Below are positions 1 through 43,533 of a stretch of 43,533 bases of DNA, in pieces (within the stretch, counting starts at the first letter, position 1; each line of letters starts with the position of its first letter). Position numbers and translations under genes: made by a program. The stretch comes from a virus: IMG/VR virus record IMGVR_UViG_3300033571_024612, positions 1-43,533 of that record. The stretch is one strand, 5' to 3'. The notes below the pieces were generated by a model that did no database searches, was not told the DNA's origin, and saw only the letters and a program-made list of their open reading frames with translations.

Positions 1-1923
1 CATCGCCACCAGGTCGACGCCATCGATCCGGCGGATGGTGGCATCGGCGCCGATGGCATCACGGATCCCCCGCTGGTGCTGGTGGCCTAGGGCCAGCAAG
101 TAGGCGCCGGTGGAGGGCTCGAACACCTCCCAGGCGCCGCTCAAATCCGGCCCCACCGCCACGGGGTAGGGGAGGGTCTGGCCGTAGGGGCCCTGCAGGC
201 GGCCGATGCCCGGGCCATCCATCCGCACGCTCACCCCGAGGATCTGATGCACCTGGCCGGCAGCGTCGTTGCGGGGCTCTTCATCCCGGCGGCGCTTGCG
301 GCGGCCGCGGTGCTCGGTGATCTGCTCGGCCAGGGCCTGGGCCCGTTCTTCGCAGGCGTCGCAGCAAGGCTCATCGTCGGCATCGGTGCGGGGCGGGGTC
401 TCGGGCGGCGCGGCGCCCTCCAGGGCCGCCTCATCTCCGGCGGCCTGAGCCTCCCCGGGCGGGGCCGCGGCTGGATCGCCCTCGAGCGTGCCGCCAAACT
501 CCACCGGGTCATCCTGCTCCGGCTGGGGAATGGAACCATCCGCCTCGCGGTTCAACAGGGTGGTGTCCAGGGAGAAGCGGGGCTTCCCGAACCTCGCGAG
601 CGCCACCTCGTTGGGCTGCAGTACGCGGGCCTGGATGTATTGGCTGTCGGCCACGGCCACCTTCTGGCGCAGCTCGGCCTGTTCGTCCTCGGTGGGGGTG
701 TAGGTGGGCCGAAAGGTGATCTCCCAGTCGGCGGGCAGGGCCTTGCCCTTCCAGGGGCCATCAGAGCAGGCCATCACCAGCTCGTAGATGTGCTGGAGGG
801 GTTCTTTGAGGTGCTGGGCCTGCCAGTCGGCCACCTCGTTCCCGAAGGCGGCCTGTTCGCTGCGGCCATCGGCGCCGAGGCCCGAGGGGCTCTCGCCCCA
901 CAGGAGGGTGTGGGGAAGGCCGCTGGCGCCGGTGATCTCGCTCTTCAGGCTGGTGAGGATGTCGGCGATACCGGCGGCCGAGCGGTTGAGGTTGGTCAGC
1001 TCCTCGTTGTCGTTCAGCAGGTAGGCGCCGATGGTGGAGCGGGCCAGGGCGTTAGCCTGCAGTCGGGCGCGCAGCTTGTCTTCGCCACCGGCGGCGAGCA
1101 TGTTGGAGAGGCCCGGCAGCTTGTGCACCACCAGGTCGAAGTCGTGCAGGATGTCGGCGGCGCTCTGCTGGCCGGTCTCGTAGCGCTTGAACACGTCCCA
1201 GATCAGATCCACCACCGAAACGCCCCACCACTGCCGCTCCTGCTGCGAGCGCCAGGAGCAGGGCAGGCCCTCGATGCGGATAACCCGGCTGCTGTGGATC
1301 TCGACCTGGGTGGCATCGGTGAGGCCGAGGCCGGCGCTGGTGACTTGCTTGGCACCGGCCTGCTCGTTCAGTTTCTGGAGGTCGCGATCGGCCTGGGTCC
1401 AGAACCAGTAGCGCTCCGGTTCCCCGATCCCTGACCAGCCGGCAGCGGGGTAGAGGCGCCAGCGATCGATCGGGTAGAGGCCATGGATGGTGCGCAGCCG
1501 CTTGAGATTCAGCGGCTGATCGATCGGCGTGCGGTCGTCGGCAATCACGATGATCGCGCCGCCGCCGTAGAGGCGGCTGTAGGTGGCGGCCTGGGCGAGG
1601 GCCTGGCGGAGGTGCAGCTTCTCGCTCCAGCCGACCACATCATCGAGCTGCTTTTTCATGCGGCTGGAGGTTTCATCTCCCACGCTCAAATCCCAGCCGC
1701 TGCGGGTGCCCTGCTGGGGGAGCTTTTCGACGATGCGGCGGATTAGCCAGCTCTGTTCGTAGAGGGCATCAATGGCGCTCTCTGTGAGGATGCGGGAGCG
1801 CTTGACGCCGATTGCCTCGTTGCGGTCCTTGGCGGTGCCCAGGCCGGTGAGCACATTGATTAGCGCACCATCAAGGCGATACCCGCCGCCGGGATCATTC
1901 GACTGCAGGAAACCGATCGCCAC
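1..1923 (-). CDS. Phage portal protein, DUF1073 type (C-terminal end cut by window)
   Basis: Reading leftward from a GTG at 1923, the frame stays open to the window edge (at least 641 codons), so the stop is outside. Residues 1 to about 450 resemble the DUF1073 portal family, which forms the dodecameric DNA channel at the head vertex. The tract LYGGGAIIVIAD is near residue 120. The family signature GESPSGLGADG, following GLPHTLLW, is near residue 345. After the portal core comes a Pro/Glu/Ala-rich linker with a CCDAC cysteine cluster near residue 519, then an Arg-rich patch and a further ordered stretch to the edge. Family portals are usually about 450-550 residues, so the tail is an extra domain or a fusion. 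GTG is the only start between the upstream in-frame stop and the conserved core, and its ribosome site is weak. Terminase lies upstream on the same strand, separated by an opposing four-gene cassette. Confidence 0.85.
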   Translation of the reverse strand, partial: MAIGFLQSNDPGGGYRLDGALINVLTGLGTAKDRNEAIGVKRSRILTESAIDALYEQSWLIRRIVEKLPQQGTRSGWDLSVGDETSSRMKKQLDDVVGWSEKLHLRQALAQAATYSRLYGGGAIIVIADDRTPIDQPLNLKRLRTIHGLYPIDRWRLYPAAGWSGIGEPERYWFWTQADRDLQKLNEQAGAKQVTSAGLGLTDATQVEIHSSRVIRIEGLPCSWRSQQERQWWGVSVVDLIWDVFKRYETGQQSAADILHDFDLVVHKLPGLSNMLAAGGEDKLRARLQANALARSTIGAYLLNDNEELTNLNRSAAGIADILTSLKSEITGASGLPHTLLWGESPSGLGADGRSEQAAFGNEVADWQAQHLKEPLQHIYELVMACSDGPWKGKALPADWEITFRPTYTPTEDEQAELRQKVAVADSQYIQARVLQPNEVALARFGKPRFSLDTTLLNREADGSIPQPEQDDPVEFGGTLEGDPAAAPPGEAQAAGDEAALEGAAPPETPPRTDADDEPCCDACEERAQALAEQITEHRGRRKRRRDEEPRNDAAGQVHQILGVSVRMDGPGIGRLQGPYGQTLPYPVAVGPDLSGAWEVFEPSTGAYLLALGHQHQRGIRDAIGADATIRRIDGVDLVAM

Positions 1924-1972
1924 GGGCCGATGCGCACAGGGCCAGGGTAGGCCTTATCACACAGGGACAACC

Positions 1973-2018
1973 TTGGCTGGGGATGTTACAACCCATAGGC
2001 TGGTAGAACATCCGACCT
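1973..2018 (+). promoter_or_regulatory. Weak promoter and possible operator before the sigma-factor gene
   Basis: TTGGCT at 1973-1978 and TAGGCT at 1996-2001 are separated by 17 bases and match the -35 and -10 consensus only 4/6 and 3/6. The transcript would start just before the GTG at 2025. Read on the minus strand, bases 2005-2018 (AGGTCGGATGTTCT) fit the cyanobacterial LexA box RGTAC-N3-DGTWCB with two mismatches. This would place a possible operator over the start point. Both assignments are tentative. Confidence 0.3.
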
Positions 2019-2024
2019 ATCCCG

Positions 2025-3023
2025 GTGAGCTCGCCGCTGGACGCGATGATGCAGGCCTACGGGCGGCTGCCGATCCCCACCAGGGAGGAGCAGGTGCTGC
2101 TGGGCCGGAAGATTCGCGCCTGGCTGGACTGGGAGCCATCGCTTGAGGAGCAACAGCAGGGCATCACCGAACCCCCGAAGCGGCTGCGGCGGGCTGGTGA
2201 GCGGGCGCGGGAGCAGTTGATCAGCAGGAACATGCTGCTGGTGGCAGACCAGGCCCGCTCATTTTCGGTGAGCTCCACGCCGGCCCTGGAGCTGCAGGAT
2301 CTGATCCAGGAGGGTGCGATCGGGCTATGCAGGGCGGCGGAGCTGTTTGATCCGGCCCTGGGCTATGCCTTCTCCACCTATGCGGTGCTGTGGATCCGGC
2401 AAAGCATGACGCGGATGGTGCATGGCTCTGGAGCCATCCATATCCCCACGAAACGATCCCAGGCGATGCACGGGCTGCGGAAGTGGTGCGAGGCGTTCAG
2501 TGCGGACGTGGGGAGGCCTCCCACCGATGCCGAGCAACTGGCAGCAGGCATCACCGGCGTGCAGCGGCCCGGTGATCTGGTAATCCTGCGCCAGGCGGCG
2601 GCCGTCTACCAGCTGCGCTCTCTCGATGTGGTGATGGGTGATGAGGATGGCGACACCTGGTTGAGCACCGTGGCGGCCCCTGCAGATGATCCGCAGCCAA
2701 CCGCCAGCAACAGGGAGTTGGATCAGGTACTGCAGATGCTGCAGCCCTGGCCGGTGCTGCAGGAGGTTATGGAACGGCGGCTGGCAGGCCAAACATTCTG
2801 GGAGATCAGCCTGGCAATGGGAATGAGCGAGCGGGCGGCGATTCGCCGCGGACGGCAGGCGCTGGCGATGGCGCAGCTGTTGGCGCGCAACAGCGCCATG
2901 GGGGATGAGCTGCAGGAGGAGGAGCTGGATTCTGATGAACCGCCAGCGGAAACTGCGCCGGCGCCGCTGCAGCATGTGGTGTACGTGCAGCCGTCCCTCC
3001 TGCCAGAGCCTGTACCCGCCTAG
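2025..3023 (+). CDS. Phage-encoded sigma-70 family RNA polymerase sigma factor
   Basis: This 332-residue protein resembles group 2/3 bacterial sigma-70 factors, which recruit core RNA polymerase to promoters. Residues 5-33 look like region 1.2. Residues about 60-135 carry region 2, with the hallmark order QDLIQEGAIGL (91-101), FDPALGYAFSTYA (108-120) and WIRQSMTR (123-130), the core-binding and -10-reading helices. Residues 140-175 resemble region 3, and 245-285 look like a diverged region 4 helix-turn-helix (FWEISLAMGMSERAAIRRG). The Asp/Glu/Pro-rich tail after 290 is not family-typical. GTG at 2025 is used; ATG at 2046 is an alternative that would lose part of region 1.2. The gene faces against both the portal and terminase genes and heads a + strand cassette. 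The likely role is redirecting host polymerase to phage promoters. Degenerate region 4 suggests altered or relaxed -35 recognition. Confidence 0.85.
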   Translation: MSSPLDAMMQAYGRLPIPTREEQVLLGRKIRAWLDWEPSLEEQQQGITEPPKRLRRAGERAREQLISRNMLLVADQARSFSVSSTPALELQDLIQEGAIGLCRAAELFDPALGYAFSTYAVLWIRQSMTRMVHGSGAIHIPTKRSQAMHGLRKWCEAFSADVGRPPTDAEQLAAGITGVQRPGDLVILRQAAAVYQLRSLDVVMGDEDGDTWLSTVAAPADDPQPTASNRELDQVLQMLQPWPVLQEVMERRLAGQTFWEISLAMGMSERAAIRRGRQALAMAQLLARNSAMGDELQEEELDSDEPPAETAPAPLQHVVYVQPSLLPEPVPA

Positions 3024-3035
3024 CACGTATGTTCC
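3022..3035 (+). promoter_or_regulatory. LexA-box-like operator
   Basis: AGCACGTATGTTCC matches the cyanobacterial LexA consensus RGTAC-N3-DGTWCB at every defined position except the third (C for T). It overlaps the stop codon of the sigma gene and lies about 44 bases before the ATG of the LexA-type gene. A possible -10 (TAAAGT, 3045-3050) lies just downstream, so a bound repressor would cover the -35 region. The consensus is recalled from the literature and no search was run. Confidence 0.45.
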
Positions 3036-3078
3036 ATTCCGGGGTAAAGTCGACCCGAAACCAGTCCATCACGATTTC

Positions 3079-3351
3079 ATGCGGGCACAGGCGCAACACC
3101 CCGAAGTCACCTCGGAAAGGGAGAAGGCGCTGACGGAGATGCAGCAGCGCACCCTGAATGCAGTTCGGGCCTACATCGATGCCAACGGCATCAGCCCCAC
3201 CCTGAAAGATCTGAAGGCAGCGCTGGGGCTCTCATCTCTCAGCCCGGTGCAGTTCCACCTGAGGAACCTGCAGGCTGCCGGGGCGATCGAGCAGCGCCGT
3301 GGTGTGCCCCGCTCGATTCGGGTGTTATGGCCCCGCCATGAGGTGGCCTGA
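3079..3351 (+). CDS. LexA-type winged-helix DNA-binding protein without peptidase domain
   Basis: This 90-residue protein matches only the N-terminal DNA-binding half of LexA. QQRTLNAVRAYIDANGISPT (22-41) is the usual LexA opening. It is followed by LKDLKAALGLSSLSPVQFHL, the recognition helix region, and by NLQAAGAIEQRRGVPRSIRV, the beta wing. The Ser/Lys autoprotease half of LexA (normally about 110 more residues) is absent and the reading frame ends cleanly. The ATG at 3079 is chosen because it gives a LexA-like N-terminus; the frame is open further upstream across the sigma-gene end. The stop TGA overlaps the next ATG. It could compete with host LexA at SOS boxes or repress its own cassette through the box at 3022-3035. 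Without the peptidase it should not be inactivated by RecA-stimulated self-cleavage; that is inference. Confidence 0.75.
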   Translation: MRAQAQHPEVTSEREKALTEMQQRTLNAVRAYIDANGISPTLKDLKAALGLSSLSPVQFHLRNLQAAGAIEQRRGVPRSIRVLWPRHEVA

Positions 3352-3596
3352 TGGACTCGGAGCAGTTGCCAGGGATGCCGGCCAAACCTGGGCCCATTGC
3401 GCTCACAGACGCCCAGGCTTTCGAGGTGGAGCGGTTTTCCCGGGCCATTGATGCCACCTCTGACCTGGAAGCTCTGCGGGGCATGTGCAAACAGCTGTTG
3501 CAGGCCTGGATGACACAGAAATCCGTGACCTGCTGGGTCATGCGTCAAAACCTGTCAGGGCCTGCTCTAAACCACCGGATTTCGGAGGATTTCTGA
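3351..3596 (+). CDS. Small NblA-like protein 1
   Basis: The 81-residue product starts at an ATG that overlaps the preceding TGA, so translation is probably coupled. Residues 17-65 (LTDAQAFEVERFSRAID, then LEALRGMCKQLLQAWMTQK and WVMRQNL) follow the pattern of NblA/Ycf18 proteins: a short L-S/T-x-x-Q-x-F helix, then a longer helix rich in leucine and glutamine. NblA is a small helical adaptor of about 55-65 residues that triggers phycobilisome breakdown and is carried by some freshwater cyanophages. The resemblance is at pattern level only; other small cyanobacterial families share this look. The last 15 residues have no family feature. Confidence 0.5.
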   Translation: MDSEQLPGMPAKPGPIALTDAQAFEVERFSRAIDATSDLEALRGMCKQLLQAWMTQKSVTCWVMRQNLSGPALNHRISEDF

Positions 3597-3895
3597 TGGT
3601 CTGGGGGCAATGGAGAGTGCCGGAGCTGAGCGAAGAAGATCGCTTTGCCTTGCGCGTGCTGGAGATACAGCTTCGCGAAACATTGCCGCGCCACCCCGAA
3701 ACCTTGCTGAAGATGTGCGTGGTGATGGCAGAGCAGTGCCGGATCAAGGACAACATCATCAACAAGGCCAGCAAGCTGATTGCCGAGCTGGAGGCAAGCC
3801 AGGCCATTGCAGAGCCGGCGGCACCTCAGCGGCGCCGGCGGCGCGGGCTGCGGCGCGGGGTTGAGTTTCTGCGGGCGGTGGTGCTGGGCCAATGA
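3596..3895 (+). CDS. Small NblA-like protein 2 with basic tail
   Basis: The 99-residue product starts at an ATG overlapping the previous TGA, with a good Shine-Dalgarno (GGAGG) about 8 bases upstream. Residues 10-66 show LSEEDRFALRVLEIQLRETL followed by a second helix ending in EQCRIKDNIINKASKLIAEL. This is close to the NblA pattern (F-x-L-R-x-L-E-x-Q-L, then a C-terminal helix with I/V-K-D-N). The C-terminal 30 residues add a Arg-rich segment (QRRRRRGLRRG) that could bind nucleic acid or an acidic partner. Together with the neighbour it forms a pair of related helical proteins, perhaps from an old duplication or working as a heterodimer. A hairpin follows the gene. Phycobilisome targeting is inference. 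Confidence 0.5.
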   Translation: MVWGQWRVPELSEEDRFALRVLEIQLRETLPRHPETLLKMCVVMAEQCRIKDNIINKASKLIAELEASQAIAEPAAPQRRRRRGLRRGVEFLRAVVLGQ

Positions 3896-3926
3896 TCGAC
3901 CCGTCACACCTCGCCCAGCTGCAGGG

Positions 3927-3945
3927 CTGAACCGCAACGGTTCAG
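3927..3945. terminator. Hairpin between convergent genes
   Basis: CTGAACC and GGTTCAG form a 7-bp stem with a 5-base loop. It sits where the rightward NblA-like cassette and the leftward terminase gene meet, and overlaps the terminase stop. No T-tract follows, so termination would be weak or protein-assisted. Confidence 0.35.
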
Positions 3946-5510
3946 ACCATGTGGATCCAATCGGCGATCATCGGCCGCACCCTGGCGCCGGCTTCACAGG
4001 CCGCGGCCAGGCTGATCACGGCGTCGTCGTGGCAGCCGGCTGCAGCCTCGCGGGTGCCATCCGGCCCCTGGCGGAACACGCGCATCTGCTCCCCGTAGAT
4101 GCTGTCCGGAGGGATGCCCAGCTCGCCCTGCTCGAGCAGCAGCAGCACCCGATCGGTCATGGCGATCTTGCTGGCCTTGCCAGTGTGGAACTCTTCGATG
4201 GGCACCCAGGAGCGGAGGCGGGCCAGGGCCTCGCCAACAGCAGCGCCGACCCCGTTCTTCTCGATCAGCACCAGCTCAGGGCTGTACTGGTCGATCAGGC
4301 GGGCGGTGCGCTGCAGGCCGTAGTCGCGGCTGCGGCGCGCGTCGTTGAAGGACGCCACCACCTGCCAGGGGTTGGTGGTGACATCGAGCACGGTGGTGAC
4401 CCATTCGTCATCGCCGGAGCCGTTCGGGTCGATCCCGATCACGTAGTTGTGGCCCCTGGTGGGCAGATCCAGCCCGCCGATGGCCTCGCTGGCTTCAATC
4501 AGATCGTGGGGGTAGACCTCGGCATCGGTGGCGGCGAAATCGAGCTCGAACTCCTGGCGGTAGCGCTGCTCGGTGAGCTGGAATTTGCGCCTGGTGTTCT
4601 CCGCGTAGTTCGGATCCTGGCTGTAGATCGGGTGCTGGCTCCAGTGGATGGCCACCTTCGCGAAGCCACCGCAGGGGCTGCAGCGGAGGCTCGGGATCCC
4701 GTTGACCGTGCCATCGCCGATCTGCTGCTCGCCGTGGTCCGTGCTCCAGTGCTCATGGAACCGGCCACTGCGGCCGTTGGGGGTGCTCACCCACACGGCG
4801 CGGGCGCGGGGGCCCAGCAGGCTGAGGGTGGGCATGGCGCCGGTTTCAATGCCGCCCAGTTTTTCGATGAACGCACCCTCATCGAACAGCACGAAACTGG
4901 CCGATGGGATGCCCCGTGCGGCCCGCTCGGTGGGGGGCAGAAAATGGAGGCTGCCGCGGCCTTGGAAGACCAGTTTACGGGCGGAATCCTTCGGGAGGGG
5001 TGGGCAGTAGGCACCCAGGCTGGCGGCCTGGCCCTTGATCCGGGCCGCCAGTTCAGAGGCGTCCTCTCCAGTCTTGGAGAAGATGATTCCCACCCAGGCC
5101 GGCCGCTGGATGGCCTGCTGCAGCATGTAGGAGATGACGGTCTCTGAAACGCCGGTCTGGCGGGACTTGAGCACGTAGGTGTTCTGGTAGGCGCGGATCG
5201 TGCGCACCAGCAACAGCTGGTAGTCCCAGGCCCTGAAGGGCAGGTACTTGCCCTGTGAGGCGATGTAGGTGCGTGCGGCAAAATCGGGCCAGCGCTTGGG
5301 GAGCTGATCCCACAGCTGCACCGCCTGCTCCTGGGAGAACAGGCCGCGGCGGGGCAGGTACTGCAGCACCGGTTGCGGCGGCCGCACCACCCTCTGGCGA
5401 GGCAAGTGGCGGCCTGCTGTGGCGCCCTTGCTGCGGGGCCAGGCATAGCAGGGTGTCTGGGTGCGGAGCTGGGCCTCGTATTCAGCCCAGGCCTCGTCAT
5501 CCCAGGCCAT
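3942..5510 (-). CDS. terL: Terminase large subunit (packaging ATPase/nuclease)
   Basis: This 522-residue protein is the DNA-packaging motor. The ATPase half has the phage-type Walker A VLKSRQTGVSE (113-123) and Walker B FVLFDE (206-211), with the coupling tract VSTPNG at 241-246. The RNase H-like nuclease half shows its acidic residues at IGIDPNG (D361), LIEKNGVG (E417) and CHDDAV (D495/D496). Length and order are normal for TerL. The start ATG at 5510 overlaps the stop of the preceding gene by four bases, so the two are coupled. The portal is the next leftward gene, as in most tailed phages, but here the opposing sigma cassette lies between them. Confidence 0.95.
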   Translation of the reverse strand: MAWDDEAWAEYEAQLRTQTPCYAWPRSKGATAGRHLPRQRVVRPPQPVLQYLPRRGLFSQEQAVQLWDQLPKRWPDFAARTYIASQGKYLPFRAWDYQLLLVRTIRAYQNTYVLKSRQTGVSETVISYMLQQAIQRPAWVGIIFSKTGEDASELAARIKGQAASLGAYCPPLPKDSARKLVFQGRGSLHFLPPTERAARGIPSASFVLFDEGAFIEKLGGIETGAMPTLSLLGPRARAVWVSTPNGRSGRFHEHWSTDHGEQQIGDGTVNGIPSLRCSPCGGFAKVAIHWSQHPIYSQDPNYAENTRRKFQLTEQRYRQEFELDFAATDAEVYPHDLIEASEAIGGLDLPTRGHNYVIGIDPNGSGDDEWVTTVLDVTTNPWQVVASFNDARRSRDYGLQRTARLIDQYSPELVLIEKNGVGAAVGEALARLRSWVPIEEFHTGKASKIAMTDRVLLLLEQGELGIPPDSIYGEQMRVFRQGPDGTREAAAGCHDDAVISLAAACEAGARVRPMIADWIHMV

Positions 5511-6001
5511 CAGAAATCACCTTCTCGATCCAGCGCTTCCTGCTCTTCCGGGGTGAGGGGTGCGGCACCAGAACCGCCGTCGCCGAGCTCCTGCTGGGCG
5601 CGCTCGAACTTGTCGATGCTGAGGATGAATTTGTTGATCTCGGCCAGGGTGCCAAGGGCGGTTTGCAGTTGCCGGGCCTGCAGGGATCTGCGCAGCAGCG
5701 ATTCCATCCGGCTCACCTGAATGGCGCCCATCCGCAGGCGGTCGTAGAGGCTGGTGCTCTGGATGCAGAGCTCGTAGGCATCGGCCACCAGGCGGGCAGC
5801 TACGGCAGGGCTGACCTTGAAGCCCTTGGTCGCCACGGTCATCAGATCGTGAGCCCCGTAGCCCTCCTTCACAGCCAGGCCCAGCAGGGCATGCACCCGG
5901 TAGTTGCGTTCAGCGGCCTTAGAGATGCTGCGGTCCTTGGTTTTCGGCTTGGCCTTGGGTTTCCGGGGCTTGGGATTGGCGCCGGCCTTTTCGCTGCTCA
6001 C
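5510..6001 (-). CDS. Probable terminase small-subunit-like or packaging accessory protein
   Basis: A 163-residue protein directly upstream of TerL, coupled to it by an ATGA overlap. It starts with a Lys/Pro-rich basic arm (about residues 8-25), followed by an all-helical body with two likely helix pairs (HALLGLAVKEGYGAHDL; AARLVADAYELC) and an acidic C-terminus with PLTPEEQEAL. No family was firmly recognised. Position and architecture fit a TerS-type subunit, which recognises DNA and regulates TerL. GTG at 6001 is preferred because AGGAGG lies 9 bases before it; a TTG at 6022 is also open. Confidence 0.5.
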   Translation of the reverse strand: MSSEKAGANPKPRKPKAKPKTKDRSISKAAERNYRVHALLGLAVKEGYGAHDLMTVATKGFKVSPAVAARLVADAYELCIQSTSLYDRLRMGAIQVSRMESLLRRSLQARQLQTALGTLAEINKFILSIDKFERAQQELGDGGSGAAPLTPEEQEALDREGDF

Positions 6002-6018
6002 GCCGGTGTGCCTCCTGC

Positions 6019-6594
6019 TCAAAACGTAGGCGCCTCATGCTCAACAACTCCCGCAGAGATGTGATCCGCTTCGCAGCGGCGAGCGTGTTCCTTCAGCCAG
6101 CTCCTCACCGCCCAGGTGCTGCGATTCAGCATCAGGCCGATGGTGGCCATGTCGCGGCCCTCGGCGCGCAGACGCAGGGCCCGGGCGCCCTCTTCCGCCG
6201 TCCATCGCCTCAGGGCCACAGGCACTCGATGCCGCCGGGCACGGATCGTCACGCCAGCCTCCACCAGCAACTTTCGGATCCGCTGCGGCGACACCCCGTA
6301 GCAGGTTGCGATCGACTTGATGCTCGCATCGGCCAGGTAGCGGTTCACCACCATCTGCACCGGCAGGGGCACTGCAGGCGGCACCAGGCCATCTCCACCG
6401 GCCTGGAGGTTGTTCACCAACGCACGCCGTTGCCTCACCCAGCCGCCGTTGATCCGCGCATCAGCCAGCAGCTGGTAGACGGCCTGATGAGAGCAACCCA
6501 CGGCCGCGGCGATCGCCTTCACGGGCACGCCTTGCCGGTGCAGGTCCAACATCCGGCAATGGTGGTAACGGGTGAGCGGCCGGCCTTTGGCCAT
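6019..6594 (-). CDS. Triple helix-turn-helix DNA-binding protein
   Basis: 191 residues from the ATG at 6594. Three separate helix-turn-helix-like units can be seen: VKAIAAAVGCSHQAVYQLLA near 25-45, IKSIATCYGVSPQRIRKLLV near 90-110, and MATIGLMLNRSTWAVRSWLK near 148-167. Repeated HTH units of this kind occur in transposase-like and TerS-like DNA readers. Its place before the packaging genes suggests either the true small terminase (pac/cos recognition) or a late regulator. It ends 17 bases before the next gene's GTG. The frame is open from a TTG at 6603, but ATG is the better start. Confidence 0.6.
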   Translation of the reverse strand: MAKGRPLTRYHHCRMLDLHRQGVPVKAIAAAVGCSHQAVYQLLADARINGGWVRQRRALVNNLQAGGDGLVPPAVPLPVQMVVNRYLADASIKSIATCYGVSPQRIRKLLVEAGVTIRARRHRVPVALRRWTAEEGARALRLRAEGRDMATIGLMLNRSTWAVRSWLKEHARRCEADHISAGVVEHEAPTF

Positions 6595-6599
6595 CACCG

Positions 6600-7262
6600 T
6601 CAACGGCCCCGCTGGGCCAGCAAGGCCTCCACTGCCCGAGTGATGCGGGCCTCGGTGGTCTCCTCCTCCGGCAGGGCCGCGGCCAGCCGGCCCATCAGGG
6701 CCTGGAAATCGGTGAGGGCCTGCTGGTCGGGGAAGGTGAGCTGCACCGTCAGCCCGGCGGGGCCTGGATCGGTGGGGTCGGGTTCCGGAGGTGGCGGTGG
6801 CTCGTCAATCCCCTCCACCTGCTGCCGCCATTCCTCATCCGTGAACCAAGGGCTCATGTCGAGATCGGCGTGCTCCTCCAGCAGGTTCGCTAGGGCCGCG
6901 CCATCGAACTCGCTCAGGTCGCTGGCGCGGTTGTCGGCAACGCCATACTCCGCCTTCTGGGAGGGGGAGAGGTCGGTGCGCTGCACCGCCACCAGCGTGC
7001 GGCCATCGGCGGGCACCACCAGCACCTTTTCGATACCGATGGCGGCGGCGGCCTCGGCGGTGCCGTTGCCGGCGAGGATCACGCCAGCCTCATCGATCAC
7101 CAGACTCCGTGCGGCGCCAAACTCCTGGAGCGAGCGCTCGATCATCGCCGTGCTGCGCTGCGTGCGGCGTCGGGCGTTCTTGGGATCCTGGGTCAGGGCC
7201 TCCAGCGTGGTCTCGGTCGGCATGGTCACCGGGACCATGGCGAGGCGGCGGCGGGCCGGCAT
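6600..7262 (-). CDS. ParB/Srx-like nuclease-domain protein
   Basis: About 220 residues. The N-terminal half looks like the ParB-like nuclease fold: DPKNARRRTQRS, then SLQEFGAARSLVIDEAG with LAGNGTAEAAAAIGI, and a following region with ADNRASDLSEFD. The loop GNGT replaces the GERR/GHGR-type box of classical ParB. A Pro-rich linker follows, then a 70-residue C-terminal helical part. Phage ParB-like proteins of this type often sit next to terminase or methylase genes, and their role is mostly unknown. The start is uncertain: ATG 7262 is used, and TTG 7289 or ATG 7223 are possible. It is the first gene of the leftward packaging block and is divergent from the recombinase-like gene. Confidence 0.7.
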   Translation of the reverse strand: MPARRRLAMVPVTMPTETTLEALTQDPKNARRRTQRSTAMIERSLQEFGAARSLVIDEAGVILAGNGTAEAAAAIGIEKVLVVPADGRTLVAVQRTDLSPSQKAEYGVADNRASDLSEFDGAALANLLEEHADLDMSPWFTDEEWRQQVEGIDEPPPPPEPDPTDPGPAGLTVQLTFPDQQALTDFQALMGRLAAALPEEETTEARITRAVEALLAQRGR

Positions 7263-7338
7263 GGTTGGCAAAATATGGTTGGTTGTCAACGTAACCGGAT
7301 GAGAACGTAGTTGTCACGGCATGAACCGCTGAATAGGG
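7263..7338. promoter_or_regulatory. Divergent intergenic region with repeated TTGTCA/AACGTA words
   Basis: This 76-base gap separates the leftward ParB-like gene from the rightward recombinase-like gene. It is AT-richer than the flanks. It contains TTGTCA twice and AACGTA twice in swapped order. On the minus strand a perfect TTGACA occurs at 7283-7288, but no convincing -10 at the right distance was found. Confidence 0.3.
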
Positions 7339-8199
7339 ATGTCTTTCCATTCCGGCGAGTCTGTGCGCAAGATGTCTGCTGACAGGCTGAGAATCCTGCT
7401 ACAGACAGGGTTTCGCTGGTCGGAAGCGGCAGAAATCAGCGGGGTGTCGCTTTGGGTGCTCCGGACCTGGTGGCAGCGAACAGGCATACATCTCTGCGAT
7501 CCGATCGAGCGGGCCCAGGCAGAGCGATTGATACAAGCGAACTACCGGCAATGCTCACCTCGGCTGTTTGACGGTTTGGTGGTCTGCAGCAAGTGCCGCG
7601 GCCTGCTGAAGCCGCCGGATCAGAGGGATGTCTGTGGCCGCCCGCACCGCTGGGCCTGCACTCGCTGCCGCACCGCTGGCCGCCGGGAGTGGGTATCAGC
7701 CGCGGCCATCAAGCGGGCTGTGTTTGAGGCACTGCAGCGACGGCTGCCGGAGATGGCCCGGCTGTGTGAGCACCGCACGAAGTTTCAACGAGAGCGCGAG
7801 CAGCGGTGGCTGGAGCAGCTGGAGCAGTTCCAGGCGATGGCCCAGCGGTTGCATGAGGCTGGCGTACCGCGCCTGGCAATTTTGGCGCGGGCGGCCCAGG
7901 TGCAGCTGGCGGAGGATGAGCTGGGAGATCCGCCCTACCTCGATCGACACAACTGGGGCGAGACGTTCAGCAGCTGGGGGGCGTGGGAAGGTGCCAGCTC
8001 ACACCAGTGGCGGATGGTGACCGCCTTCTTCTGCCGGCAGATCGTCTGGGATGGCGAACGGGTGCAGGTGGTCCTGTTCGGCCGGCGGTTTGTTGATCCA
8101 CTGTTGATGGATCGCAACGAGGATCTCGTTGATCAGCCCCTCTGGCGGCCGCCCGTTCATCCGTTGGCGTTCAGCCATCCTGCTCATCGAGAATGTTGA
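7339..8199 (+). CDS. Serine-recombinase-like protein lacking the catalytic domain
   Basis: 286 residues. It opens with a helix-turn-helix (FRWSEAAEISGVSLWVLRTW, about 25-44). Next is a zinc beta-ribbon of the large-serine-recombinase type: LFDGLVVCSKCRGLL then WACTRCRT, four cysteines, followed by a helix AAIKRAVFEALQRRL. A long helical segment follows (125-185), with a C-terminal piece FFCRQIVWDGERVQVVLF like the end of XisF-type recombinases. The N-terminal resolvase domain of about 140 residues that carries the serine nucleophile is missing, and no separate gene for it is seen in the window. It may be a trimmed integrase remnant, a directionality or decoy factor, or one half of a split recombinase. 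It stands alone on the + strand between two leftward blocks. Confidence 0.6.
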   Translation: MSFHSGESVRKMSADRLRILLQTGFRWSEAAEISGVSLWVLRTWWQRTGIHLCDPIERAQAERLIQANYRQCSPRLFDGLVVCSKCRGLLKPPDQRDVCGRPHRWACTRCRTAGRREWVSAAAIKRAVFEALQRRLPEMARLCEHRTKFQREREQRWLEQLEQFQAMAQRLHEAGVPRLAILARAAQVQLAEDELGDPPYLDRHNWGETFSSWGAWEGASSHQWRMVTAFFCRQIVWDGERVQVVLFGRRFVDPLLMDRNEDLVDQPLWRPPVHPLAFSHPAHREC

Positions 8200-8208
8200 G
8201 GCTTGGTT

Positions 8209-8415
8209 TCATTGCCCACCCCATGTGATGCGCTTCCATGGATAGGGCCGGGCCTGATCAATGGCCACCGGCTTCAGTTTGTGGTCGATGGGCACCATCA
8301 GCATCAGGCCTTGCATTTCACAGACCTCTGCACGATGCCGGCGGCATTGAATGTCGCTCCACACGTCACCTAGACGGATGCGATCGGCGGGTGGACAAGG
8401 CGGGTGGGTGCTCAT
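8209..8415 (-). CDS. Small hypothetical protein, 68 aa
   Basis: No family recognised. Compact, with two cysteines (IQCRRH, VCEMQG) and a Trp-containing end (PYPWKRITWGG). Its ATG overlaps the stop of the upstream gene by four bases, which supports translation. It is the last gene of the leftward early operon and ends 9 bases from the convergent recombinase-like gene. Confidence 0.6.
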   Translation of the reverse strand: MSTHPPCPPADRIRLGDVWSDIQCRRHRAEVCEMQGLMLMVPIDHKLKPVAIDQARPYPWKRITWGGQ

Positions 8416-8678
8416 GTCACCAGCCCGGCTTGTCTGGCCAGCTCGCGGAGCCGCTGATCCTCAGGCCGTTCGGGCGGCACATAGGCCTCGCACCACAACA
8501 CCACGATTGCCGGCGGCAAGGTGCCGTTGCGGTTGCGCAGCGCAAAGCGCGACGTGGGCACGATGGCCTGATGATCAGGCGGTGCGGTCCGCCGCTGGCA
8601 GTCCTCGCACTCATTGAGCCAGTCGTCAGGGCCGTCGCCCCAGCCGGGGCACCGGTCAAGGTTGCTGGGCTGCGTCAC
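8412..8678 (-). CDS. Small putative zinc-binding protein, 88 aa
   Basis: A GTG start at 8678 overlaps the preceding TGA (GTGA), which fixes the start. The N-terminal half has Cys residues arranged as RCPGW and CEDCQRR, a possible partial metal knuckle, followed by FALRNRNGTLPPAIVVLWCEAY, a likely beta hairpin. No function recognised. It is part of a run of coupled early genes. Confidence 0.6.
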   Translation of the reverse strand: MTQPSNLDRCPGWGDGPDDWLNECEDCQRRTAPPDHQAIVPTSRFALRNRNGTLPPAIVVLWCEAYVPPERPEDQRLRELARQAGLVT

Positions 8679-9286
8679 GCCGCCACCTCTTGCCAGTGAT
8701 ACCCCCCAGCCGTTCCGCCGGTGCGGAGCGCGTAGGTGATCGCCTGGCGTGCCACCCATGCCGCCCCCGCCGCCGCCCTAGTGGTCGGGTAGACCTGCCC
8801 GGTCTCCACGCACCGCACCGTCTTCCGGTGCCACGGCCGGCGGGGATGGGCGACCGCGATCGTCTTGGCCAGCTCCTGGTCCTCGAGCAGCAGCGCCAGC
8901 CGCTCTGCAGGGATCCCCCCCAGCAGTCGCGGGTTTTTTCTGGCGAACGCCAGCAAGTCCTCGCGGTGCACGTACCGGAAACCCTTCCGCCCGGGGCTCT
9001 TGTGCCGGGCCTTCAGAAGCCCGCGGCGCACCCAGTGCTCTGGAGAGTCGATCCGCACGTCCAGGGCCGTTGCAATCCTCCCCAGGGTGAGCCAGCGGCC
9101 GCTGGCCTTCAGGCTCATCCCATAGCGATACACCGTGCTTTCGATCGCCCCCGGCGACCGATTGGGATACCCATTCACGGTGGCCCACCGTTTGAAGGTT
9201 GTGGCCACCATGTCCGCCGGCATGTCGCCGGCCATCGCCTCCAGCTGCATCAGCTCGGCGCTGCTCCAAGGGCTGCCGTAGGTCAT
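8675..9286 (-). CDS. DNA-binding protein with SANT-like, MerR-like and NUMOD/IENR1-like modules
   Basis: 203 residues in three parts. Residues 6-60 (PWSSAELMQLEAMAG to AIESTVYRYGMS) look like a SANT/Myb-type helical unit. Residues 62-115 (LTLGRIATALDVRIDSPEHW, then GFRYVHREDLLAFARKNP) resemble a MerR-type excision/helix-turn-helix reader. The C-terminal 45 residues (VRCVETGQVYPTTRAAA, then GGTAGGYHWQ) match the intron-endonuclease repeat (IENR1/NUMOD1-type). These readers flank homing endonucleases, yet no HNH or GIY-YIG core is present here. It is likely a sequence-specific DNA-binding regulator, or a homing-endonuclease remnant with its nuclease lost. Confidence 0.65.
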   Translation of the reverse strand: MTYGSPWSSAELMQLEAMAGDMPADMVATTFKRWATVNGYPNRSPGAIESTVYRYGMSLKASGRWLTLGRIATALDVRIDSPEHWVRRGLLKARHKSPGRKGFRYVHREDLLAFARKNPRLLGGIPAERLALLLEDQELAKTIAVAHPRRPWHRKTVRCVETGQVYPTTRAAAGAAWVARQAITYALRTGGTAGGYHWQEVAA

Positions 9287-9296
9287 AACTGACTTT

Positions 9297-9416
9297 TCAT
9301 GCGGCGCGGGCGCGGCTCACGAGTTCGCACTCATGCCCTTCGTACAGAGATGTGTGGCCGTGGAGTTTTTCAACCAGCTCAGCGCACAACGCTTTCCAGT
9401 CAGTTCGTGTAGTCAT
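9297..9416 (-). CDS. 39-aa phage protein with DWKALCAELV motif
   Basis: A tiny gene with a clear ribosome site (AGAGG about 8 bases before the ATG). The product reads MTTRTDWKALCAELVEKL near its start and ends in LVSRARAA. This pattern (D-W-x-A-L-C-A-E-L-V ... R-A-R-A-A) recurs in small cyanophage proteins as I remember them. Its start overlaps the stop of the preceding 28-residue gene by four bases, so it is probably translated by coupling. Function unknown. Confidence 0.6.
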   Translation of the reverse strand: MTTRTDWKALCAELVEKLHGHTSLYEGHECELVSRARAA

Positions 9417-9499
9417 CGTGAAGACCTCTGAAGATAAACCGCCACGATTATCACCATGGCGATGAGTGTTACCGCTGAATCTGAATCAATGTTGAGCAT
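9413..9499 (-). CDS. 28-aa putative single-pass membrane peptide
   Basis: ATG at 9499 overlaps the stop of the upstream gene and its own stop overlaps the next ATG, so three genes form an unbroken coupled chain. After MLNIDSDSA the peptide has a 14-residue hydrophobic stretch (VTLIAMVIIVAVYL) and a basic end (QRSSR), a typical N-out/C-in small membrane peptide. Function unknown. Confidence 0.45.
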   Translation of the reverse strand: MLNIDSDSAVTLIAMVIIVAVYLQRSSR

Positions 9500-9768
9500 C
9501 ATGACTGCAGCCCATCCAGCCAATCCGCCACCTGGCTAGAACCGCCGTGGCGTTCTCTGAGCACCTGGCCCAGCTCCAGGGCAACGGCGACGGCGAACTG
9601 GCGGCAGTCGTGGCAGGGGGTGGCGCACCGCTGCAGGGTCTGCATCGGGCAGGCAGCCTGGGCTAGGCGGTGGCTCAGCGGTGGTGGGCGGTGGCCTTGG
9701 TCGCTGGTTGCGGCGGCGGTGCGCAGGCGTTCGATGGCCTGCTGGGTGGGGGTGGTGAGTTGAATCAT
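9499..9768 (-). CDS. Small hypothetical protein with Cys pairs, 89 aa
   Basis: No family recognised. Two long helices surround a central segment with CPMQTLQRCATPCHDCRQ, four cysteines that could bind zinc. The final part (ALELGQVLRERHGG, VADWLDGL) is amphipathic. It starts at an ATG 40 bases after the end of the broken nucleotidyltransferase gene. Confidence 0.55.
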   Translation of the reverse strand: MIQLTTPTQQAIERLRTAAATSDQGHRPPPLSHRLAQAACPMQTLQRCATPCHDCRQFAVAVALELGQVLRERHGGSSQVADWLDGLQS

Positions 9769-9807
9769 CGCGGGGTGGGGTTGTGGATGCGGTCGTTGGG
9801 GAGGAGG

Positions 9808-10313
9808 TCAGGCCACCTCCCGGTCACGAGGGTCCACCCAACCCAGGCCGATCAGGCGAAACAGCTCTGGCTCGGTGCGCACTGGCACCACCGATCCGTC
9901 GGCGCGCCGCAACAGGCCGCCGAAGGAGTGGAACCCGGCACGCACCCAGGCCCTGGCCAGCACCTGGTGGCTCCACTCTGCGGAGCCAGTGCGGATCGCC
10001 CGCTGAAGGCCGTAGCCATCGGCATCGACCATGAACAGGTCGAGCTTGATCCCCTCCGGCAGCAGCCGCTGGGTGTAGCGGCAGGGGAGCTCCCCCTTCA
10101 CCTTCGGCCACTGGTTCACCACGGAGGCCAGGCCGTTGGCGAACAGGGGCGAGGCGTCGTAGGGCTTCGGCACGCAGACGATCTCGATGTCGCCGATCGT
10201 GGGCCGCTGCCGGCGAGGCTGATCACCTCGCAGTGCGGGTCGAGCTGTTCCATCGCACCCACGGCGATGGCCTCGGCTTGGGCCAGGGGGATGCGGTCGG
10301 TGGTGCTGCTCAT
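9808..10313 (-). pseudogene. Pol-beta-like nucleotidyltransferase gene with frameshift
   Basis: The start is the ATG at 10313 (MSSTTDRIPLAQAEAIAVGA), coupled to the upstream gene by ATGA. The frame is typical until AGS near residue 36 and then turns to nonsense. The following frame resumes at PTIGDIEIVCVPKPYDASP and continues to a normal end at 9808. Together these parts look like a DNA polymerase beta-type nucleotidyltransferase, where G-S-x-R-R...G-D-I-[DE]-[IV] is the metal-binding palm motif and LDLFMVD carries the third acid. At the junction the expected LRRxR residues are missing. The sequence there fits loss of 13 bases between two GCCGGCAG copies. The break could be a real inactivation or a sequence error. 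Confidence 0.65.
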
Positions 10314-10765
10314 AGGAACATCCCGGTGTTGCGCTGCTTCTGCTTCTTCTGCAACTGGAGGATCAGGTCGAGCCGCTGCTGAATCCCCCGTAGCCATTCC
10401 CGGCTGACCGGCACCATTTCGGGCGCGGCTTCTTCGCCTTGCCGGTCGTGCTCGATCGCCTTGTTCGGGTCGGCCGTGCGCCAATCCGGCCATGTGCGGC
10501 TCTCGTTGATGCCCTGCTTGGCCTGCAGCTCGGCGATCACCTGTTCTGGTGTGGCACCGCTGCGCAGGGCGCCGTCAAAGCCCAGGATGATCACGTCGAT
10601 CCACTCGGGCAGGGTTGGCTGCCCCTGGTCGGCCGCGGCCTCGACCTCCTGCAGCTCTTTGCGTAGGTGATTGCAGACGCCACGGGTCCGGTCACCAGGG
10701 CCGAACGTACGCTGGCTGAAGGCGGCCTGTCCGTGGAGGTGCGCCAACAGGTCGAAGCTGCTCAT
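10310..10765 (-). CDS. dATP/dGTP pyrophosphohydrolase-like protein (DUF550, MazG fold)
   Basis: 151 residues from the ATG at 10765, chosen because it overlaps the upstream stop and begins the family domain. The order FDLLAHLHGQAAFSQRTFGPG, then GVCNHLRKELQEVEA (metal-binding E-x-x-E), EWIDVIILGFDGALRSG and RTWPDWR is characteristic of DUF550, also called the dATP/dGTP diphosphohydrolase N-terminal family. These enzymes hydrolyse dNTPs to dNMPs. In Z-DNA phages the relative MazZ feeds 2-aminoadenine synthesis, but no PurZ or matching polymerase is seen here, so a general nucleotide-pool role is safer. The C-terminal 40 residues form a Gln/Lys-rich helix. Confidence 0.8.
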   Translation of the reverse strand: MSSFDLLAHLHGQAAFSQRTFGPGDRTRGVCNHLRKELQEVEAAADQGQPTLPEWIDVIILGFDGALRSGATPEQVIAELQAKQGINESRTWPDWRTADPNKAIEHDRQGEEAAPEMVPVSREWLRGIQQRLDLILQLQKKQKQRNTGMFL

Positions 10766-10983
10766 AGCCCCCGCTCCGCGAGAAAGCGGCGGGCCGGCTG
10801 GCCCAGGTGGCCGCCACCGGCAGCGTGCAGCCTCAGCTGCTTCGCCAGCACCCCAAGGCGCTCGCGCCGCAGGAATGCCATCCAGAAGGGATTGATGAAC
10901 CGTGGCGCCTGAAACAGGGGCGGGATGGTCTCCTCCTGGCTGGCCGTGGCCCAGTCGTCCGGGCGATCCTGCAGATGGCTCAC
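10762..10983 (-). CDS. Small hypothetical protein, 73 aa
   Basis: GTG start at 10983 overlaps the stop of the preceding gene (GTGA), and its stop overlaps the ATG of the pyrophosphohydrolase-like gene. A central aromatic segment (APRFINPFWMAFLRRERLGVL) is followed by a basic, His/Gly-rich end. No family recognised; coupling on both sides supports it. Confidence 0.6.
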   Translation of the reverse strand: MSHLQDRPDDWATASQEETIPPLFQAPRFINPFWMAFLRRERLGVLAKQLRLHAAGGGHLGQPARRFLAERGL

Positions 10984-11237
10984 GCTTCACCTCCCAGCTG
11001 GTCGCACAGGGGGCACGGGAAGCCCATCAGCCGGCCGACCGCGGCCATCTCGCGCCAGTACCGGCGCCAGGCGGTCGCTGCGGCATGTGTCAGGGCATGG
11101 CCGGCCTGGTGGCCAGCAGGGAGGGCCTCCAGCTGGTGCCGGAGCTCCTGGACCTGGGCACCAGCAAGGTGCGCTCGATCAGTGGCCAGGCGGGCCAACT
11201 CGGAAAACAGGGGCGAGTAGGTCATGTGAGCGTTCAT
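10980..11237 (-). CDS. Small hypothetical protein with CPLC motif, 85 aa
   Basis: From the ATG at 11237, which overlaps the upstream stop. The product is largely helical (LFSELARLATDRAHL, VQELRHQLEAL) and ends with MGFPCPLCDQLGG, a single Cys-x-x-Cys that could bind zinc or be redox active. Function unknown. Confidence 0.6.
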   Translation of the reverse strand: MNAHMTYSPLFSELARLATDRAHLAGAQVQELRHQLEALPAGHQAGHALTHAAATAWRRYWREMAAVGRLMGFPCPLCDQLGGEA

Positions 11238-11920
11238 AAGGGTTTCTCCCACTGAAAAGATCGGGACATGAAGCGGTAGAGATCGAGCGCATCTACCCAG
11301 CTGCCGACGGCAACATCGACATCGATGAGCTCCACGATGGTTTTGCCGGGGCTGCAGAAGAGCACGAACGCACGCTGTGGCAACCAGCTATGGGTGTCGA
11401 TCAGCAGCGCCAGAGCTGCTCCCAGCTCGGCCGCCACACGCTGGGGGTTGAACTGATCCGGTGAGCCGGCCTGCACCATGCCAATGCCAATGTCGCTGCC
11501 ATCTCTGAACCGCACCAGCAGGTCGGCAGATGTGGCCACGGGCAGGCGCCAATGCCGCAAGGGCAATGGCGCAGCAAGCACCTCCAGGCGCTGCCAAAAG
11601 GGATGGGCGATCAACGGCTCAATCGTGGGCAGAGCCGAAGTGAACGGAGCCACGCTGGGCGCCCAGGGGCCCCTGGTGGCCGCGGCCGGGTTGTGGAGGC
11701 TGTTGGCGTAGATGGTGCAAGCCCGCACCACCACGGGATCCTGCGCAGAGATGGTGTTTCTCTGGTCGTGGGGATAGATGCGATCAAGGATCTGGTGAGC
11801 CGAGAGAAGCTCTTCCCCGTTCGGGCTTACGAAACCGCCATCCGGGAGGGGGAGCAGAGCCTGGCCTTCGGGAGTGGAGAACCAGGTGAGCGGTTCGGGG
11901 AGGGAGAGGGAGGTCACCAT
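11234..11920 (-). CDS. Hypothetical protein, possible PD-(D/E)XK-like fold
   Basis: 228 residues. The C-terminal half (TSADLLVRFRDGSDIGIGMVQAG, then AAELGAALALLIDTHSW, then AFVLFCSPGKTIVELIDVD) has the strand-strand-helix-strand layout of RecB/PD-(D/E)XK nuclease domains. The usual E-x-K is not visible (GIGMVQ in its place), so it may be inactive or a different fold. It ends in WVDALDLYRFM. ATG at 11920. Function uncertain. Confidence 0.5.
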   Translation of the reverse strand: MVTSLSLPEPLTWFSTPEGQALLPLPDGGFVSPNGEELLSAHQILDRIYPHDQRNTISAQDPVVVRACTIYANSLHNPAAATRGPWAPSVAPFTSALPTIEPLIAHPFWQRLEVLAAPLPLRHWRLPVATSADLLVRFRDGSDIGIGMVQAGSPDQFNPQRVAAELGAALALLIDTHSWLPQRAFVLFCSPGKTIVELIDVDVAVGSWVDALDLYRFMSRSFQWEKPL

Positions 11921-12060
11921 GACTTTCCCCGCAGATGGGGCGGCATGGCGGTGATCGAGCAGCCGAATTTCTGCCAGCGCATCTCCCAGCCGCAGGGGAG
12001 TGGGATGCGCCAGCTCAGGCCGCCGCTGCGCACATCATTGGTCCTACAGAAAATCAGCAT
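11914..12060 (-). CDS. Possible 48-aa protein
   Basis: ATG at 12060 lies two bases after the stop of the upstream gene, and its stop overlaps the next start, so it exactly fills the only gap in this part of the operon. The product has several Trp and Cys residues (LSWRIPLPCGWEMRWQKFGC) and no recognised family. Support is positional only. Confidence 0.45.
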   Translation of the reverse strand: MLIFCRTNDVRSGGLSWRIPLPCGWEMRWQKFGCSITAMPPHLRGKSW

Positions 12061-12062
12061 GG

Positions 12063-12401
12063 TCACCAGTGCTCGGTGGGCTCATCAGGTCCCACGGGTT
12101 CGGGCGGTGCCAGCCAGGGCCTGGCAGCGGCAAAAGGTGATGCCGTTGCCGCTGCACCGCTGGCCTGAGCCTCTGGTTCCTCGGGGTTGAGAAGGACCAC
12201 GGAGGCCGCGGCCGTTTGCCAGGTGCAGCGGCCACCTCTGCGTTTGCAGTCATCGGCCACATGGAACCGGTGCTCACCGGCGTAGAAGTAGCGCCCCAGG
12301 TGTTTTTCCACTGGCACCACGTAGCTCTGCGTGGCACCGCGATCGGTGATCAGGACCATGGCGCCGAGGGGCGGATGCTCGCGTTTCAGGGCAACGGCCA
12401 T
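12063..12401 (-). CDS. Hypothetical protein, 112 aa
   Basis: Residues 1-65 look like a small beta-rich domain (MVLITDRGATQSYVVPVEKH, YFYAGEHRFHVADDCKRR), followed by an Ala/Pro-rich tail. No family recognised. Its ATG overlaps the preceding stop by four bases. Confidence 0.6.
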   Translation of the reverse strand: MAVALKREHPPLGAMVLITDRGATQSYVVPVEKHLGRYFYAGEHRFHVADDCKRRGGRCTWQTAAASVVLLNPEEPEAQASGAAATASPFAAARPWLAPPEPVGPDEPTEHW

Positions 12402-12889
12402 CAGATCTTCTCCGCACCCATGGAAGGCAACAGGTTGCCGATGGCCTCTCGGGATGCCTGCAGCTGGCGGGCCTGTTCTGCGGTGGCCTGCACCGCCGCG
12501 TAGGCGAGCTGTCGACGGTTGCGGTGAATGGCGGCAATCACCTCCTGGGGCAGCTCGATGCCGATCAGGCGAGGGCCCATGGCGGATTCGACCCTGCGAG
12601 GGCCGGATGAATCTCGAAAGCCACCGCCACGGCCGGTTCCGGAGTAGGCCGCGTGGCAGCAGCAGATCACGGCCGGATCAGAGCCTGCCATCCACTCACC
12701 GGTGGGCAACACGTCGTAGTCGCTCAGGTGGTCGTTGATGGCCCGGTCGTAGTTGCCCACGATGCCGGTGTCGAAACAGGCGAAGCAGGTGTAGCTCGGC
12801 AACACAAAAGCCGGGCCAGCGGGTGGGCGCCGCTTGTGGGGGGCAAGGTCGAAAACGGCGGCCGGTGATGGCGTGATGGAAGAGATCAT
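12401..12889 (-). CDS. Hypothetical protein with Cys-rich centre, 162 aa
   Basis: The middle holds SYTCFACFDTGIVGNYDRAI and, about 40 residues later, AVICCCHAAYSG. Two Cys clusters at this spacing suggest a zinc-binding module like those in phage replication accessory proteins. The C-terminal part is one long amphipathic helix (VIAAIHRNRRQLAYAAVQAT). Coupled by overlap to the replication-initiator-like gene before it and the small gene after it. A replication partner is a guess from position. Confidence 0.55.
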   Translation of the reverse strand: MISSITPSPAAVFDLAPHKRRPPAGPAFVLPSYTCFACFDTGIVGNYDRAINDHLSDYDVLPTGEWMAGSDPAVICCCHAAYSGTGRGGGFRDSSGPRRVESAMGPRLIGIELPQEVIAAIHRNRRQLAYAAVQATAEQARQLQASREAIGNLLPSMGAEKI

Positions 12890-14250
12890 TGGCCGGTGAC
12901 GTGACGGTGGTAGGCGAACGGGTCGGGGGCGTTGGTTTCGGGATCGATGGGAGCAACGAAGGTGGCCGCGGCCACGGCAGCAACGGGCTGGTTTTGGGGC
13001 AGGTAGGCCACAAACCGCCGCTCTTTCAGCCAGCGGGCCAGATCGGGAAAACAGGGAGCAAAACCAGTGGTGGCAAGCTGCTGGTCTTGGGCTCGAAGCT
13101 CAGCAGCGTGCGCAACCACCAGGTGGTCGATGGTGTGGCCCTCGGCGAGGACAACAGCAAGCTCACGCTGGGCAGCGGGGAGAGACTGGCAGGTGGCGCG
13201 GCGGGGGCTGCACAGGTAGGCGGCGCTGAGCTGCTCGAACGCGGCAGAGGCTGCAGGGCCGGCGCGGAGCTGCTCACAACGGCGGCGGTAGCCGGTGTGG
13301 AGCGATTTGCAGCCGCTGGCCGCGGCGTGCTCGAGGAAAGGCTGTAGCACCCCCAGGGCATGGGCATGGAGGATGGCAGATCGATCGCCGGCACTGAGCT
13401 CTTTGGGCGCGGCTGGGTGCTTCTCGCGCCGGCGGTGCCACCACTCCACCAGCAGCTGGCGGTGGGGCTTGGCGCAATCAGGCAGGGCGCTGTCCTGAGC
13501 AGCGGCTGAGGCGATGGCTGAGGGCTGCTCGTCGGCAGGGGAACAGCGGTCACTGCAGGCCGGGTCGGCATGTCGCTGGGGAGCGGCGTTCTGGTTTGAG
13601 GTTACCACGATCTGACGATCTGTCACAAGCGCGTCAGCGGTTGTGACCTGGGGTGCGGAAGCGGAGTCAGTTACGACTCGTTGGGACATATTTATCTTTG
13701 AAGAAGTAGTTAACCCTTCTAAGATTTCTTCTTCTGTGTTTAATGGTTTATTGATTGGGTCCCCCTGGGGGGGAGTCCCCCCTGGGGGGAGTGGTGCCCC
13801 TGAAGGGGACTCCCCCTGGGGGGAAGGGGTGGTCCCCCTGGGGGGACTCCCCCTCAGGGGGAGGGGTGCTGTCGTCTTCCGTTCTGCTGCAACGGATTTC
13901 GGCCGTTGCCTTTTACGCTTGGTCTCCATCCGCACCCGGTAGACATTGGTGCCACGAGGACCGGTGCCCGCCAGGACGATCCATCCCTCTGCCAAAAGGG
14001 TGGAAACCGCTGCGCGAATGTCGCGTTCTTTCATCCCACACTCCAACGCAAGGCGCGGCACAGACGGGAATGCGTTATCACCCTGTCCAGCGTAAAACCA
14101 GAGCCAGGCATATACAAAGATCAGCCTTCTGCGTCCTATTTCTGCACAGCTGCTCAGTAATTCCAACGGTATCTGAGCGAAACGAGGGCGGTATAGTTCA
14201 GCATTGGAAAGATCGCGTGGCATGGCAAGATCTGGTGTGGTTGAGTCCAC
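12886..14250 (-). CDS. Replication-initiator-like protein (phage O/DnaT-like)
   Basis: 454 residues if started at the GTG at 14250; ATG at 14223 is a good alternative. The N-terminal 100 residues form a winged helix like phage replication proteins: FAQIPLELLSSCAEIGRRRL, then FPSVPRLALECGMKERDI and AVSTLLAEGWIVLAGTG. A basic patch (KRKRQRPK) is followed by a Pro/Gly-rich linker encoded by a run of DNA palindromes (13761-13862). The C-terminal 220 residues are helical with several Cys/His and end in FAYHRHVTG. Lambda O and related initiators carry origin iterons inside their own gene, and the repeats here sit in the equivalent place. No helicase (DnaB-like) gene was seen nearby. Confidence 0.65.
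   Translation of the reverse strand: MDSTTPDLAMPRDLSNAELYRPRFAQIPLELLSSCAEIGRRRLIFVYAWLWFYAGQGDNAFPSVPRLALECGMKERDIRAAVSTLLAEGWIVLAGTGPRGTNVYRVRMETKRKRQRPKSVAAERKTTAPLPLRGSPPRGTTPSPQGESPSGAPLPPGGTPPQGDPINKPLNTEEEILEGLTTSSKINMSQRVVTDSASAPQVTTADALVTDRQIVVTSNQNAAPQRHADPACSDRCSPADEQPSAIASAAAQDSALPDCAKPHRQLLVEWWHRRREKHPAAPKELSAGDRSAILHAHALGVLQPFLEHAAASGCKSLHTGYRRRCEQLRAGPAASAAFEQLSAAYLCSPRRATCQSLPAAQRELAVVLAEGHTIDHLVVAHAAELRAQDQQLATTGFAPCFPDLARWLKERRFVAYLPQNQPVAAVAAATFVAPIDPETNAPDPFAYHRHVTGQ
13761..13862. repeat. Six palindromic CCCCCTGGGGGGA-type repeats inside the initiator gene
   Basis: Copies are at 13761-13774, 13777-13790, 13797-13809, 13812-13824, 13834-13846 and 13849-13862. Two variants (CCCCTGAAGGGGA and CCCCCTCAGGGGGA) keep the stem but change the centre, which argues for selection on the palindrome. 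The array is translated in frame as a Pro/Gly-rich linker. Candidate origin iterons; REP-like palindromes are the alternative. Confidence 0.75.
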
Positions 14251-14296
14251 TCCCCTATGCCTGCAAAGTGCGGTTGATGCCGTAGAATGACCGCGG

Positions 14297-14386
14297 TGCG
14301 GCCATCAGATCTGCTGGGGAGCGTGACTGGTGGCCGCAGCCCGAGAGGGCAACATGGGCTCCGTCGATTTGGCGGAGCCTTTGTTG
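14297..14386 (+). ncRNA. Candidate structured RNA with terminator-like 3' hairpin
   Basis: Three hairpins follow each other in the divergent control region. Stem 1 pairs TGCGGCCA (14297-14304) with TGGCCGCA (14331-14338), extended by CAG/CTG inside. Stem 2 is GCCC-gaga-GGGC (14339-14350). Stem 3 pairs GGCTCCG (14357-14363) with CGGAGCC (14373-14379) and is followed by TTTGTTG. No coding frame of good quality runs through it. It may be a small regulatory RNA or a leader attenuator of the rightward operon. Confidence 0.45.
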
Positions 14387-14541
14387 CGTTCGGGGAACCG
14401 GCCACTGAGCTTCAACCATAGCCGGTTCGGGATGTCGCCACCTGGGGCCGTTACCAATCTGCTGCCGCCCGTGACCTGGGCCAGCGACAGAGCACCTGTA
14501 CGGCTGTCTCATTCTGGGCAAGGTTAGGAGTGGTGAGAGCT

Positions 14542-14600
14542 GCTAAAACGTGTTCGAGTTTGAAAATGCTCGTTTCTCGTCGCTAAGACGTGTGTTCGAG
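14542..14600 (+). repeat. Direct repeat upstream of the rightward operon
   Basis: GCTAAAACGTGTTCGAG (14542-14558) recurs 40 bases later as GCTAAGACGTGTGTTCGAG (14582-14600). The spacing is close to four helical turns and the pair lies 42-100 bases before the ATG at 14643, as expected for a repressor or activator site pair. The second copy also fits the LexA-box pattern loosely, with two mismatches. Confidence 0.5.
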
Positions 14601-14642
14601 ACCAGACCGGCTCGTTCTCTGTCTCCGCCTCCTCAGATCGCC

Positions 14643-15581
14643 ATGGCCAAGAAGCAAAGCCAGAGCAACCTCCCGGTGGAGTCTGAGTTGCTGACGGGAT
14701 CCGAGCAGCTGGGTTGGCTCACGGCAGAGGTCGATGGTCGTGAGCGGTTGCGCCAGCTGCTTCAGCAGTGGCAGAAGCGCAACAGCTGGAGCCTGGCGGT
14801 AATGTCCCGCCTGGCGGAGCTGTCGCTGCTGGCGGACGCGAAGGTGCCGGTGCCCGATTGGATTGCCGGCATGCCGCTTGAACCCGGTGACCTGGTCAAC
14901 CATCGGGGCCACTCCTGGGAGGCCGTTGGCAACCCGTTGACCGAGCCGGCAGACGGCGCTGCGGGCTGGATTGATCGAGGCCTCACCAGCCGGCTTCATG
15001 CTTCCGGCCTTAACCTCTTCTTCCGCAATCAGAAATCTTCGATCACGGTCTCTTTTCTGCTGGAGATGGGCCGGCTGAACGAGTGGGTTGCCCGGGTGCA
15101 GGCCGGCAAAGCACAGCCGCCAGCTGAACAGCGCTTGTCTGAGCTGGTGATGGGGTCCACGGTGATCCGCGACAGCGAAGGCCCCCTGGGCCCTGAAGAG
15201 TTTCTCTCGATCGCTGGTAGTCGCCTCGAGCCGCCGCCATGGCCCGATCAACCAGCGGCCCCTGCCGATGTCGCCACTGTGCCGGCTCGCCAGCTGAGGG
15301 CCGCGGCCGCGGCCGCCGGGCTGGACATCATCGACGACTGGGCCACCATTGCGGAGCTCTACCCCAGCGACGACCCAGAGCGGCTGAAGCGGCTGCAGAA
15401 GGTCCTCCAGGGCCTGGCTCAATGGGACGCCAAGCAGGAGGAGAATGAGCGAGTTGCAGCCCATGTGCTCCTCCAACGGCTCCAGCACACAGTCGACATG
15501 CGCGCGAAACAGGCTGCAGACCAGCAGGATGCAGACGAACCGGCCGCGGCATCCGTGGTGATCCCAGCGGTGGTGCAGTAG
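14643..15581 (+). CDS. Hypothetical protein, first gene of rightward operon
   Basis: 312 residues from the ATG at 14643; the frame is open further upstream without a better start. N-terminal helices (LRQLLQQWQKRNSWSLAVMS) are followed by a short beta unit PGDLVNHRGHSWEAVGNP with AAGWIDRG, like small carbohydrate-binding folds, and then helical segments. The last 100 residues are Ala-rich and helical (LRAAAAAAGLDI, LKRLQKVLQGLAQW). No family recognised. It precedes Erf and may be an early regulator or recombination accessory protein. Confidence 0.65.
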   Translation: MAKKQSQSNLPVESELLTGSEQLGWLTAEVDGRERLRQLLQQWQKRNSWSLAVMSRLAELSLLADAKVPVPDWIAGMPLEPGDLVNHRGHSWEAVGNPLTEPADGAAGWIDRGLTSRLHASGLNLFFRNQKSSITVSFLLEMGRLNEWVARVQAGKAQPPAEQRLSELVMGSTVIRDSEGPLGPEEFLSIAGSRLEPPPWPDQPAAPADVATVPARQLRAAAAAAGLDIIDDWATIAELYPSDDPERLKRLQKVLQGLAQWDAKQEENERVAAHVLLQRLQHTVDMRAKQAADQQDADEPAAASVVIPAVVQ

Positions 15582-15582
15582 A

Positions 15583-15852
15583 TCAGCGGCGGCGCCAGCT
15601 GAACTGACGTTCGGACCACACAGGCTGGCACTGGAGTTCCTTGGTGGAGCAATTCGCCTGGGCAGGGGACAGCATGATCAGTCGCAGGCTGATGCAGCCG
15701 TGGATCTCGAGAAGCTGCTGGCGGTTTTGCCAAAGCAGATCCGCTGCTGCAGCGTGAAGAACTGTGACACGTAGTTCGCTTCCAAGCCTGGCCAGGGTCA
15801 CCAGTGGCGGTGCGTCTGGAACTGGGCCGTGGTCATTACCAGATCGGTTCAT
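15583..15852 (-). CDS. Possible 89-aa protein on the opposite strand
   Basis: It lies between two rightward genes, ending one base from the stop of the upstream gene and starting 88 bases from the Erf ATG. The protein-like segment VTLARLGSELRVTVLHAAAADLLWQNRQQLLEI supports a real gene. A small divergent gene in front of recombination genes could be a regulator. No DNA-binding motif is evident and no family was recognised. Confidence 0.45.
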   Translation of the reverse strand: MNRSGNDHGPVPDAPPLVTLARLGSELRVTVLHAAAADLLWQNRQQLLEIHGCISLRLIMLSPAQANCSTKELQCQPVWSERQFSWRRR

Positions 15853-15940
15853 CGCGAGTAGGACATAGGTGCTAGGTTTCGCTCGTGCTTGGCCGAGCGT
15901 AGCCAGGCAGCTCCCCACCTCAACCAGAGCAACGCACCTG

Positions 15941-16924
15941 ATGGACGCTCTCCCGCCTTCTGGCCCGCCAGCGGAGCCCGCGCAGGAAACGCCTGCACCG
16001 GCTGATCCGCTCACCCAGACCGTACTTGACATTGCCGATCGTCTTGCCGCTCTGGAAAAACACACGGCCGTCAAGCATGAGGCAATGCGCGAGGCCTTCG
16101 TTGGTCTCCGTGCTGAGCTGCGCAAAGGTCTGGACTTTCAAGGCAAGATTACGGATGACCCGGGCCGCCGGCTGGTGGGGTTTCTGGGCTATGAGCCCAG
16201 CACCCAGCAGCAGGTTGAGCTGTTCACCGCCTACGCGGCCTGGCATGCCACCAATCCCAAGCTGGTAGAGAACCGCTCGGCAGAGTACACAACAAAGAAA
16301 GGCCAGTTGGTGTCCTACGGCTATGCAGATCTGGCTGGCGTGATCGCCACGGCTCAGACCGCTGCGCCGTTTGGTCTCTGTGCTTTCACCAGGCAGGAGT
16401 TTGACGATAACGGCCATCCCATCGTGACCGGCTACCTGGTGCACACCGGTGGTGGGGCAACCAGCACGGGCCCAGTTCCACTGTTCACGGCCGATAGCGA
16501 CCGACCGGGTCAGGCACATGCCAGTGGCCTCACAACCTGCCGGCGCCTGGCGCTGCAGATGGCCATCGGCCTGGCCGCTGAGCGCGACGACGATTTCAAC
16601 TCGAGCAATGAAACCTCAGCTGCCACCCGGGCAGCACCACGGTCAGCAGCACCGGCTCGCACCGTTGGCGAGCGACCGATTGCAAACCCACCGCGCCGTG
16701 TTGCAGACCCAGAACGAGATCAGCGCAACACAGCTGCCACCACTCGGCCAGCGCCAGTTACGCGCCAGGGGCCCCCACCCGGCTGGCTGAGCAAGGAAGA
16801 GCGCGAAGCGCTTGAGCAGGAGATCATGGATCCCGCCATCACCCCGCAGCGATTTGCTGAGATCGAGGAGAAGCTGCTCGCCGCCAAACAGTCGGTCAGC
16901 ACCTCCGGAGGTGCTGGGCAATGA
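15941..16924 (+). CDS. erf: Erf-family single-strand annealing recombinase
   Basis: 327 residues. After an acidic/Pro-rich start, residues 70-220 match the ERF superfamily: GYADLAGVIATAQTAAPFGL (127-146), GYLVHTGGGATST (164-176), then HASGLTTCRRLALQMAIGLA (193-212) with the diagnostic acidic end AERDDDFN (213-220). ERF proteins anneal complementary single strands during phage recombination and genome circularisation. The C-terminal third is a disordered Arg/Pro/Thr-rich linker ending in a helix (EERE...EIEEKLLAAK), probably for partner binding, perhaps SSB. ATG 15941 has no strong ribosome site. The 3' end carries a perfect 20-bp palindrome. Confidence 0.85.
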   Translation: MDALPPSGPPAEPAQETPAPADPLTQTVLDIADRLAALEKHTAVKHEAMREAFVGLRAELRKGLDFQGKITDDPGRRLVGFLGYEPSTQQQVELFTAYAAWHATNPKLVENRSAEYTTKKGQLVSYGYADLAGVIATAQTAAPFGLCAFTRQEFDDNGHPIVTGYLVHTGGGATSTGPVPLFTADSDRPGQAHASGLTTCRRLALQMAIGLAAERDDDFNSSNETSAATRAAPRSAAPARTVGERPIANPPRRVADPERDQRNTAATTRPAPVTRQGPPPGWLSKEEREALEQEIMDPAITPQRFAEIEEKLLAAKQSVSTSGGAGQ

Positions 16925-16975
16925 ACTACTACGGCCTCAGGGTGTCAGCACGCAGCCCATAGGGCTCTGTGCTGA
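16897..16975 (+). repeat. Two inverted repeats at the end of erf
   Basis: The first is a perfect 20-bp palindrome at 16897-16916 inside the last codons of erf, with half-site CAGCACCTCC. The second is a hairpin at 16945-16975 with arms TCAGCAC-gc-AGCCC and GGGCT-ct-GTGCTGA around ATA. Both share CAGCAC/GTGCTG ends. Neither is followed by T residues, so a protein site or RNA-processing element is as likely as a terminator. Confidence 0.5.
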
Positions 16976-17047
16976 TGCTGCAGCACATGAGACGTGTGTG
17001 ATGGCCTCCCAGGGGATGCCGGCCACTGAGCGGACGACTCGGTGGGG

Positions 17048-17173
17048 TCAAACCCAGCCTCTCCCCAGATACGGGCCCCGCCGCGGGATGTGGGTTCGCT
17101 CCAGGTCATGGGCCATTAGGCCCACATCAAGGTCATCAGCAGCATATTGCCCAGCAATCAATTCCCACTCCAT
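17048..17173 (-). CDS. Possible 41-aa protein or remnant in the erf-DUF2303 gap
   Basis: A short leftward frame, MEWELIAGQYAADDLDVGLM onward and ending GPYLGRGWV, has good amino-acid composition and starts 16 bases from the divergent DUF2303 ATG. The same frame stays open after its stop for about 28 more codons, so a decayed longer gene is possible. The rest of the 264-base gap holds the hairpins only. Confidence 0.3.
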   Translation of the reverse strand: MEWELIAGQYAADDLDVGLMAHDLERTHIPRRGPYLGRGWV

Positions 17174-17188
17174 TATTTCTGATTGATC

Positions 17189-18049
17189 ATGACTGATTTT
17201 GAAGCTCATTCTTTCGATGCTCCCGCAAGTATTCGCACTGAAGCCGACGCAGTGCACCAGCAGACTCTGCTTGGTGTAGAGCCGGTATGTCTTGATCCTG
17301 GCAAGATCTACGCGATCCGCACTTCTGATGGATTCAAGACGATTGATCTCACCACTGAGTCAATTCTTCAGGCTGCCGGGCAGCTGCGGTCTCGCCCTCT
17401 ATCGCGTTATGCCTTCGACAAAATTGAAAGCTTTGTTACCTATGTGAAAAACGTTATGGGCACAGACTCTGCTCGCGATGGTGATGTGTTGTGCATTGCC
17501 GATGAAAGCAGAAAGACCATACGGGTGATTTTTGACGCTCTAGATAACCAATGGGGTGACGTGTACACGGATCTGAAGCTCCAAACGAGCTCCGAGTGGC
17601 AACGCTGGATGAGTAACAGTGGCCGGTACATCTCGCAGCAGGACTTTGCCGAGTTTTGCGAGCTCAACCTCGATTCTTTTGCTACATCAGCTGCCACCAT
17701 CCTGGAAATCGCCCAGACCTTCCAGGCCAAAAAAACCGTTGATTTTGCCAGTGCTGTTCGCCTCTCGAGTGGCGCCATCAAGCTGAAGCACGAGGAGAAG
17801 ATCGAGGCCACCGCCGGAGAGCGCGCTGACATCACCATCCCCGAGGAACTGCGCCTGGCCCTGCCGATCTTCAAGTACGACAAGCCCTATGAGGTGCGGG
17901 CCCGCCTGCGCTACCGGATCGTGGATGGTTCGGTGCGCCTTTCGGTGCTGCTGCTCGATCCAGAAATGGCACTTGAGCACACCTTCAAGGCAGTGGTCGA
18001 CCAGGTGGCCGAGCAGTTGGAGATGCCTGTGTTCTACGGCAAGATCTGA
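17189..18049 (+). CDS. DUF2303 family protein (YfdQ-like)
   Basis: 286 residues from the ATG at 17189. The layout and phrases LSRYAFDKIESFVTYVKNV, TIRVIFDAL, LKLQTSSEWQRWMSNSGRYI, QQDFAEFCELN and the C-terminal PYEVRARLRYRIVDGSVRL fit DUF2303, a family of phage proteins usually found beside recombination genes. The molecular function is unknown. The first 400 bases are clearly AT-richer than the surrounding genes, suggesting recent exchange. It lies in the same operon as Erf. Confidence 0.8.
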   Translation: MTDFEAHSFDAPASIRTEADAVHQQTLLGVEPVCLDPGKIYAIRTSDGFKTIDLTTESILQAAGQLRSRPLSRYAFDKIESFVTYVKNVMGTDSARDGDVLCIADESRKTIRVIFDALDNQWGDVYTDLKLQTSSEWQRWMSNSGRYISQQDFAEFCELNLDSFATSAATILEIAQTFQAKKTVDFASAVRLSSGAIKLKHEEKIEATAGERADITIPEELRLALPIFKYDKPYEVRARLRYRIVDGSVRLSVLLLDPEMALEHTFKAVVDQVAEQLEMPVFYGKI

Positions 18050-18099
18050 CACTTTGCCTCTCACGTCCACCCCCTATTTATCTATCCCCTTACAACTAC

Positions 18100-18501
18100 A
18101 TGACTAGCTATCCAGAAACCATCGACAGCGAAGAAGATCTTGAAGCTTCGCCCTTCGGGCAGTTTCTCTTCTCCCAGCGGGAGGGCAAGACCCACACCGA
18201 GCTGTCACAGGCCATAGCCCAGGTGAGCGAGGCAGTGCTGGCCACCGGCGGCACTGGCACCATCACCCTGAAAATCACCGTGAGCCCCCTGGGGCACGAA
18301 AACCGTCTGGTGGTCAAAGACGACGTGGTGGTCAAGCCACCCAAACCGATCAGGGATTCGAGCATCTGGTTCTACAACGAAAGCCAGCGTGGCCTCAGCC
18401 GCAACAATCCCACCCAAGGCGAGCTGGATCTGGCGGTGATCCCCATGCGCCCGCGAGCTGGTGCGGCCATTGCCGCCGATCGCAATAAGACCGGCGCCTG
18501 A
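18100..18501 (+). CDS. Hypothetical protein accompanying DUF2303
   Basis: 133 residues. The core LSQAIAQVSEAVLATGGTGT followed by ITLKITVSPLGHENRLVVKDD and VKPPKP is a helix-plus-beta-sheet pattern often found directly after DUF2303 in phages. It ends SIWFYNESQRGLSRNNPTQG with a disordered tail. Function unknown; probably part of the recombination operon. The ATG has no clear Shine-Dalgarno. Confidence 0.7.
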   Translation: MTSYPETIDSEEDLEASPFGQFLFSQREGKTHTELSQAIAQVSEAVLATGGTGTITLKITVSPLGHENRLVVKDDVVVKPPKPIRDSSIWFYNESQRGLSRNNPTQGELDLAVIPMRPRAGAAIAADRNKTGA

Positions 18502-18535
18502 TCTGCATCACCACTTTCCCCACTGCATTGCAGCT

Positions 18536-19030
18536 ATGGACTCCCCCGACGACCAAACCATCACCGGGTTCGCCTTGTTTGCCGATGGCAGCCTCCACCT
18601 GCAGCGTGGCTACGGCCATCAGCATTTTCAGCCCTGCCAGCCTGACCATCTGCCCTCCAACGACTTCAAGGCCCTGATCTGGGTTATCGAGGCCGCCCTG
18701 GGCGCCTGCCACAACGAGCTCCAGCAGACCGAACCCTCCTCCATAAATTCGGTGTTGCGGGTGATAGCCCTTTGCAACAGTCACCGGGCACCGGATCCAT
18801 TCACCAAGGCCATCATGACCTGGGTTCGTCCCCATCCCATCCGCTGCCACGACGATGCCCAGCCATCTGGAAGAGAGCTTTGCCAACCAATGGTTGGTCT
18901 CCTTCCCAGGCCTTCCCTTCGTCAGGGAACACACCTTGCCAGTGTGGAGCGACTGGGCGGTGTTTCAGAAGCAGGAGGGCCTGCGATCGCGTCTACCGCC
19001 CGCCTTCCGGGCGGACTTTGCCTGGCCTGA
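18536..19030 (+). CDS. Hypothetical protein with overlapping C-terminus
   Basis: 164 residues. The first 105 (GFALFADGSLHLQRGYGHQH, SNDFKALIWVIEAALGA) look like a genuine protein. The last 58 overlap the nuclease gene in another frame by 176 bases and have low-quality composition, so the ancestral stop near 18860 was probably lost. No family recognised. Confidence 0.6.
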   Translation: MDSPDDQTITGFALFADGSLHLQRGYGHQHFQPCQPDHLPSNDFKALIWVIEAALGACHNELQQTEPSSINSVLRVIALCNSHRAPDPFTKAIMTWVRPHPIRCHDDAQPSGRELCQPMVGLLPRPSLRQGTHLASVERLGGVSEAGGPAIASTARLPGGLCLA

Positions 19031-19451
19031 TGCCATGGTCGCGGTCGAGATCAATGGCGGCCTGTGGCGCCCCGGCGGCCACTCCACCGGCAGCGGCATC
19101 ACGCGCGACTTCACGAAAACCACTCTCGCCCAGCTTTCCGGCTGGGTACTCATCCCCCTTTCCGATGCTCACATCTTTGATGGCACCCCCTTCTGGCTCC
19201 AGCTCATCGCCGATCTCATCACCCACCGCAGAGATTTTCTACTCAGCCGAAACGCGCCAAGTGCTCCAGCTGGGGGGGGTGAACCTGCGCCCAGCTGGGC
19301 ACTGCCTGATGCCATGGATGATCCACGACTCGGATCTTCACTCCAGCCTCCAAGCCGGCGCCGTCGCCGGGATGGAGCACAACGGGATCGAGTGGATCTC
19401 CGTGCAACACTTGGGCAACTACGGCGGCAGGCAGCTGCGCCTAGTCCATAA
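18855..19451 (+). CDS. PD-(D/E)XK/Vsr-like endonuclease
   Basis: 198 residues. Residues 1-130 match the DUF559/Vsr-like nuclease pattern: MPSHLEESFANQWL with PFVREH, then FRADFAWPDAMVAVEINGG as the catalytic strand pair (D, then E-x-N rather than E-x-K), then TRDFTKTTLAQLSGWVLIPL. In phages such enzymes act as Holliday-junction or recombination nucleases, or in repair. After about residue 135 the frame runs into an eight-G tract and becomes poor (RRRRRDGAQRDR), while the next gene's frame takes over. The true protein may end or shift there. Confidence 0.7.
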   Translation: MPSHLEESFANQWLVSFPGLPFVREHTLPVWSDWAVFQKQEGLRSRLPPAFRADFAWPDAMVAVEINGGLWRPGGHSTGSGITRDFTKTTLAQLSGWVLIPLSDAHIFDGTPFWLQLIADLITHRRDFLLSRNAPSAPAGGGEPAPSWALPDAMDDPRLGSSLQPPSRRRRRDGAQRDRVDLRATLGQLRRQAAAPSP

Positions 19452-19890
19452 CGCTCGGGGAATCCTGCTCACGCCATGGGGCGGATACATCCAACAGGAG
19501 GACAGCCTCAAGGAGCTGCACGTCAATGACGGCGACTTTGTGTTGCATGCGCCGCTGCTGGGAATGACCATCCCTGTTGCTGGTCGCTACTTCCCCCCTG
19601 GATCGTTGCAGATCATTGTGGATGAATATGAGCTGCAGATCACAGATCAGCACACTACGCTGCCCACTCCAGCGATGGTAGATTCGTTGCCCTGCAGCGG
19701 CTGGTGCAAGAAACAGCACATCTACATCGACCACGGCATGCTTGAACAAGCAGTGGTTTTCTTTGACAAAAACGGCTGGCCCATTGCCTGCCGCGAGAAC
19801 TTTTTCAACGACGCAGACCGCAAAAAAGTCGCGGTGCGGTGGTGGCGGTACGACTACAGCCGGCCCCTGCCCAGCGGAGTGATGGTGTGA
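19309..19890 (+). CDS. Hypothetical protein, 193 aa, possibly continuing the nuclease frame
   Basis: From ATG 19309 the product reads MPWMIHDSDLHSSLQAGAVA and continues with GIEWISVQHLGNYGGRQLRL, then WCKKQHIYIDHGML and AVRWWRYDYSRP. It is beta-rich with no recognised family. The frame is open upstream through GTG 19261 and GTG 19279, the latter directly after an eight-G run. One G fewer in that run would fuse this protein to the nuclease. Its stop overlaps the next ATG region (TGATGG). Confidence 0.65.
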   Translation: MPWMIHDSDLHSSLQAGAVAGMEHNGIEWISVQHLGNYGGRQLRLVHNARGILLTPWGGYIQQEDSLKELHVNDGDFVLHAPLLGMTIPVAGRYFPPGSLQIIVDEYELQITDQHTTLPTPAMVDSLPCSGWCKKQHIYIDHGMLEQAVVFFDKNGWPIACRENFFNDADRKKVAVRWWRYDYSRPLPSGVMV

Positions 19891-20120
19891 TGGCCACCGA
19901 GATCATCCCCCTGAGCACTGCCCTCTGCCGCAAGCCAGGCTGTCAGCAAGCCCATGACAACTGGCCGAGCCCGGGCCCCACAGGACAGCTCTGCCAAGAC
20001 CACTGGGAGGCCTATTGCGACCGCCAGTGGTGGGAGGCCTGCACCGCCATCGATGAGGCCGGCCTGATGGTTTGGCCAGGGCATTCCCTCGCTCCCAGAC
20101 TGACATCAGAACAGACCTGA
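19890..20120 (+). CDS. Small Cys/His protein, 76 aa
   Basis: The start overlaps the previous stop. It contains LCRKPGCQQAHDNW and LCQDHWEAYCDRQWWEAC: paired Cys and His residues at zinc-finger-like spacing, with many Trp. It sits between the hypothetical gene and the endolysin gene. Function unknown. Confidence 0.6.
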   Translation: MATEIIPLSTALCRKPGCQQAHDNWPSPGPTGQLCQDHWEAYCDRQWWEACTAIDEAGLMVWPGHSLAPRLTSEQT

Positions 20121-20126
20121 TCCACC

Positions 20127-20909
20127 ATGACCAAGGGCAGCAACACGTCGGGGCAGGCCAGCCCCCAAGGCGTTGACAGCAAGCCAGCCGCGGCCACGCA
20201 GAAGCCTTTGATCTTCACGCTTCAGGCGGTGCAGGACACCTGGCTGAAGAAGTCCGTCGACCCGGCGGCGGAGCTGCCCGAGGATCAGAAGGTGCTGGTG
20301 CCGGCCGGCAAGCAGCTGCCCGTGGTGGCAACCAGCGAGATTCCTCGCAACTCCCACGAGCTGGTGGAGCTTGGCTCCAGCGCCGGCCAGTGGCACGTTT
20401 ACATGCCGCACTTCCGGCGCCTGCAGGGGGCGGCCCCAGCGGCCCCGCCAGCGCCGGCGGTGATCGTTCAGCCTGGCGTGATCGACTGGAGTAACTTCGA
20501 CGCCTTCATCACCCCGACCCTCACGGTCGGGGAGGTGCTGCAGTTTGACCCCCGGCGCAGGCCATCGGCCCAGAGCGCCGTGGTGCCGCGCATCCTGGAG
20601 ACCGCCCGCGAGTTTCAAGCCGTTCGCATGGCCTGGGGCCGGCCGCTGGGCGTCACAAGCTTTTACCGACCGGAGCCGATCAACCGCGAGGTAGGCGGGG
20701 TGCGCAACAGCTTCCACGTCTCAGGCCTGGCCATTGACATCTACCCGATTGGCCTGCCCCTGCAGGCCCTCTACAGCTTCCTGATCGGCCGGTGGACCGG
20801 TGGCTTTGGCGACGGCCGCAACCGGGGCTTTATCCACCTGGATCGCAGAGGCGGTGGCCGGTTCGTGCCCAGTGGCGGCGTGCGGCCGGCTGATGTCTGG
20901 CCCTACTGA
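20127..20909 (+). CDS. M15-family peptidase endolysin
   Basis: 260 residues. The N-terminal 100 residues form a beta-rich domain (FTLQAVQDTWLKKSVDPAAE, VLVPAGKQLPV, HELVELG, WHVYMPHF) of the kind joined to cyanobacterial cell-wall peptidases, probably wall binding. After a Pro/Ala linker, residues 135-260 match M15 (D-Ala-D-Ala carboxypeptidase/L-Ala-D-Glu endopeptidase): VTSFYRPEPIN (176-186), NSFHVSGLAIDI with zinc ligands H197 and D204, and GFIHLDRRG with H237. No signal peptide is present, so a holin would release it. It is transcribed rightward with early genes, away from the leftward lysis genes. Confidence 0.85.
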   Translation: MTKGSNTSGQASPQGVDSKPAAATQKPLIFTLQAVQDTWLKKSVDPAAELPEDQKVLVPAGKQLPVVATSEIPRNSHELVELGSSAGQWHVYMPHFRRLQGAAPAAPPAPAVIVQPGVIDWSNFDAFITPTLTVGEVLQFDPRRRPSAQSAVVPRILETAREFQAVRMAWGRPLGVTSFYRPEPINREVGGVRNSFHVSGLAIDIYPIGLPLQALYSFLIGRWTGGFGDGRNRGFIHLDRRGGGRFVPSGGVRPADVWPY

Positions 20910-20955
20910 GCGTTCCAGTTGGTGCAGGTGTGCTGCCTGGCTGAGTGGCGGGTTG

Positions 20956-21729
20956 CTACAGCTGGGGCGATGCGGTGAGTTTCTGGGTCTTGCACAGTTC
21001 CCAGACGCGGTTCGCCTGTTGCTGCCGGCGCTCCAGATGCGGCACGCCGGGGCGGAAGTATCCGGTGCGGCTGGCGGCTGATCCGGTCCAGTATTCAGCA
21101 GCATGTGCCGGTGTCATGTTCGGCGGCCGGTTCTCAAAAATCCGAGTCCAGCCGATCAGCGAACCCTGCGATGGGTCGTGTAGACCGGCGTACTCCTCAG
21201 CGAAATACTGCTGTTGCCAGCGGTTGGAGTTGGGATCGATGCCACTGGTAAGGGCCGTCGAGCGTGCCTTGTCGTAGGCGATGCGCCTGACCGCGGTGTA
21301 CTGCATCGCGCCACGCCCTGCACCAGAACCTGCCTCAACCACATCGAGGCGGTCAAGGTTTGGCCGTCCGGTTTCGATGATGATGCAGCCGATGAACCCG
21401 CATGCTTCGGCTGGCGTCAGCGGTCGGATGCGCCCGCGTGATTCCTGCTGCACCTGCGGGCTAGTGAGGTAGGTGAGCCAGGATTGGAGATTCTCGAGGC
21501 TGGGATCCCTGCTCATCACGGTGGCAGGGGTGACGGGAGAGGCCGGGGCAGCGACAGGTCCGGAAGGTGGTGTGGGCTTCAGCCAGATGCTGTTGCGGAT
21601 CTGGCCACCCTCTTCGAGCTGCTGCCGCTGCGCCGGGGTGAGCATGAGCTCCACCGCCGACCAGAAGGCATGATGCTGGGGGTTGCCCAGTTTGGTGGAC
21701 AGGGCGTAGCGCAGAAGGGAGGGGTTCAT
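20956..21729 (-). CDS. Lysozyme-like muralytic protein
   Basis: 257 residues. The C-terminal 150 residues resemble lysozyme/tail-lysozyme folds: EACGFIGCIIIETGRPNLDR with the likely catalytic E119, GAGRGAMQYTAVRRIAYDKA (137-156), and WQQQYFAEEYAGLHDP, then a Trp/Gly-rich end. The N-terminal 70 residues are helical with a Pro linker. Coupled by ATGA overlap to the upstream small gene and the last gene of the leftward late operon. Family assignment is by pattern only. Confidence 0.65.
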   Translation of the reverse strand: MNPSLLRYALSTKLGNPQHHAFWSAVELMLTPAQRQQLEEGGQIRNSIWLKPTPPSGPVAAPASPVTPATVMSRDPSLENLQSWLTYLTSPQVQQESRGRIRPLTPAEACGFIGCIIIETGRPNLDRLDVVEAGSGAGRGAMQYTAVRRIAYDKARSTALTSGIDPNSNRWQQQYFAEEYAGLHDPSQGSLIGWTRIFENRPPNMTPAHAAEYWTGSAASRTGYFRPGVPHLERRQQQANRVWELCKTQKLTASPQL

Positions 21730-22028
21730 GGGTTGGTGGGCTGTGTGGGTTGCTCACGACGCGCCAGGGCCGCCGGATCGAACAGCAGGGTGAGGATGCG
21801 CAGCTCCACAGCCGAGGGATCGCGATGCACCACCCGTTGCACCGCCGTAAAGAACAGCAGTGACACCTGACCAGCGCCGGCCGTGATCGCCCGCTGCATC
21901 TGGGCATCGATCACGGCAAACACCTCCGGCAGTTGCTTTCGCAGGTCAGCCCCCAGGGCTTGCAGTAGCAGGGTGGTGAGATGCCTGAGCACCAAGCCAA
22001 GGACGGGTTTGAACAGGAAGCCGATCAT
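21726..22028 (-). CDS. Small hypothetical in the lysis region, 100 aa
   Basis: Begins with a moderately hydrophobic stretch (MIGFLFKPVLGLVLRHLTTLL) that may be membrane-associated, followed by helices (VFAVIDAQMQRAITAGAGQV, LLFFTAVQRVV). Its start and stop overlap both neighbours. The location suggests a lysis accessory or holin-related protein. Confidence 0.55.
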   Translation of the reverse strand: MIGFLFKPVLGLVLRHLTTLLLQALGADLRKQLPEVFAVIDAQMQRAITAGAGQVSLLFFTAVQRVVHRDPSAVELRILTLLFDPAALARREQPTQPTNP

Positions 22029-22447
22029 GCTGGTTCAGGGTCATCGCCATCTCCAGCATGGCCCTGCCCGGGATCCGGCACGATGCCGATCGGGCCACTG
22101 AGAGGCTGTTCGCTTTCATCCTCCGTGCGGCGGCGGTTGAGCAGCACACTGCCGGCCAACCCACCCATGGCCGCAGCAGCTGATTCAGCGGGGCTGTGCA
22201 CCACCAGGGCCAGAAGGGTGTCGGTGGATCGGCGGCCAATCTCTCCCATCTGCGACCAGGCCGGCAGGCACTCCAACGGTCGGCGGCTGCGCATCTCGCA
22301 CAGCATGGCTTGGGTAAGGCCTGCCACCAGCTGCCAGCTCACATTGGCCACCACTACCCAGCCGGCGATGGTGAGGCCGGCGCCGATCACAGGTGAGACG
22401 CTGGCAATCACACTGCGGCTGGCTTTCTGTTGAGAATGCGTGGTCAT
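22025..22447 (-). CDS. Membrane protein, holin candidate
   Basis: 140 residues with a hydrophobic stretch near residues 12-48 (VIASVSPVIGAGLTIAGWVV, VSWQLVAGLTQAML) that could be one long or two short membrane helices. A second weak one lies near 85-105, and the tail is acidic and Pro/Asp-rich. Small size, membrane segments and position beside a muralytic gene make it a holin candidate. Confidence 0.5.
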   Translation of the reverse strand: MTTHSQQKASRSVIASVSPVIGAGLTIAGWVVVANVSWQLVAGLTQAMLCEMRSRRPLECLPAWSQMGEIGRRSTDTLLALVVHSPAESAAAAMGGLAGSVLLNRRRTEDESEQPLSGPIGIVPDPGQGHAGDGDDPEPA

Positions 22448-22716
22448 AGACCCCCTTTGGTGAGGCGTACTTCGTGTTCCTGAAGCTCCTCCTTCACGAC
22501 CTCATAGCGCTTCTGCTGTAGGTCACTGTTTTTGATCAGCGTGCTCATCGATTCACGCATAACCGACACGTCTTTCCACACGCCAATACTGGCGCTGGCG
22601 GCCGCCATAAAACTGAGCGCCGTGATTGTTGCTAGCACCGGCAGCAGATAACTGGCCAGCACCTGGGGTGGCCCAGGCTCGTGAGCCCCATTGGCTGGGT
22701 CGTATGGTTCGTGCAT
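22444..22716 (-). CDS. Single-pass membrane protein with coiled coil (lysis region)
   Basis: 90 residues. One membrane helix (SYLLPVLATITALSFMAAAS) is followed by a charged coiled coil (NSDLQQKRYEVVKEELQEHE). This architecture is common for phage lysis-cassette proteins (holin or spanin-like), and the end EVRLTKGGL recurs in such families. A GGAG ribosome site lies 9 bases before the ATG. Coupled to the next gene by overlap. Confidence 0.6.
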   Translation of the reverse strand: MHEPYDPANGAHEPGPPQVLASYLLPVLATITALSFMAAASASIGVWKDVSVMRESMSTLIKNSDLQQKRYEVVKEELQEHEVRLTKGGL

Positions 22717-22733
22717 GGCCTAGTGCTCCGTCA

Positions 22734-22796
22734 TCACAAAACTAGGCCTGTGGCCGTCAACTCATCGCGGCAGGTGCGGTTCCATAGATCAATCAT
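22734..22796 (-). CDS. Possible 20-aa peptide
   Basis: ATG directly after the stop of the preceding small gene (TAGATG) with GGAGAG 4-9 bases upstream. The peptide is MIDLWNRTCRDELTATGLVL. Support is only the ribosome site and the packing. Confidence 0.25.
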   Translation of the reverse strand: MIDLWNRTCRDELTATGLVL

Positions 22797-22952
22797 CTAA
22801 CTCTCCTCGTGGTCTCGCAGCATCTCCTGAATCCCGCCCAGGATGGTGGTGGTTGTGGCCTCGAATCGCCGCAGTCCGTTGGCGATTTTCCATAGGGCCG
22901 TAACCCCTGCGCCGCATAGGCCGAGAGCGGCGATAACTATCTCTGGACCCAC
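22797..22952 (-). CDS. 51-aa single-pass membrane protein
   Basis: GTG at 22952 begins MGPEIVIAALGLCGAGVTAL, a membrane helix, followed by WKIANGLRRFEATTTTIL and an amphipathic C-terminal helix (IQEMLRDHEE). The layout resembles the neighbouring single-pass protein and small phage holins. The frame is open upstream to the previous gene's stop, but no better start codon exists. Confidence 0.5.
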   Translation of the reverse strand: MGPEIVIAALGLCGAGVTALWKIANGLRRFEATTTTILGGIQEMLRDHEES

Positions 22953-23003
22953 GGGTGCGGCGACTGCTGCCTCAGTCTGCTGAGGGCGCTCTAGCCGGAC
23001 GCA

Positions 23004-23162
23004 TCAGCGCAGCGATTCCTCGATGGCCTGAATCAGCCCCTCGTCGCGCGAATGGGCGGCGTAGGGGTCTGTGTTCATGCCGAGCAGCCACTGATACAGC
23101 GGGATTGCCAACACCCGCTCATCATCGGCGGCGGGGATGTAGCCAGGATCAGAGGGAAGCAT
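23004..23162 (-). CDS. 52-aa hypothetical protein after the tail fibre
   Basis: ATG at 23162, two bases after the fibre stop. The product (MLPSDPGYIPAADDERVLAI, then WLLGMNTDPYAAHSRDEG and IQAIEESL) is well composed and acidic. No family recognised. Probably translated by coupling with the fibre gene. Confidence 0.55.
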   Translation of the reverse strand: MLPSDPGYIPAADDERVLAIPLYQWLLGMNTDPYAAHSRDEGLIQAIEESLR

Positions 23163-23164
23163 GA

Positions 23165-26100
23165 TCAGAGAACAACGTTGGGGGTGATGTCGAAACCGTG
23201 CTCAGAGCTGATGCCACGGGCGTAGGAACGCAGGCCCACATTCAGGAAGAACGTGCCATCGGCCTGGTTCAGGGCTGCAGTGGTGATCACGGGGTTGTAA
23301 CGCCTTGTGGATGCACCGAGTGGGTGAGGCTCGCCAAAGAGCGGCTCAATAACGCCCGTTGTATCGGCCAGCGTTGAACCGTTCACCGCTGCCGTGATCC
23401 TGTTGCCGACTGCATAGGTAAGGCCCGATGTTCCGGCCAGCGTGTTCCAGTTGGCCTGAGTCGTGCTCCCCAGTGACAGGATCTGATAGGTGACGCCAGC
23501 CGCTGCAGAGTTAACGTCAATCCCGTACTTAGGCAGAATTTGAGTTGGTTGCGTTGCGCTAAGACCAGCAACTTTGAAGATAGTTAGCGCTATATTGTCG
23601 GCAGTTGATATCCCAAGTCGGCATCTGTTTCCTAGGAACACCGCCACCCCGCGCTCTTGGTCCAATAGTCCTTCATTGCCCATCAGTACTCCACGGGTTT
23701 TCGTTGTGTTGTAGCCGTTGGAGCCGAACCTGCCGACAAATCCCTGTGATATGGCGCCAGTTGCTGCTGAGGAAAAATTCGTTTCAAACGAGACACGAAC
23801 AACCAAGCTTCGCTTTGCGTGAATGAACTGGTCCAAAAATGGACCGGAATTGTTATCCAATGGCTCGGCGCCACTTGAGTCCAGCAGGTGAATGTGATTA
23901 GGTAAATACTTGGTCCCGTCTGCAGTTTTATACCAGGAGCGGGTGCCAGCTGTGGTCGTCTGGCTGTATGATTGCCGATCGCCCATTTGGTCAATCAACA
24001 CTTGCTCATTGTTGATTGACCCTAGGAACGTGTGGTGGAACTGGCGCCACGTCCACGGTGCCGCAACCGGCGCCGAGCCATAATGAGCGTCACCAGACAA
24101 CGGCACAGCATTGGTAACCCCCATGCCAGCGCTGGTGATGGTCGTATTCCCGCGCAGGTAGTAATTGCTTAAGCGCAGCAATACTAATCCGTTTGTGGTA
24201 ATGTACGGTTCGCGGGCAGCACCTATCGCCTCCTTGTGGGATGGAAGTGCCGGACCAAACACGACAGAACGTATATTCACAACGTCGGTAGCGTTGCCCT
24301 CTAGTCGAATTACCGCAGTTGCGACCCAGGCTTCATAAGTACTTGATCTACCGTTGCTAATTCGTAGCTGATTAAGCAACGTGTCAACGTTCGTAGCAGT
24401 GTTGGTAGTGAATGCTCCGTCGGGAAGCGCAACACTGCTAAACAGAAAACTGTTAACAGGAATCACGCCATCGGCTACCAATTTGATCAGCTCTGGCACC
24501 CCTAGGAAGTGAAAGCCGCCACGGAAATCGAGGGCACGGCGACAGCGGATTTGCCGGGCCGTAGCTCCGACGTGCAGCTGGTTGCCAGCATCTTCATTAT
24601 TTCTCAGTATCAGGGTAAACGTTCTAAAATTTACCCTTGTACTCAAGTTGCCGTAACCCGAGCCATCAAACGAGCTGTCAATTTCTTCAGCAAAGATAAG
24701 TGGCCAGCCCGCTTGCGTTGGATCGCTGGCGCGGAATTGCACATTACATTCCCAGACCGAAGCAAGGTCGTAGAGCCCTGGTGCGATCCTGATTTCAGCG
24801 GTCTGGTTACCGGTGCCAATCACAGCGTTGGCATATTCCGCAGCCCGCGCCAGACTGGGGATGGCGGTGGCCGGACTGGTTGGCGGGTCGTCGAACATCT
24901 GATCGAGGTTCCGATCCGTCGCAGTACTCTGGACGTAGATCGTGATTGTGCCGGTAGCGGCCGAGACCAGCCGTTGCGCCTGCCGCCAGCGGTTGAGGCC
25001 AGGGAGACTAACTAGCTTATTATTTGCCCGTGATAGTTGTTCATCATTTGCTGCAATGACTGTACTGTTTAGATAATCTGCGATTGGTGCCAGTTGGCCA
25101 AATCCAAATTTGTTGGTTGTCATGCCCATGGCATCGCCGCCATCGAGCTCGGAAACACCGTTTACGTCGAACTTACCGGTTGCCGTAAGGTTGTCAACTG
25201 TTAGATTATCGAGCCGTGTTGGCGGCGGGGTATCACCTTCTTTGCCAATGTCATCAACACCAATGACCTCGCCGGTGTCGGTGTTGATCAGCCCTTGATT
25301 GGTTACATCAAAGCCATCCTTGTTGGTGCCGCGAATTTCTACCCTGCCGCCTTGTTCTGGTGCAAAGTTTGCATTGAACTCGTTCCTGGCACTCATCGTG
25401 CGGCGCCAACGAGGCAGCGCTCTGGTGTAATTCCAGAAACCCACACCGTTAAGATTCTGCCCCAGCAGCTGGATAAAGCTGGGCTGTCGAAACTCCAGGG
25501 CCCAGTTGGCGCGGCCACTGGCAGCACCACCACTTGGCGGTGTGGGAAAGTCTGTGGCAGAGGCGGGATCGAGCTCGCGGCTTGCTTCCGTACGCGGCAC
25601 CAGGGCGTTGTGCGCAGCCGTGCTGCTGAAGCCCAGGGCCAGGAGCATGGCCAGTGCGCCGCGATAGTCGGTAGCGCTGCGCAGCTGATCGCGCACGCTG
25701 CCGGAGCTGGTGTAGATGGTGGCCCAGTTGATGCCGCAGGTGGTGGTCAGGTCAGTGCCGCCGTCGGTATCGGTGTCGAAAATCAGCTGCGGCGCTTCCA
25801 GAGAGGTTGGATCCTCGGCGTTGTAGTCCGACGCCTGCTGCACATAGGATTCCTGCCAGAAAGCCTCATCAGGCGTGCTTCCAGCGGAAACATGTGTGAC
25901 GGTGGCGGTGAAGTGCTTGCCGGCATGCTTTACCGTTTCCCCCTTGCGATAGAAGCGGCCGGCGGCGTAGACCTCATCGGGACAGGAGCGGCGGATTGTG
26001 ATCTCCGCCGACATCACCACCCCGGCACCTTCCGCTGGAATCTTGGTGGTCGTGGTCACGGCCAGCACCTCAGCACCACCAGGGGCCAGCACGCGATCAA

Positions 26101-28009
26101 TGCCGCCGCCAGTCACCCCAGGCCGGGTCTGAAGAATGCTGTTGCGCACCGGCACCCTGGAGTTGGTGGTGTTCGCCAGCCTCAGCGATACCCGCCGCTG
26201 CGCAGAGCTGCGGTTGTCCCACAACCGCCGGATGTAGACCTTCCGACCGACTGCCAAGGATGCTCCACCCGTTGCCGTGCCAATCGGGAGGTTGGTGCCG
26301 GCTTGCAGCGCCGCACCTGTGATGTCGATCTCGGTGGCTGAGGTGCTGACCCAGGCATTGGCCGCCAGAGTGGCGCGCCAATCGGGGCCCCCTGGATTCT
26401 CTATCCAGATCAGCGTGCCAGCGGGCAGGGAGTAGCCCTGAGCGGCCAGCACGGCGGGGATAGCCGGATCATCGCTAGGGGCCAGCGGCAGCTGAAGCGT
26501 AATCAGGCTGCCCGAAATGGCAGCCACGTTGCCGAGGCCAATCTGCCGCACGTTGCCGGTCTGATCGGCCACGCTGCGCGCTACCTTCAGGCGCCTGAGG
26601 TTCCAGTTCTGATCGAGCGGGTCGCTGTTGGGGGCATAGCCCTTGGCTACGGCCACGCAGCCACCGAAGTTGGAGGTGGAGTTGCTGAACTCCAGCTGAG
26701 CGCCGCTATCGGCAAAGTGATGGCGGCCAGCACCGATGGCGAACACGCTCACCATCTGCCCGAAGGCGTTGTTGAGCAGGCTGACGTGGCGACTCATCCG
26801 CTGCGGCTTCATCCGCACGTCGTCGGCCTCGCTGTCGATCAGCTCCTGGTAGTTCACCGGCGCGCGCCAGGCGCCCTCCCGGTAGATCTGCCAGCAGCTG
26901 AGATCGCGCTGCAGGGAGATGCCGGTGAACTGGGCGATCACGATGGATTTCAGGCCCGTAACGCGGGCGCCATCCCAGAACGCTCCGCCCATGCCCCACT
27001 CGGTGCGCAGCGAGCAGTTGTAGATATACGGGCTGGCGCCCTTCACTGTGTCGGACGCCTCCGAAGGGTTGGCGCCGAACGGGCCCACAATTTCGTATTC
27101 CGACAGGCGGGGGACTGCCAGGGCGTTGGAGATGTTGCCGCTGTTGCTGGCGCCGCCCATGGCGGTGCGCACCTTGGCGTAGAGCTGATTCAGATCCGCC
27201 TGGCTGGCGGCCTGCACGCAATCGAGGAGGTGGTGACTGGAGTTGGCGCCCAGCTGGTCACGGAACGTGATCCCGTAGACGTAGCTGGTGTTGGTGATCT
27301 TGAGGATTGCCGCTCGGTTGCTGTAGTCGACTGCCTCGTCCGCCGCGGCCGGCACCCAGGAGGGCCTCACCGTGCATTGCCTGAGGCTGAGCGGGGCGCT
27401 GGCAGTGGCGTAGCGGGGCAGAACAATTCCGCCGCTGTTGGGGTTGAAGGCGATCAGGTGGTTCGGTGTGGGCTCAAAGCCTTCTGCCGGCCATTCGGTG
27501 ATCGGAATGGCGCTGGGGCTGTTGCCGGGGTCGTTGTAGAAAATATGTGTGCCCGGGGCAAACTCAACCGCTGGGCAGTCAACCTGAGCGTCTTCTGAAT
27601 TGAGGGTGAAATAGCTTTTGCTTGTGGCCAGGATGATCTCAATCGCCACCCGGTTGACGGTGCGGAACGGGCGCTGCTTGCTGTAGCCACAGGTAAGGCG
27701 CTGGTTTTCGAGGCGCCTGAGCTTGGCCCTGATCTTGGCGGCGTCGCTGGCGCCGGCCGGCTCCTCAAACCAGTTGTAAGAACCACCCACGAAACGGTCC
27801 GTGCCGATGTAGGGGTTGACGTAGATCGTGAACGGGCTGTTGAGCGGATCGGCCGGCTCGGAATTGCCCGGGGCAATGTTGGCGTTGCCCACCAGCTGCA
27901 GCAGGGCATCCACCACCGCCGAGAGCTGATCCTTGGCCCGCAGCTGCCCACCAGCACCCACGGCGTTGCGAATGCCGGCAAGGGCGTTGGCGATGCTGAT
28001 CCGAGCCAT
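23165..28009 (-). CDS. Giant tail fibre/receptor-binding protein
   Basis: 1614 residues, the second largest gene here. The N-terminal third has FTIYVNPYIGTDRFVGGSYN and KQRPFRTVNRVAIEIILATS, the opening of beta-helix (pectate-lyase-like) cyanophage fibres. Residues about 690-730 (YAAGRFYRKGETVKHAGKHF, then WQESYVQQ) look like a small carbohydrate-binding module. A collagen-free linker with NLTVDNLTATGKFDVNG precedes a second beta-helix start (TITIYVQSTATDRN, then IPSLARAAEYANAV). The last 600 residues are encoded by DNA much richer in A/T than the rest of the window, suggesting an exchanged receptor-binding end. Probably trimeric, at the tail tip. Confidence 0.8.
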   Translation of the reverse strand: MARISIANALAGIRNAVGAGGQLRAKDQLSAVVDALLQLVGNANIAPGNSEPADPLNSPFTIYVNPYIGTDRFVGGSYNWFEEPAGASDAAKIRAKLRRLENQRLTCGYSKQRPFRTVNRVAIEIILATSKSYFTLNSEDAQVDCPAVEFAPGTHIFYNDPGNSPSAIPITEWPAEGFEPTPNHLIAFNPNSGGIVLPRYATASAPLSLRQCTVRPSWVPAAADEAVDYSNRAAILKITNTSYVYGITFRDQLGANSSHHLLDCVQAASQADLNQLYAKVRTAMGGASNSGNISNALAVPRLSEYEIVGPFGANPSEASDTVKGASPYIYNCSLRTEWGMGGAFWDGARVTGLKSIVIAQFTGISLQRDLSCWQIYREGAWRAPVNYQELIDSEADDVRMKPQRMSRHVSLLNNAFGQMVSVFAIGAGRHHFADSGAQLEFSNSTSNFGGCVAVAKGYAPNSDPLDQNWNLRRLKVARSVADQTGNVRQIGLGNVAAISGSLITLQLPLAPSDDPAIPAVLAAQGYSLPAGTLIWIENPGGPDWRATLAANAWVSTSATEIDITGAALQAGTNLPIGTATGGASLAVGRKVYIRRLWDNRSSAQRRVSLRLANTTNSRVPVRNSILQTRPGVTGGGIDRVLAPGGAEVLAVTTTTKIPAEGAGVVMSAEITIRRSCPDEVYAAGRFYRKGETVKHAGKHFTATVTHVSAGSTPDEAFWQESYVQQASDYNAEDPTSLEAPQLIFDTDTDGGTDLTTTCGINWATIYTSSGSVRDQLRSATDYRGALAMLLALGFSSTAAHNALVPRTEASRELDPASATDFPTPPSGGAASGRANWALEFRQPSFIQLLGQNLNGVGFWNYTRALPRWRRTMSARNEFNANFAPEQGGRVEIRGTNKDGFDVTNQGLINTDTGEVIGVDDIGKEGDTPPPTRLDNLTVDNLTATGKFDVNGVSELDGGDAMGMTTNKFGFGQLAPIADYLNSTVIAANDEQLSRANNKLVSLPGLNRWRQAQRLVSAATGTITIYVQSTATDRNLDQMFDDPPTSPATAIPSLARAAEYANAVIGTGNQTAEIRIAPGLYDLASVWECNVQFRASDPTQAGWPLIFAEEIDSSFDGSGYGNLSTRVNFRTFTLILRNNEDAGNQLHVGATARQIRCRRALDFRGGFHFLGVPELIKLVADGVIPVNSFLFSSVALPDGAFTTNTATNVDTLLNQLRISNGRSSTYEAWVATAVIRLEGNATDVVNIRSVVFGPALPSHKEAIGAAREPYITTNGLVLLRLSNYYLRGNTTITSAGMGVTNAVPLSGDAHYGSAPVAAPWTWRQFHHTFLGSINNEQVLIDQMGDRQSYSQTTTAGTRSWYKTADGTKYLPNHIHLLDSSGAEPLDNNSGPFLDQFIHAKRSLVVRVSFETNFSSAATGAISQGFVGRFGSNGYNTTKTRGVLMGNEGLLDQERGVAVFLGNRCRLGISTADNIALTIFKVAGLSATQPTQILPKYGIDVNSAAAGVTYQILSLGSTTQANWNTLAGTSGLTYAVGNRITAAVNGSTLADTTGVIEPLFGEPHPLGASTRRYNPVITTAALNQADGTFFLNVGLRSYARGISSEHGFDITPNVVL

Positions 28010-28032
28010 CTGCTGCTGCTTCTCCCCGCAGG

Positions 28033-29109
28033 CTAGGCAGGGTCCATCTCTGACAAGGGATGAGTCCGATCAGCGATGACAAAGCGCACGTCACCGATTG
28101 CAGCGAACTGGCCGGAGATCTTCATCGTGTCGCCGGCCTGGGCTGAGAGTCTGGTTTTGGTGAGGGCTATGTCGAGCTCATAGAACAGGCACTCCTCGCG
28201 AATGAACTCGTGGCCGTTGGAGTGGCCGCGCGGGCCATCGGCCACCAGCAGGCGGATTGTGGCGGTGCTCCCGTGCCGGCTGAGTTGCTGCAGCCGGAGC
28301 ATGGCGGCGCTGGAGCTGACGCCAGGGCTGTAAGTGTTGCTCACCTCGCCGGAGAACGAACCAGCGCCTGATGCCTGGCTGGCGATCACCGACCCGAAGG
28401 CCTCGCCGATCGCTCCGTGGTCGAGCATGCCGGCGTCGTTTTCCAGGTCCCAGGCGGATAGATCGGCCTGCCGCTTCCAGCCGCGCTCCTCCGCATCGGC
28501 GCCGGCCTCCGTGATCACCGCCGGTAGGGCCGGCACCAGATCGGCCAGCAGGCTCTCGGGCTCCTCGGGCCGGGGCAGGGCCAGGGCGAGCAGGGCCTCG
28601 GCGTAGCCGCTGCGGGTGCTGGCGACGCTGAGAATCAGCCGATCAAAGCCCACCAGCCGCAGGGGCAGCCGGCTCAGCTCGCCGCCGTTCACGGCAGACA
28701 CCTCGAGGCTGTAGAAGGTGGCCCGCTCCAGCGCATCGCGGTGGATGAATACCGTGGCCTGCTGGGCAAAACCCACGGTGCCGGCATGCTCCCAGAAGGT
28801 GGCGTTGTTGTCGGGCCCCCAGAACGGGGCATCAGCGCCGAGGCGGTGTGCGGTGGCCGGGCCGCCGGAGGCTGCATCACCCCAGAATGTGTGGCCATCG
28901 GGGCAGTTGGCGTAGCCGGTGCCGAGCACGTCGAGCGGCAGGCCCAGGGGGGCGGTGAGCAGCACCTGGTCGCCGTTGAGAAAGCCGGGCTCCTCCAACC
29001 GCAGGCGCACCACCGTGGCGGGCGCATCGATCACCGCATCGGTGAGCACCACCGCCGGCGGCCAGCTGCGGCTGAGGCTGAGGGTGCCGATCGTGCCGTC
29101 GATCGCCAT
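28033..29109 (-). CDS. Virion structural protein of the tail tip region
   Basis: 358 residues, no firm family. The beginning (MAIDGTIGTLSLSRSWPPAV) and the repeating beta-strand pattern (VVRLRLEEPGFLNGDQVLLT, RATFYSLEVSAVNGG) suggest a beta-sandwich structural protein. A middle helical part (DLENDAGMLDHGAIGEAFGS) resembles tail proteins. It lies four bases from the tube-like gene and just before the fibre, as expected for a baseplate or fibre-attachment protein. Confidence 0.6.
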   Translation of the reverse strand: MAIDGTIGTLSLSRSWPPAVVLTDAVIDAPATVVRLRLEEPGFLNGDQVLLTAPLGLPLDVLGTGYANCPDGHTFWGDAASGGPATAHRLGADAPFWGPDNNATFWEHAGTVGFAQQATVFIHRDALERATFYSLEVSAVNGGELSRLPLRLVGFDRLILSVASTRSGYAEALLALALPRPEEPESLLADLVPALPAVITEAGADAEERGWKRQADLSAWDLENDAGMLDHGAIGEAFGSVIASQASGAGSFSGEVSNTYSPGVSSSAAMLRLQQLSRHGSTATIRLLVADGPRGHSNGHEFIREECLFYELDIALTKTRLSAQAGDTMKISGQFAAIGDVRFVIADRTHPLSEMDPA

Positions 29110-29112
29110 TGA

Positions 29113-29511
29113 TCAGAAGCGACCGCTCATGTCGCCGTTCACCCGCATGCTGAGCGAGCAGGCGATCAATTCGCGCACCCGCACGGGAGCACCGAGAGAG
29201 GCCGTCAGGACCTCCATCGTGAAATCTCCACGGGTGGAGCCTCGGCGGGTGACAATGCGCAGGGTGTCAAGGGCTTCGTTGTCGTCCCAGATGCTGTTGG
29301 CCATCGCGCACGCGGCGGCGTTGTCGGGGTCGTAGAGGAAGGTGCAGCTCAGCTGGGTGGAGCGCACCCCCTTGGCCACAGTGCCCGCGGCCTGTCCGAT
29401 GCCTGTCGTTTCAAGCTCATCGCGGGAAACCGTGGGCGTTACATCTGTGATCTTCCCCACCAGCGAGCCGTTCCAGTACACATCACTCTGGGTCGTGTTC
29501 CTGACGCCCAT
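29113..29511 (-). CDS. Tail-tube-like protein
   Basis: 132 residues. DVYWNGSLVGKITDVTPTVS, then LSCTFLYDPDNAAACAMAN and MEVLTASLGAPVRVRELIAC fit the single-domain beta-barrel of phage tail tube proteins. A different gene (42034-43044) is the better candidate for the main tube, so this may be a tip adaptor of the same fold. Confidence 0.55.
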   Translation of the reverse strand: MGVRNTTQSDVYWNGSLVGKITDVTPTVSRDELETTGIGQAAGTVAKGVRSTQLSCTFLYDPDNAAACAMANSIWDDNEALDTLRIVTRRGSTRGDFTMEVLTASLGAPVRVRELIACSLSMRVNGDMSGRF

Positions 29512-29557
29512 TCCTGGTTGGCTTCATACCTCATCAGGAGGCTAGGCAGGGCCAGGC

Positions 29558-29977
29558 CTATGGACTGTTCTGCAGGCGTGCCTGGAGCTGCACCGGCAGG
29601 TTGCAGCGGCGGCGGTAGACCAGGCTTTGCTGCGGCGTGGGGGCGTCCTGCCCCACAGGCCAAAACCACTTCAGGCCCGCGCCGGTGGTGACCGACTCGA
29701 TGAAGGTCCGATCGGCGCTCGAGTAGCCGGCAAAGAGGATGTCGGGCAGGTCCAGGGCCAGTACGCCGGAATAGCTGGCGTGGAAGGTGGCGAGGATCAA
29801 GGTGGCGGCGTCCGTGCGGATGTTGCTGAACTCCAGATCAAACACCCCTCGCACCGCCACCGTGCCCCAGAGGCGCTGGTCTTCAAAGCCGGCCTCGCTC
29901 ATCGCGCTGGTCACCGGATGGCGGGGCATGGTAAACCGAACGCCCGTGGGTTCGATGGCAGGGAAGGGGATACCCAT
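29558..29977 (-). CDS. Tail tip-associated protein, 139 aa
   Basis: ATG at 29977 overlaps the stop of the J-like gene, which fixes the start (MGIPFPAIEPTGVRFTMPRH). Beta-rich, with DLEFSNIRTDAATLILATFH and LPDILFAGYSSADRTFI. Similar small proteins sit after the tip protein in several cyanosiphophages as far as I recall. Specific role unknown. Confidence 0.55.
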   Translation of the reverse strand: MGIPFPAIEPTGVRFTMPRHPVTSAMSEAGFEDQRLWGTVAVRGVFDLEFSNIRTDAATLILATFHASYSGVLALDLPDILFAGYSSADRTFIESVTTGAGLKWFWPVGQDAPTPQQSLVYRRRCNLPVQLQARLQNSP

Positions 29978-32900
29978 CAGCCGCGGATCACCCACGCACT
30001 CGGCAGATCCCAATCTAGGGAAATCAGCTGGCGGCGTTGCTCGTTGGTGGGCATGAGCACCGCCTCGATTTTCTGCCGGCCGTCATCGGTGGGGGTAACG
30101 CGCATCACCCGGAATGTCCGCACCTGGGGAGGGGCAGTACGGGTCCACTGGGTTCCCAGCAGGTTGCCGCGGGTGCCCCCGCCGCTCACCGTCAGGGGCT
30201 GAATGGTGGGACCCGGCGGTGTGGTGCCATCCCAGGCCAGCACCTGGTAGCTGCCGTCCTCGAGCGGTTCGGAGGCCACCAGGGTGCCATCGGGCAACAC
30301 CGCGCCGTTTGACCAGAGGTCGTTGAGCTCTTCGTCGTAGGCCACCGCAATGTGATCCTCCGGCGCAATCGGCCGCAAGATGCCCGCGTAGGTGGTTTCA
30401 AAGCTGATCGGGTCTCCCACCAGCCGCCGCCAGCGGATCAGCAGTTTGGCCGCATCGATCAGATGCCAGCGATTGGTGCAGCTGGCCTTCATGTCCAGCG
30501 GCTCCACAGGGTCGCTGTCGCTGGCGGATGCCTCGCGGATCGTGATCTCCCGCACGGTGGAGAACACCCCGGGAGACAGCAGGTCGTCATTGCTGCGCTC
30601 CTCCCGGTACAGCCCGCTCACCTGGATCGGTCGCCGCTGGTCGTCGTCGCTGGTGGTGGACTGGAAGGTGCCTTTCTTGATGTTCCGAGCGGTGAACAGG
30701 TCAACGATTTCCACCGGATCAAACGACAACGCCGGCTTGAAATAGAACTTCCCATTCAGTTCATAGAACGCGAGCAAGTGAAGGCTGGCCTGGTCTGCTG
30801 CCCACTGCCGCAGGTTTTCCGGCTCCGGCAAAGAACCATCAAAGAAATACCGTCGATCAAAGCACCACTGGGCGGAAGTCAGAAAACTGGGTGCGTCGAT
30901 CTGTTCGGCGCTCACGTCCTGCCCAGCGCCAAATCGTGGGCTCAAAGCCAACCGAGAGAAGATGTCGGGCAGCAGATGGGTGGGGCCATCGCTGGCCTCG
31001 ATGTAACGGGGGCAGATGTGGCCGCCGATGATCTGGGCTGAGAGCTGATTCACGCTCTGAAGCTCCAGGGCCGAGCGGATGTTCTGCCCCACCAGAGCAA
31101 TGTTCGAGTAGCTGGGTGCGGTGGGGTTGGTCTCGATAATGTTCACATAGCCGATCTCATGCTCTGGCCCCTGGTTGGCGGTGGTTTGGATCTCGTCGTA
31201 GACAGTACTTTCCGCCAACTTCCCCCACGGATCAACGAGATTTTCACCATCGCTCCAACCCAACCCCAGGTCAGTTTTGCCAACGATGGCGGTGCCGGCC
31301 CAGTTGGTGGTGGGGCCGTCTATTTGCGTGGCAGTAATCACACCACTCCCCTGGCTGGTGATGGTTATGGGAACACCGTCAGCTGTGAGACCAAGGTTAA
31401 ATTCCGTCTCGGCTGGTTTGCTCACCACGAAATAGGTAGTGGAGCTGTTCAGCCCATTTGGCAGATTGCCGGTACTGGAGAGCGTCACACGGTTGCCAAT
31501 CCGCGGTGCAGGCTCCCCGTCTTCAACCATCGCGAATTGGTTAAAGATAAATGGGTCCGCAGGGACAATCTCAACTACAAAACTGCGGGTGGCGATTACT
31601 GGGAACGGAACAGAACCCCCGGGCTTGCCATTGGCCAAGGTGATCGGTCCCACTTCATAGCCGCTTCCCTGGCGGGTAACAGTGATGTTGGAACTGTTGA
31701 AGCCACCGCCGCTCGGCACGGTCACGGTGACCCGGCCGCCCAGGTCGATGCCGCCTTGCAACACCTGCACACCGGTGTAGACCCCAGGCACAGCCCCCAC
31801 AGCAGCGGTGGTGGTGGTCAAGCCGGCCAGGGCGTCACGCCGATCCGGTTCGATGGAACGGAGATCAAAGCGCTTTTGGGTTCTGGCAAACGGCGCCTTG
31901 CCCAGGTAGCGCACCGTGCAATCGCCATCTACAACGGTCCGCAGGCTGGTCATGCGGCTGTCGAGTACAGCCAGCAGGCCAGTGGCGGTGCCGGAGCGAA
32001 TCTCCCAGCCGCTGAGCGGTTCCACACGAATCTGCGCACAGCGTGCATTGGCGGGCAACTCCAGCTGTATTTGATTGTTCTGGGCCTGCTGCGTCAGCCC
32101 CCGCACGCCATAGATGGTGGGCAACTCCACAAACGCCCCCTGGCCCTCGGGGCGATAGGTGATGCGGAGGAACGAGTAGCGCTCCTCGGGGATATTGATG
32201 GTTGCACCCCGGTACTGGGAAATCTTCGGCTTCTCGCCCGACGGCAGGTTTTCGCCCTCTTGCTCCCCACCAGCAAGGCGATTGATCTCCTGCAGGGTGG
32301 GACACTTGCGCAGGTTGGCGAAGCCGCTGGTACGCATCCCCAAGGTGCTGCGGATGCCAATCTCAATGATGCGTGCGGGCTTGGTCAGGGTGAAATCGGC
32401 AATGGCGCAGCGATGAAGATGCGGGCGGCTGGTGCCAGTGGCGTAGCGGGGCCCGGAATCCACAGCGGACCAGTCCCAGTCCTGTTCAGGGCCAACCCGC
32501 TCGGGGAACTGTTCGGTGCCAGTGGCAGCCGGATCAATCTCGGAGTTGGGCGTCACGTAGACCGTGCCGGCGCGCACCACCCGGAAACGGGCGGTGATGT
32601 TCTGGCCATCACCCACCGGCTCGTTGTCGGCGTTGGAGGAGAAGAGATCATTGGACGGTGTGCGCTGCTCCAGCACTGCCAAGCAGCTGCCGGCCTTAAA
32701 CAGCTCTCCCACCTGCAGGGCATCATCAGCACTGCGTTGGCGTGCACTGATCGCCGCGGCCACATCAGAGCAGTTTTCGCGGTGCTTGATATTGCTGTCG
32801 GTGTTGGTCTTGTCGAACTTCAATTTGGTGTTGGCATCGCTACTTTTTGAGAGCAAGTAGTCGAACGTGGCACCGACGGGCAGGGTGACCAATCCACTGG

Positions 32901-33927
32901 ACCCGCCGATTGAAGTGTCGACCACGCCGCTGCGGCCGGACCACATCCGCTTGGCCTTCCAGATTGAGCCGAGTGCCACCGGATCATCAACCGGATCGAT
33001 GGTCTGATTGCCGCTGCTGCCCCGTGGTTTGGTGGTGATCTGCCGTGTGGCCTGCATCTCGGGGTTTATCCGCAGGCCCAGCCCGTTGCCGATGGTGGCG
33101 TAGAGCCCACAGGCGGTAGAGCTGCTGGGGCGTGCGGTTGCGCAGGCATCGGGGCGGATCACGCCGCCGGTGCTGCGCACCTGGAACACATCGCCGCCGC
33201 CGTCGTTCTCCATGTTGCCGATGTCTTTGGCGGCAAGGCGGCCGACAATGCGATCGGTGGAACGGATCCGCCCGCCGCCCAGGCGGGCGTAGACGGTGAC
33301 GCGGGCGGCGGCCTCATTGGCGGCGGCGGTGCCGAGGTCGTAGGAGCGGAGGGGGTTGTTGCCGATGGCAAAGCCGGCCGGGTCGACCTCGGCCATCGGC
33401 CCTTCGCCCAGCATGTAGAGCGCGCGAAAAAGCTGGCCGCCGTCAACGGCCACCAGTTGAGACCACAGGAGCTCCAGATCGACGCGGCAGCCGCCGTACC
33501 AGCCCGCGGGCCGGCCATTGAGGGCGGGCAAATACTCACGCCGGGCGAACACGATGGGGATGACACTGCCAAGCCGCGCCACCTCCTGGGTGGAATCGAA
33601 GCCGGGCCGTGGGGCGTAGCGCGCGCTGCGGCTGATGTTGTCGGCCCGGTTGGTCTTGGAGATGAATCGCCCGGGCTGCCTCGGCTTGGGCGCCAACAGG
33701 GTGGACAGCACCGTGTAGCCCGTTGAGAGGATGGTGGTGGCCAGCGAGATGATCGCCCAGGTAGCGGCGGGCGTCGGACCGCAGGTGGCCAGTGGCGGGT
33801 TCCGCGTGTATTCGATTGCCGCGGCCTGCTGCCGTTCGATCTGATAGCGCAGCAGCTGGTCTTCACTCCAGCCGAGCAGCTCCGCCAGGTAGGCGTCGCC
33901 AGGAAGGGGGCGGGGATGGCGCGTCAC
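29977..33927 (-). CDS. Tail tip attachment protein, J-like
   Basis: 1316 residues from a GTG at 33927 that overlaps the preceding stop. Near the N-terminus ATWAIISLATTILSTGYTVL is a hydrophobic helix, as in lambda J/I-type proteins. The segment GSVIPIVFARREYLPALNG with LFRALYMLGEGPM is the classic start of phage tip proteins (PVIYGRRRV-type, then LGEGPI). The body holds beta domains and a fibronectin-like tail (DEELNDLWSNGAVLPDGTLV) with a Val/Thr-rich end. It recognises or contacts the host surface and closes the tail. The order NlpC/P60, J-like is as in lambda K-I-J, with no separate I gene seen. Confidence 0.8.
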   Translation of the reverse strand: MTRHPRPLPGDAYLAELLGWSEDQLLRYQIERQQAAAIEYTRNPPLATCGPTPAATWAIISLATTILSTGYTVLSTLLAPKPRQPGRFISKTNRADNISRSARYAPRPGFDSTQEVARLGSVIPIVFARREYLPALNGRPAGWYGGCRVDLELLWSQLVAVDGGQLFRALYMLGEGPMAEVDPAGFAIGNNPLRSYDLGTAAANEAAARVTVYARLGGGRIRSTDRIVGRLAAKDIGNMENDGGGDVFQVRSTGGVIRPDACATARPSSSTACGLYATIGNGLGLRINPEMQATRQITTKPRGSSGNQTIDPVDDPVALGSIWKAKRMWSGRSGVVDTSIGGSSGLVTLPVGATFDYLLSKSSDANTKLKFDKTNTDSNIKHRENCSDVAAAISARQRSADDALQVGELFKAGSCLAVLEQRTPSNDLFSSNADNEPVGDGQNITARFRVVRAGTVYVTPNSEIDPAATGTEQFPERVGPEQDWDWSAVDSGPRYATGTSRPHLHRCAIADFTLTKPARIIEIGIRSTLGMRTSGFANLRKCPTLQEINRLAGGEQEGENLPSGEKPKISQYRGATINIPEERYSFLRITYRPEGQGAFVELPTIYGVRGLTQQAQNNQIQLELPANARCAQIRVEPLSGWEIRSGTATGLLAVLDSRMTSLRTVVDGDCTVRYLGKAPFARTQKRFDLRSIEPDRRDALAGLTTTTAAVGAVPGVYTGVQVLQGGIDLGGRVTVTVPSGGGFNSSNITVTRQGSGYEVGPITLANGKPGGSVPFPVIATRSFVVEIVPADPFIFNQFAMVEDGEPAPRIGNRVTLSSTGNLPNGLNSSTTYFVVSKPAETEFNLGLTADGVPITITSQGSGVITATQIDGPTTNWAGTAIVGKTDLGLGWSDGENLVDPWGKLAESTVYDEIQTTANQGPEHEIGYVNIIETNPTAPSYSNIALVGQNIRSALELQSVNQLSAQIIGGHICPRYIEASDGPTHLLPDIFSRLALSPRFGAGQDVSAEQIDAPSFLTSAQWCFDRRYFFDGSLPEPENLRQWAADQASLHLLAFYELNGKFYFKPALSFDPVEIVDLFTARNIKKGTFQSTTSDDDQRRPIQVSGLYREERSNDDLLSPGVFSTVREITIREASASDSDPVEPLDMKASCTNRWHLIDAAKLLIRWRRLVGDPISFETTYAGILRPIAPEDHIAVAYDEELNDLWSNGAVLPDGTLVASEPLEDGSYQVLAWDGTTPPGPTIQPLTVSGGGTRGNLLGTQWTRTAPPQVRTFRVMRVTPTDDGRQKIEAVLMPTNEQRRQLISLDWDLPSAWVIRG

Positions 33928-34367
33928 AGGATCAGGATGGGCGCGGTGGTGGATGGAGCCACAGGCAGGAAGTGAAACCAGCGGCGCACCTGGCAGGCCG
34001 CCAACGGCCTCCAGTGCACGCCCTGGCCCTGGCAGGTGGTGAGGATTCCACCGGCCACGCACACACCCAGGGCGATCGGTTCACCGTCGGCCAGCAGCGC
34101 CACGTCGAGGGGCATGGCGCCGGGCACCGGCGTGGTGATGGCGGCAAGCTCCTCGAGCAGTGGCCGCCAGCGGCCACTGCTGGCGGCCCGATACCACTCC
34201 CGTTTGATCAGCGGCGGCCGGGGGGCGTCATAGAGGCCCAGCACGGCGATCGTGAGGCGCAAGCAGTCGGTGGCGCCATGGCGATCCGGATCCCCCCCCC
34301 AGCGGTAGGGGAGGCCCATGTACCGCAACCAGGGGGCGGTCCGTGAGGCGTGCTGCGGCATGGGCAT
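33924..34367 (-). CDS. NlpC/P60-like tail assembly peptidase (lambda K-like)
   Basis: 147 residues. WLRYMGLPYRWGGDPDRHGA with TDCLRL places the catalytic Cys at 35, and GQGVHWRPL places the candidate His at 118. This is the NlpC/P60 layout of phage tail proteins that cut peptidoglycan or process the tail tip. Its stop overlaps the J-like GTG and its start overlaps the previous stop. Confidence 0.7.
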   Translation of the reverse strand: MPMPQHASRTAPWLRYMGLPYRWGGDPDRHGATDCLRLTIAVLGLYDAPRPPLIKREWYRAASSGRWRPLLEELAAITTPVPGAMPLDVALLADGEPIALGVCVAGGILTTCQGQGVHWRPLAACQVRRWFHFLPVAPSTTAPILIL

Positions 34368-34831
34368 CAGGCGATGAAGATGGAGCCGGTGTCTGGCAGC
34401 TGGCCGACCAGCTCAGTGGTGAGGCGGCGACGGGGCGCGTCACCACGGATGGCATCCAGCGGTGATGTGAGGGTGACCTTGATGTACTCGCGCCGCTCGA
34501 TCGGGCCCAGCCGCCAGAGATGGCGCGAGAGGAGCCGAACATCGGTGCCGGCGGCCACGTCGCACAGCACCACATCGGCGCGAAGCTTCCAGCGGTTGGT
34601 GCGGGCCTCGGCCAGCACATTCAGCGCCAGCTGGTTGCGGTTCATCGCAAGCCGGCCCTCGGAGCGATCACCACCGCGGGCACCGGCCGAATCGGAGATC
34701 CGGAAGCCCATTGAGGTATGGGGCCGGCCGTCGTAGGTGCGCGTCTGCCCGGTGAATAGGTTCTGCCAGGCGTAGCCGGGCACTGGCGCGCCATTGGCCT
34801 GGAAGGAGATGTAGGCGCAGATGGCGATCAT
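34367..34831 (-). CDS. Minor tail protein (lambda M/L position)
   Basis: 154 residues, beta-rich: NLFTGQTRTYDGRPHTSMGF, RLAMNRNQLALNVLAEARTN, ADVVLCDVAAGTDVRLLSRH and REYIKVTLTSPLDAI. The end resembles DUF1833/DUF2163-type tail proteins that contact both tape measure and tip. The position directly after the tape measure and before NlpC/P60 matches lambda M/L. Confidence 0.6.
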   Translation of the reverse strand: MIAICAYISFQANGAPVPGYAWQNLFTGQTRTYDGRPHTSMGFRISDSAGARGGDRSEGRLAMNRNQLALNVLAEARTNRWKLRADVVLCDVAAGTDVRLLSRHLWRLGPIERREYIKVTLTSPLDAIRGDAPRRRLTTELVGQLPDTGSIFIA

Positions 34832-37800
34832 CAGCGGAGCCCCACGCTGCTTTGAATGGAGGGGTTGTTGCGGAGGTCGTTGTAGACCGCCTCGCGGCTG
34901 GCTGCAGCGGCTGCGGCAGCGGCCTGCTGCACCTGCTCCACCGTGGCGTATTCCACGCCGTTGATCACCTGCGTCTCCAGCTTGAGCCGCAGCGACCTGG
35001 AGGGGCCCATGGCGCTGGGGGGAGCGCCACCAGGCCCAGACCCTGCCATGGCGCCGCCGGCGCTAGGGGATGACTTGAGGAACGGAATCGGCGGCAACCC
35101 AGATCGAGCGCCCGCGGCCTGATTGGGCGCCGCACCCATGAACGGGATCGGCGGGGCTCCAGATTTGCCGCCAGCACTCTGGGTGGGCCCGGCGGCCATG
35201 AAGGGGATGCCAAGCGAATCGCCGCCACCTTCCGCTACCTGAGCCCCGCCACCTGGGGAGCGCTGGAAGGGCACACCCAGCGCCTTGGTGAGGGCCCGGT
35301 TGCTGTAGACCTTCCCGCCGGCCTTGTTGAACCGCACGATCTCCGCGTTATCTTCTCCCACCAGGTAGTCGAGCCCGTACTGGATATCCCCCCCACCTGC
35401 GAAACCGGGGGTGAAGGAAAGGTTGGGGCTGCCCAGGTTAAACATGGGACCAGCGGCAGAGAACGCAGGCCCCTCAAAAGCTCCAGCTGCTGCGCTGGTG
35501 AAAGCGACATCCAGGTTGCCGAGGCCAGCGAAGCCGCTGATGAGGCTGGGGATTTTGGTAGCCAAGCTCCCCCACACGTTTGCGCTGTCGCCCACGGCAG
35601 CAGCTCCGGATGCACCGGCCGCAGACAGCAACGCCGCACCAGCGTTCATCAGCTGCAATGCAGCGCCCTGGTGGGCGCTTGCAGCGTTCGTGTGCGATGC
35701 CGCGGCCATCTCCAGTGCTCTGCCCGGGATGTCGATCCCGGTGAACGTTTTCACGATCCCGCCCTGCAGCTGGGATAGCAGCGGGTTGAGGAGAGATTCG
35801 AGTGTGGCCTGCATGAGCGTCTGCCCCGCTTGCGCCAGCGCGCTGCTCACCGCCTGCCTCACATCACCACCAGTGAGCAGTGCCTGCACGGCGCCGGAAA
35901 TGGAGCCGCTGATGCTGCCGCTCACCGCGTCGCCGGCGGAGACGGCCAGGCGGCCCTGGGGAGTCTGCATCACCTCGGCAGTGAGTTGGGCCTTCGTTCT
36001 CTCGTAGGCCAGCTGTGCTCGCTCTGCCAGCTGCTGCTCGGTGAGGTCTTCCTGCTTCACGCTGAAGAAGTCGTCCAAATCCTTCAGTGCCTGAGTCAGG
36101 TCTTCCATCTGCTTGCCAAGCCGGGTTTCGGCAGAATCCACGTCGTTCAGGCTCTGCTGCAGCGCTTCCGCCTGGTTGGCGGTGCTGGGCGCCACAACAC
36201 CCCCGACGGCGGCAACGGTGCTGGCAACTGAGCCAGCAGGGAGGGCGGCCGCGGCCCGGGCCTGGCCCATACCGGTGAAGGGCTGCACGCCCAGCGGGAT
36301 GGCTGCTCCAGGGGCCGCGCCAGGGGGTGGGGCCACCGTGGAAAACGCATCTATGCGCTGGCTATGAGGCAACTGCCCTGAAGAGCGAAGGATCGAGGCT
36401 GAAGGAGCACCGACACTGGAACCACCGGCCTGGCCCTGCACCCTCCCCGTAACGAGAAGGTCAGCGCTGCGGCGGGCGGCTGCCGTTTCTGCATTGCGCT
36501 GCAAAGCCCCATTCGTTCCAGGGCTATTGATGTCAACACTGTTATGTGCGCCAAACGTGCGGCCTGATCCATCAAAACGACCCAGCACCTGCCCTCCAAC
36601 TACGTGCTGTCCGACCTTCACGATTGCGGCCATGTGGCTATAGGTAGCTTCTAGCTTGTTGCCCAGGTCGTCAATGAACTCAATTACTGCATAGTTGCCA
36701 TTGTTACCTGCTCTGCTTATTTCGGTCACCACGCCATTGTGGTAGCTGCGCATTTCATTGTTTGGTCCTACTGGCATGTCCGCGCCGTTCTGGCCGGAAG
36801 CATCTAGCCGGCCACTGATGGAGCCCGGAAGCCGTGCAACACCTCCCAGCGATGGCACGCTGCTGGCCCCTGCCAGTCGTGGGGCGATTTCATCCTTCAT
36901 CTGGGTCAGCCTGAGCCGGCCCAGCTCTGCCGTCAGCTGCGCGCGCTGCAAGGCGATGTCCACTTTCTGCCGCTCCATCTGCAGTTTTTGGATCCGCAGC
37001 TCGCTCTCTTCTTTTTGGTGCTGCACCTCCAGCTGTTTCTGCGCCAGCTGGTGCTCGCGAGCCATCTGCCCCTCCTTGGCGTCGAACAGCCGCTGCTGCA
37101 CCTCCGCCGCTGATTCCATCCCGCTCACCCCGGCCGCCGCCGCAGCGATCTGGGCCTCGATCACCGACGCGGTGCCGCCGCCACTGCGGGCGCGGTCCTG
37201 CAGCTCCTGCAGTTCCGCGAGCCGCTCGGCGGCCTGCACCGCCGCCTTCTCGCGGGTCATGGACAGATCGGCCTGGGCCTTCTCCAGCCGGCCCTGGCGC
37301 TCGAGGAGGGTGTTCTGACGGTTGATCGCGTCGCTCTGGTCTTCCAGCTCTCGCTTCTTGGCGTTCTCCTTGTTGACGATTTCGTCGAGCATGTTCGAGA
37401 TGTTTTGCTCCGCACCGCTGATCTGGGCCAGGAGCAACTGCTGCTCTCGGGTGTACTGGGCTTGCTGGCCCTGGATGTCGAGCTGCTGCTCCTGGAGGCC
37501 CAGTCGCTGGCCCTCCAGGCCGTTGATGGTGCCCAGCTGTCCCTCGGCCTCAAAAGCCAACTGCAATGCCCGCCTGTTGCCCTGCAACTTGGCGTTGATG
37601 CGGTTCTGCTCGGCAGCATTGATGCTGAGCAGCTCTTGGTTCTTGCCCCACTCGGCGCTGTAGAGGGGTACGTTTTTCTGCACGCGCAGCAAGGCGTCGC
37701 GCTCTTTCTCCGCACGCACCTGTTCGGCCTGAGCTTCAGCCAGCTGAATCTTGAGCTGCTCCTGCTGGATCTTGATCTGCTTTTCCTGGATGAGCATCTG

Positions 37801-39993
37801 CCGCTGCTGCAGCTCCCGTTCGGTCTGGAGAATCCCCCGCCGTTCGGCGATAGCCTCTCGTTCCTGCCTGAGCTTCAGGTCAGCCAGGCGAGCCTCTGCA
37901 GCGGCTTTGGCCTCAGGGCTTGCAGCCACCTGCGCGCCCAGCTCATAACCACGGGCCTCTAGGGCGCGGCGGGCTCCGGCAACAGAGCTCATGGCTTCCG
38001 CCACCTCCCGCTGCTTGTTCATCAGGGTGAGGCCCTGCTCCAGCGCCTTGATTTCGTTCTGGTAGGCCTTCTGCTTGATCTCTGACCATTCCTTGGAGAT
38101 GTTCAAAGCCCGGATTGCTCCAGAGCCAAGCCTCTGTTCTCTGGCCTCGATCCGCTCTAGAACATCAGCTGGCAGCTTGAGGCTGCGCAGCTCTACCGGC
38201 TCGCTGAGGTTGGTTTGCCGGTTGAAGTTCTCCCTGAAGCTGAGCTGGGCTTCCTGAATTTCCTTTTCTGATGCACCGCTCGCCATCATTTGGGCGCGCA
38301 TCGTAAACAAACGGAAGTTCAGAACGCTTTGCGCCCACTTCTTGTTCCAGTTGTCGATTGCTTTGCCGGCGCCTTCCGCGCCTGCTATGAGGTTGTCAAA
38401 GAACGAGTTGACGCCATCGGCATCTACATCGGCACTGGCATTAAACAACGCCTTGATTGGGCTAATTGCTCCGCCAATGAGATTTCCTATGTTTTCCCAA
38501 CCTTTGGCAATTAGCTCAACAAATCTGGCAATTGAAACAAGAATCGGCTGAAGGACGGCACCCAATACTGAGGTAGCAGCGCCTACAACGTCCATGATCA
38601 CCCGCCCAACCGATGATGCAATTGCACCAATGGATGTGAGAACTGAAATAACGGGGCCAAACACCTTGATAATTGGCCCAACAGCCTCGGCGATGCTCTT
38701 GAAGAACCCACTAAAGCTGCCCTGCAGATTCTTGAAGGTGACCAGGATTGTCTGCATCATCCTTGCCGTGTCGCGCTCCAGCGGCTGACCGGCTTCAGAT
38801 GAAATCGCCTGGTTCACGTCATCAAAGTTGCTCTTGACGTTTTCCAAGCTCAGCGCCAGCACTTTTTGCCCTTCGTAGAGCTTCTCCAGCTTCGTCATCA
38901 GAAAGTCGTAGTAAGTGCCCTTGGCCTGCTGCTGGCGCACGTCTTCGTTGGAGATGCCTAGCTTTTGGGCCAACATCGCGTCAGGGCCTATATTTCCCAT
39001 GAGCAGGGCGTTCGCCTCCTGCCGGAGTTGAAAAGTGGGGATATTGAGGGTGTTCATTCCGGCGGCCAGCCTGGTGGCCAACTTGGCAGAATTTTCCATG
39101 GTGCCCTTCTCTCCCAGGGCACTCACGTTCTGGAGAATGATGTTGAAGCCGTCGTAGATTTCGCTGGCGGTGGCGCCGCTGATGTTGGCCACCTCTTTCT
39201 GGATGCTCTGGTATTCCTTCAAGATCGCGCCGCGCACGATCTGCATCTGGCGGGCAGTACCCTCCACCAGCTTCCCGTCGGGCCCGAGGATCGCAAAGCT
39301 CTGCGCCGCAAAGATCCCGGCCTCCGCCACCTGCTTGTTGAGCCGGCCGGCCTCGGCCGAAAGTTGCTGCAGGGGTGCTATGGCGGCCCTGGCGCCTGTG
39401 GCCATAACGCCAAAGATTGCATTTAGCCCCATGGCAGCCAGGCCTAATTGTCCAAGGCCTGGGATTAAGGCCAAAGCAGCTTTTCCTAAGCCTCCCAATA
39501 CAGGAGTGGCTGCAGCCGCTGCAGCACCAAGTATTGGAATTGATTTTGAAACCAATCCAAACTTTAGAACGGCACCTGTGAGCACTCCCTGGACAGATTC
39601 AAATTGCGCCAGCATTGGCAGCAGCTTGGCTGTCATTGCCGCCATGCCTAGGAGCGTGGCGGCAGCGCCTCCAAATCCATTGCCTCCTGATGCACTGCCA
39701 GCCACATTGCCCGCTGCGGCCATGTTCTGGTTCAGTTGACGAAACGACTCGCCGTTCAGCTCCACGCTGCGGCGCAGTTCCTCAACCGTCCGTGTGAGAT
39801 CTTCGTAGCCCCGCTTTGTTTCCGGCGGCGGCGGCGGGACATCGGGAGCGTCGATTTTCACACCCCGCTTCTCCATGTCGGCGATCACCGCCCGCAAGCG
39901 CGCCAGGTCGCGCTCCAGCGGCTGCATGTCGCCCCGTAGGGTCAGCGTGGCTGTGCCCAGGCTGTATTCGCCGCCGCCGCCGCTCTGGGTCAA
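34831..39993 (-). CDS. Tail tape measure protein with embedded M23-like domain
   Basis: 1720 residues, the largest gene. It begins at TTG 39993 (MTQSGGGGEYSLGTATLTLR), because the in-frame codon three triplets earlier is a stop; AGGGA lies about 8 bases upstream. Residues 100-180 and 420-520 are hydrophobic helices, and 690-1020 form a long Gln/Glu-rich coiled coil, as expected for the scaffold that sets tail length. Residues about 1070-1155 look like a peptidase M23/lysostaphin-type fold (YHNGVVTEI, ATYSHMAAIVKVGQHVVGGQ, TFGAHNSVDIN), which could open the cell wall during DNA entry. The usual H-x-H of M23 reads H-N-S-V-D here, so activity is uncertain. Ala-rich helices and a Pro/Gly linker finish it. 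Part of 38300-39700 is AT-rich. Confidence 0.85.
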   Translation of the reverse strand: MTQSGGGGEYSLGTATLTLRGDMQPLERDLARLRAVIADMEKRGVKIDAPDVPPPPPETKRGYEDLTRTVEELRRSVELNGESFRQLNQNMAAAGNVAGSASGGNGFGGAAATLLGMAAMTAKLLPMLAQFESVQGVLTGAVLKFGLVSKSIPILGAAAAAATPVLGGLGKAALALIPGLGQLGLAAMGLNAIFGVMATGARAAIAPLQQLSAEAGRLNKQVAEAGIFAAQSFAILGPDGKLVEGTARQMQIVRGAILKEYQSIQKEVANISGATASEIYDGFNIILQNVSALGEKGTMENSAKLATRLAAGMNTLNIPTFQLRQEANALLMGNIGPDAMLAQKLGISNEDVRQQQAKGTYYDFLMTKLEKLYEGQKVLALSLENVKSNFDDVNQAISSEAGQPLERDTARMMQTILVTFKNLQGSFSGFFKSIAEAVGPIIKVFGPVISVLTSIGAIASSVGRVIMDVVGAATSVLGAVLQPILVSIARFVELIAKGWENIGNLIGGAISPIKALFNASADVDADGVNSFFDNLIAGAEGAGKAIDNWNKKWAQSVLNFRLFTMRAQMMASGASEKEIQEAQLSFRENFNRQTNLSEPVELRSLKLPADVLERIEAREQRLGSGAIRALNISKEWSEIKQKAYQNEIKALEQGLTLMNKQREVAEAMSSVAGARRALEARGYELGAQVAASPEAKAAAEARLADLKLRQEREAIAERRGILQTERELQQRQMLIQEKQIKIQQEQLKIQLAEAQAEQVRAEKERDALLRVQKNVPLYSAEWGKNQELLSINAAEQNRINAKLQGNRRALQLAFEAEGQLGTINGLEGQRLGLQEQQLDIQGQQAQYTREQQLLLAQISGAEQNISNMLDEIVNKENAKKRELEDQSDAINRQNTLLERQGRLEKAQADLSMTREKAAVQAAERLAELQELQDRARSGGGTASVIEAQIAAAAAGVSGMESAAEVQQRLFDAKEGQMAREHQLAQKQLEVQHQKEESELRIQKLQMERQKVDIALQRAQLTAELGRLRLTQMKDEIAPRLAGASSVPSLGGVARLPGSISGRLDASGQNGADMPVGPNNEMRSYHNGVVTEISRAGNNGNYAVIEFIDDLGNKLEATYSHMAAIVKVGQHVVGGQVLGRFDGSGRTFGAHNSVDINSPGTNGALQRNAETAAARRSADLLVTGRVQGQAGGSSVGAPSASILRSSGQLPHSQRIDAFSTVAPPPGAAPGAAIPLGVQPFTGMGQARAAAALPAGSVASTVAAVGGVVAPSTANQAEALQQSLNDVDSAETRLGKQMEDLTQALKDLDDFFSVKQEDLTEQQLAERAQLAYERTKAQLTAEVMQTPQGRLAVSAGDAVSGSISGSISGAVQALLTGGDVRQAVSSALAQAGQTLMQATLESLLNPLLSQLQGGIVKTFTGIDIPGRALEMAAASHTNAASAHQGAALQLMNAGAALLSAAGASGAAAVGDSANVWGSLATKIPSLISGFAGLGNLDVAFTSAAAGAFEGPAFSAAGPMFNLGSPNLSFTPGFAGGGDIQYGLDYLVGEDNAEIVRFNKAGGKVYSNRALTKALGVPFQRSPGGGAQVAEGGGDSLGIPFMAAGPTQSAGGKSGAPPIPFMGAAPNQAAGARSGLPPIPFLKSSPSAGGAMAGSGPGGAPPSAMGPSRSLRLKLETQVINGVEYATVEQVQQAAAAAAAASREAVYNDLRNNPSIQSSVGLR

Positions 39994-40034
39994 ACCCGTT
40001 CATCCCTGCTTGGGGTCAGTCTGGCGCCGTGCTG

Positions 40035-41071
40035 TCAGTAGCCAGAGCGCTGCAGCTCTTCGTGGGCCACCACCAGCACCCGTGGCGGCATCTGGTTGTT
40101 GCTGAGCAGCCAGCGGATCGTGGCGGCCGTCGCCTGGGTGATGCGAGCGTTCTTGCCAGGGGCGTCGGAGATCTTGAACGGCAGGAACTGATCCTCGCTG
40201 CGGCCCTTGTTGCCCAGGCCCGGGAAGGCAGCAATCTCAACCATCGAGGCCAACCGCGCCATGGTGGTGCTGAGCTCGTTGGTCCGTTTGGCCCGTTCCT
40301 TCAGGGCCCAGGCGTAGGCCTTGAGCACCGCATCCACCGGCTGGTACGCGAAGCGCTCGGCATGCCAGCGGGGGTCCTGCGTCAGCCCGCTGGTGAGGAT
40401 CAGCTGGATCTCATCCCAGTCGGTGGGGGCAGTCTTGAGGTATGCCTCTATGCGGGCGCGGTGCTCGTCGCGGCTGAGGTTCTCCTCCGGCCTCGGGGCT
40501 TCGGCGCCGTCTTCGGCGCCGGCGGCTTTCCCCCCGCCGTCATCGCCGCCTTCTCATCGATCAGGAACTGCTGCAGCTCATTGATTAGATCGGCCGGTAG
40601 CTGGGCCGTGTGGGCCTCGCTCCAGTCGCCGGGCTCCAGCTTCACCCAGTCCTGGCTGTCGGGGTCGAGGTAGTCGCCGCGGCCGATCAGCAGAGTGGTG
40701 ACAAGGGCTTTCTTCTGATCGTCCATGGTGGCCTGGGACGAGAGGAAGGTGATCAGCCGCTGCGGATCACTGTTGAGCAACCCGAAGGCCTGCAGGGTGC
40801 CCTGCAGCGAATCCGGATCGTTGGGATTGGCCACCCTTGATAGATCCTGGATCAGCTTGTCCACCTCCTCGATGGGCATGCCGGTGTCCTTGGCGATGCC
40901 ATCGGCCAGGCGGTAGAAGCTGCCGAGAGAAACGCACCGCTCCCGGTCGTGCTGCTCCATCAGCTCTGCTTCGCCCTGGAGCACCTTGCCGTAGACGGCG
41001 AGGCGGAATACGCCGCCGATCACCTTGTGGCCGGTGCGGAACGACGCCAGAAGGCGACTGGCTACGGTCAT
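40035..41071 (-). CDS. Tail assembly chaperone GT (produced by -1 frameshift)
   Basis: The fused reading starts at ATG 41071, shifts -1 at the slippery heptamer 40526-40532 and ends at 40035, giving about 345 residues. The downstream frame is a good protein throughout (LSRDEHRARIEAYLK, DWDEIQLILTSGL, RFAYQPVDAVLKAYAWALKE, then PRVLVVAHEELQ). In lambda, gpGT binds the tape measure while gpG coats it, and the ratio is set by the frameshift. This gene's place between tail tube and tape measure agrees. The T part has no good start codon of its own near the junction. Confidence 0.85.
40448..41071 (-). CDS. Tail assembly chaperone G (zero-frame product)
   Basis: 207 residues when no frameshift occurs. 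It is helical (FRLAVYGKVLQGEAELMEQH, IEEVDKLIQDLSRVANPNDP, LITFLSSQATMDDQKKALV) and ends in a basic Pro/Arg tail (PKPRGRRRTS). Size and position match lambda-type gpG. The ATG overlaps the stop of the preceding small gene. Confidence 0.85.
   Translation of the reverse strand: MTVASRLLASFRTGHKVIGGVFRLAVYGKVLQGEAELMEQHDRERCVSLGSFYRLADGIAKDTGMPIEEVDKLIQDLSRVANPNDPDSLQGTLQAFGLLNSDPQRLITFLSSQATMDDQKKALVTTLLIGRGDYLDPDSQDWVKLEPGDWSEAHTAQLPADLINELQQFLIDEKAAMTAGGKPPAPKTAPKPRGRRRTSAATSTAPA
40526..40532 (-). promoter_or_regulatory. Programmed -1 frameshift slippery site GGGAAAG
   Basis: Read on the minus strand the zero-frame codons are GCG GGG GGA AAG CCG. The heptamer G-GGA-AAG fits X-XXY-YYZ and is the same heptamer used in lambda G/GT. 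After the slip, reading continues GGG AAA GCC, the frame of the downstream part. GC-rich repeats just after could form a stimulatory stem (GGCGCCGAAGACGGCGCC). Confidence 0.9.
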
Positions 41072-41316
41072 GTGAGAGGCCGGATGGCCGCACGGATCTG
41101 AAAGCCAACGTAGCGCTGGCCTTGGTTCAGGACATCCTCGGGCAGGGTCAGCCAGAACTCAGCGCCGCCCTGGGGCGGGGTGACAAGCACCTCTGCATCA
41201 GTGGCGCCGGCCTCCACCACCAGCATGCCTACCGTGAGCTCGCTGGGGGTATCGGGGCCCCTGCAGTCGATCGCCACCACGTTCTGCATGGGGGTGAGCA
41301 GCAGGCGGTGGAACAT
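41068..41316 (-). CDS. Hypothetical small tail-region protein, 82 aa
   Basis: Starts at ATG 41316 (MFHRLLLTPMQNVVAIDCRG); ATG 41289 is an alternative. Beta-rich: LTVGMLVVEAGATDAEVLVT, AEFWLTLPEDV and QRYVGFQIRAAIRPL. Its stop overlaps the G chaperone start. It may be a small structural or assembly protein. Confidence 0.55.
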   Translation of the reverse strand: MFHRLLLTPMQNVVAIDCRGPDTPSELTVGMLVVEAGATDAEVLVTPPQGGAEFWLTLPEDVLNQGQRYVGFQIRAAIRPLT

Positions 41317-41343
41317 GGGGCTGGAGCTGCTGCTGCCAGTGTG

Positions 41344-41372
41344 GCCCGGGTGATGCCCGGGTGATGCCCGGG
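41344..41372. repeat. Three tandem GCCCGGG(TGAT) units
   Basis: GCCCGGGTGAT occurs at 41344-41354 and 41355-41365, and a third GCCCGGG at 41366-41372. Each unit is itself a near palindrome. The array lies in the 74-base gap between two small leftward genes. Confidence 0.6.
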
Positions 41373-41390
41373 CCCTGCTGCAGGTGCTGC

Positions 41391-41657
41391 TCACACTCGC
41401 ATGAACAGCCAGCTGGCGCAGCCCGGTGGATAGACGCTGCATTGCTTGCCGGCGGAGAGCTTGCCGCGGCCGATGAGGCGCCAGCCGTCGCGTTTGGCAC
41501 CGACTGAACGGGCGGCGGCCCACTTGTTGATGGTGTGGGCCTCCAGTACCGAGCCCGAACGGCGTCTCACGGCACCGCTCTCGGCGCCCAGCCTTGCGGG
41601 GAGGGCCGACCCCACCCACCAGTGCAAGAGTACGGGAGGCGGGGCAACGCCAGCCAT
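41391..41657 (-). CDS. Hypothetical protein, 88 aa
   Basis: From ATG 41657 (MAGVAPPPVLLHWWVGSALP). Basic, with several Arg/Ser/Ala-rich stretches (AHTINKWAAARSVGAKRDGW) and a possible Cys pair near the end. No family recognised. Its first codons lie only 26 bases from the divergent secreted-protein gene. Confidence 0.5.
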   Translation of the reverse strand: MAGVAPPPVLLHWWVGSALPARLGAESGAVRRRSGSVLEAHTINKWAAARSVGAKRDGWRLIGRGKLSAGKQCSVYPPGCASWLFMRV

Positions 41658-41683
41658 CCCGCGATCACCTTGCTTCGGATCCG

Positions 41684-41980
41684 ATGCGACCACGCCGCTT
41701 CCCCCTTCTGATGGCCGCGGCCGCCGTAGGGTGCCTGGTGAGCACATCCGTTCCGCCGGCCCGCGCGGGCGTCAGCACGGCGGCATGGATGACAGCCTCT
41801 GTGTTTTGCAGAGGCCTTGCAGCAGGCCTGTCAGTCAAGGAGGCCATTCGCGTGGCATGGAGCGACAATTTGCTGCTGTGGTCAAATGAAATGGGCGATC
41901 CGACCTTCAATCAGTTCTTGGTGTCCGAAGCGCTGAAGCAGTGCCCTGATCTGATGCGACGAAACGCACCGCCGCAATGA
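41684..41980 (+). CDS. Small secreted protein (moron) inserted in the tail operon
   Basis: 98 residues on the strand opposite to all surrounding tail genes. The start MRPRRFPLLMAAAAVGCLVS, then ending with ARA/G near residue 28, is a clear Sec signal peptide with an A-x-A-type cleavage site. The mature part (FCRGLAAGLSVKEAIRVAWS, then ALKQCPDLMRR) has two Cys that could form a disulphide, a pattern seen in small exported proteins of picocyanobacteria. It has its own hairpin terminator at 41984. Together this is the definition of a moron: an independently expressed cargo gene, perhaps for superinfection exclusion or envelope change. Function unknown. Confidence 0.75.
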   Translation: MRPRRFPLLMAAAAVGCLVSTSVPPARAGVSTAAWMTASVFCRGLAAGLSVKEAIRVAWSDNLLLWSNEMGDPTFNQFLVSEALKQCPDLMRRNAPPQ

Positions 41981-41983
41981 AAA

Positions 41984-42010
41984 AGGGGCCCCGCAGGGCC
42001 CCTCTCTTCG
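41984..42010. terminator. Bidirectional intrinsic terminator
   Basis: AGGGGCCC and GGGCCCCT form an 8-bp stem with a CGCA loop (41984-42003). Rightward it is followed by CTCTTC. Leftward, the stem is followed by five T residues (bases 41980-41984 as A on the + strand), a stronger signal. It ends the secreted-protein transcript and could reduce leftward reading beyond the major tail gene. Confidence 0.75.
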
Positions 42011-42033
42011 CTCTGGCGGCCGCGGCCTGGTGA

Positions 42034-43044
42034 TCAAGCGGTGCGGAAGGTGGTGGAGAAGCCTGCCAACGGCCGGCGGATGCCGGCGGCATCGGCCACC
42101 AGGGTGGCATTGACGGCCTGGGTGATCGCCCCGTTGCGCACCACCAGGCGGTAGATGGTGGCGGCCGCCAGGTCGGCGGAGGGGTTGATCGTCACCACAC
42201 CACCAGCCAGGGTCACCACCGCCGGCACTCGAACGCCGGAGCTGGCCACCTCGAGGCGGAAGCCGCTGCCATCGGCCGCGCCCAGCGCCAGCTGGGTGAG
42301 CGGAGCGGTGCCATCGCTGGTGTAGGTCACGGTCAGGTTGTTGCCCACCGCCACCGCCGAGCCGTTGTCGGCCGGCACCACCGCATAGCGACGGCTGCCG
42401 GTGCCGGGCGCCGTGCTGAGGATCACGCTCTGGACCGCACCGGTGGCCAGCGGCGCGCTGCCGGCGTTGAAACGGCCGAACACCGCCCTGGCGCGGCTCA
42501 TGCCATCGAACGTCACGGTGATCAGGTCTTCGGCGGCCTGGGGCTCCTTGTAGTTGCGCAGCGCAGCGTTGAAACAGGCGTAGTCGTAGATGTAGTCGCC
42601 GGTGTTGCCGCCAGCGCGGCCCAGCTCCTTGAACATCTCCACAAACACCTCCGAGTCGGTGTTGTAGCGGGCCTGCTCAACAATGGCGAACTCTTCGGAG
42701 TAGTCGCCGCGGAACTCAGGGCAGCCACCAGCGGCGCCCTGCACAATCAGCTTGGAGAAGAAGGTGTCGAACGAGGCGCTCACCTTGCTGCCGGTAGTGA
42801 CCGAATCGCTCCAGCCTTCGTCACCGATCAGGCGAAACTCCCGATCGTTGTTGTCGACATTGAACGACACCTGTTTGACGGTCTGCAGCTCCCGGGCCCA
42901 GTCGCCGGGGTCGAGGGTGGGGCGGGTGATGAAGCCGGACTCATCGCGCGTGGCGAAATAGCGGCAGGGGGCGCGCAGGGGGGTCATCAGCAGCACACTG
43001 CGGTGCGCCTTGACAAAGCTCTGCCCGATCGCGGTATCAGTCAT
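42034..43044 (-). CDS. Major tail tube protein with C-terminal Ig-like domain
   Basis: 336 residues. Residues 1-200 are the tube part (MTDTAIGQSFVKAHRSVLLM, GDYSEEFAIVEQARYNTDSE, DYIYDYACFNAALRNYKE, ITVTFDGMSRARAVFGRFN), assembled into the hollow shaft. Residues 210-330 form a bacterial Ig/SbsA-like decoration domain (VQSVILSTAPGTGSRRYAVV, VVTINPSADLAAATIYRLVV, FSTTFRTA). Lambda gpV has the same two-part design. Position upstream of the G/GT genes agrees. A leftward terminator follows 24-30 bases after the stop. Confidence 0.75.
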   Translation of the reverse strand: MTDTAIGQSFVKAHRSVLLMTPLRAPCRYFATRDESGFITRPTLDPGDWARELQTVKQVSFNVDNNDREFRLIGDEGWSDSVTTGSKVSASFDTFFSKLIVQGAAGGCPEFRGDYSEEFAIVEQARYNTDSEVFVEMFKELGRAGGNTGDYIYDYACFNAALRNYKEPQAAEDLITVTFDGMSRARAVFGRFNAGSAPLATGAVQSVILSTAPGTGSRRYAVVPADNGSAVAVGNNLTVTYTSDGTAPLTQLALGAADGSGFRLEVASSGVRVPAVVTLAGGVVTINPSADLAAATIYRLVVRNGAITQAVNATLVADAAGIRRPLAGFSTTFRTA

Positions 43045-43106
43045 GGTGGGGTCCTTGAAGGGGTCGGGGGAAGGGAGAGAAACGGCCGCTGTGCAGCCCG
43101 TGGCTG

Positions 43107-43523
43107 TCAGCCGGAGGCTGCCAGGGAGGCGATGTAGACGGGATCGGGCAGCTCCACGATGAGCCGCTCGTAGGTGTCATCAGTTTGTGGCTGGTGACGT
43201 TGCTGGGCGGTGGGCCAGGCGCGGTACGCCAGCAGCCGCACCGCCTCGAGGTTGCTGCTGGTATCGAACTGGGTGAAGGTCACCGTCCAGGTGCGCATCG
43301 TGGCCATGGTGCGCGTGGCGGCACCCAGCAGCTCGCGCTCTGGGGCCTCGGTGAGCACCGCCTCGATGCCGGTGGCTGTGTAGCTGGGCCGCACCTGCCC
43401 CCTGCCCACCGTCCAGAAGGCCTGGATCGGAGGGCCGCTTGGCCGCTGGTACTGACCCAACAGTGGGCCAAACAGCATGCGCAGCTCATCGGCCACCTGC
43501 CGCAGGCTCGCGCCCAGCTCCAC
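43107..43523 (-). CDS. Tail terminator or head-tail connector-like protein (possibly incomplete)
   Basis: GTG at 43523 gives 138 residues; the frame is still open to the window edge, so a start outside cannot be excluded. MELGASLRQVADELRMLFG, then TMRTWTVTFTQFDTSSNLEA and RLIVELPDPVYIASLA fit a small alpha/beta protein like lambda gpU/gpZ. Its position right before the tail tube gene supports a tail completion role. Confidence 0.5.
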   Translation of the reverse strand: MELGASLRQVADELRMLFGPLLGQYQRPSGPPIQAFWTVGRGQVRPSYTATGIEAVLTEAPERELLGAATRTMATMRTWTVTFTQFDTSSNLEAVRLLAYRAWPTAQQRHQPQTDDTYERLIVELPDPVYIASLAASG

Positions 43524-43533
43524 CTGGCAGCGA

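Follow-up and report, generated by a model that had tools for sequence, protein, structure and literature searches.

What does a phage gain from a sigma factor set beside a LexA-type protein and two small NblA-like proteins? The question is raised by a four-gene unit in IMG/VR virus record IMGVR_UViG_3300033571_024612, all 43 533 nucleotides of which were analysed and are called the window here. A preliminary description, made from the letters alone, saw in the unit a host-takeover module linking polymerase control, SOS sensing and light-harvesting breakdown. Judged by sequence, the virus is probably a tailed phage of picocyanobacteria, a host assigned because of the nearest relatives of P0003.

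Layout and conservation of the unit

Four plus-strand genes, the last three overlapping, interrupt a leftward packaging block (table 1). This arrangement, already recognized in the preliminary description, is confirmed by the open reading frames, the junctions and the portal and terminase flanks. The P0002/P0003 and P0003/P0004 junctions read TGATG, with one base common to stop and start. The gap from the sigma gene to P0002 is 55 bases, and the P0004 gene begins 0.57 kb past the sigma stop, with two genes in between. A 12-codon frame stands in place of a fifth gene. Twelve contigs were inspected at this position: the short frame is found in 10, L013 has a full winged-helix gene of 155 aa, and L008 is unreadable.

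Table 1. Features of the four-gene unit and its surroundings, in window positions.
Feature	Position	Strand	Remarks
Portal gene	1-1923	leftward	phrog_146, E 4.9e-87
Inverted repeat GGATGTT-19-AACATCC	1981..2013	.	between portal and sigma starts; possible operator, weak
P0001, sigma-70 family factor	2025..3023	+	332 aa, GTG start; region 2 clear
Candidate SOS-type box AGCACGTATGTTC	3022..3034	+	overlaps sigma stop codon, upstream of P0002
P0002, LexA-type winged helix without peptidase	3079..3351	+	90 aa; PF01726, phrog_3502
P0003, NblA-like helical hairpin, picocyanobacterial type	3351..3596	+	81 aa; family profile, model
P0004, member of sigma-linked NblA-like family, N-terminal W-x2-W motif	3596..3895	+	99 aa; profile, linkage, model
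12-codon frame MIDPSHLAQLQG in place of fifth gene	3892..3930	+	overlaps P0004 by ATGA
Terminase large subunit gene	3942-5510	leftward	phrog_2, E 1.5e-31

P0001 retrieves 15 close contigs from IMG/VR, and all four genes are present in 12 of them, which makes the unit more than a chance assembly; the remaining three contigs stop inside it. Among the 12, L013 has diverged to 86% identity with the window, and in another (3300034096_000878) P0004 is cut at residue 73. The four genes thus recur together elsewhere, as the gene-order search proposed in the preliminary description was meant to establish, but the search of IMG/VR with P0001 found no complete set outside this one phage lineage. When the window is compared with L013, L014 and L016, dN/dS is 0.18–0.25 for the sigma gene, 0.11–0.37 for the LexA-type gene, 0.46–0.71 for P0003 and 0.56–0.65 for P0004. 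Constraint is clear on the sigma and LexA-type genes and weaker on P0003 and P0004. Counting against the unit, a codon-usage gene caller called the sigma and P0004 frames and missed P0002 and P0003.

The sigma factor and the LexA-type protein

The identification of P0001 as a sigma-70-like factor is borne out by a match to sigma-70 region 2 (PF04542, E 2.3e-12, 46.9 bits against a cut-off of 24). Region 4 is divergent and shortened in the alignment. Further matches are to TIGR02997, the cyanobacterial RpoD/SigA group (E 3.4e-32; 111.9 bits, under the curated cut-off of 384.5), and to phrog_351 (E 3.6e-26). The sigma factors of S-CBS1, S-LBS1, KBS-S-2A and S-CBS3 share 29–31% identity with it. 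A defence system (padloc) was considered and rejected, as P0001 resembles MzaA in sigma region 2 alone and the helix-turn-helix matches are marginal. Full-length MzaA of the MZA defence system is not matched by P0001; the match covers the region-2 stretch (56–135 or 61–135).

P0002 shares with the bacterial LexA repressor its DNA-binding domain (residues 16–78; PF01726, E 1.2e-13, 51 bits against a cut-off of 23.7), and it matches phrog_3502 at E 7.8e-17. The linker and the peptidase of LexA are missing: the frame ends at residue 90, directly after the DNA-binding domain, so the description of a LexA domain lacking the C-terminal self-cleaving peptidase holds. The SOS sensing proposed alongside it is unsupported; without a self-cleaving domain, P0002 can at most be expected to bind an SOS box. 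Longer proteins (open frames of 232–360 aa) 31–35% identical to P0002 are found in 10 of 13 cyanobacterial genomes. A recognition-helix pattern resembling P-x-Q-x2-LRxLQ is seen by eye in P0002 and in six of eight host LexA-type proteins, a comparison in which two of the eight (L302 and L307) were translated in the wrong frame.

SOS-type boxes follow the consensus RGTACNNNDGTWC, from which the candidate box AGCACGTATGTTC departs by one mismatch. The window holds ten such matches where chance predicts 6.16; taken alone, the candidate is weak and not significant. It falls within a run of 24 alignment columns that do not vary among five sequences, L013 being the one diverged member of the five, and similar boxes are found upstream of host lexA genes as raw matches, without chance control. 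The inverted repeat before the sigma gene is matched once in the window against 0.07 expected (up to 2 mismatches); it is given little weight as an operator because one arm is altered in L013. A scan of positions 1800–4100 found no sigma-70 promoter, and terminator-like sites in this interval number one against 1.2 by chance.

P0003 and P0004 as remote relatives of NblA

On profile evidence, P0003 falls into a cyanobacterial family together with the protein annotated as NblA (ORF237) in the cyanomyovirus S-SCSM1. The P0003-family profile matches ORF237 at E 4.6e-10 among 2183 segments, and hhalign places the two in the same sequence family with a probability of 96%. ORF237 sits between virion-protein and helicase genes, with no sigma or LexA-type gene in the surrounding 3.1 kb. 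Thirteen cyanobacterial loci share 49–65% identity with P0003. The divergent nblA-like genes that picocyanobacteria carry are treated in PMC9602691 and PMC7439483, which cite Nadel et al. 2019. Further P0003-like genes lie in L036–L041, L043 and L044, without P0001, P0002 or P0004.

Canonical NblA (PF04485) is carried by cyanobacteria and by phages including Ma-LMM01 and PaV-LD (PMC9602691); unlike the window phage, Ma-LMM01 is reported to have no phage sigma factor (PMC4103541 and PMC5780444). The small proteins may share with canonical NblA a short helix-loop-helix form and a similar N-terminal stretch. Aligned to 30 NblA sequences, the P0003 family reaches an hhalign probability of 85% with none of 100 shuffles as good, although the best shuffle (27.2) comes close to the real score (31.9). 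The alignment is confident over its first 23 columns, and with 1ojh over residues 1–23; the C-terminal end is not confidently aligned. The N-terminal end of NblA is the ClpC-binding end according to PMC4103541.

The predicted structures have a shorter helix followed by a longer one in both proteins: helices 20–35 and 39–68 in P0003 (mean pLDDT 76.9), and 13–29, 34–72 and 81–96 in P0004 (mean pLDDT 77.7). NblA structures are absent from the Foldseek and VIA lists (PDB) for either model. Searches of PDB sequences with profiles give NblA chains among 11 and 12 weak matches (1ojh at E 0.39, 3cs5 at E 0.53). Sub-threshold NblA matches lie at E 0.35–0.71, and their position alone counts because three non-cyanobacterial control genomes reach the same level.

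When the window lineage is left out of the P0004-family profile, P0004 is recovered at E 6.9e-13 among 2183 segments, and P0003 is the next best match in the window (E 1.9e-4). Compared directly with NblA, the family gives a weak result, an hhalign probability of 7.8% (0 of 100 shuffles as good) with the window lineage included and 4.7% (1 of 100) with it omitted. A first comparison gave no link between P0003 and P0004 (probability 6.7%). None appeared either when the P0004 lineage was set against the P0003 family, where 8 of 100 shuffles did equally well; the deeper P0004 family links them at 94–95%, with none of 100 shuffles as good. The W-x2-W motif of P0004 is absent from P0003. In 194 genomes, a shallower P0004 profile had one match outside the P0003 family (G181, E 4.5e-4, one internal stop), which disappeared with the deeper profile. 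Two other identities for P0004 were rejected as chance-level: a RecBCD inhibitor (phrog_4790 at E 0.063; three of 26 family members, best E 0.017) and a polymerase B fragment (E 0.07).

P0003 and P0004 thus appear to be NblA relatives by remote homology only. The claim that both small proteins are NblA-like stands at the level of profiles and fails at that of the Pfam model: neither matches PF04485 at E ≤ 10, and this model is absent among the families listed for 11 P0003-family and 26 P0004-family members. The preliminary description had named two findings that would tell against it, small proteins unrelated to NblA and four genes never together elsewhere, and neither is what was found.

Sampled genomes separate the two kinds of protein. 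The P0003 family occurs in 13 of 194, with up to 7 matches per genome, and canonical NblA exceeds its cut-off in 141, none of which is among the 13. Proteins of P0003 type are also found in three genomes of 1.7–1.8 Mb, which may be Prochlorococcus, a genus reported (PMC7439483) to lack both phycobilisomes and an nblA orthologue. Three profiles match one host protein (G139:C1, about 541140–541292): that of the P0003 family (8.2e-12), that of the P0004 family (5.7e-4) and, below its cut-off, that of Pfam NblA (E 3.9e-4).

A recurrent pair of sigma and small genes

The sigma gene and a gene for a small NblA relative form a recurrent pair in related viruses. In S-CBS1 (gp27/gp26), KBS-S-2A (CPKG_00011/00010) and S-LBS1 (A33/A32), whose sigma factors are 30–31% identical to P0001, a P0004-family gene annotated as hypothetical stands tail-to-tail with the sigma gene. 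IMG/VR searches with the small protein gave 52 loci; in 36 of them a sigma gene lies no more than 300 bases away, always convergent, and 12 lack one though the locus continues. Sigma loci were taken as the best 80 of at least 573 by similarity to the KBS-S-2A factor. The small gene lies within 100 bases of the sigma gene in 66 of these 80 and at 0.9–1.03 kb in eight more, all 74 convergent; five (L281, L292 and L294–L296) lack it despite room, and L293 is cut on the relevant side. The 52 and 80 loci were not deduplicated, are partly the same contigs and include S-CBS1, and so are not independent samples. Ten neighbouring genes of S-CBS1 were checked, of which two proved near-universal: the small gene, in 72 of 76 testable loci, and a lysozyme gene, in 70 of 71; the other eight range from 2/63 to 25/63, or 50/75 for gp25.

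The window differs from these phages in several respects. Its sigma and P0004-type genes point the same way and lie between portal and terminase, separated by the LexA-type gene P0002 and the other NblA-like gene, P0003. No lysozyme gene adjoins the unit, whereas one is annotated near the pair in S-CBS1 and S-LBS1. Since the two genes recur together here in another orientation and place, a working pair is suggested. A literature search found no published description joining a phage sigma factor to an NblA-like gene.

A possible mechanism and its alternatives

The reading we favour, held tentatively and at somewhat less than an even chance, is a transcription-takeover cassette: a sigma factor with NblA-type Clp adaptors for other cargo and a LexA-type regulator, in which Clp docking, cargo and autoregulation are what we infer, whereas the genes present, their homologies, the recurring linkage and the place of the candidate box are observed. 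Its recurrent core would be the phage sigma factor and a small NblA-superfamily protein of P0004 type. P0001 would associate with the RNA polymerase of the host and direct it to phage promoters. P0003 and P0004 would be proteolysis adaptors of NblA type, helical hairpins that may retain the N-terminal ClpC-docking end and take other cargo at an altered C-terminal end. Because P0004 relatives accompany sigma genes, the likeliest cargo of P0004 would be part of the transcription apparatus, either a host sigma factor that competes with P0001 or, as a timer, P0001 itself. P0003 has its closest relatives among the NblA-like proteins of the host itself and may act on whatever that family targets there. 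P0002 may bind the host-type SOS box before its own gene and, with its self-cleaving domain missing, would hold it whether the host SOS response is on or off. The earlier idea of host takeover was right in spirit as regards a unit built around a sigma factor; its SOS sensing and light-harvesting components are not carried over.

It is somewhat unlikely that P0003 and P0004 are instead the usual phycobilisome-degrading NblA, freeing amino acids and protecting the photosystem, with the sigma factor a mere neighbour or a driver of expression. P0003 does group with NblA-like proteins of picocyanobacteria and a cyanomyovirus (PMC9602691), and its family and canonical NblA avoid each other in the 194 genomes as if one replaced the other. 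Confident similarity, however, falls at the N-terminal end of NblA and not at the end that holds phycobiliproteins (PMC4103541), which leaves light-harvesting breakdown unsupported. The lack of any Pfam NblA match in either family, and the occurrence of P0003-type proteins in small genomes of possible phycobilisome-less Prochlorococcus, also speak against it, and the companionship of P0004-type and sigma genes goes unexplained. That companionship would be accounted for if P0004-type proteins bound a sigma factor, of phage or host, directly and without any proteolysis, whether as anti-sigma factor, as chaperone or as appropriator, and resembled NblA only through shared hairpin ancestry. The W-x2-W motif of P0004, lacking in P0003, and the C-terminal helix that its model adds to the hairpin, would suit such a role. 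An anti-sigma reading, however, needs no P0003, a protein of the same superfamily in the same unit, and the 12 small-protein loci that continue without a sigma gene fit it poorly; we consider it unlikely.

An incidental association is quite improbable. On that view related phages would simply inherit a sigma/small/lysozyme block, and in the window accessory genes would have been inserted by chance between portal and terminase. Plain synteny may explain the convergent pairs, in which lysozyme is conserved like the small gene. The restriction of the four-gene set to one lineage, the reduced fifth gene, 12 codons long in 10 of the 11 relatives that could be read, and the loci with P0003-like genes alone of the four are all in keeping with it. 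Against this, the window pairs sigma and P0004-type genes again in a different place and orientation with no lysozyme gene, the unit has TGATG junctions, and dN/dS is below 1 in all four genes.

Implications

Beyond the favoured takeover cassette lies a bolder and distinctly doubtful proposal, that of a two-part device in a group of cyanobacterial phages: a phage sigma factor and an NblA-derived Clp adaptor re-aimed from antenna proteins to a host sigma factor. If it were true, the competing host sigma factor would be destroyed as the phage sigma factor arrives, and the present lineage would have rebuilt the device into a single unit, adding another adaptor and a LexA-type switch insensitive to RecA. 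Phage sigma factors and phage NblA proteins are known singly; the literature search brought up no account of the two together. The sigma/small pair, present in 74 of the best 80 sigma loci among at least 573, offers a cheap test of polymerase switching. In the sample, none of the genomes with the P0003-type family (13 of 194) has a canonical NblA that passes its cut-off, which points to a broader adaptor role for the NblA fold.

Organization of the cassette

Four genes make up one compact unit in this phage: they encode a sigma factor, an SOS-type DNA binder that lacks the cleavable part, and a pair of remote NblA relatives, NblA being the phycobilisome-degradation adaptor. The sigma-70 family factor (P0001), the peptidase-less LexA-type protein (P0002) and the two small helical proteins (P0003 and P0004) are encoded between leftward genes, with a TGATG junction at both P0002/P0003 and P0003/P0004. 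Genes for a portal, terminase large subunit, tail protein, endolysin-type peptidase, Erf-like annealing protein and ParB-like protein identify the virus as a tailed phage. The closest cellular relatives of P0003 point to a picocyanobacterial host. The window, an IMG/VR virus record of 43,533 bases, has a per-kilobase G+C of 0.53–0.71, and a tRNA search of it found none. Genes other than the named ones were predicted by a script based on codon usage, whose output includes the frames of sigma and P0004 but neither P0002 nor P0003. A 286-aa open frame at 7339–8199 (+), inside the leftward block, has a cysteine-rich, zinc-ribbon-like stretch and by eye recalls large serine recombinases; it may be what is left of an insertion, or not a gene at all.

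Positions of the cassette, its flanking genes and the second short gene of related phage loci
Feature	Sequence	Position	Strand
Portal	window	1–1923	-
Sigma factor P0001	window	2025–3023	+
LexA-type P0002	window	3079–3351	+
P0003	window	3351–3596	+
P0004	window	3596–3895	+
Fifth-gene remnant, 12 codons	window	3892–3930	
Terminase large subunit	window	3942–5510	-
Second short gene	L019	6135–6290	
Second short gene	L020	6235–6417	
Second short gene	L021	6135–6296	
Second short gene	L022	6679–6858	

A search with P0001 recovers two distant contigs besides 15 close ones. Scans with P0002, P0003 and P0004 find the complete four-gene set in 12 of the 15, one with P0004 truncated at residue 73; in the remaining three the sequence stops within the unit. 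The sigma factor is 98–99% identical to that of the window over the matched protein in every close contig except L013, and the close contigs are therefore a single phage lineage with one diverged variant. Outside L013, P0003 (88–92% in matched stretches) and P0004 (78–84%) are more variable than sigma, and dN/dS is higher for both than for the sigma and LexA-type genes. L013, an 86% relative, encodes a 155-aa winged-helix protein 3' of P0004 (7880–8347, ATGA overlap) with weak likeness to replication initiator O (phrog_678, E 2.8e-6). At this place the window has only 12 codons. Among 12 contigs checked for the fifth gene, ten hold the same short frame, L013 has the full gene and L008 is unreadable.

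P0003 and the NblA-like family

P0003 has no match in Pfam and a weak one to phrog_27081, of unknown function. The P0003-family profile finds the S-SCSM1 gene of PMC9602691 at E 4.6e-10; that paper describes HHpred detection of NblA in picocyanobacteria and cyanomyoviruses. By sequence, P0003 therefore adds a member to a family for which the name NblA-like is in use. Eight other viral contigs hold relatives at 56–60%, at loci from which P0001, P0002 and P0004 are absent, and more distant relatives occur in S-CRM01 (E 2e-3) and PSS2 (E 0.07). Several of the eight genes adjoin a gene read by eye as terminase, and P0003-like genes may land repeatedly in packaging regions. In L036–L038 and L040 the P0003-like gene lies upstream of that presumed terminase frame, and no other cassette gene is present. 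An in-frame stop interrupts it in L039 (around 1095–1290) and L040 (around 5995–6190), by decay of the copy or with read-through.

A scan of genome contigs confirms 13 P0003-like loci, 49–65% identical and all titled cyanobacterial (nine Cyanobium, Synechococcus or Synechococcaceae; four only 'Cyanobacteria bacterium'). Separately, 194 genomes were sampled from the class of P0003's cellular relatives. Canonical NblA (Pfam PF04485) is matched at E≤0.001 in 144, 141 of them above the cut-off, and the P0003 family occurs in 13, with up to seven matches each. These 13 genomes, of 1.7–3.0 Mb, appear by size and kinship to be picocyanobacteria, and none has NblA above the cut-off. Their only sub-threshold NblA match at E≤0.001 falls on a P0003-family gene of G139. 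In three of 13 genomes the Pfam NblA profile gives four weaker sub-threshold hits (E 0.35–0.71), three of the four on P0003-family genes; control genomes also give hits at this level. Six small cyanobacterial genomes (G068, G145, G152, G159, G187 and G200) have five to seven NblA-like family matches each and no canonical NblA above the cut-off. Three still smaller ones (G039, G113 and G194), with one match each, may by size be Prochlorococcus. PMC7439483 gives Synechococcus WH8102 a divergent nblA-like gene that Prochlorococcus lacks.

P0004 and its relation to NblA

P0004 alone finds nothing above chance. Genes adjoining sigma in phages S-CBS1, KBS-S-2A and S-LBS1 encode small proteins of similar helix pattern; the N-terminal W-x2-W motif of P0004 recurs in two of the three. 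Profile comparison joins them to P0004 with probability 96%, E 2e-9 and score 51, against a maximum of 18 in 100 column shuffles. The P0003-family profile also matches the neighbour in KBS-S-2A (E 1.3e-5), while those in S-CBS1 and S-LBS1 reach only E 0.097 and 0.42. A family of 23 phage proteins, with the window lineage excluded, finds P0004 at E 6.9e-13 and P0003 as the next match in the window (E 1.9e-4); the two are therefore probably distant paralogues.

Common ancestry of NblA and both families is likely. When the P0003 family is aligned by hhalign with the top 30 NblA sequences by score from the 194-genome search, the probability is 85% and the score 31.9 (100 shuffles ≤27.2). The direct P0004–NblA match is weak, at 7.8% (0/100 shuffles as good), or 4.7% without the window lineage (1/100). 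A G139 host protein bridges all three, matching Pfam NblA at E 3.9e-4 (below cut-off), the P0003 family at 8.2e-12 and the P0004 family at 5.7e-4. A deep P0004-family search of the 194 genomes yields three matches at E≤0.001, all on P0003-family genes; a shallower profile gives one match outside them. In a PDB sequence search, an NblA chain is among the 11 or 12 weak hits of each profile.

Linkage of sigma and small genes

Loci were gathered with the small protein (52) and with a sigma alignment (the best 80 of 573). Sigma lies within 300 bases in 36 of the 52, convergent in all 36; in four the sequence ends at most 70 bases from the small gene, and 12 continue without sigma. Among the best 80 of 573 sigma loci, the small gene lies within 100 bases of sigma in 66 and at 0.9–1.03 kb in eight (E 2e-4 or better); five lack it and one is cut. 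No small gene is detectable in S-CBS3, which has a sigma gene. Of ten genes around S-CBS1 sigma that were tested by iterated profiles, counting homologues anywhere in the locus, only the small gene (72/76) and lysozyme (70/71) were near-universal. A second short gene (51–60 aa) adjoins the small gene or lysozyme in L019–L022; its S-CBS1 copy has homologues in 50 of 75 testable loci.

Synteny can explain the linkage in this convergent block but leaves unexplained the window, in which sigma and P0004 are together again, co-directional, between portal and terminase. The small proteins of L212, L213 and L216 come closest to P0004, by eye, in length and in N-terminal sequence (MSWGEWMVPELS); with their genes still convergent with sigma, they may be like the form ancestral to the rearranged pair.

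P0002 and SOS-type boxes

The DNA-binding domain of P0002 is LexA-like and 31–35% identical to longer proteins in ten of 13 cyanobacterial genomes. Its recognition-helix pattern is common, by eye, to six of the eight host proteins compared. The SOS-type box consensus is RGTACNNNDGTWC. Boxes such as AGTACTCGTGTTC or GGTACATCTGTAT, with 0–2 mismatches, lie upstream at eight host loci, as counted without a chance control. A candidate phage box, AGCACGTATGTTC (3022–3034), has one mismatch and sits inside 24 consecutive invariant columns; matches at its level are not rare in the window (10 observed, 6.16 expected).

Proposed role

In NblA, an N-terminal motif binds ClpC and a motif near the C terminus binds phycobiliproteins, as PMC4103541 describes. 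Since the confident similarity to NblA lies at the N-terminal, ClpC-binding end, the small proteins are proposed to be adaptors that would still dock on the Clp machine while holding other cargo. The alternatives are a plain phycobilisome role and a direct anti-sigma one. A literature search, with most subscription papers outside it, found no description joining a phage sigma gene to an NblA-like neighbour. For Clp-docking adaptors of the sigma-linked type, the best guess is that the cargo would come from the transcription machinery.
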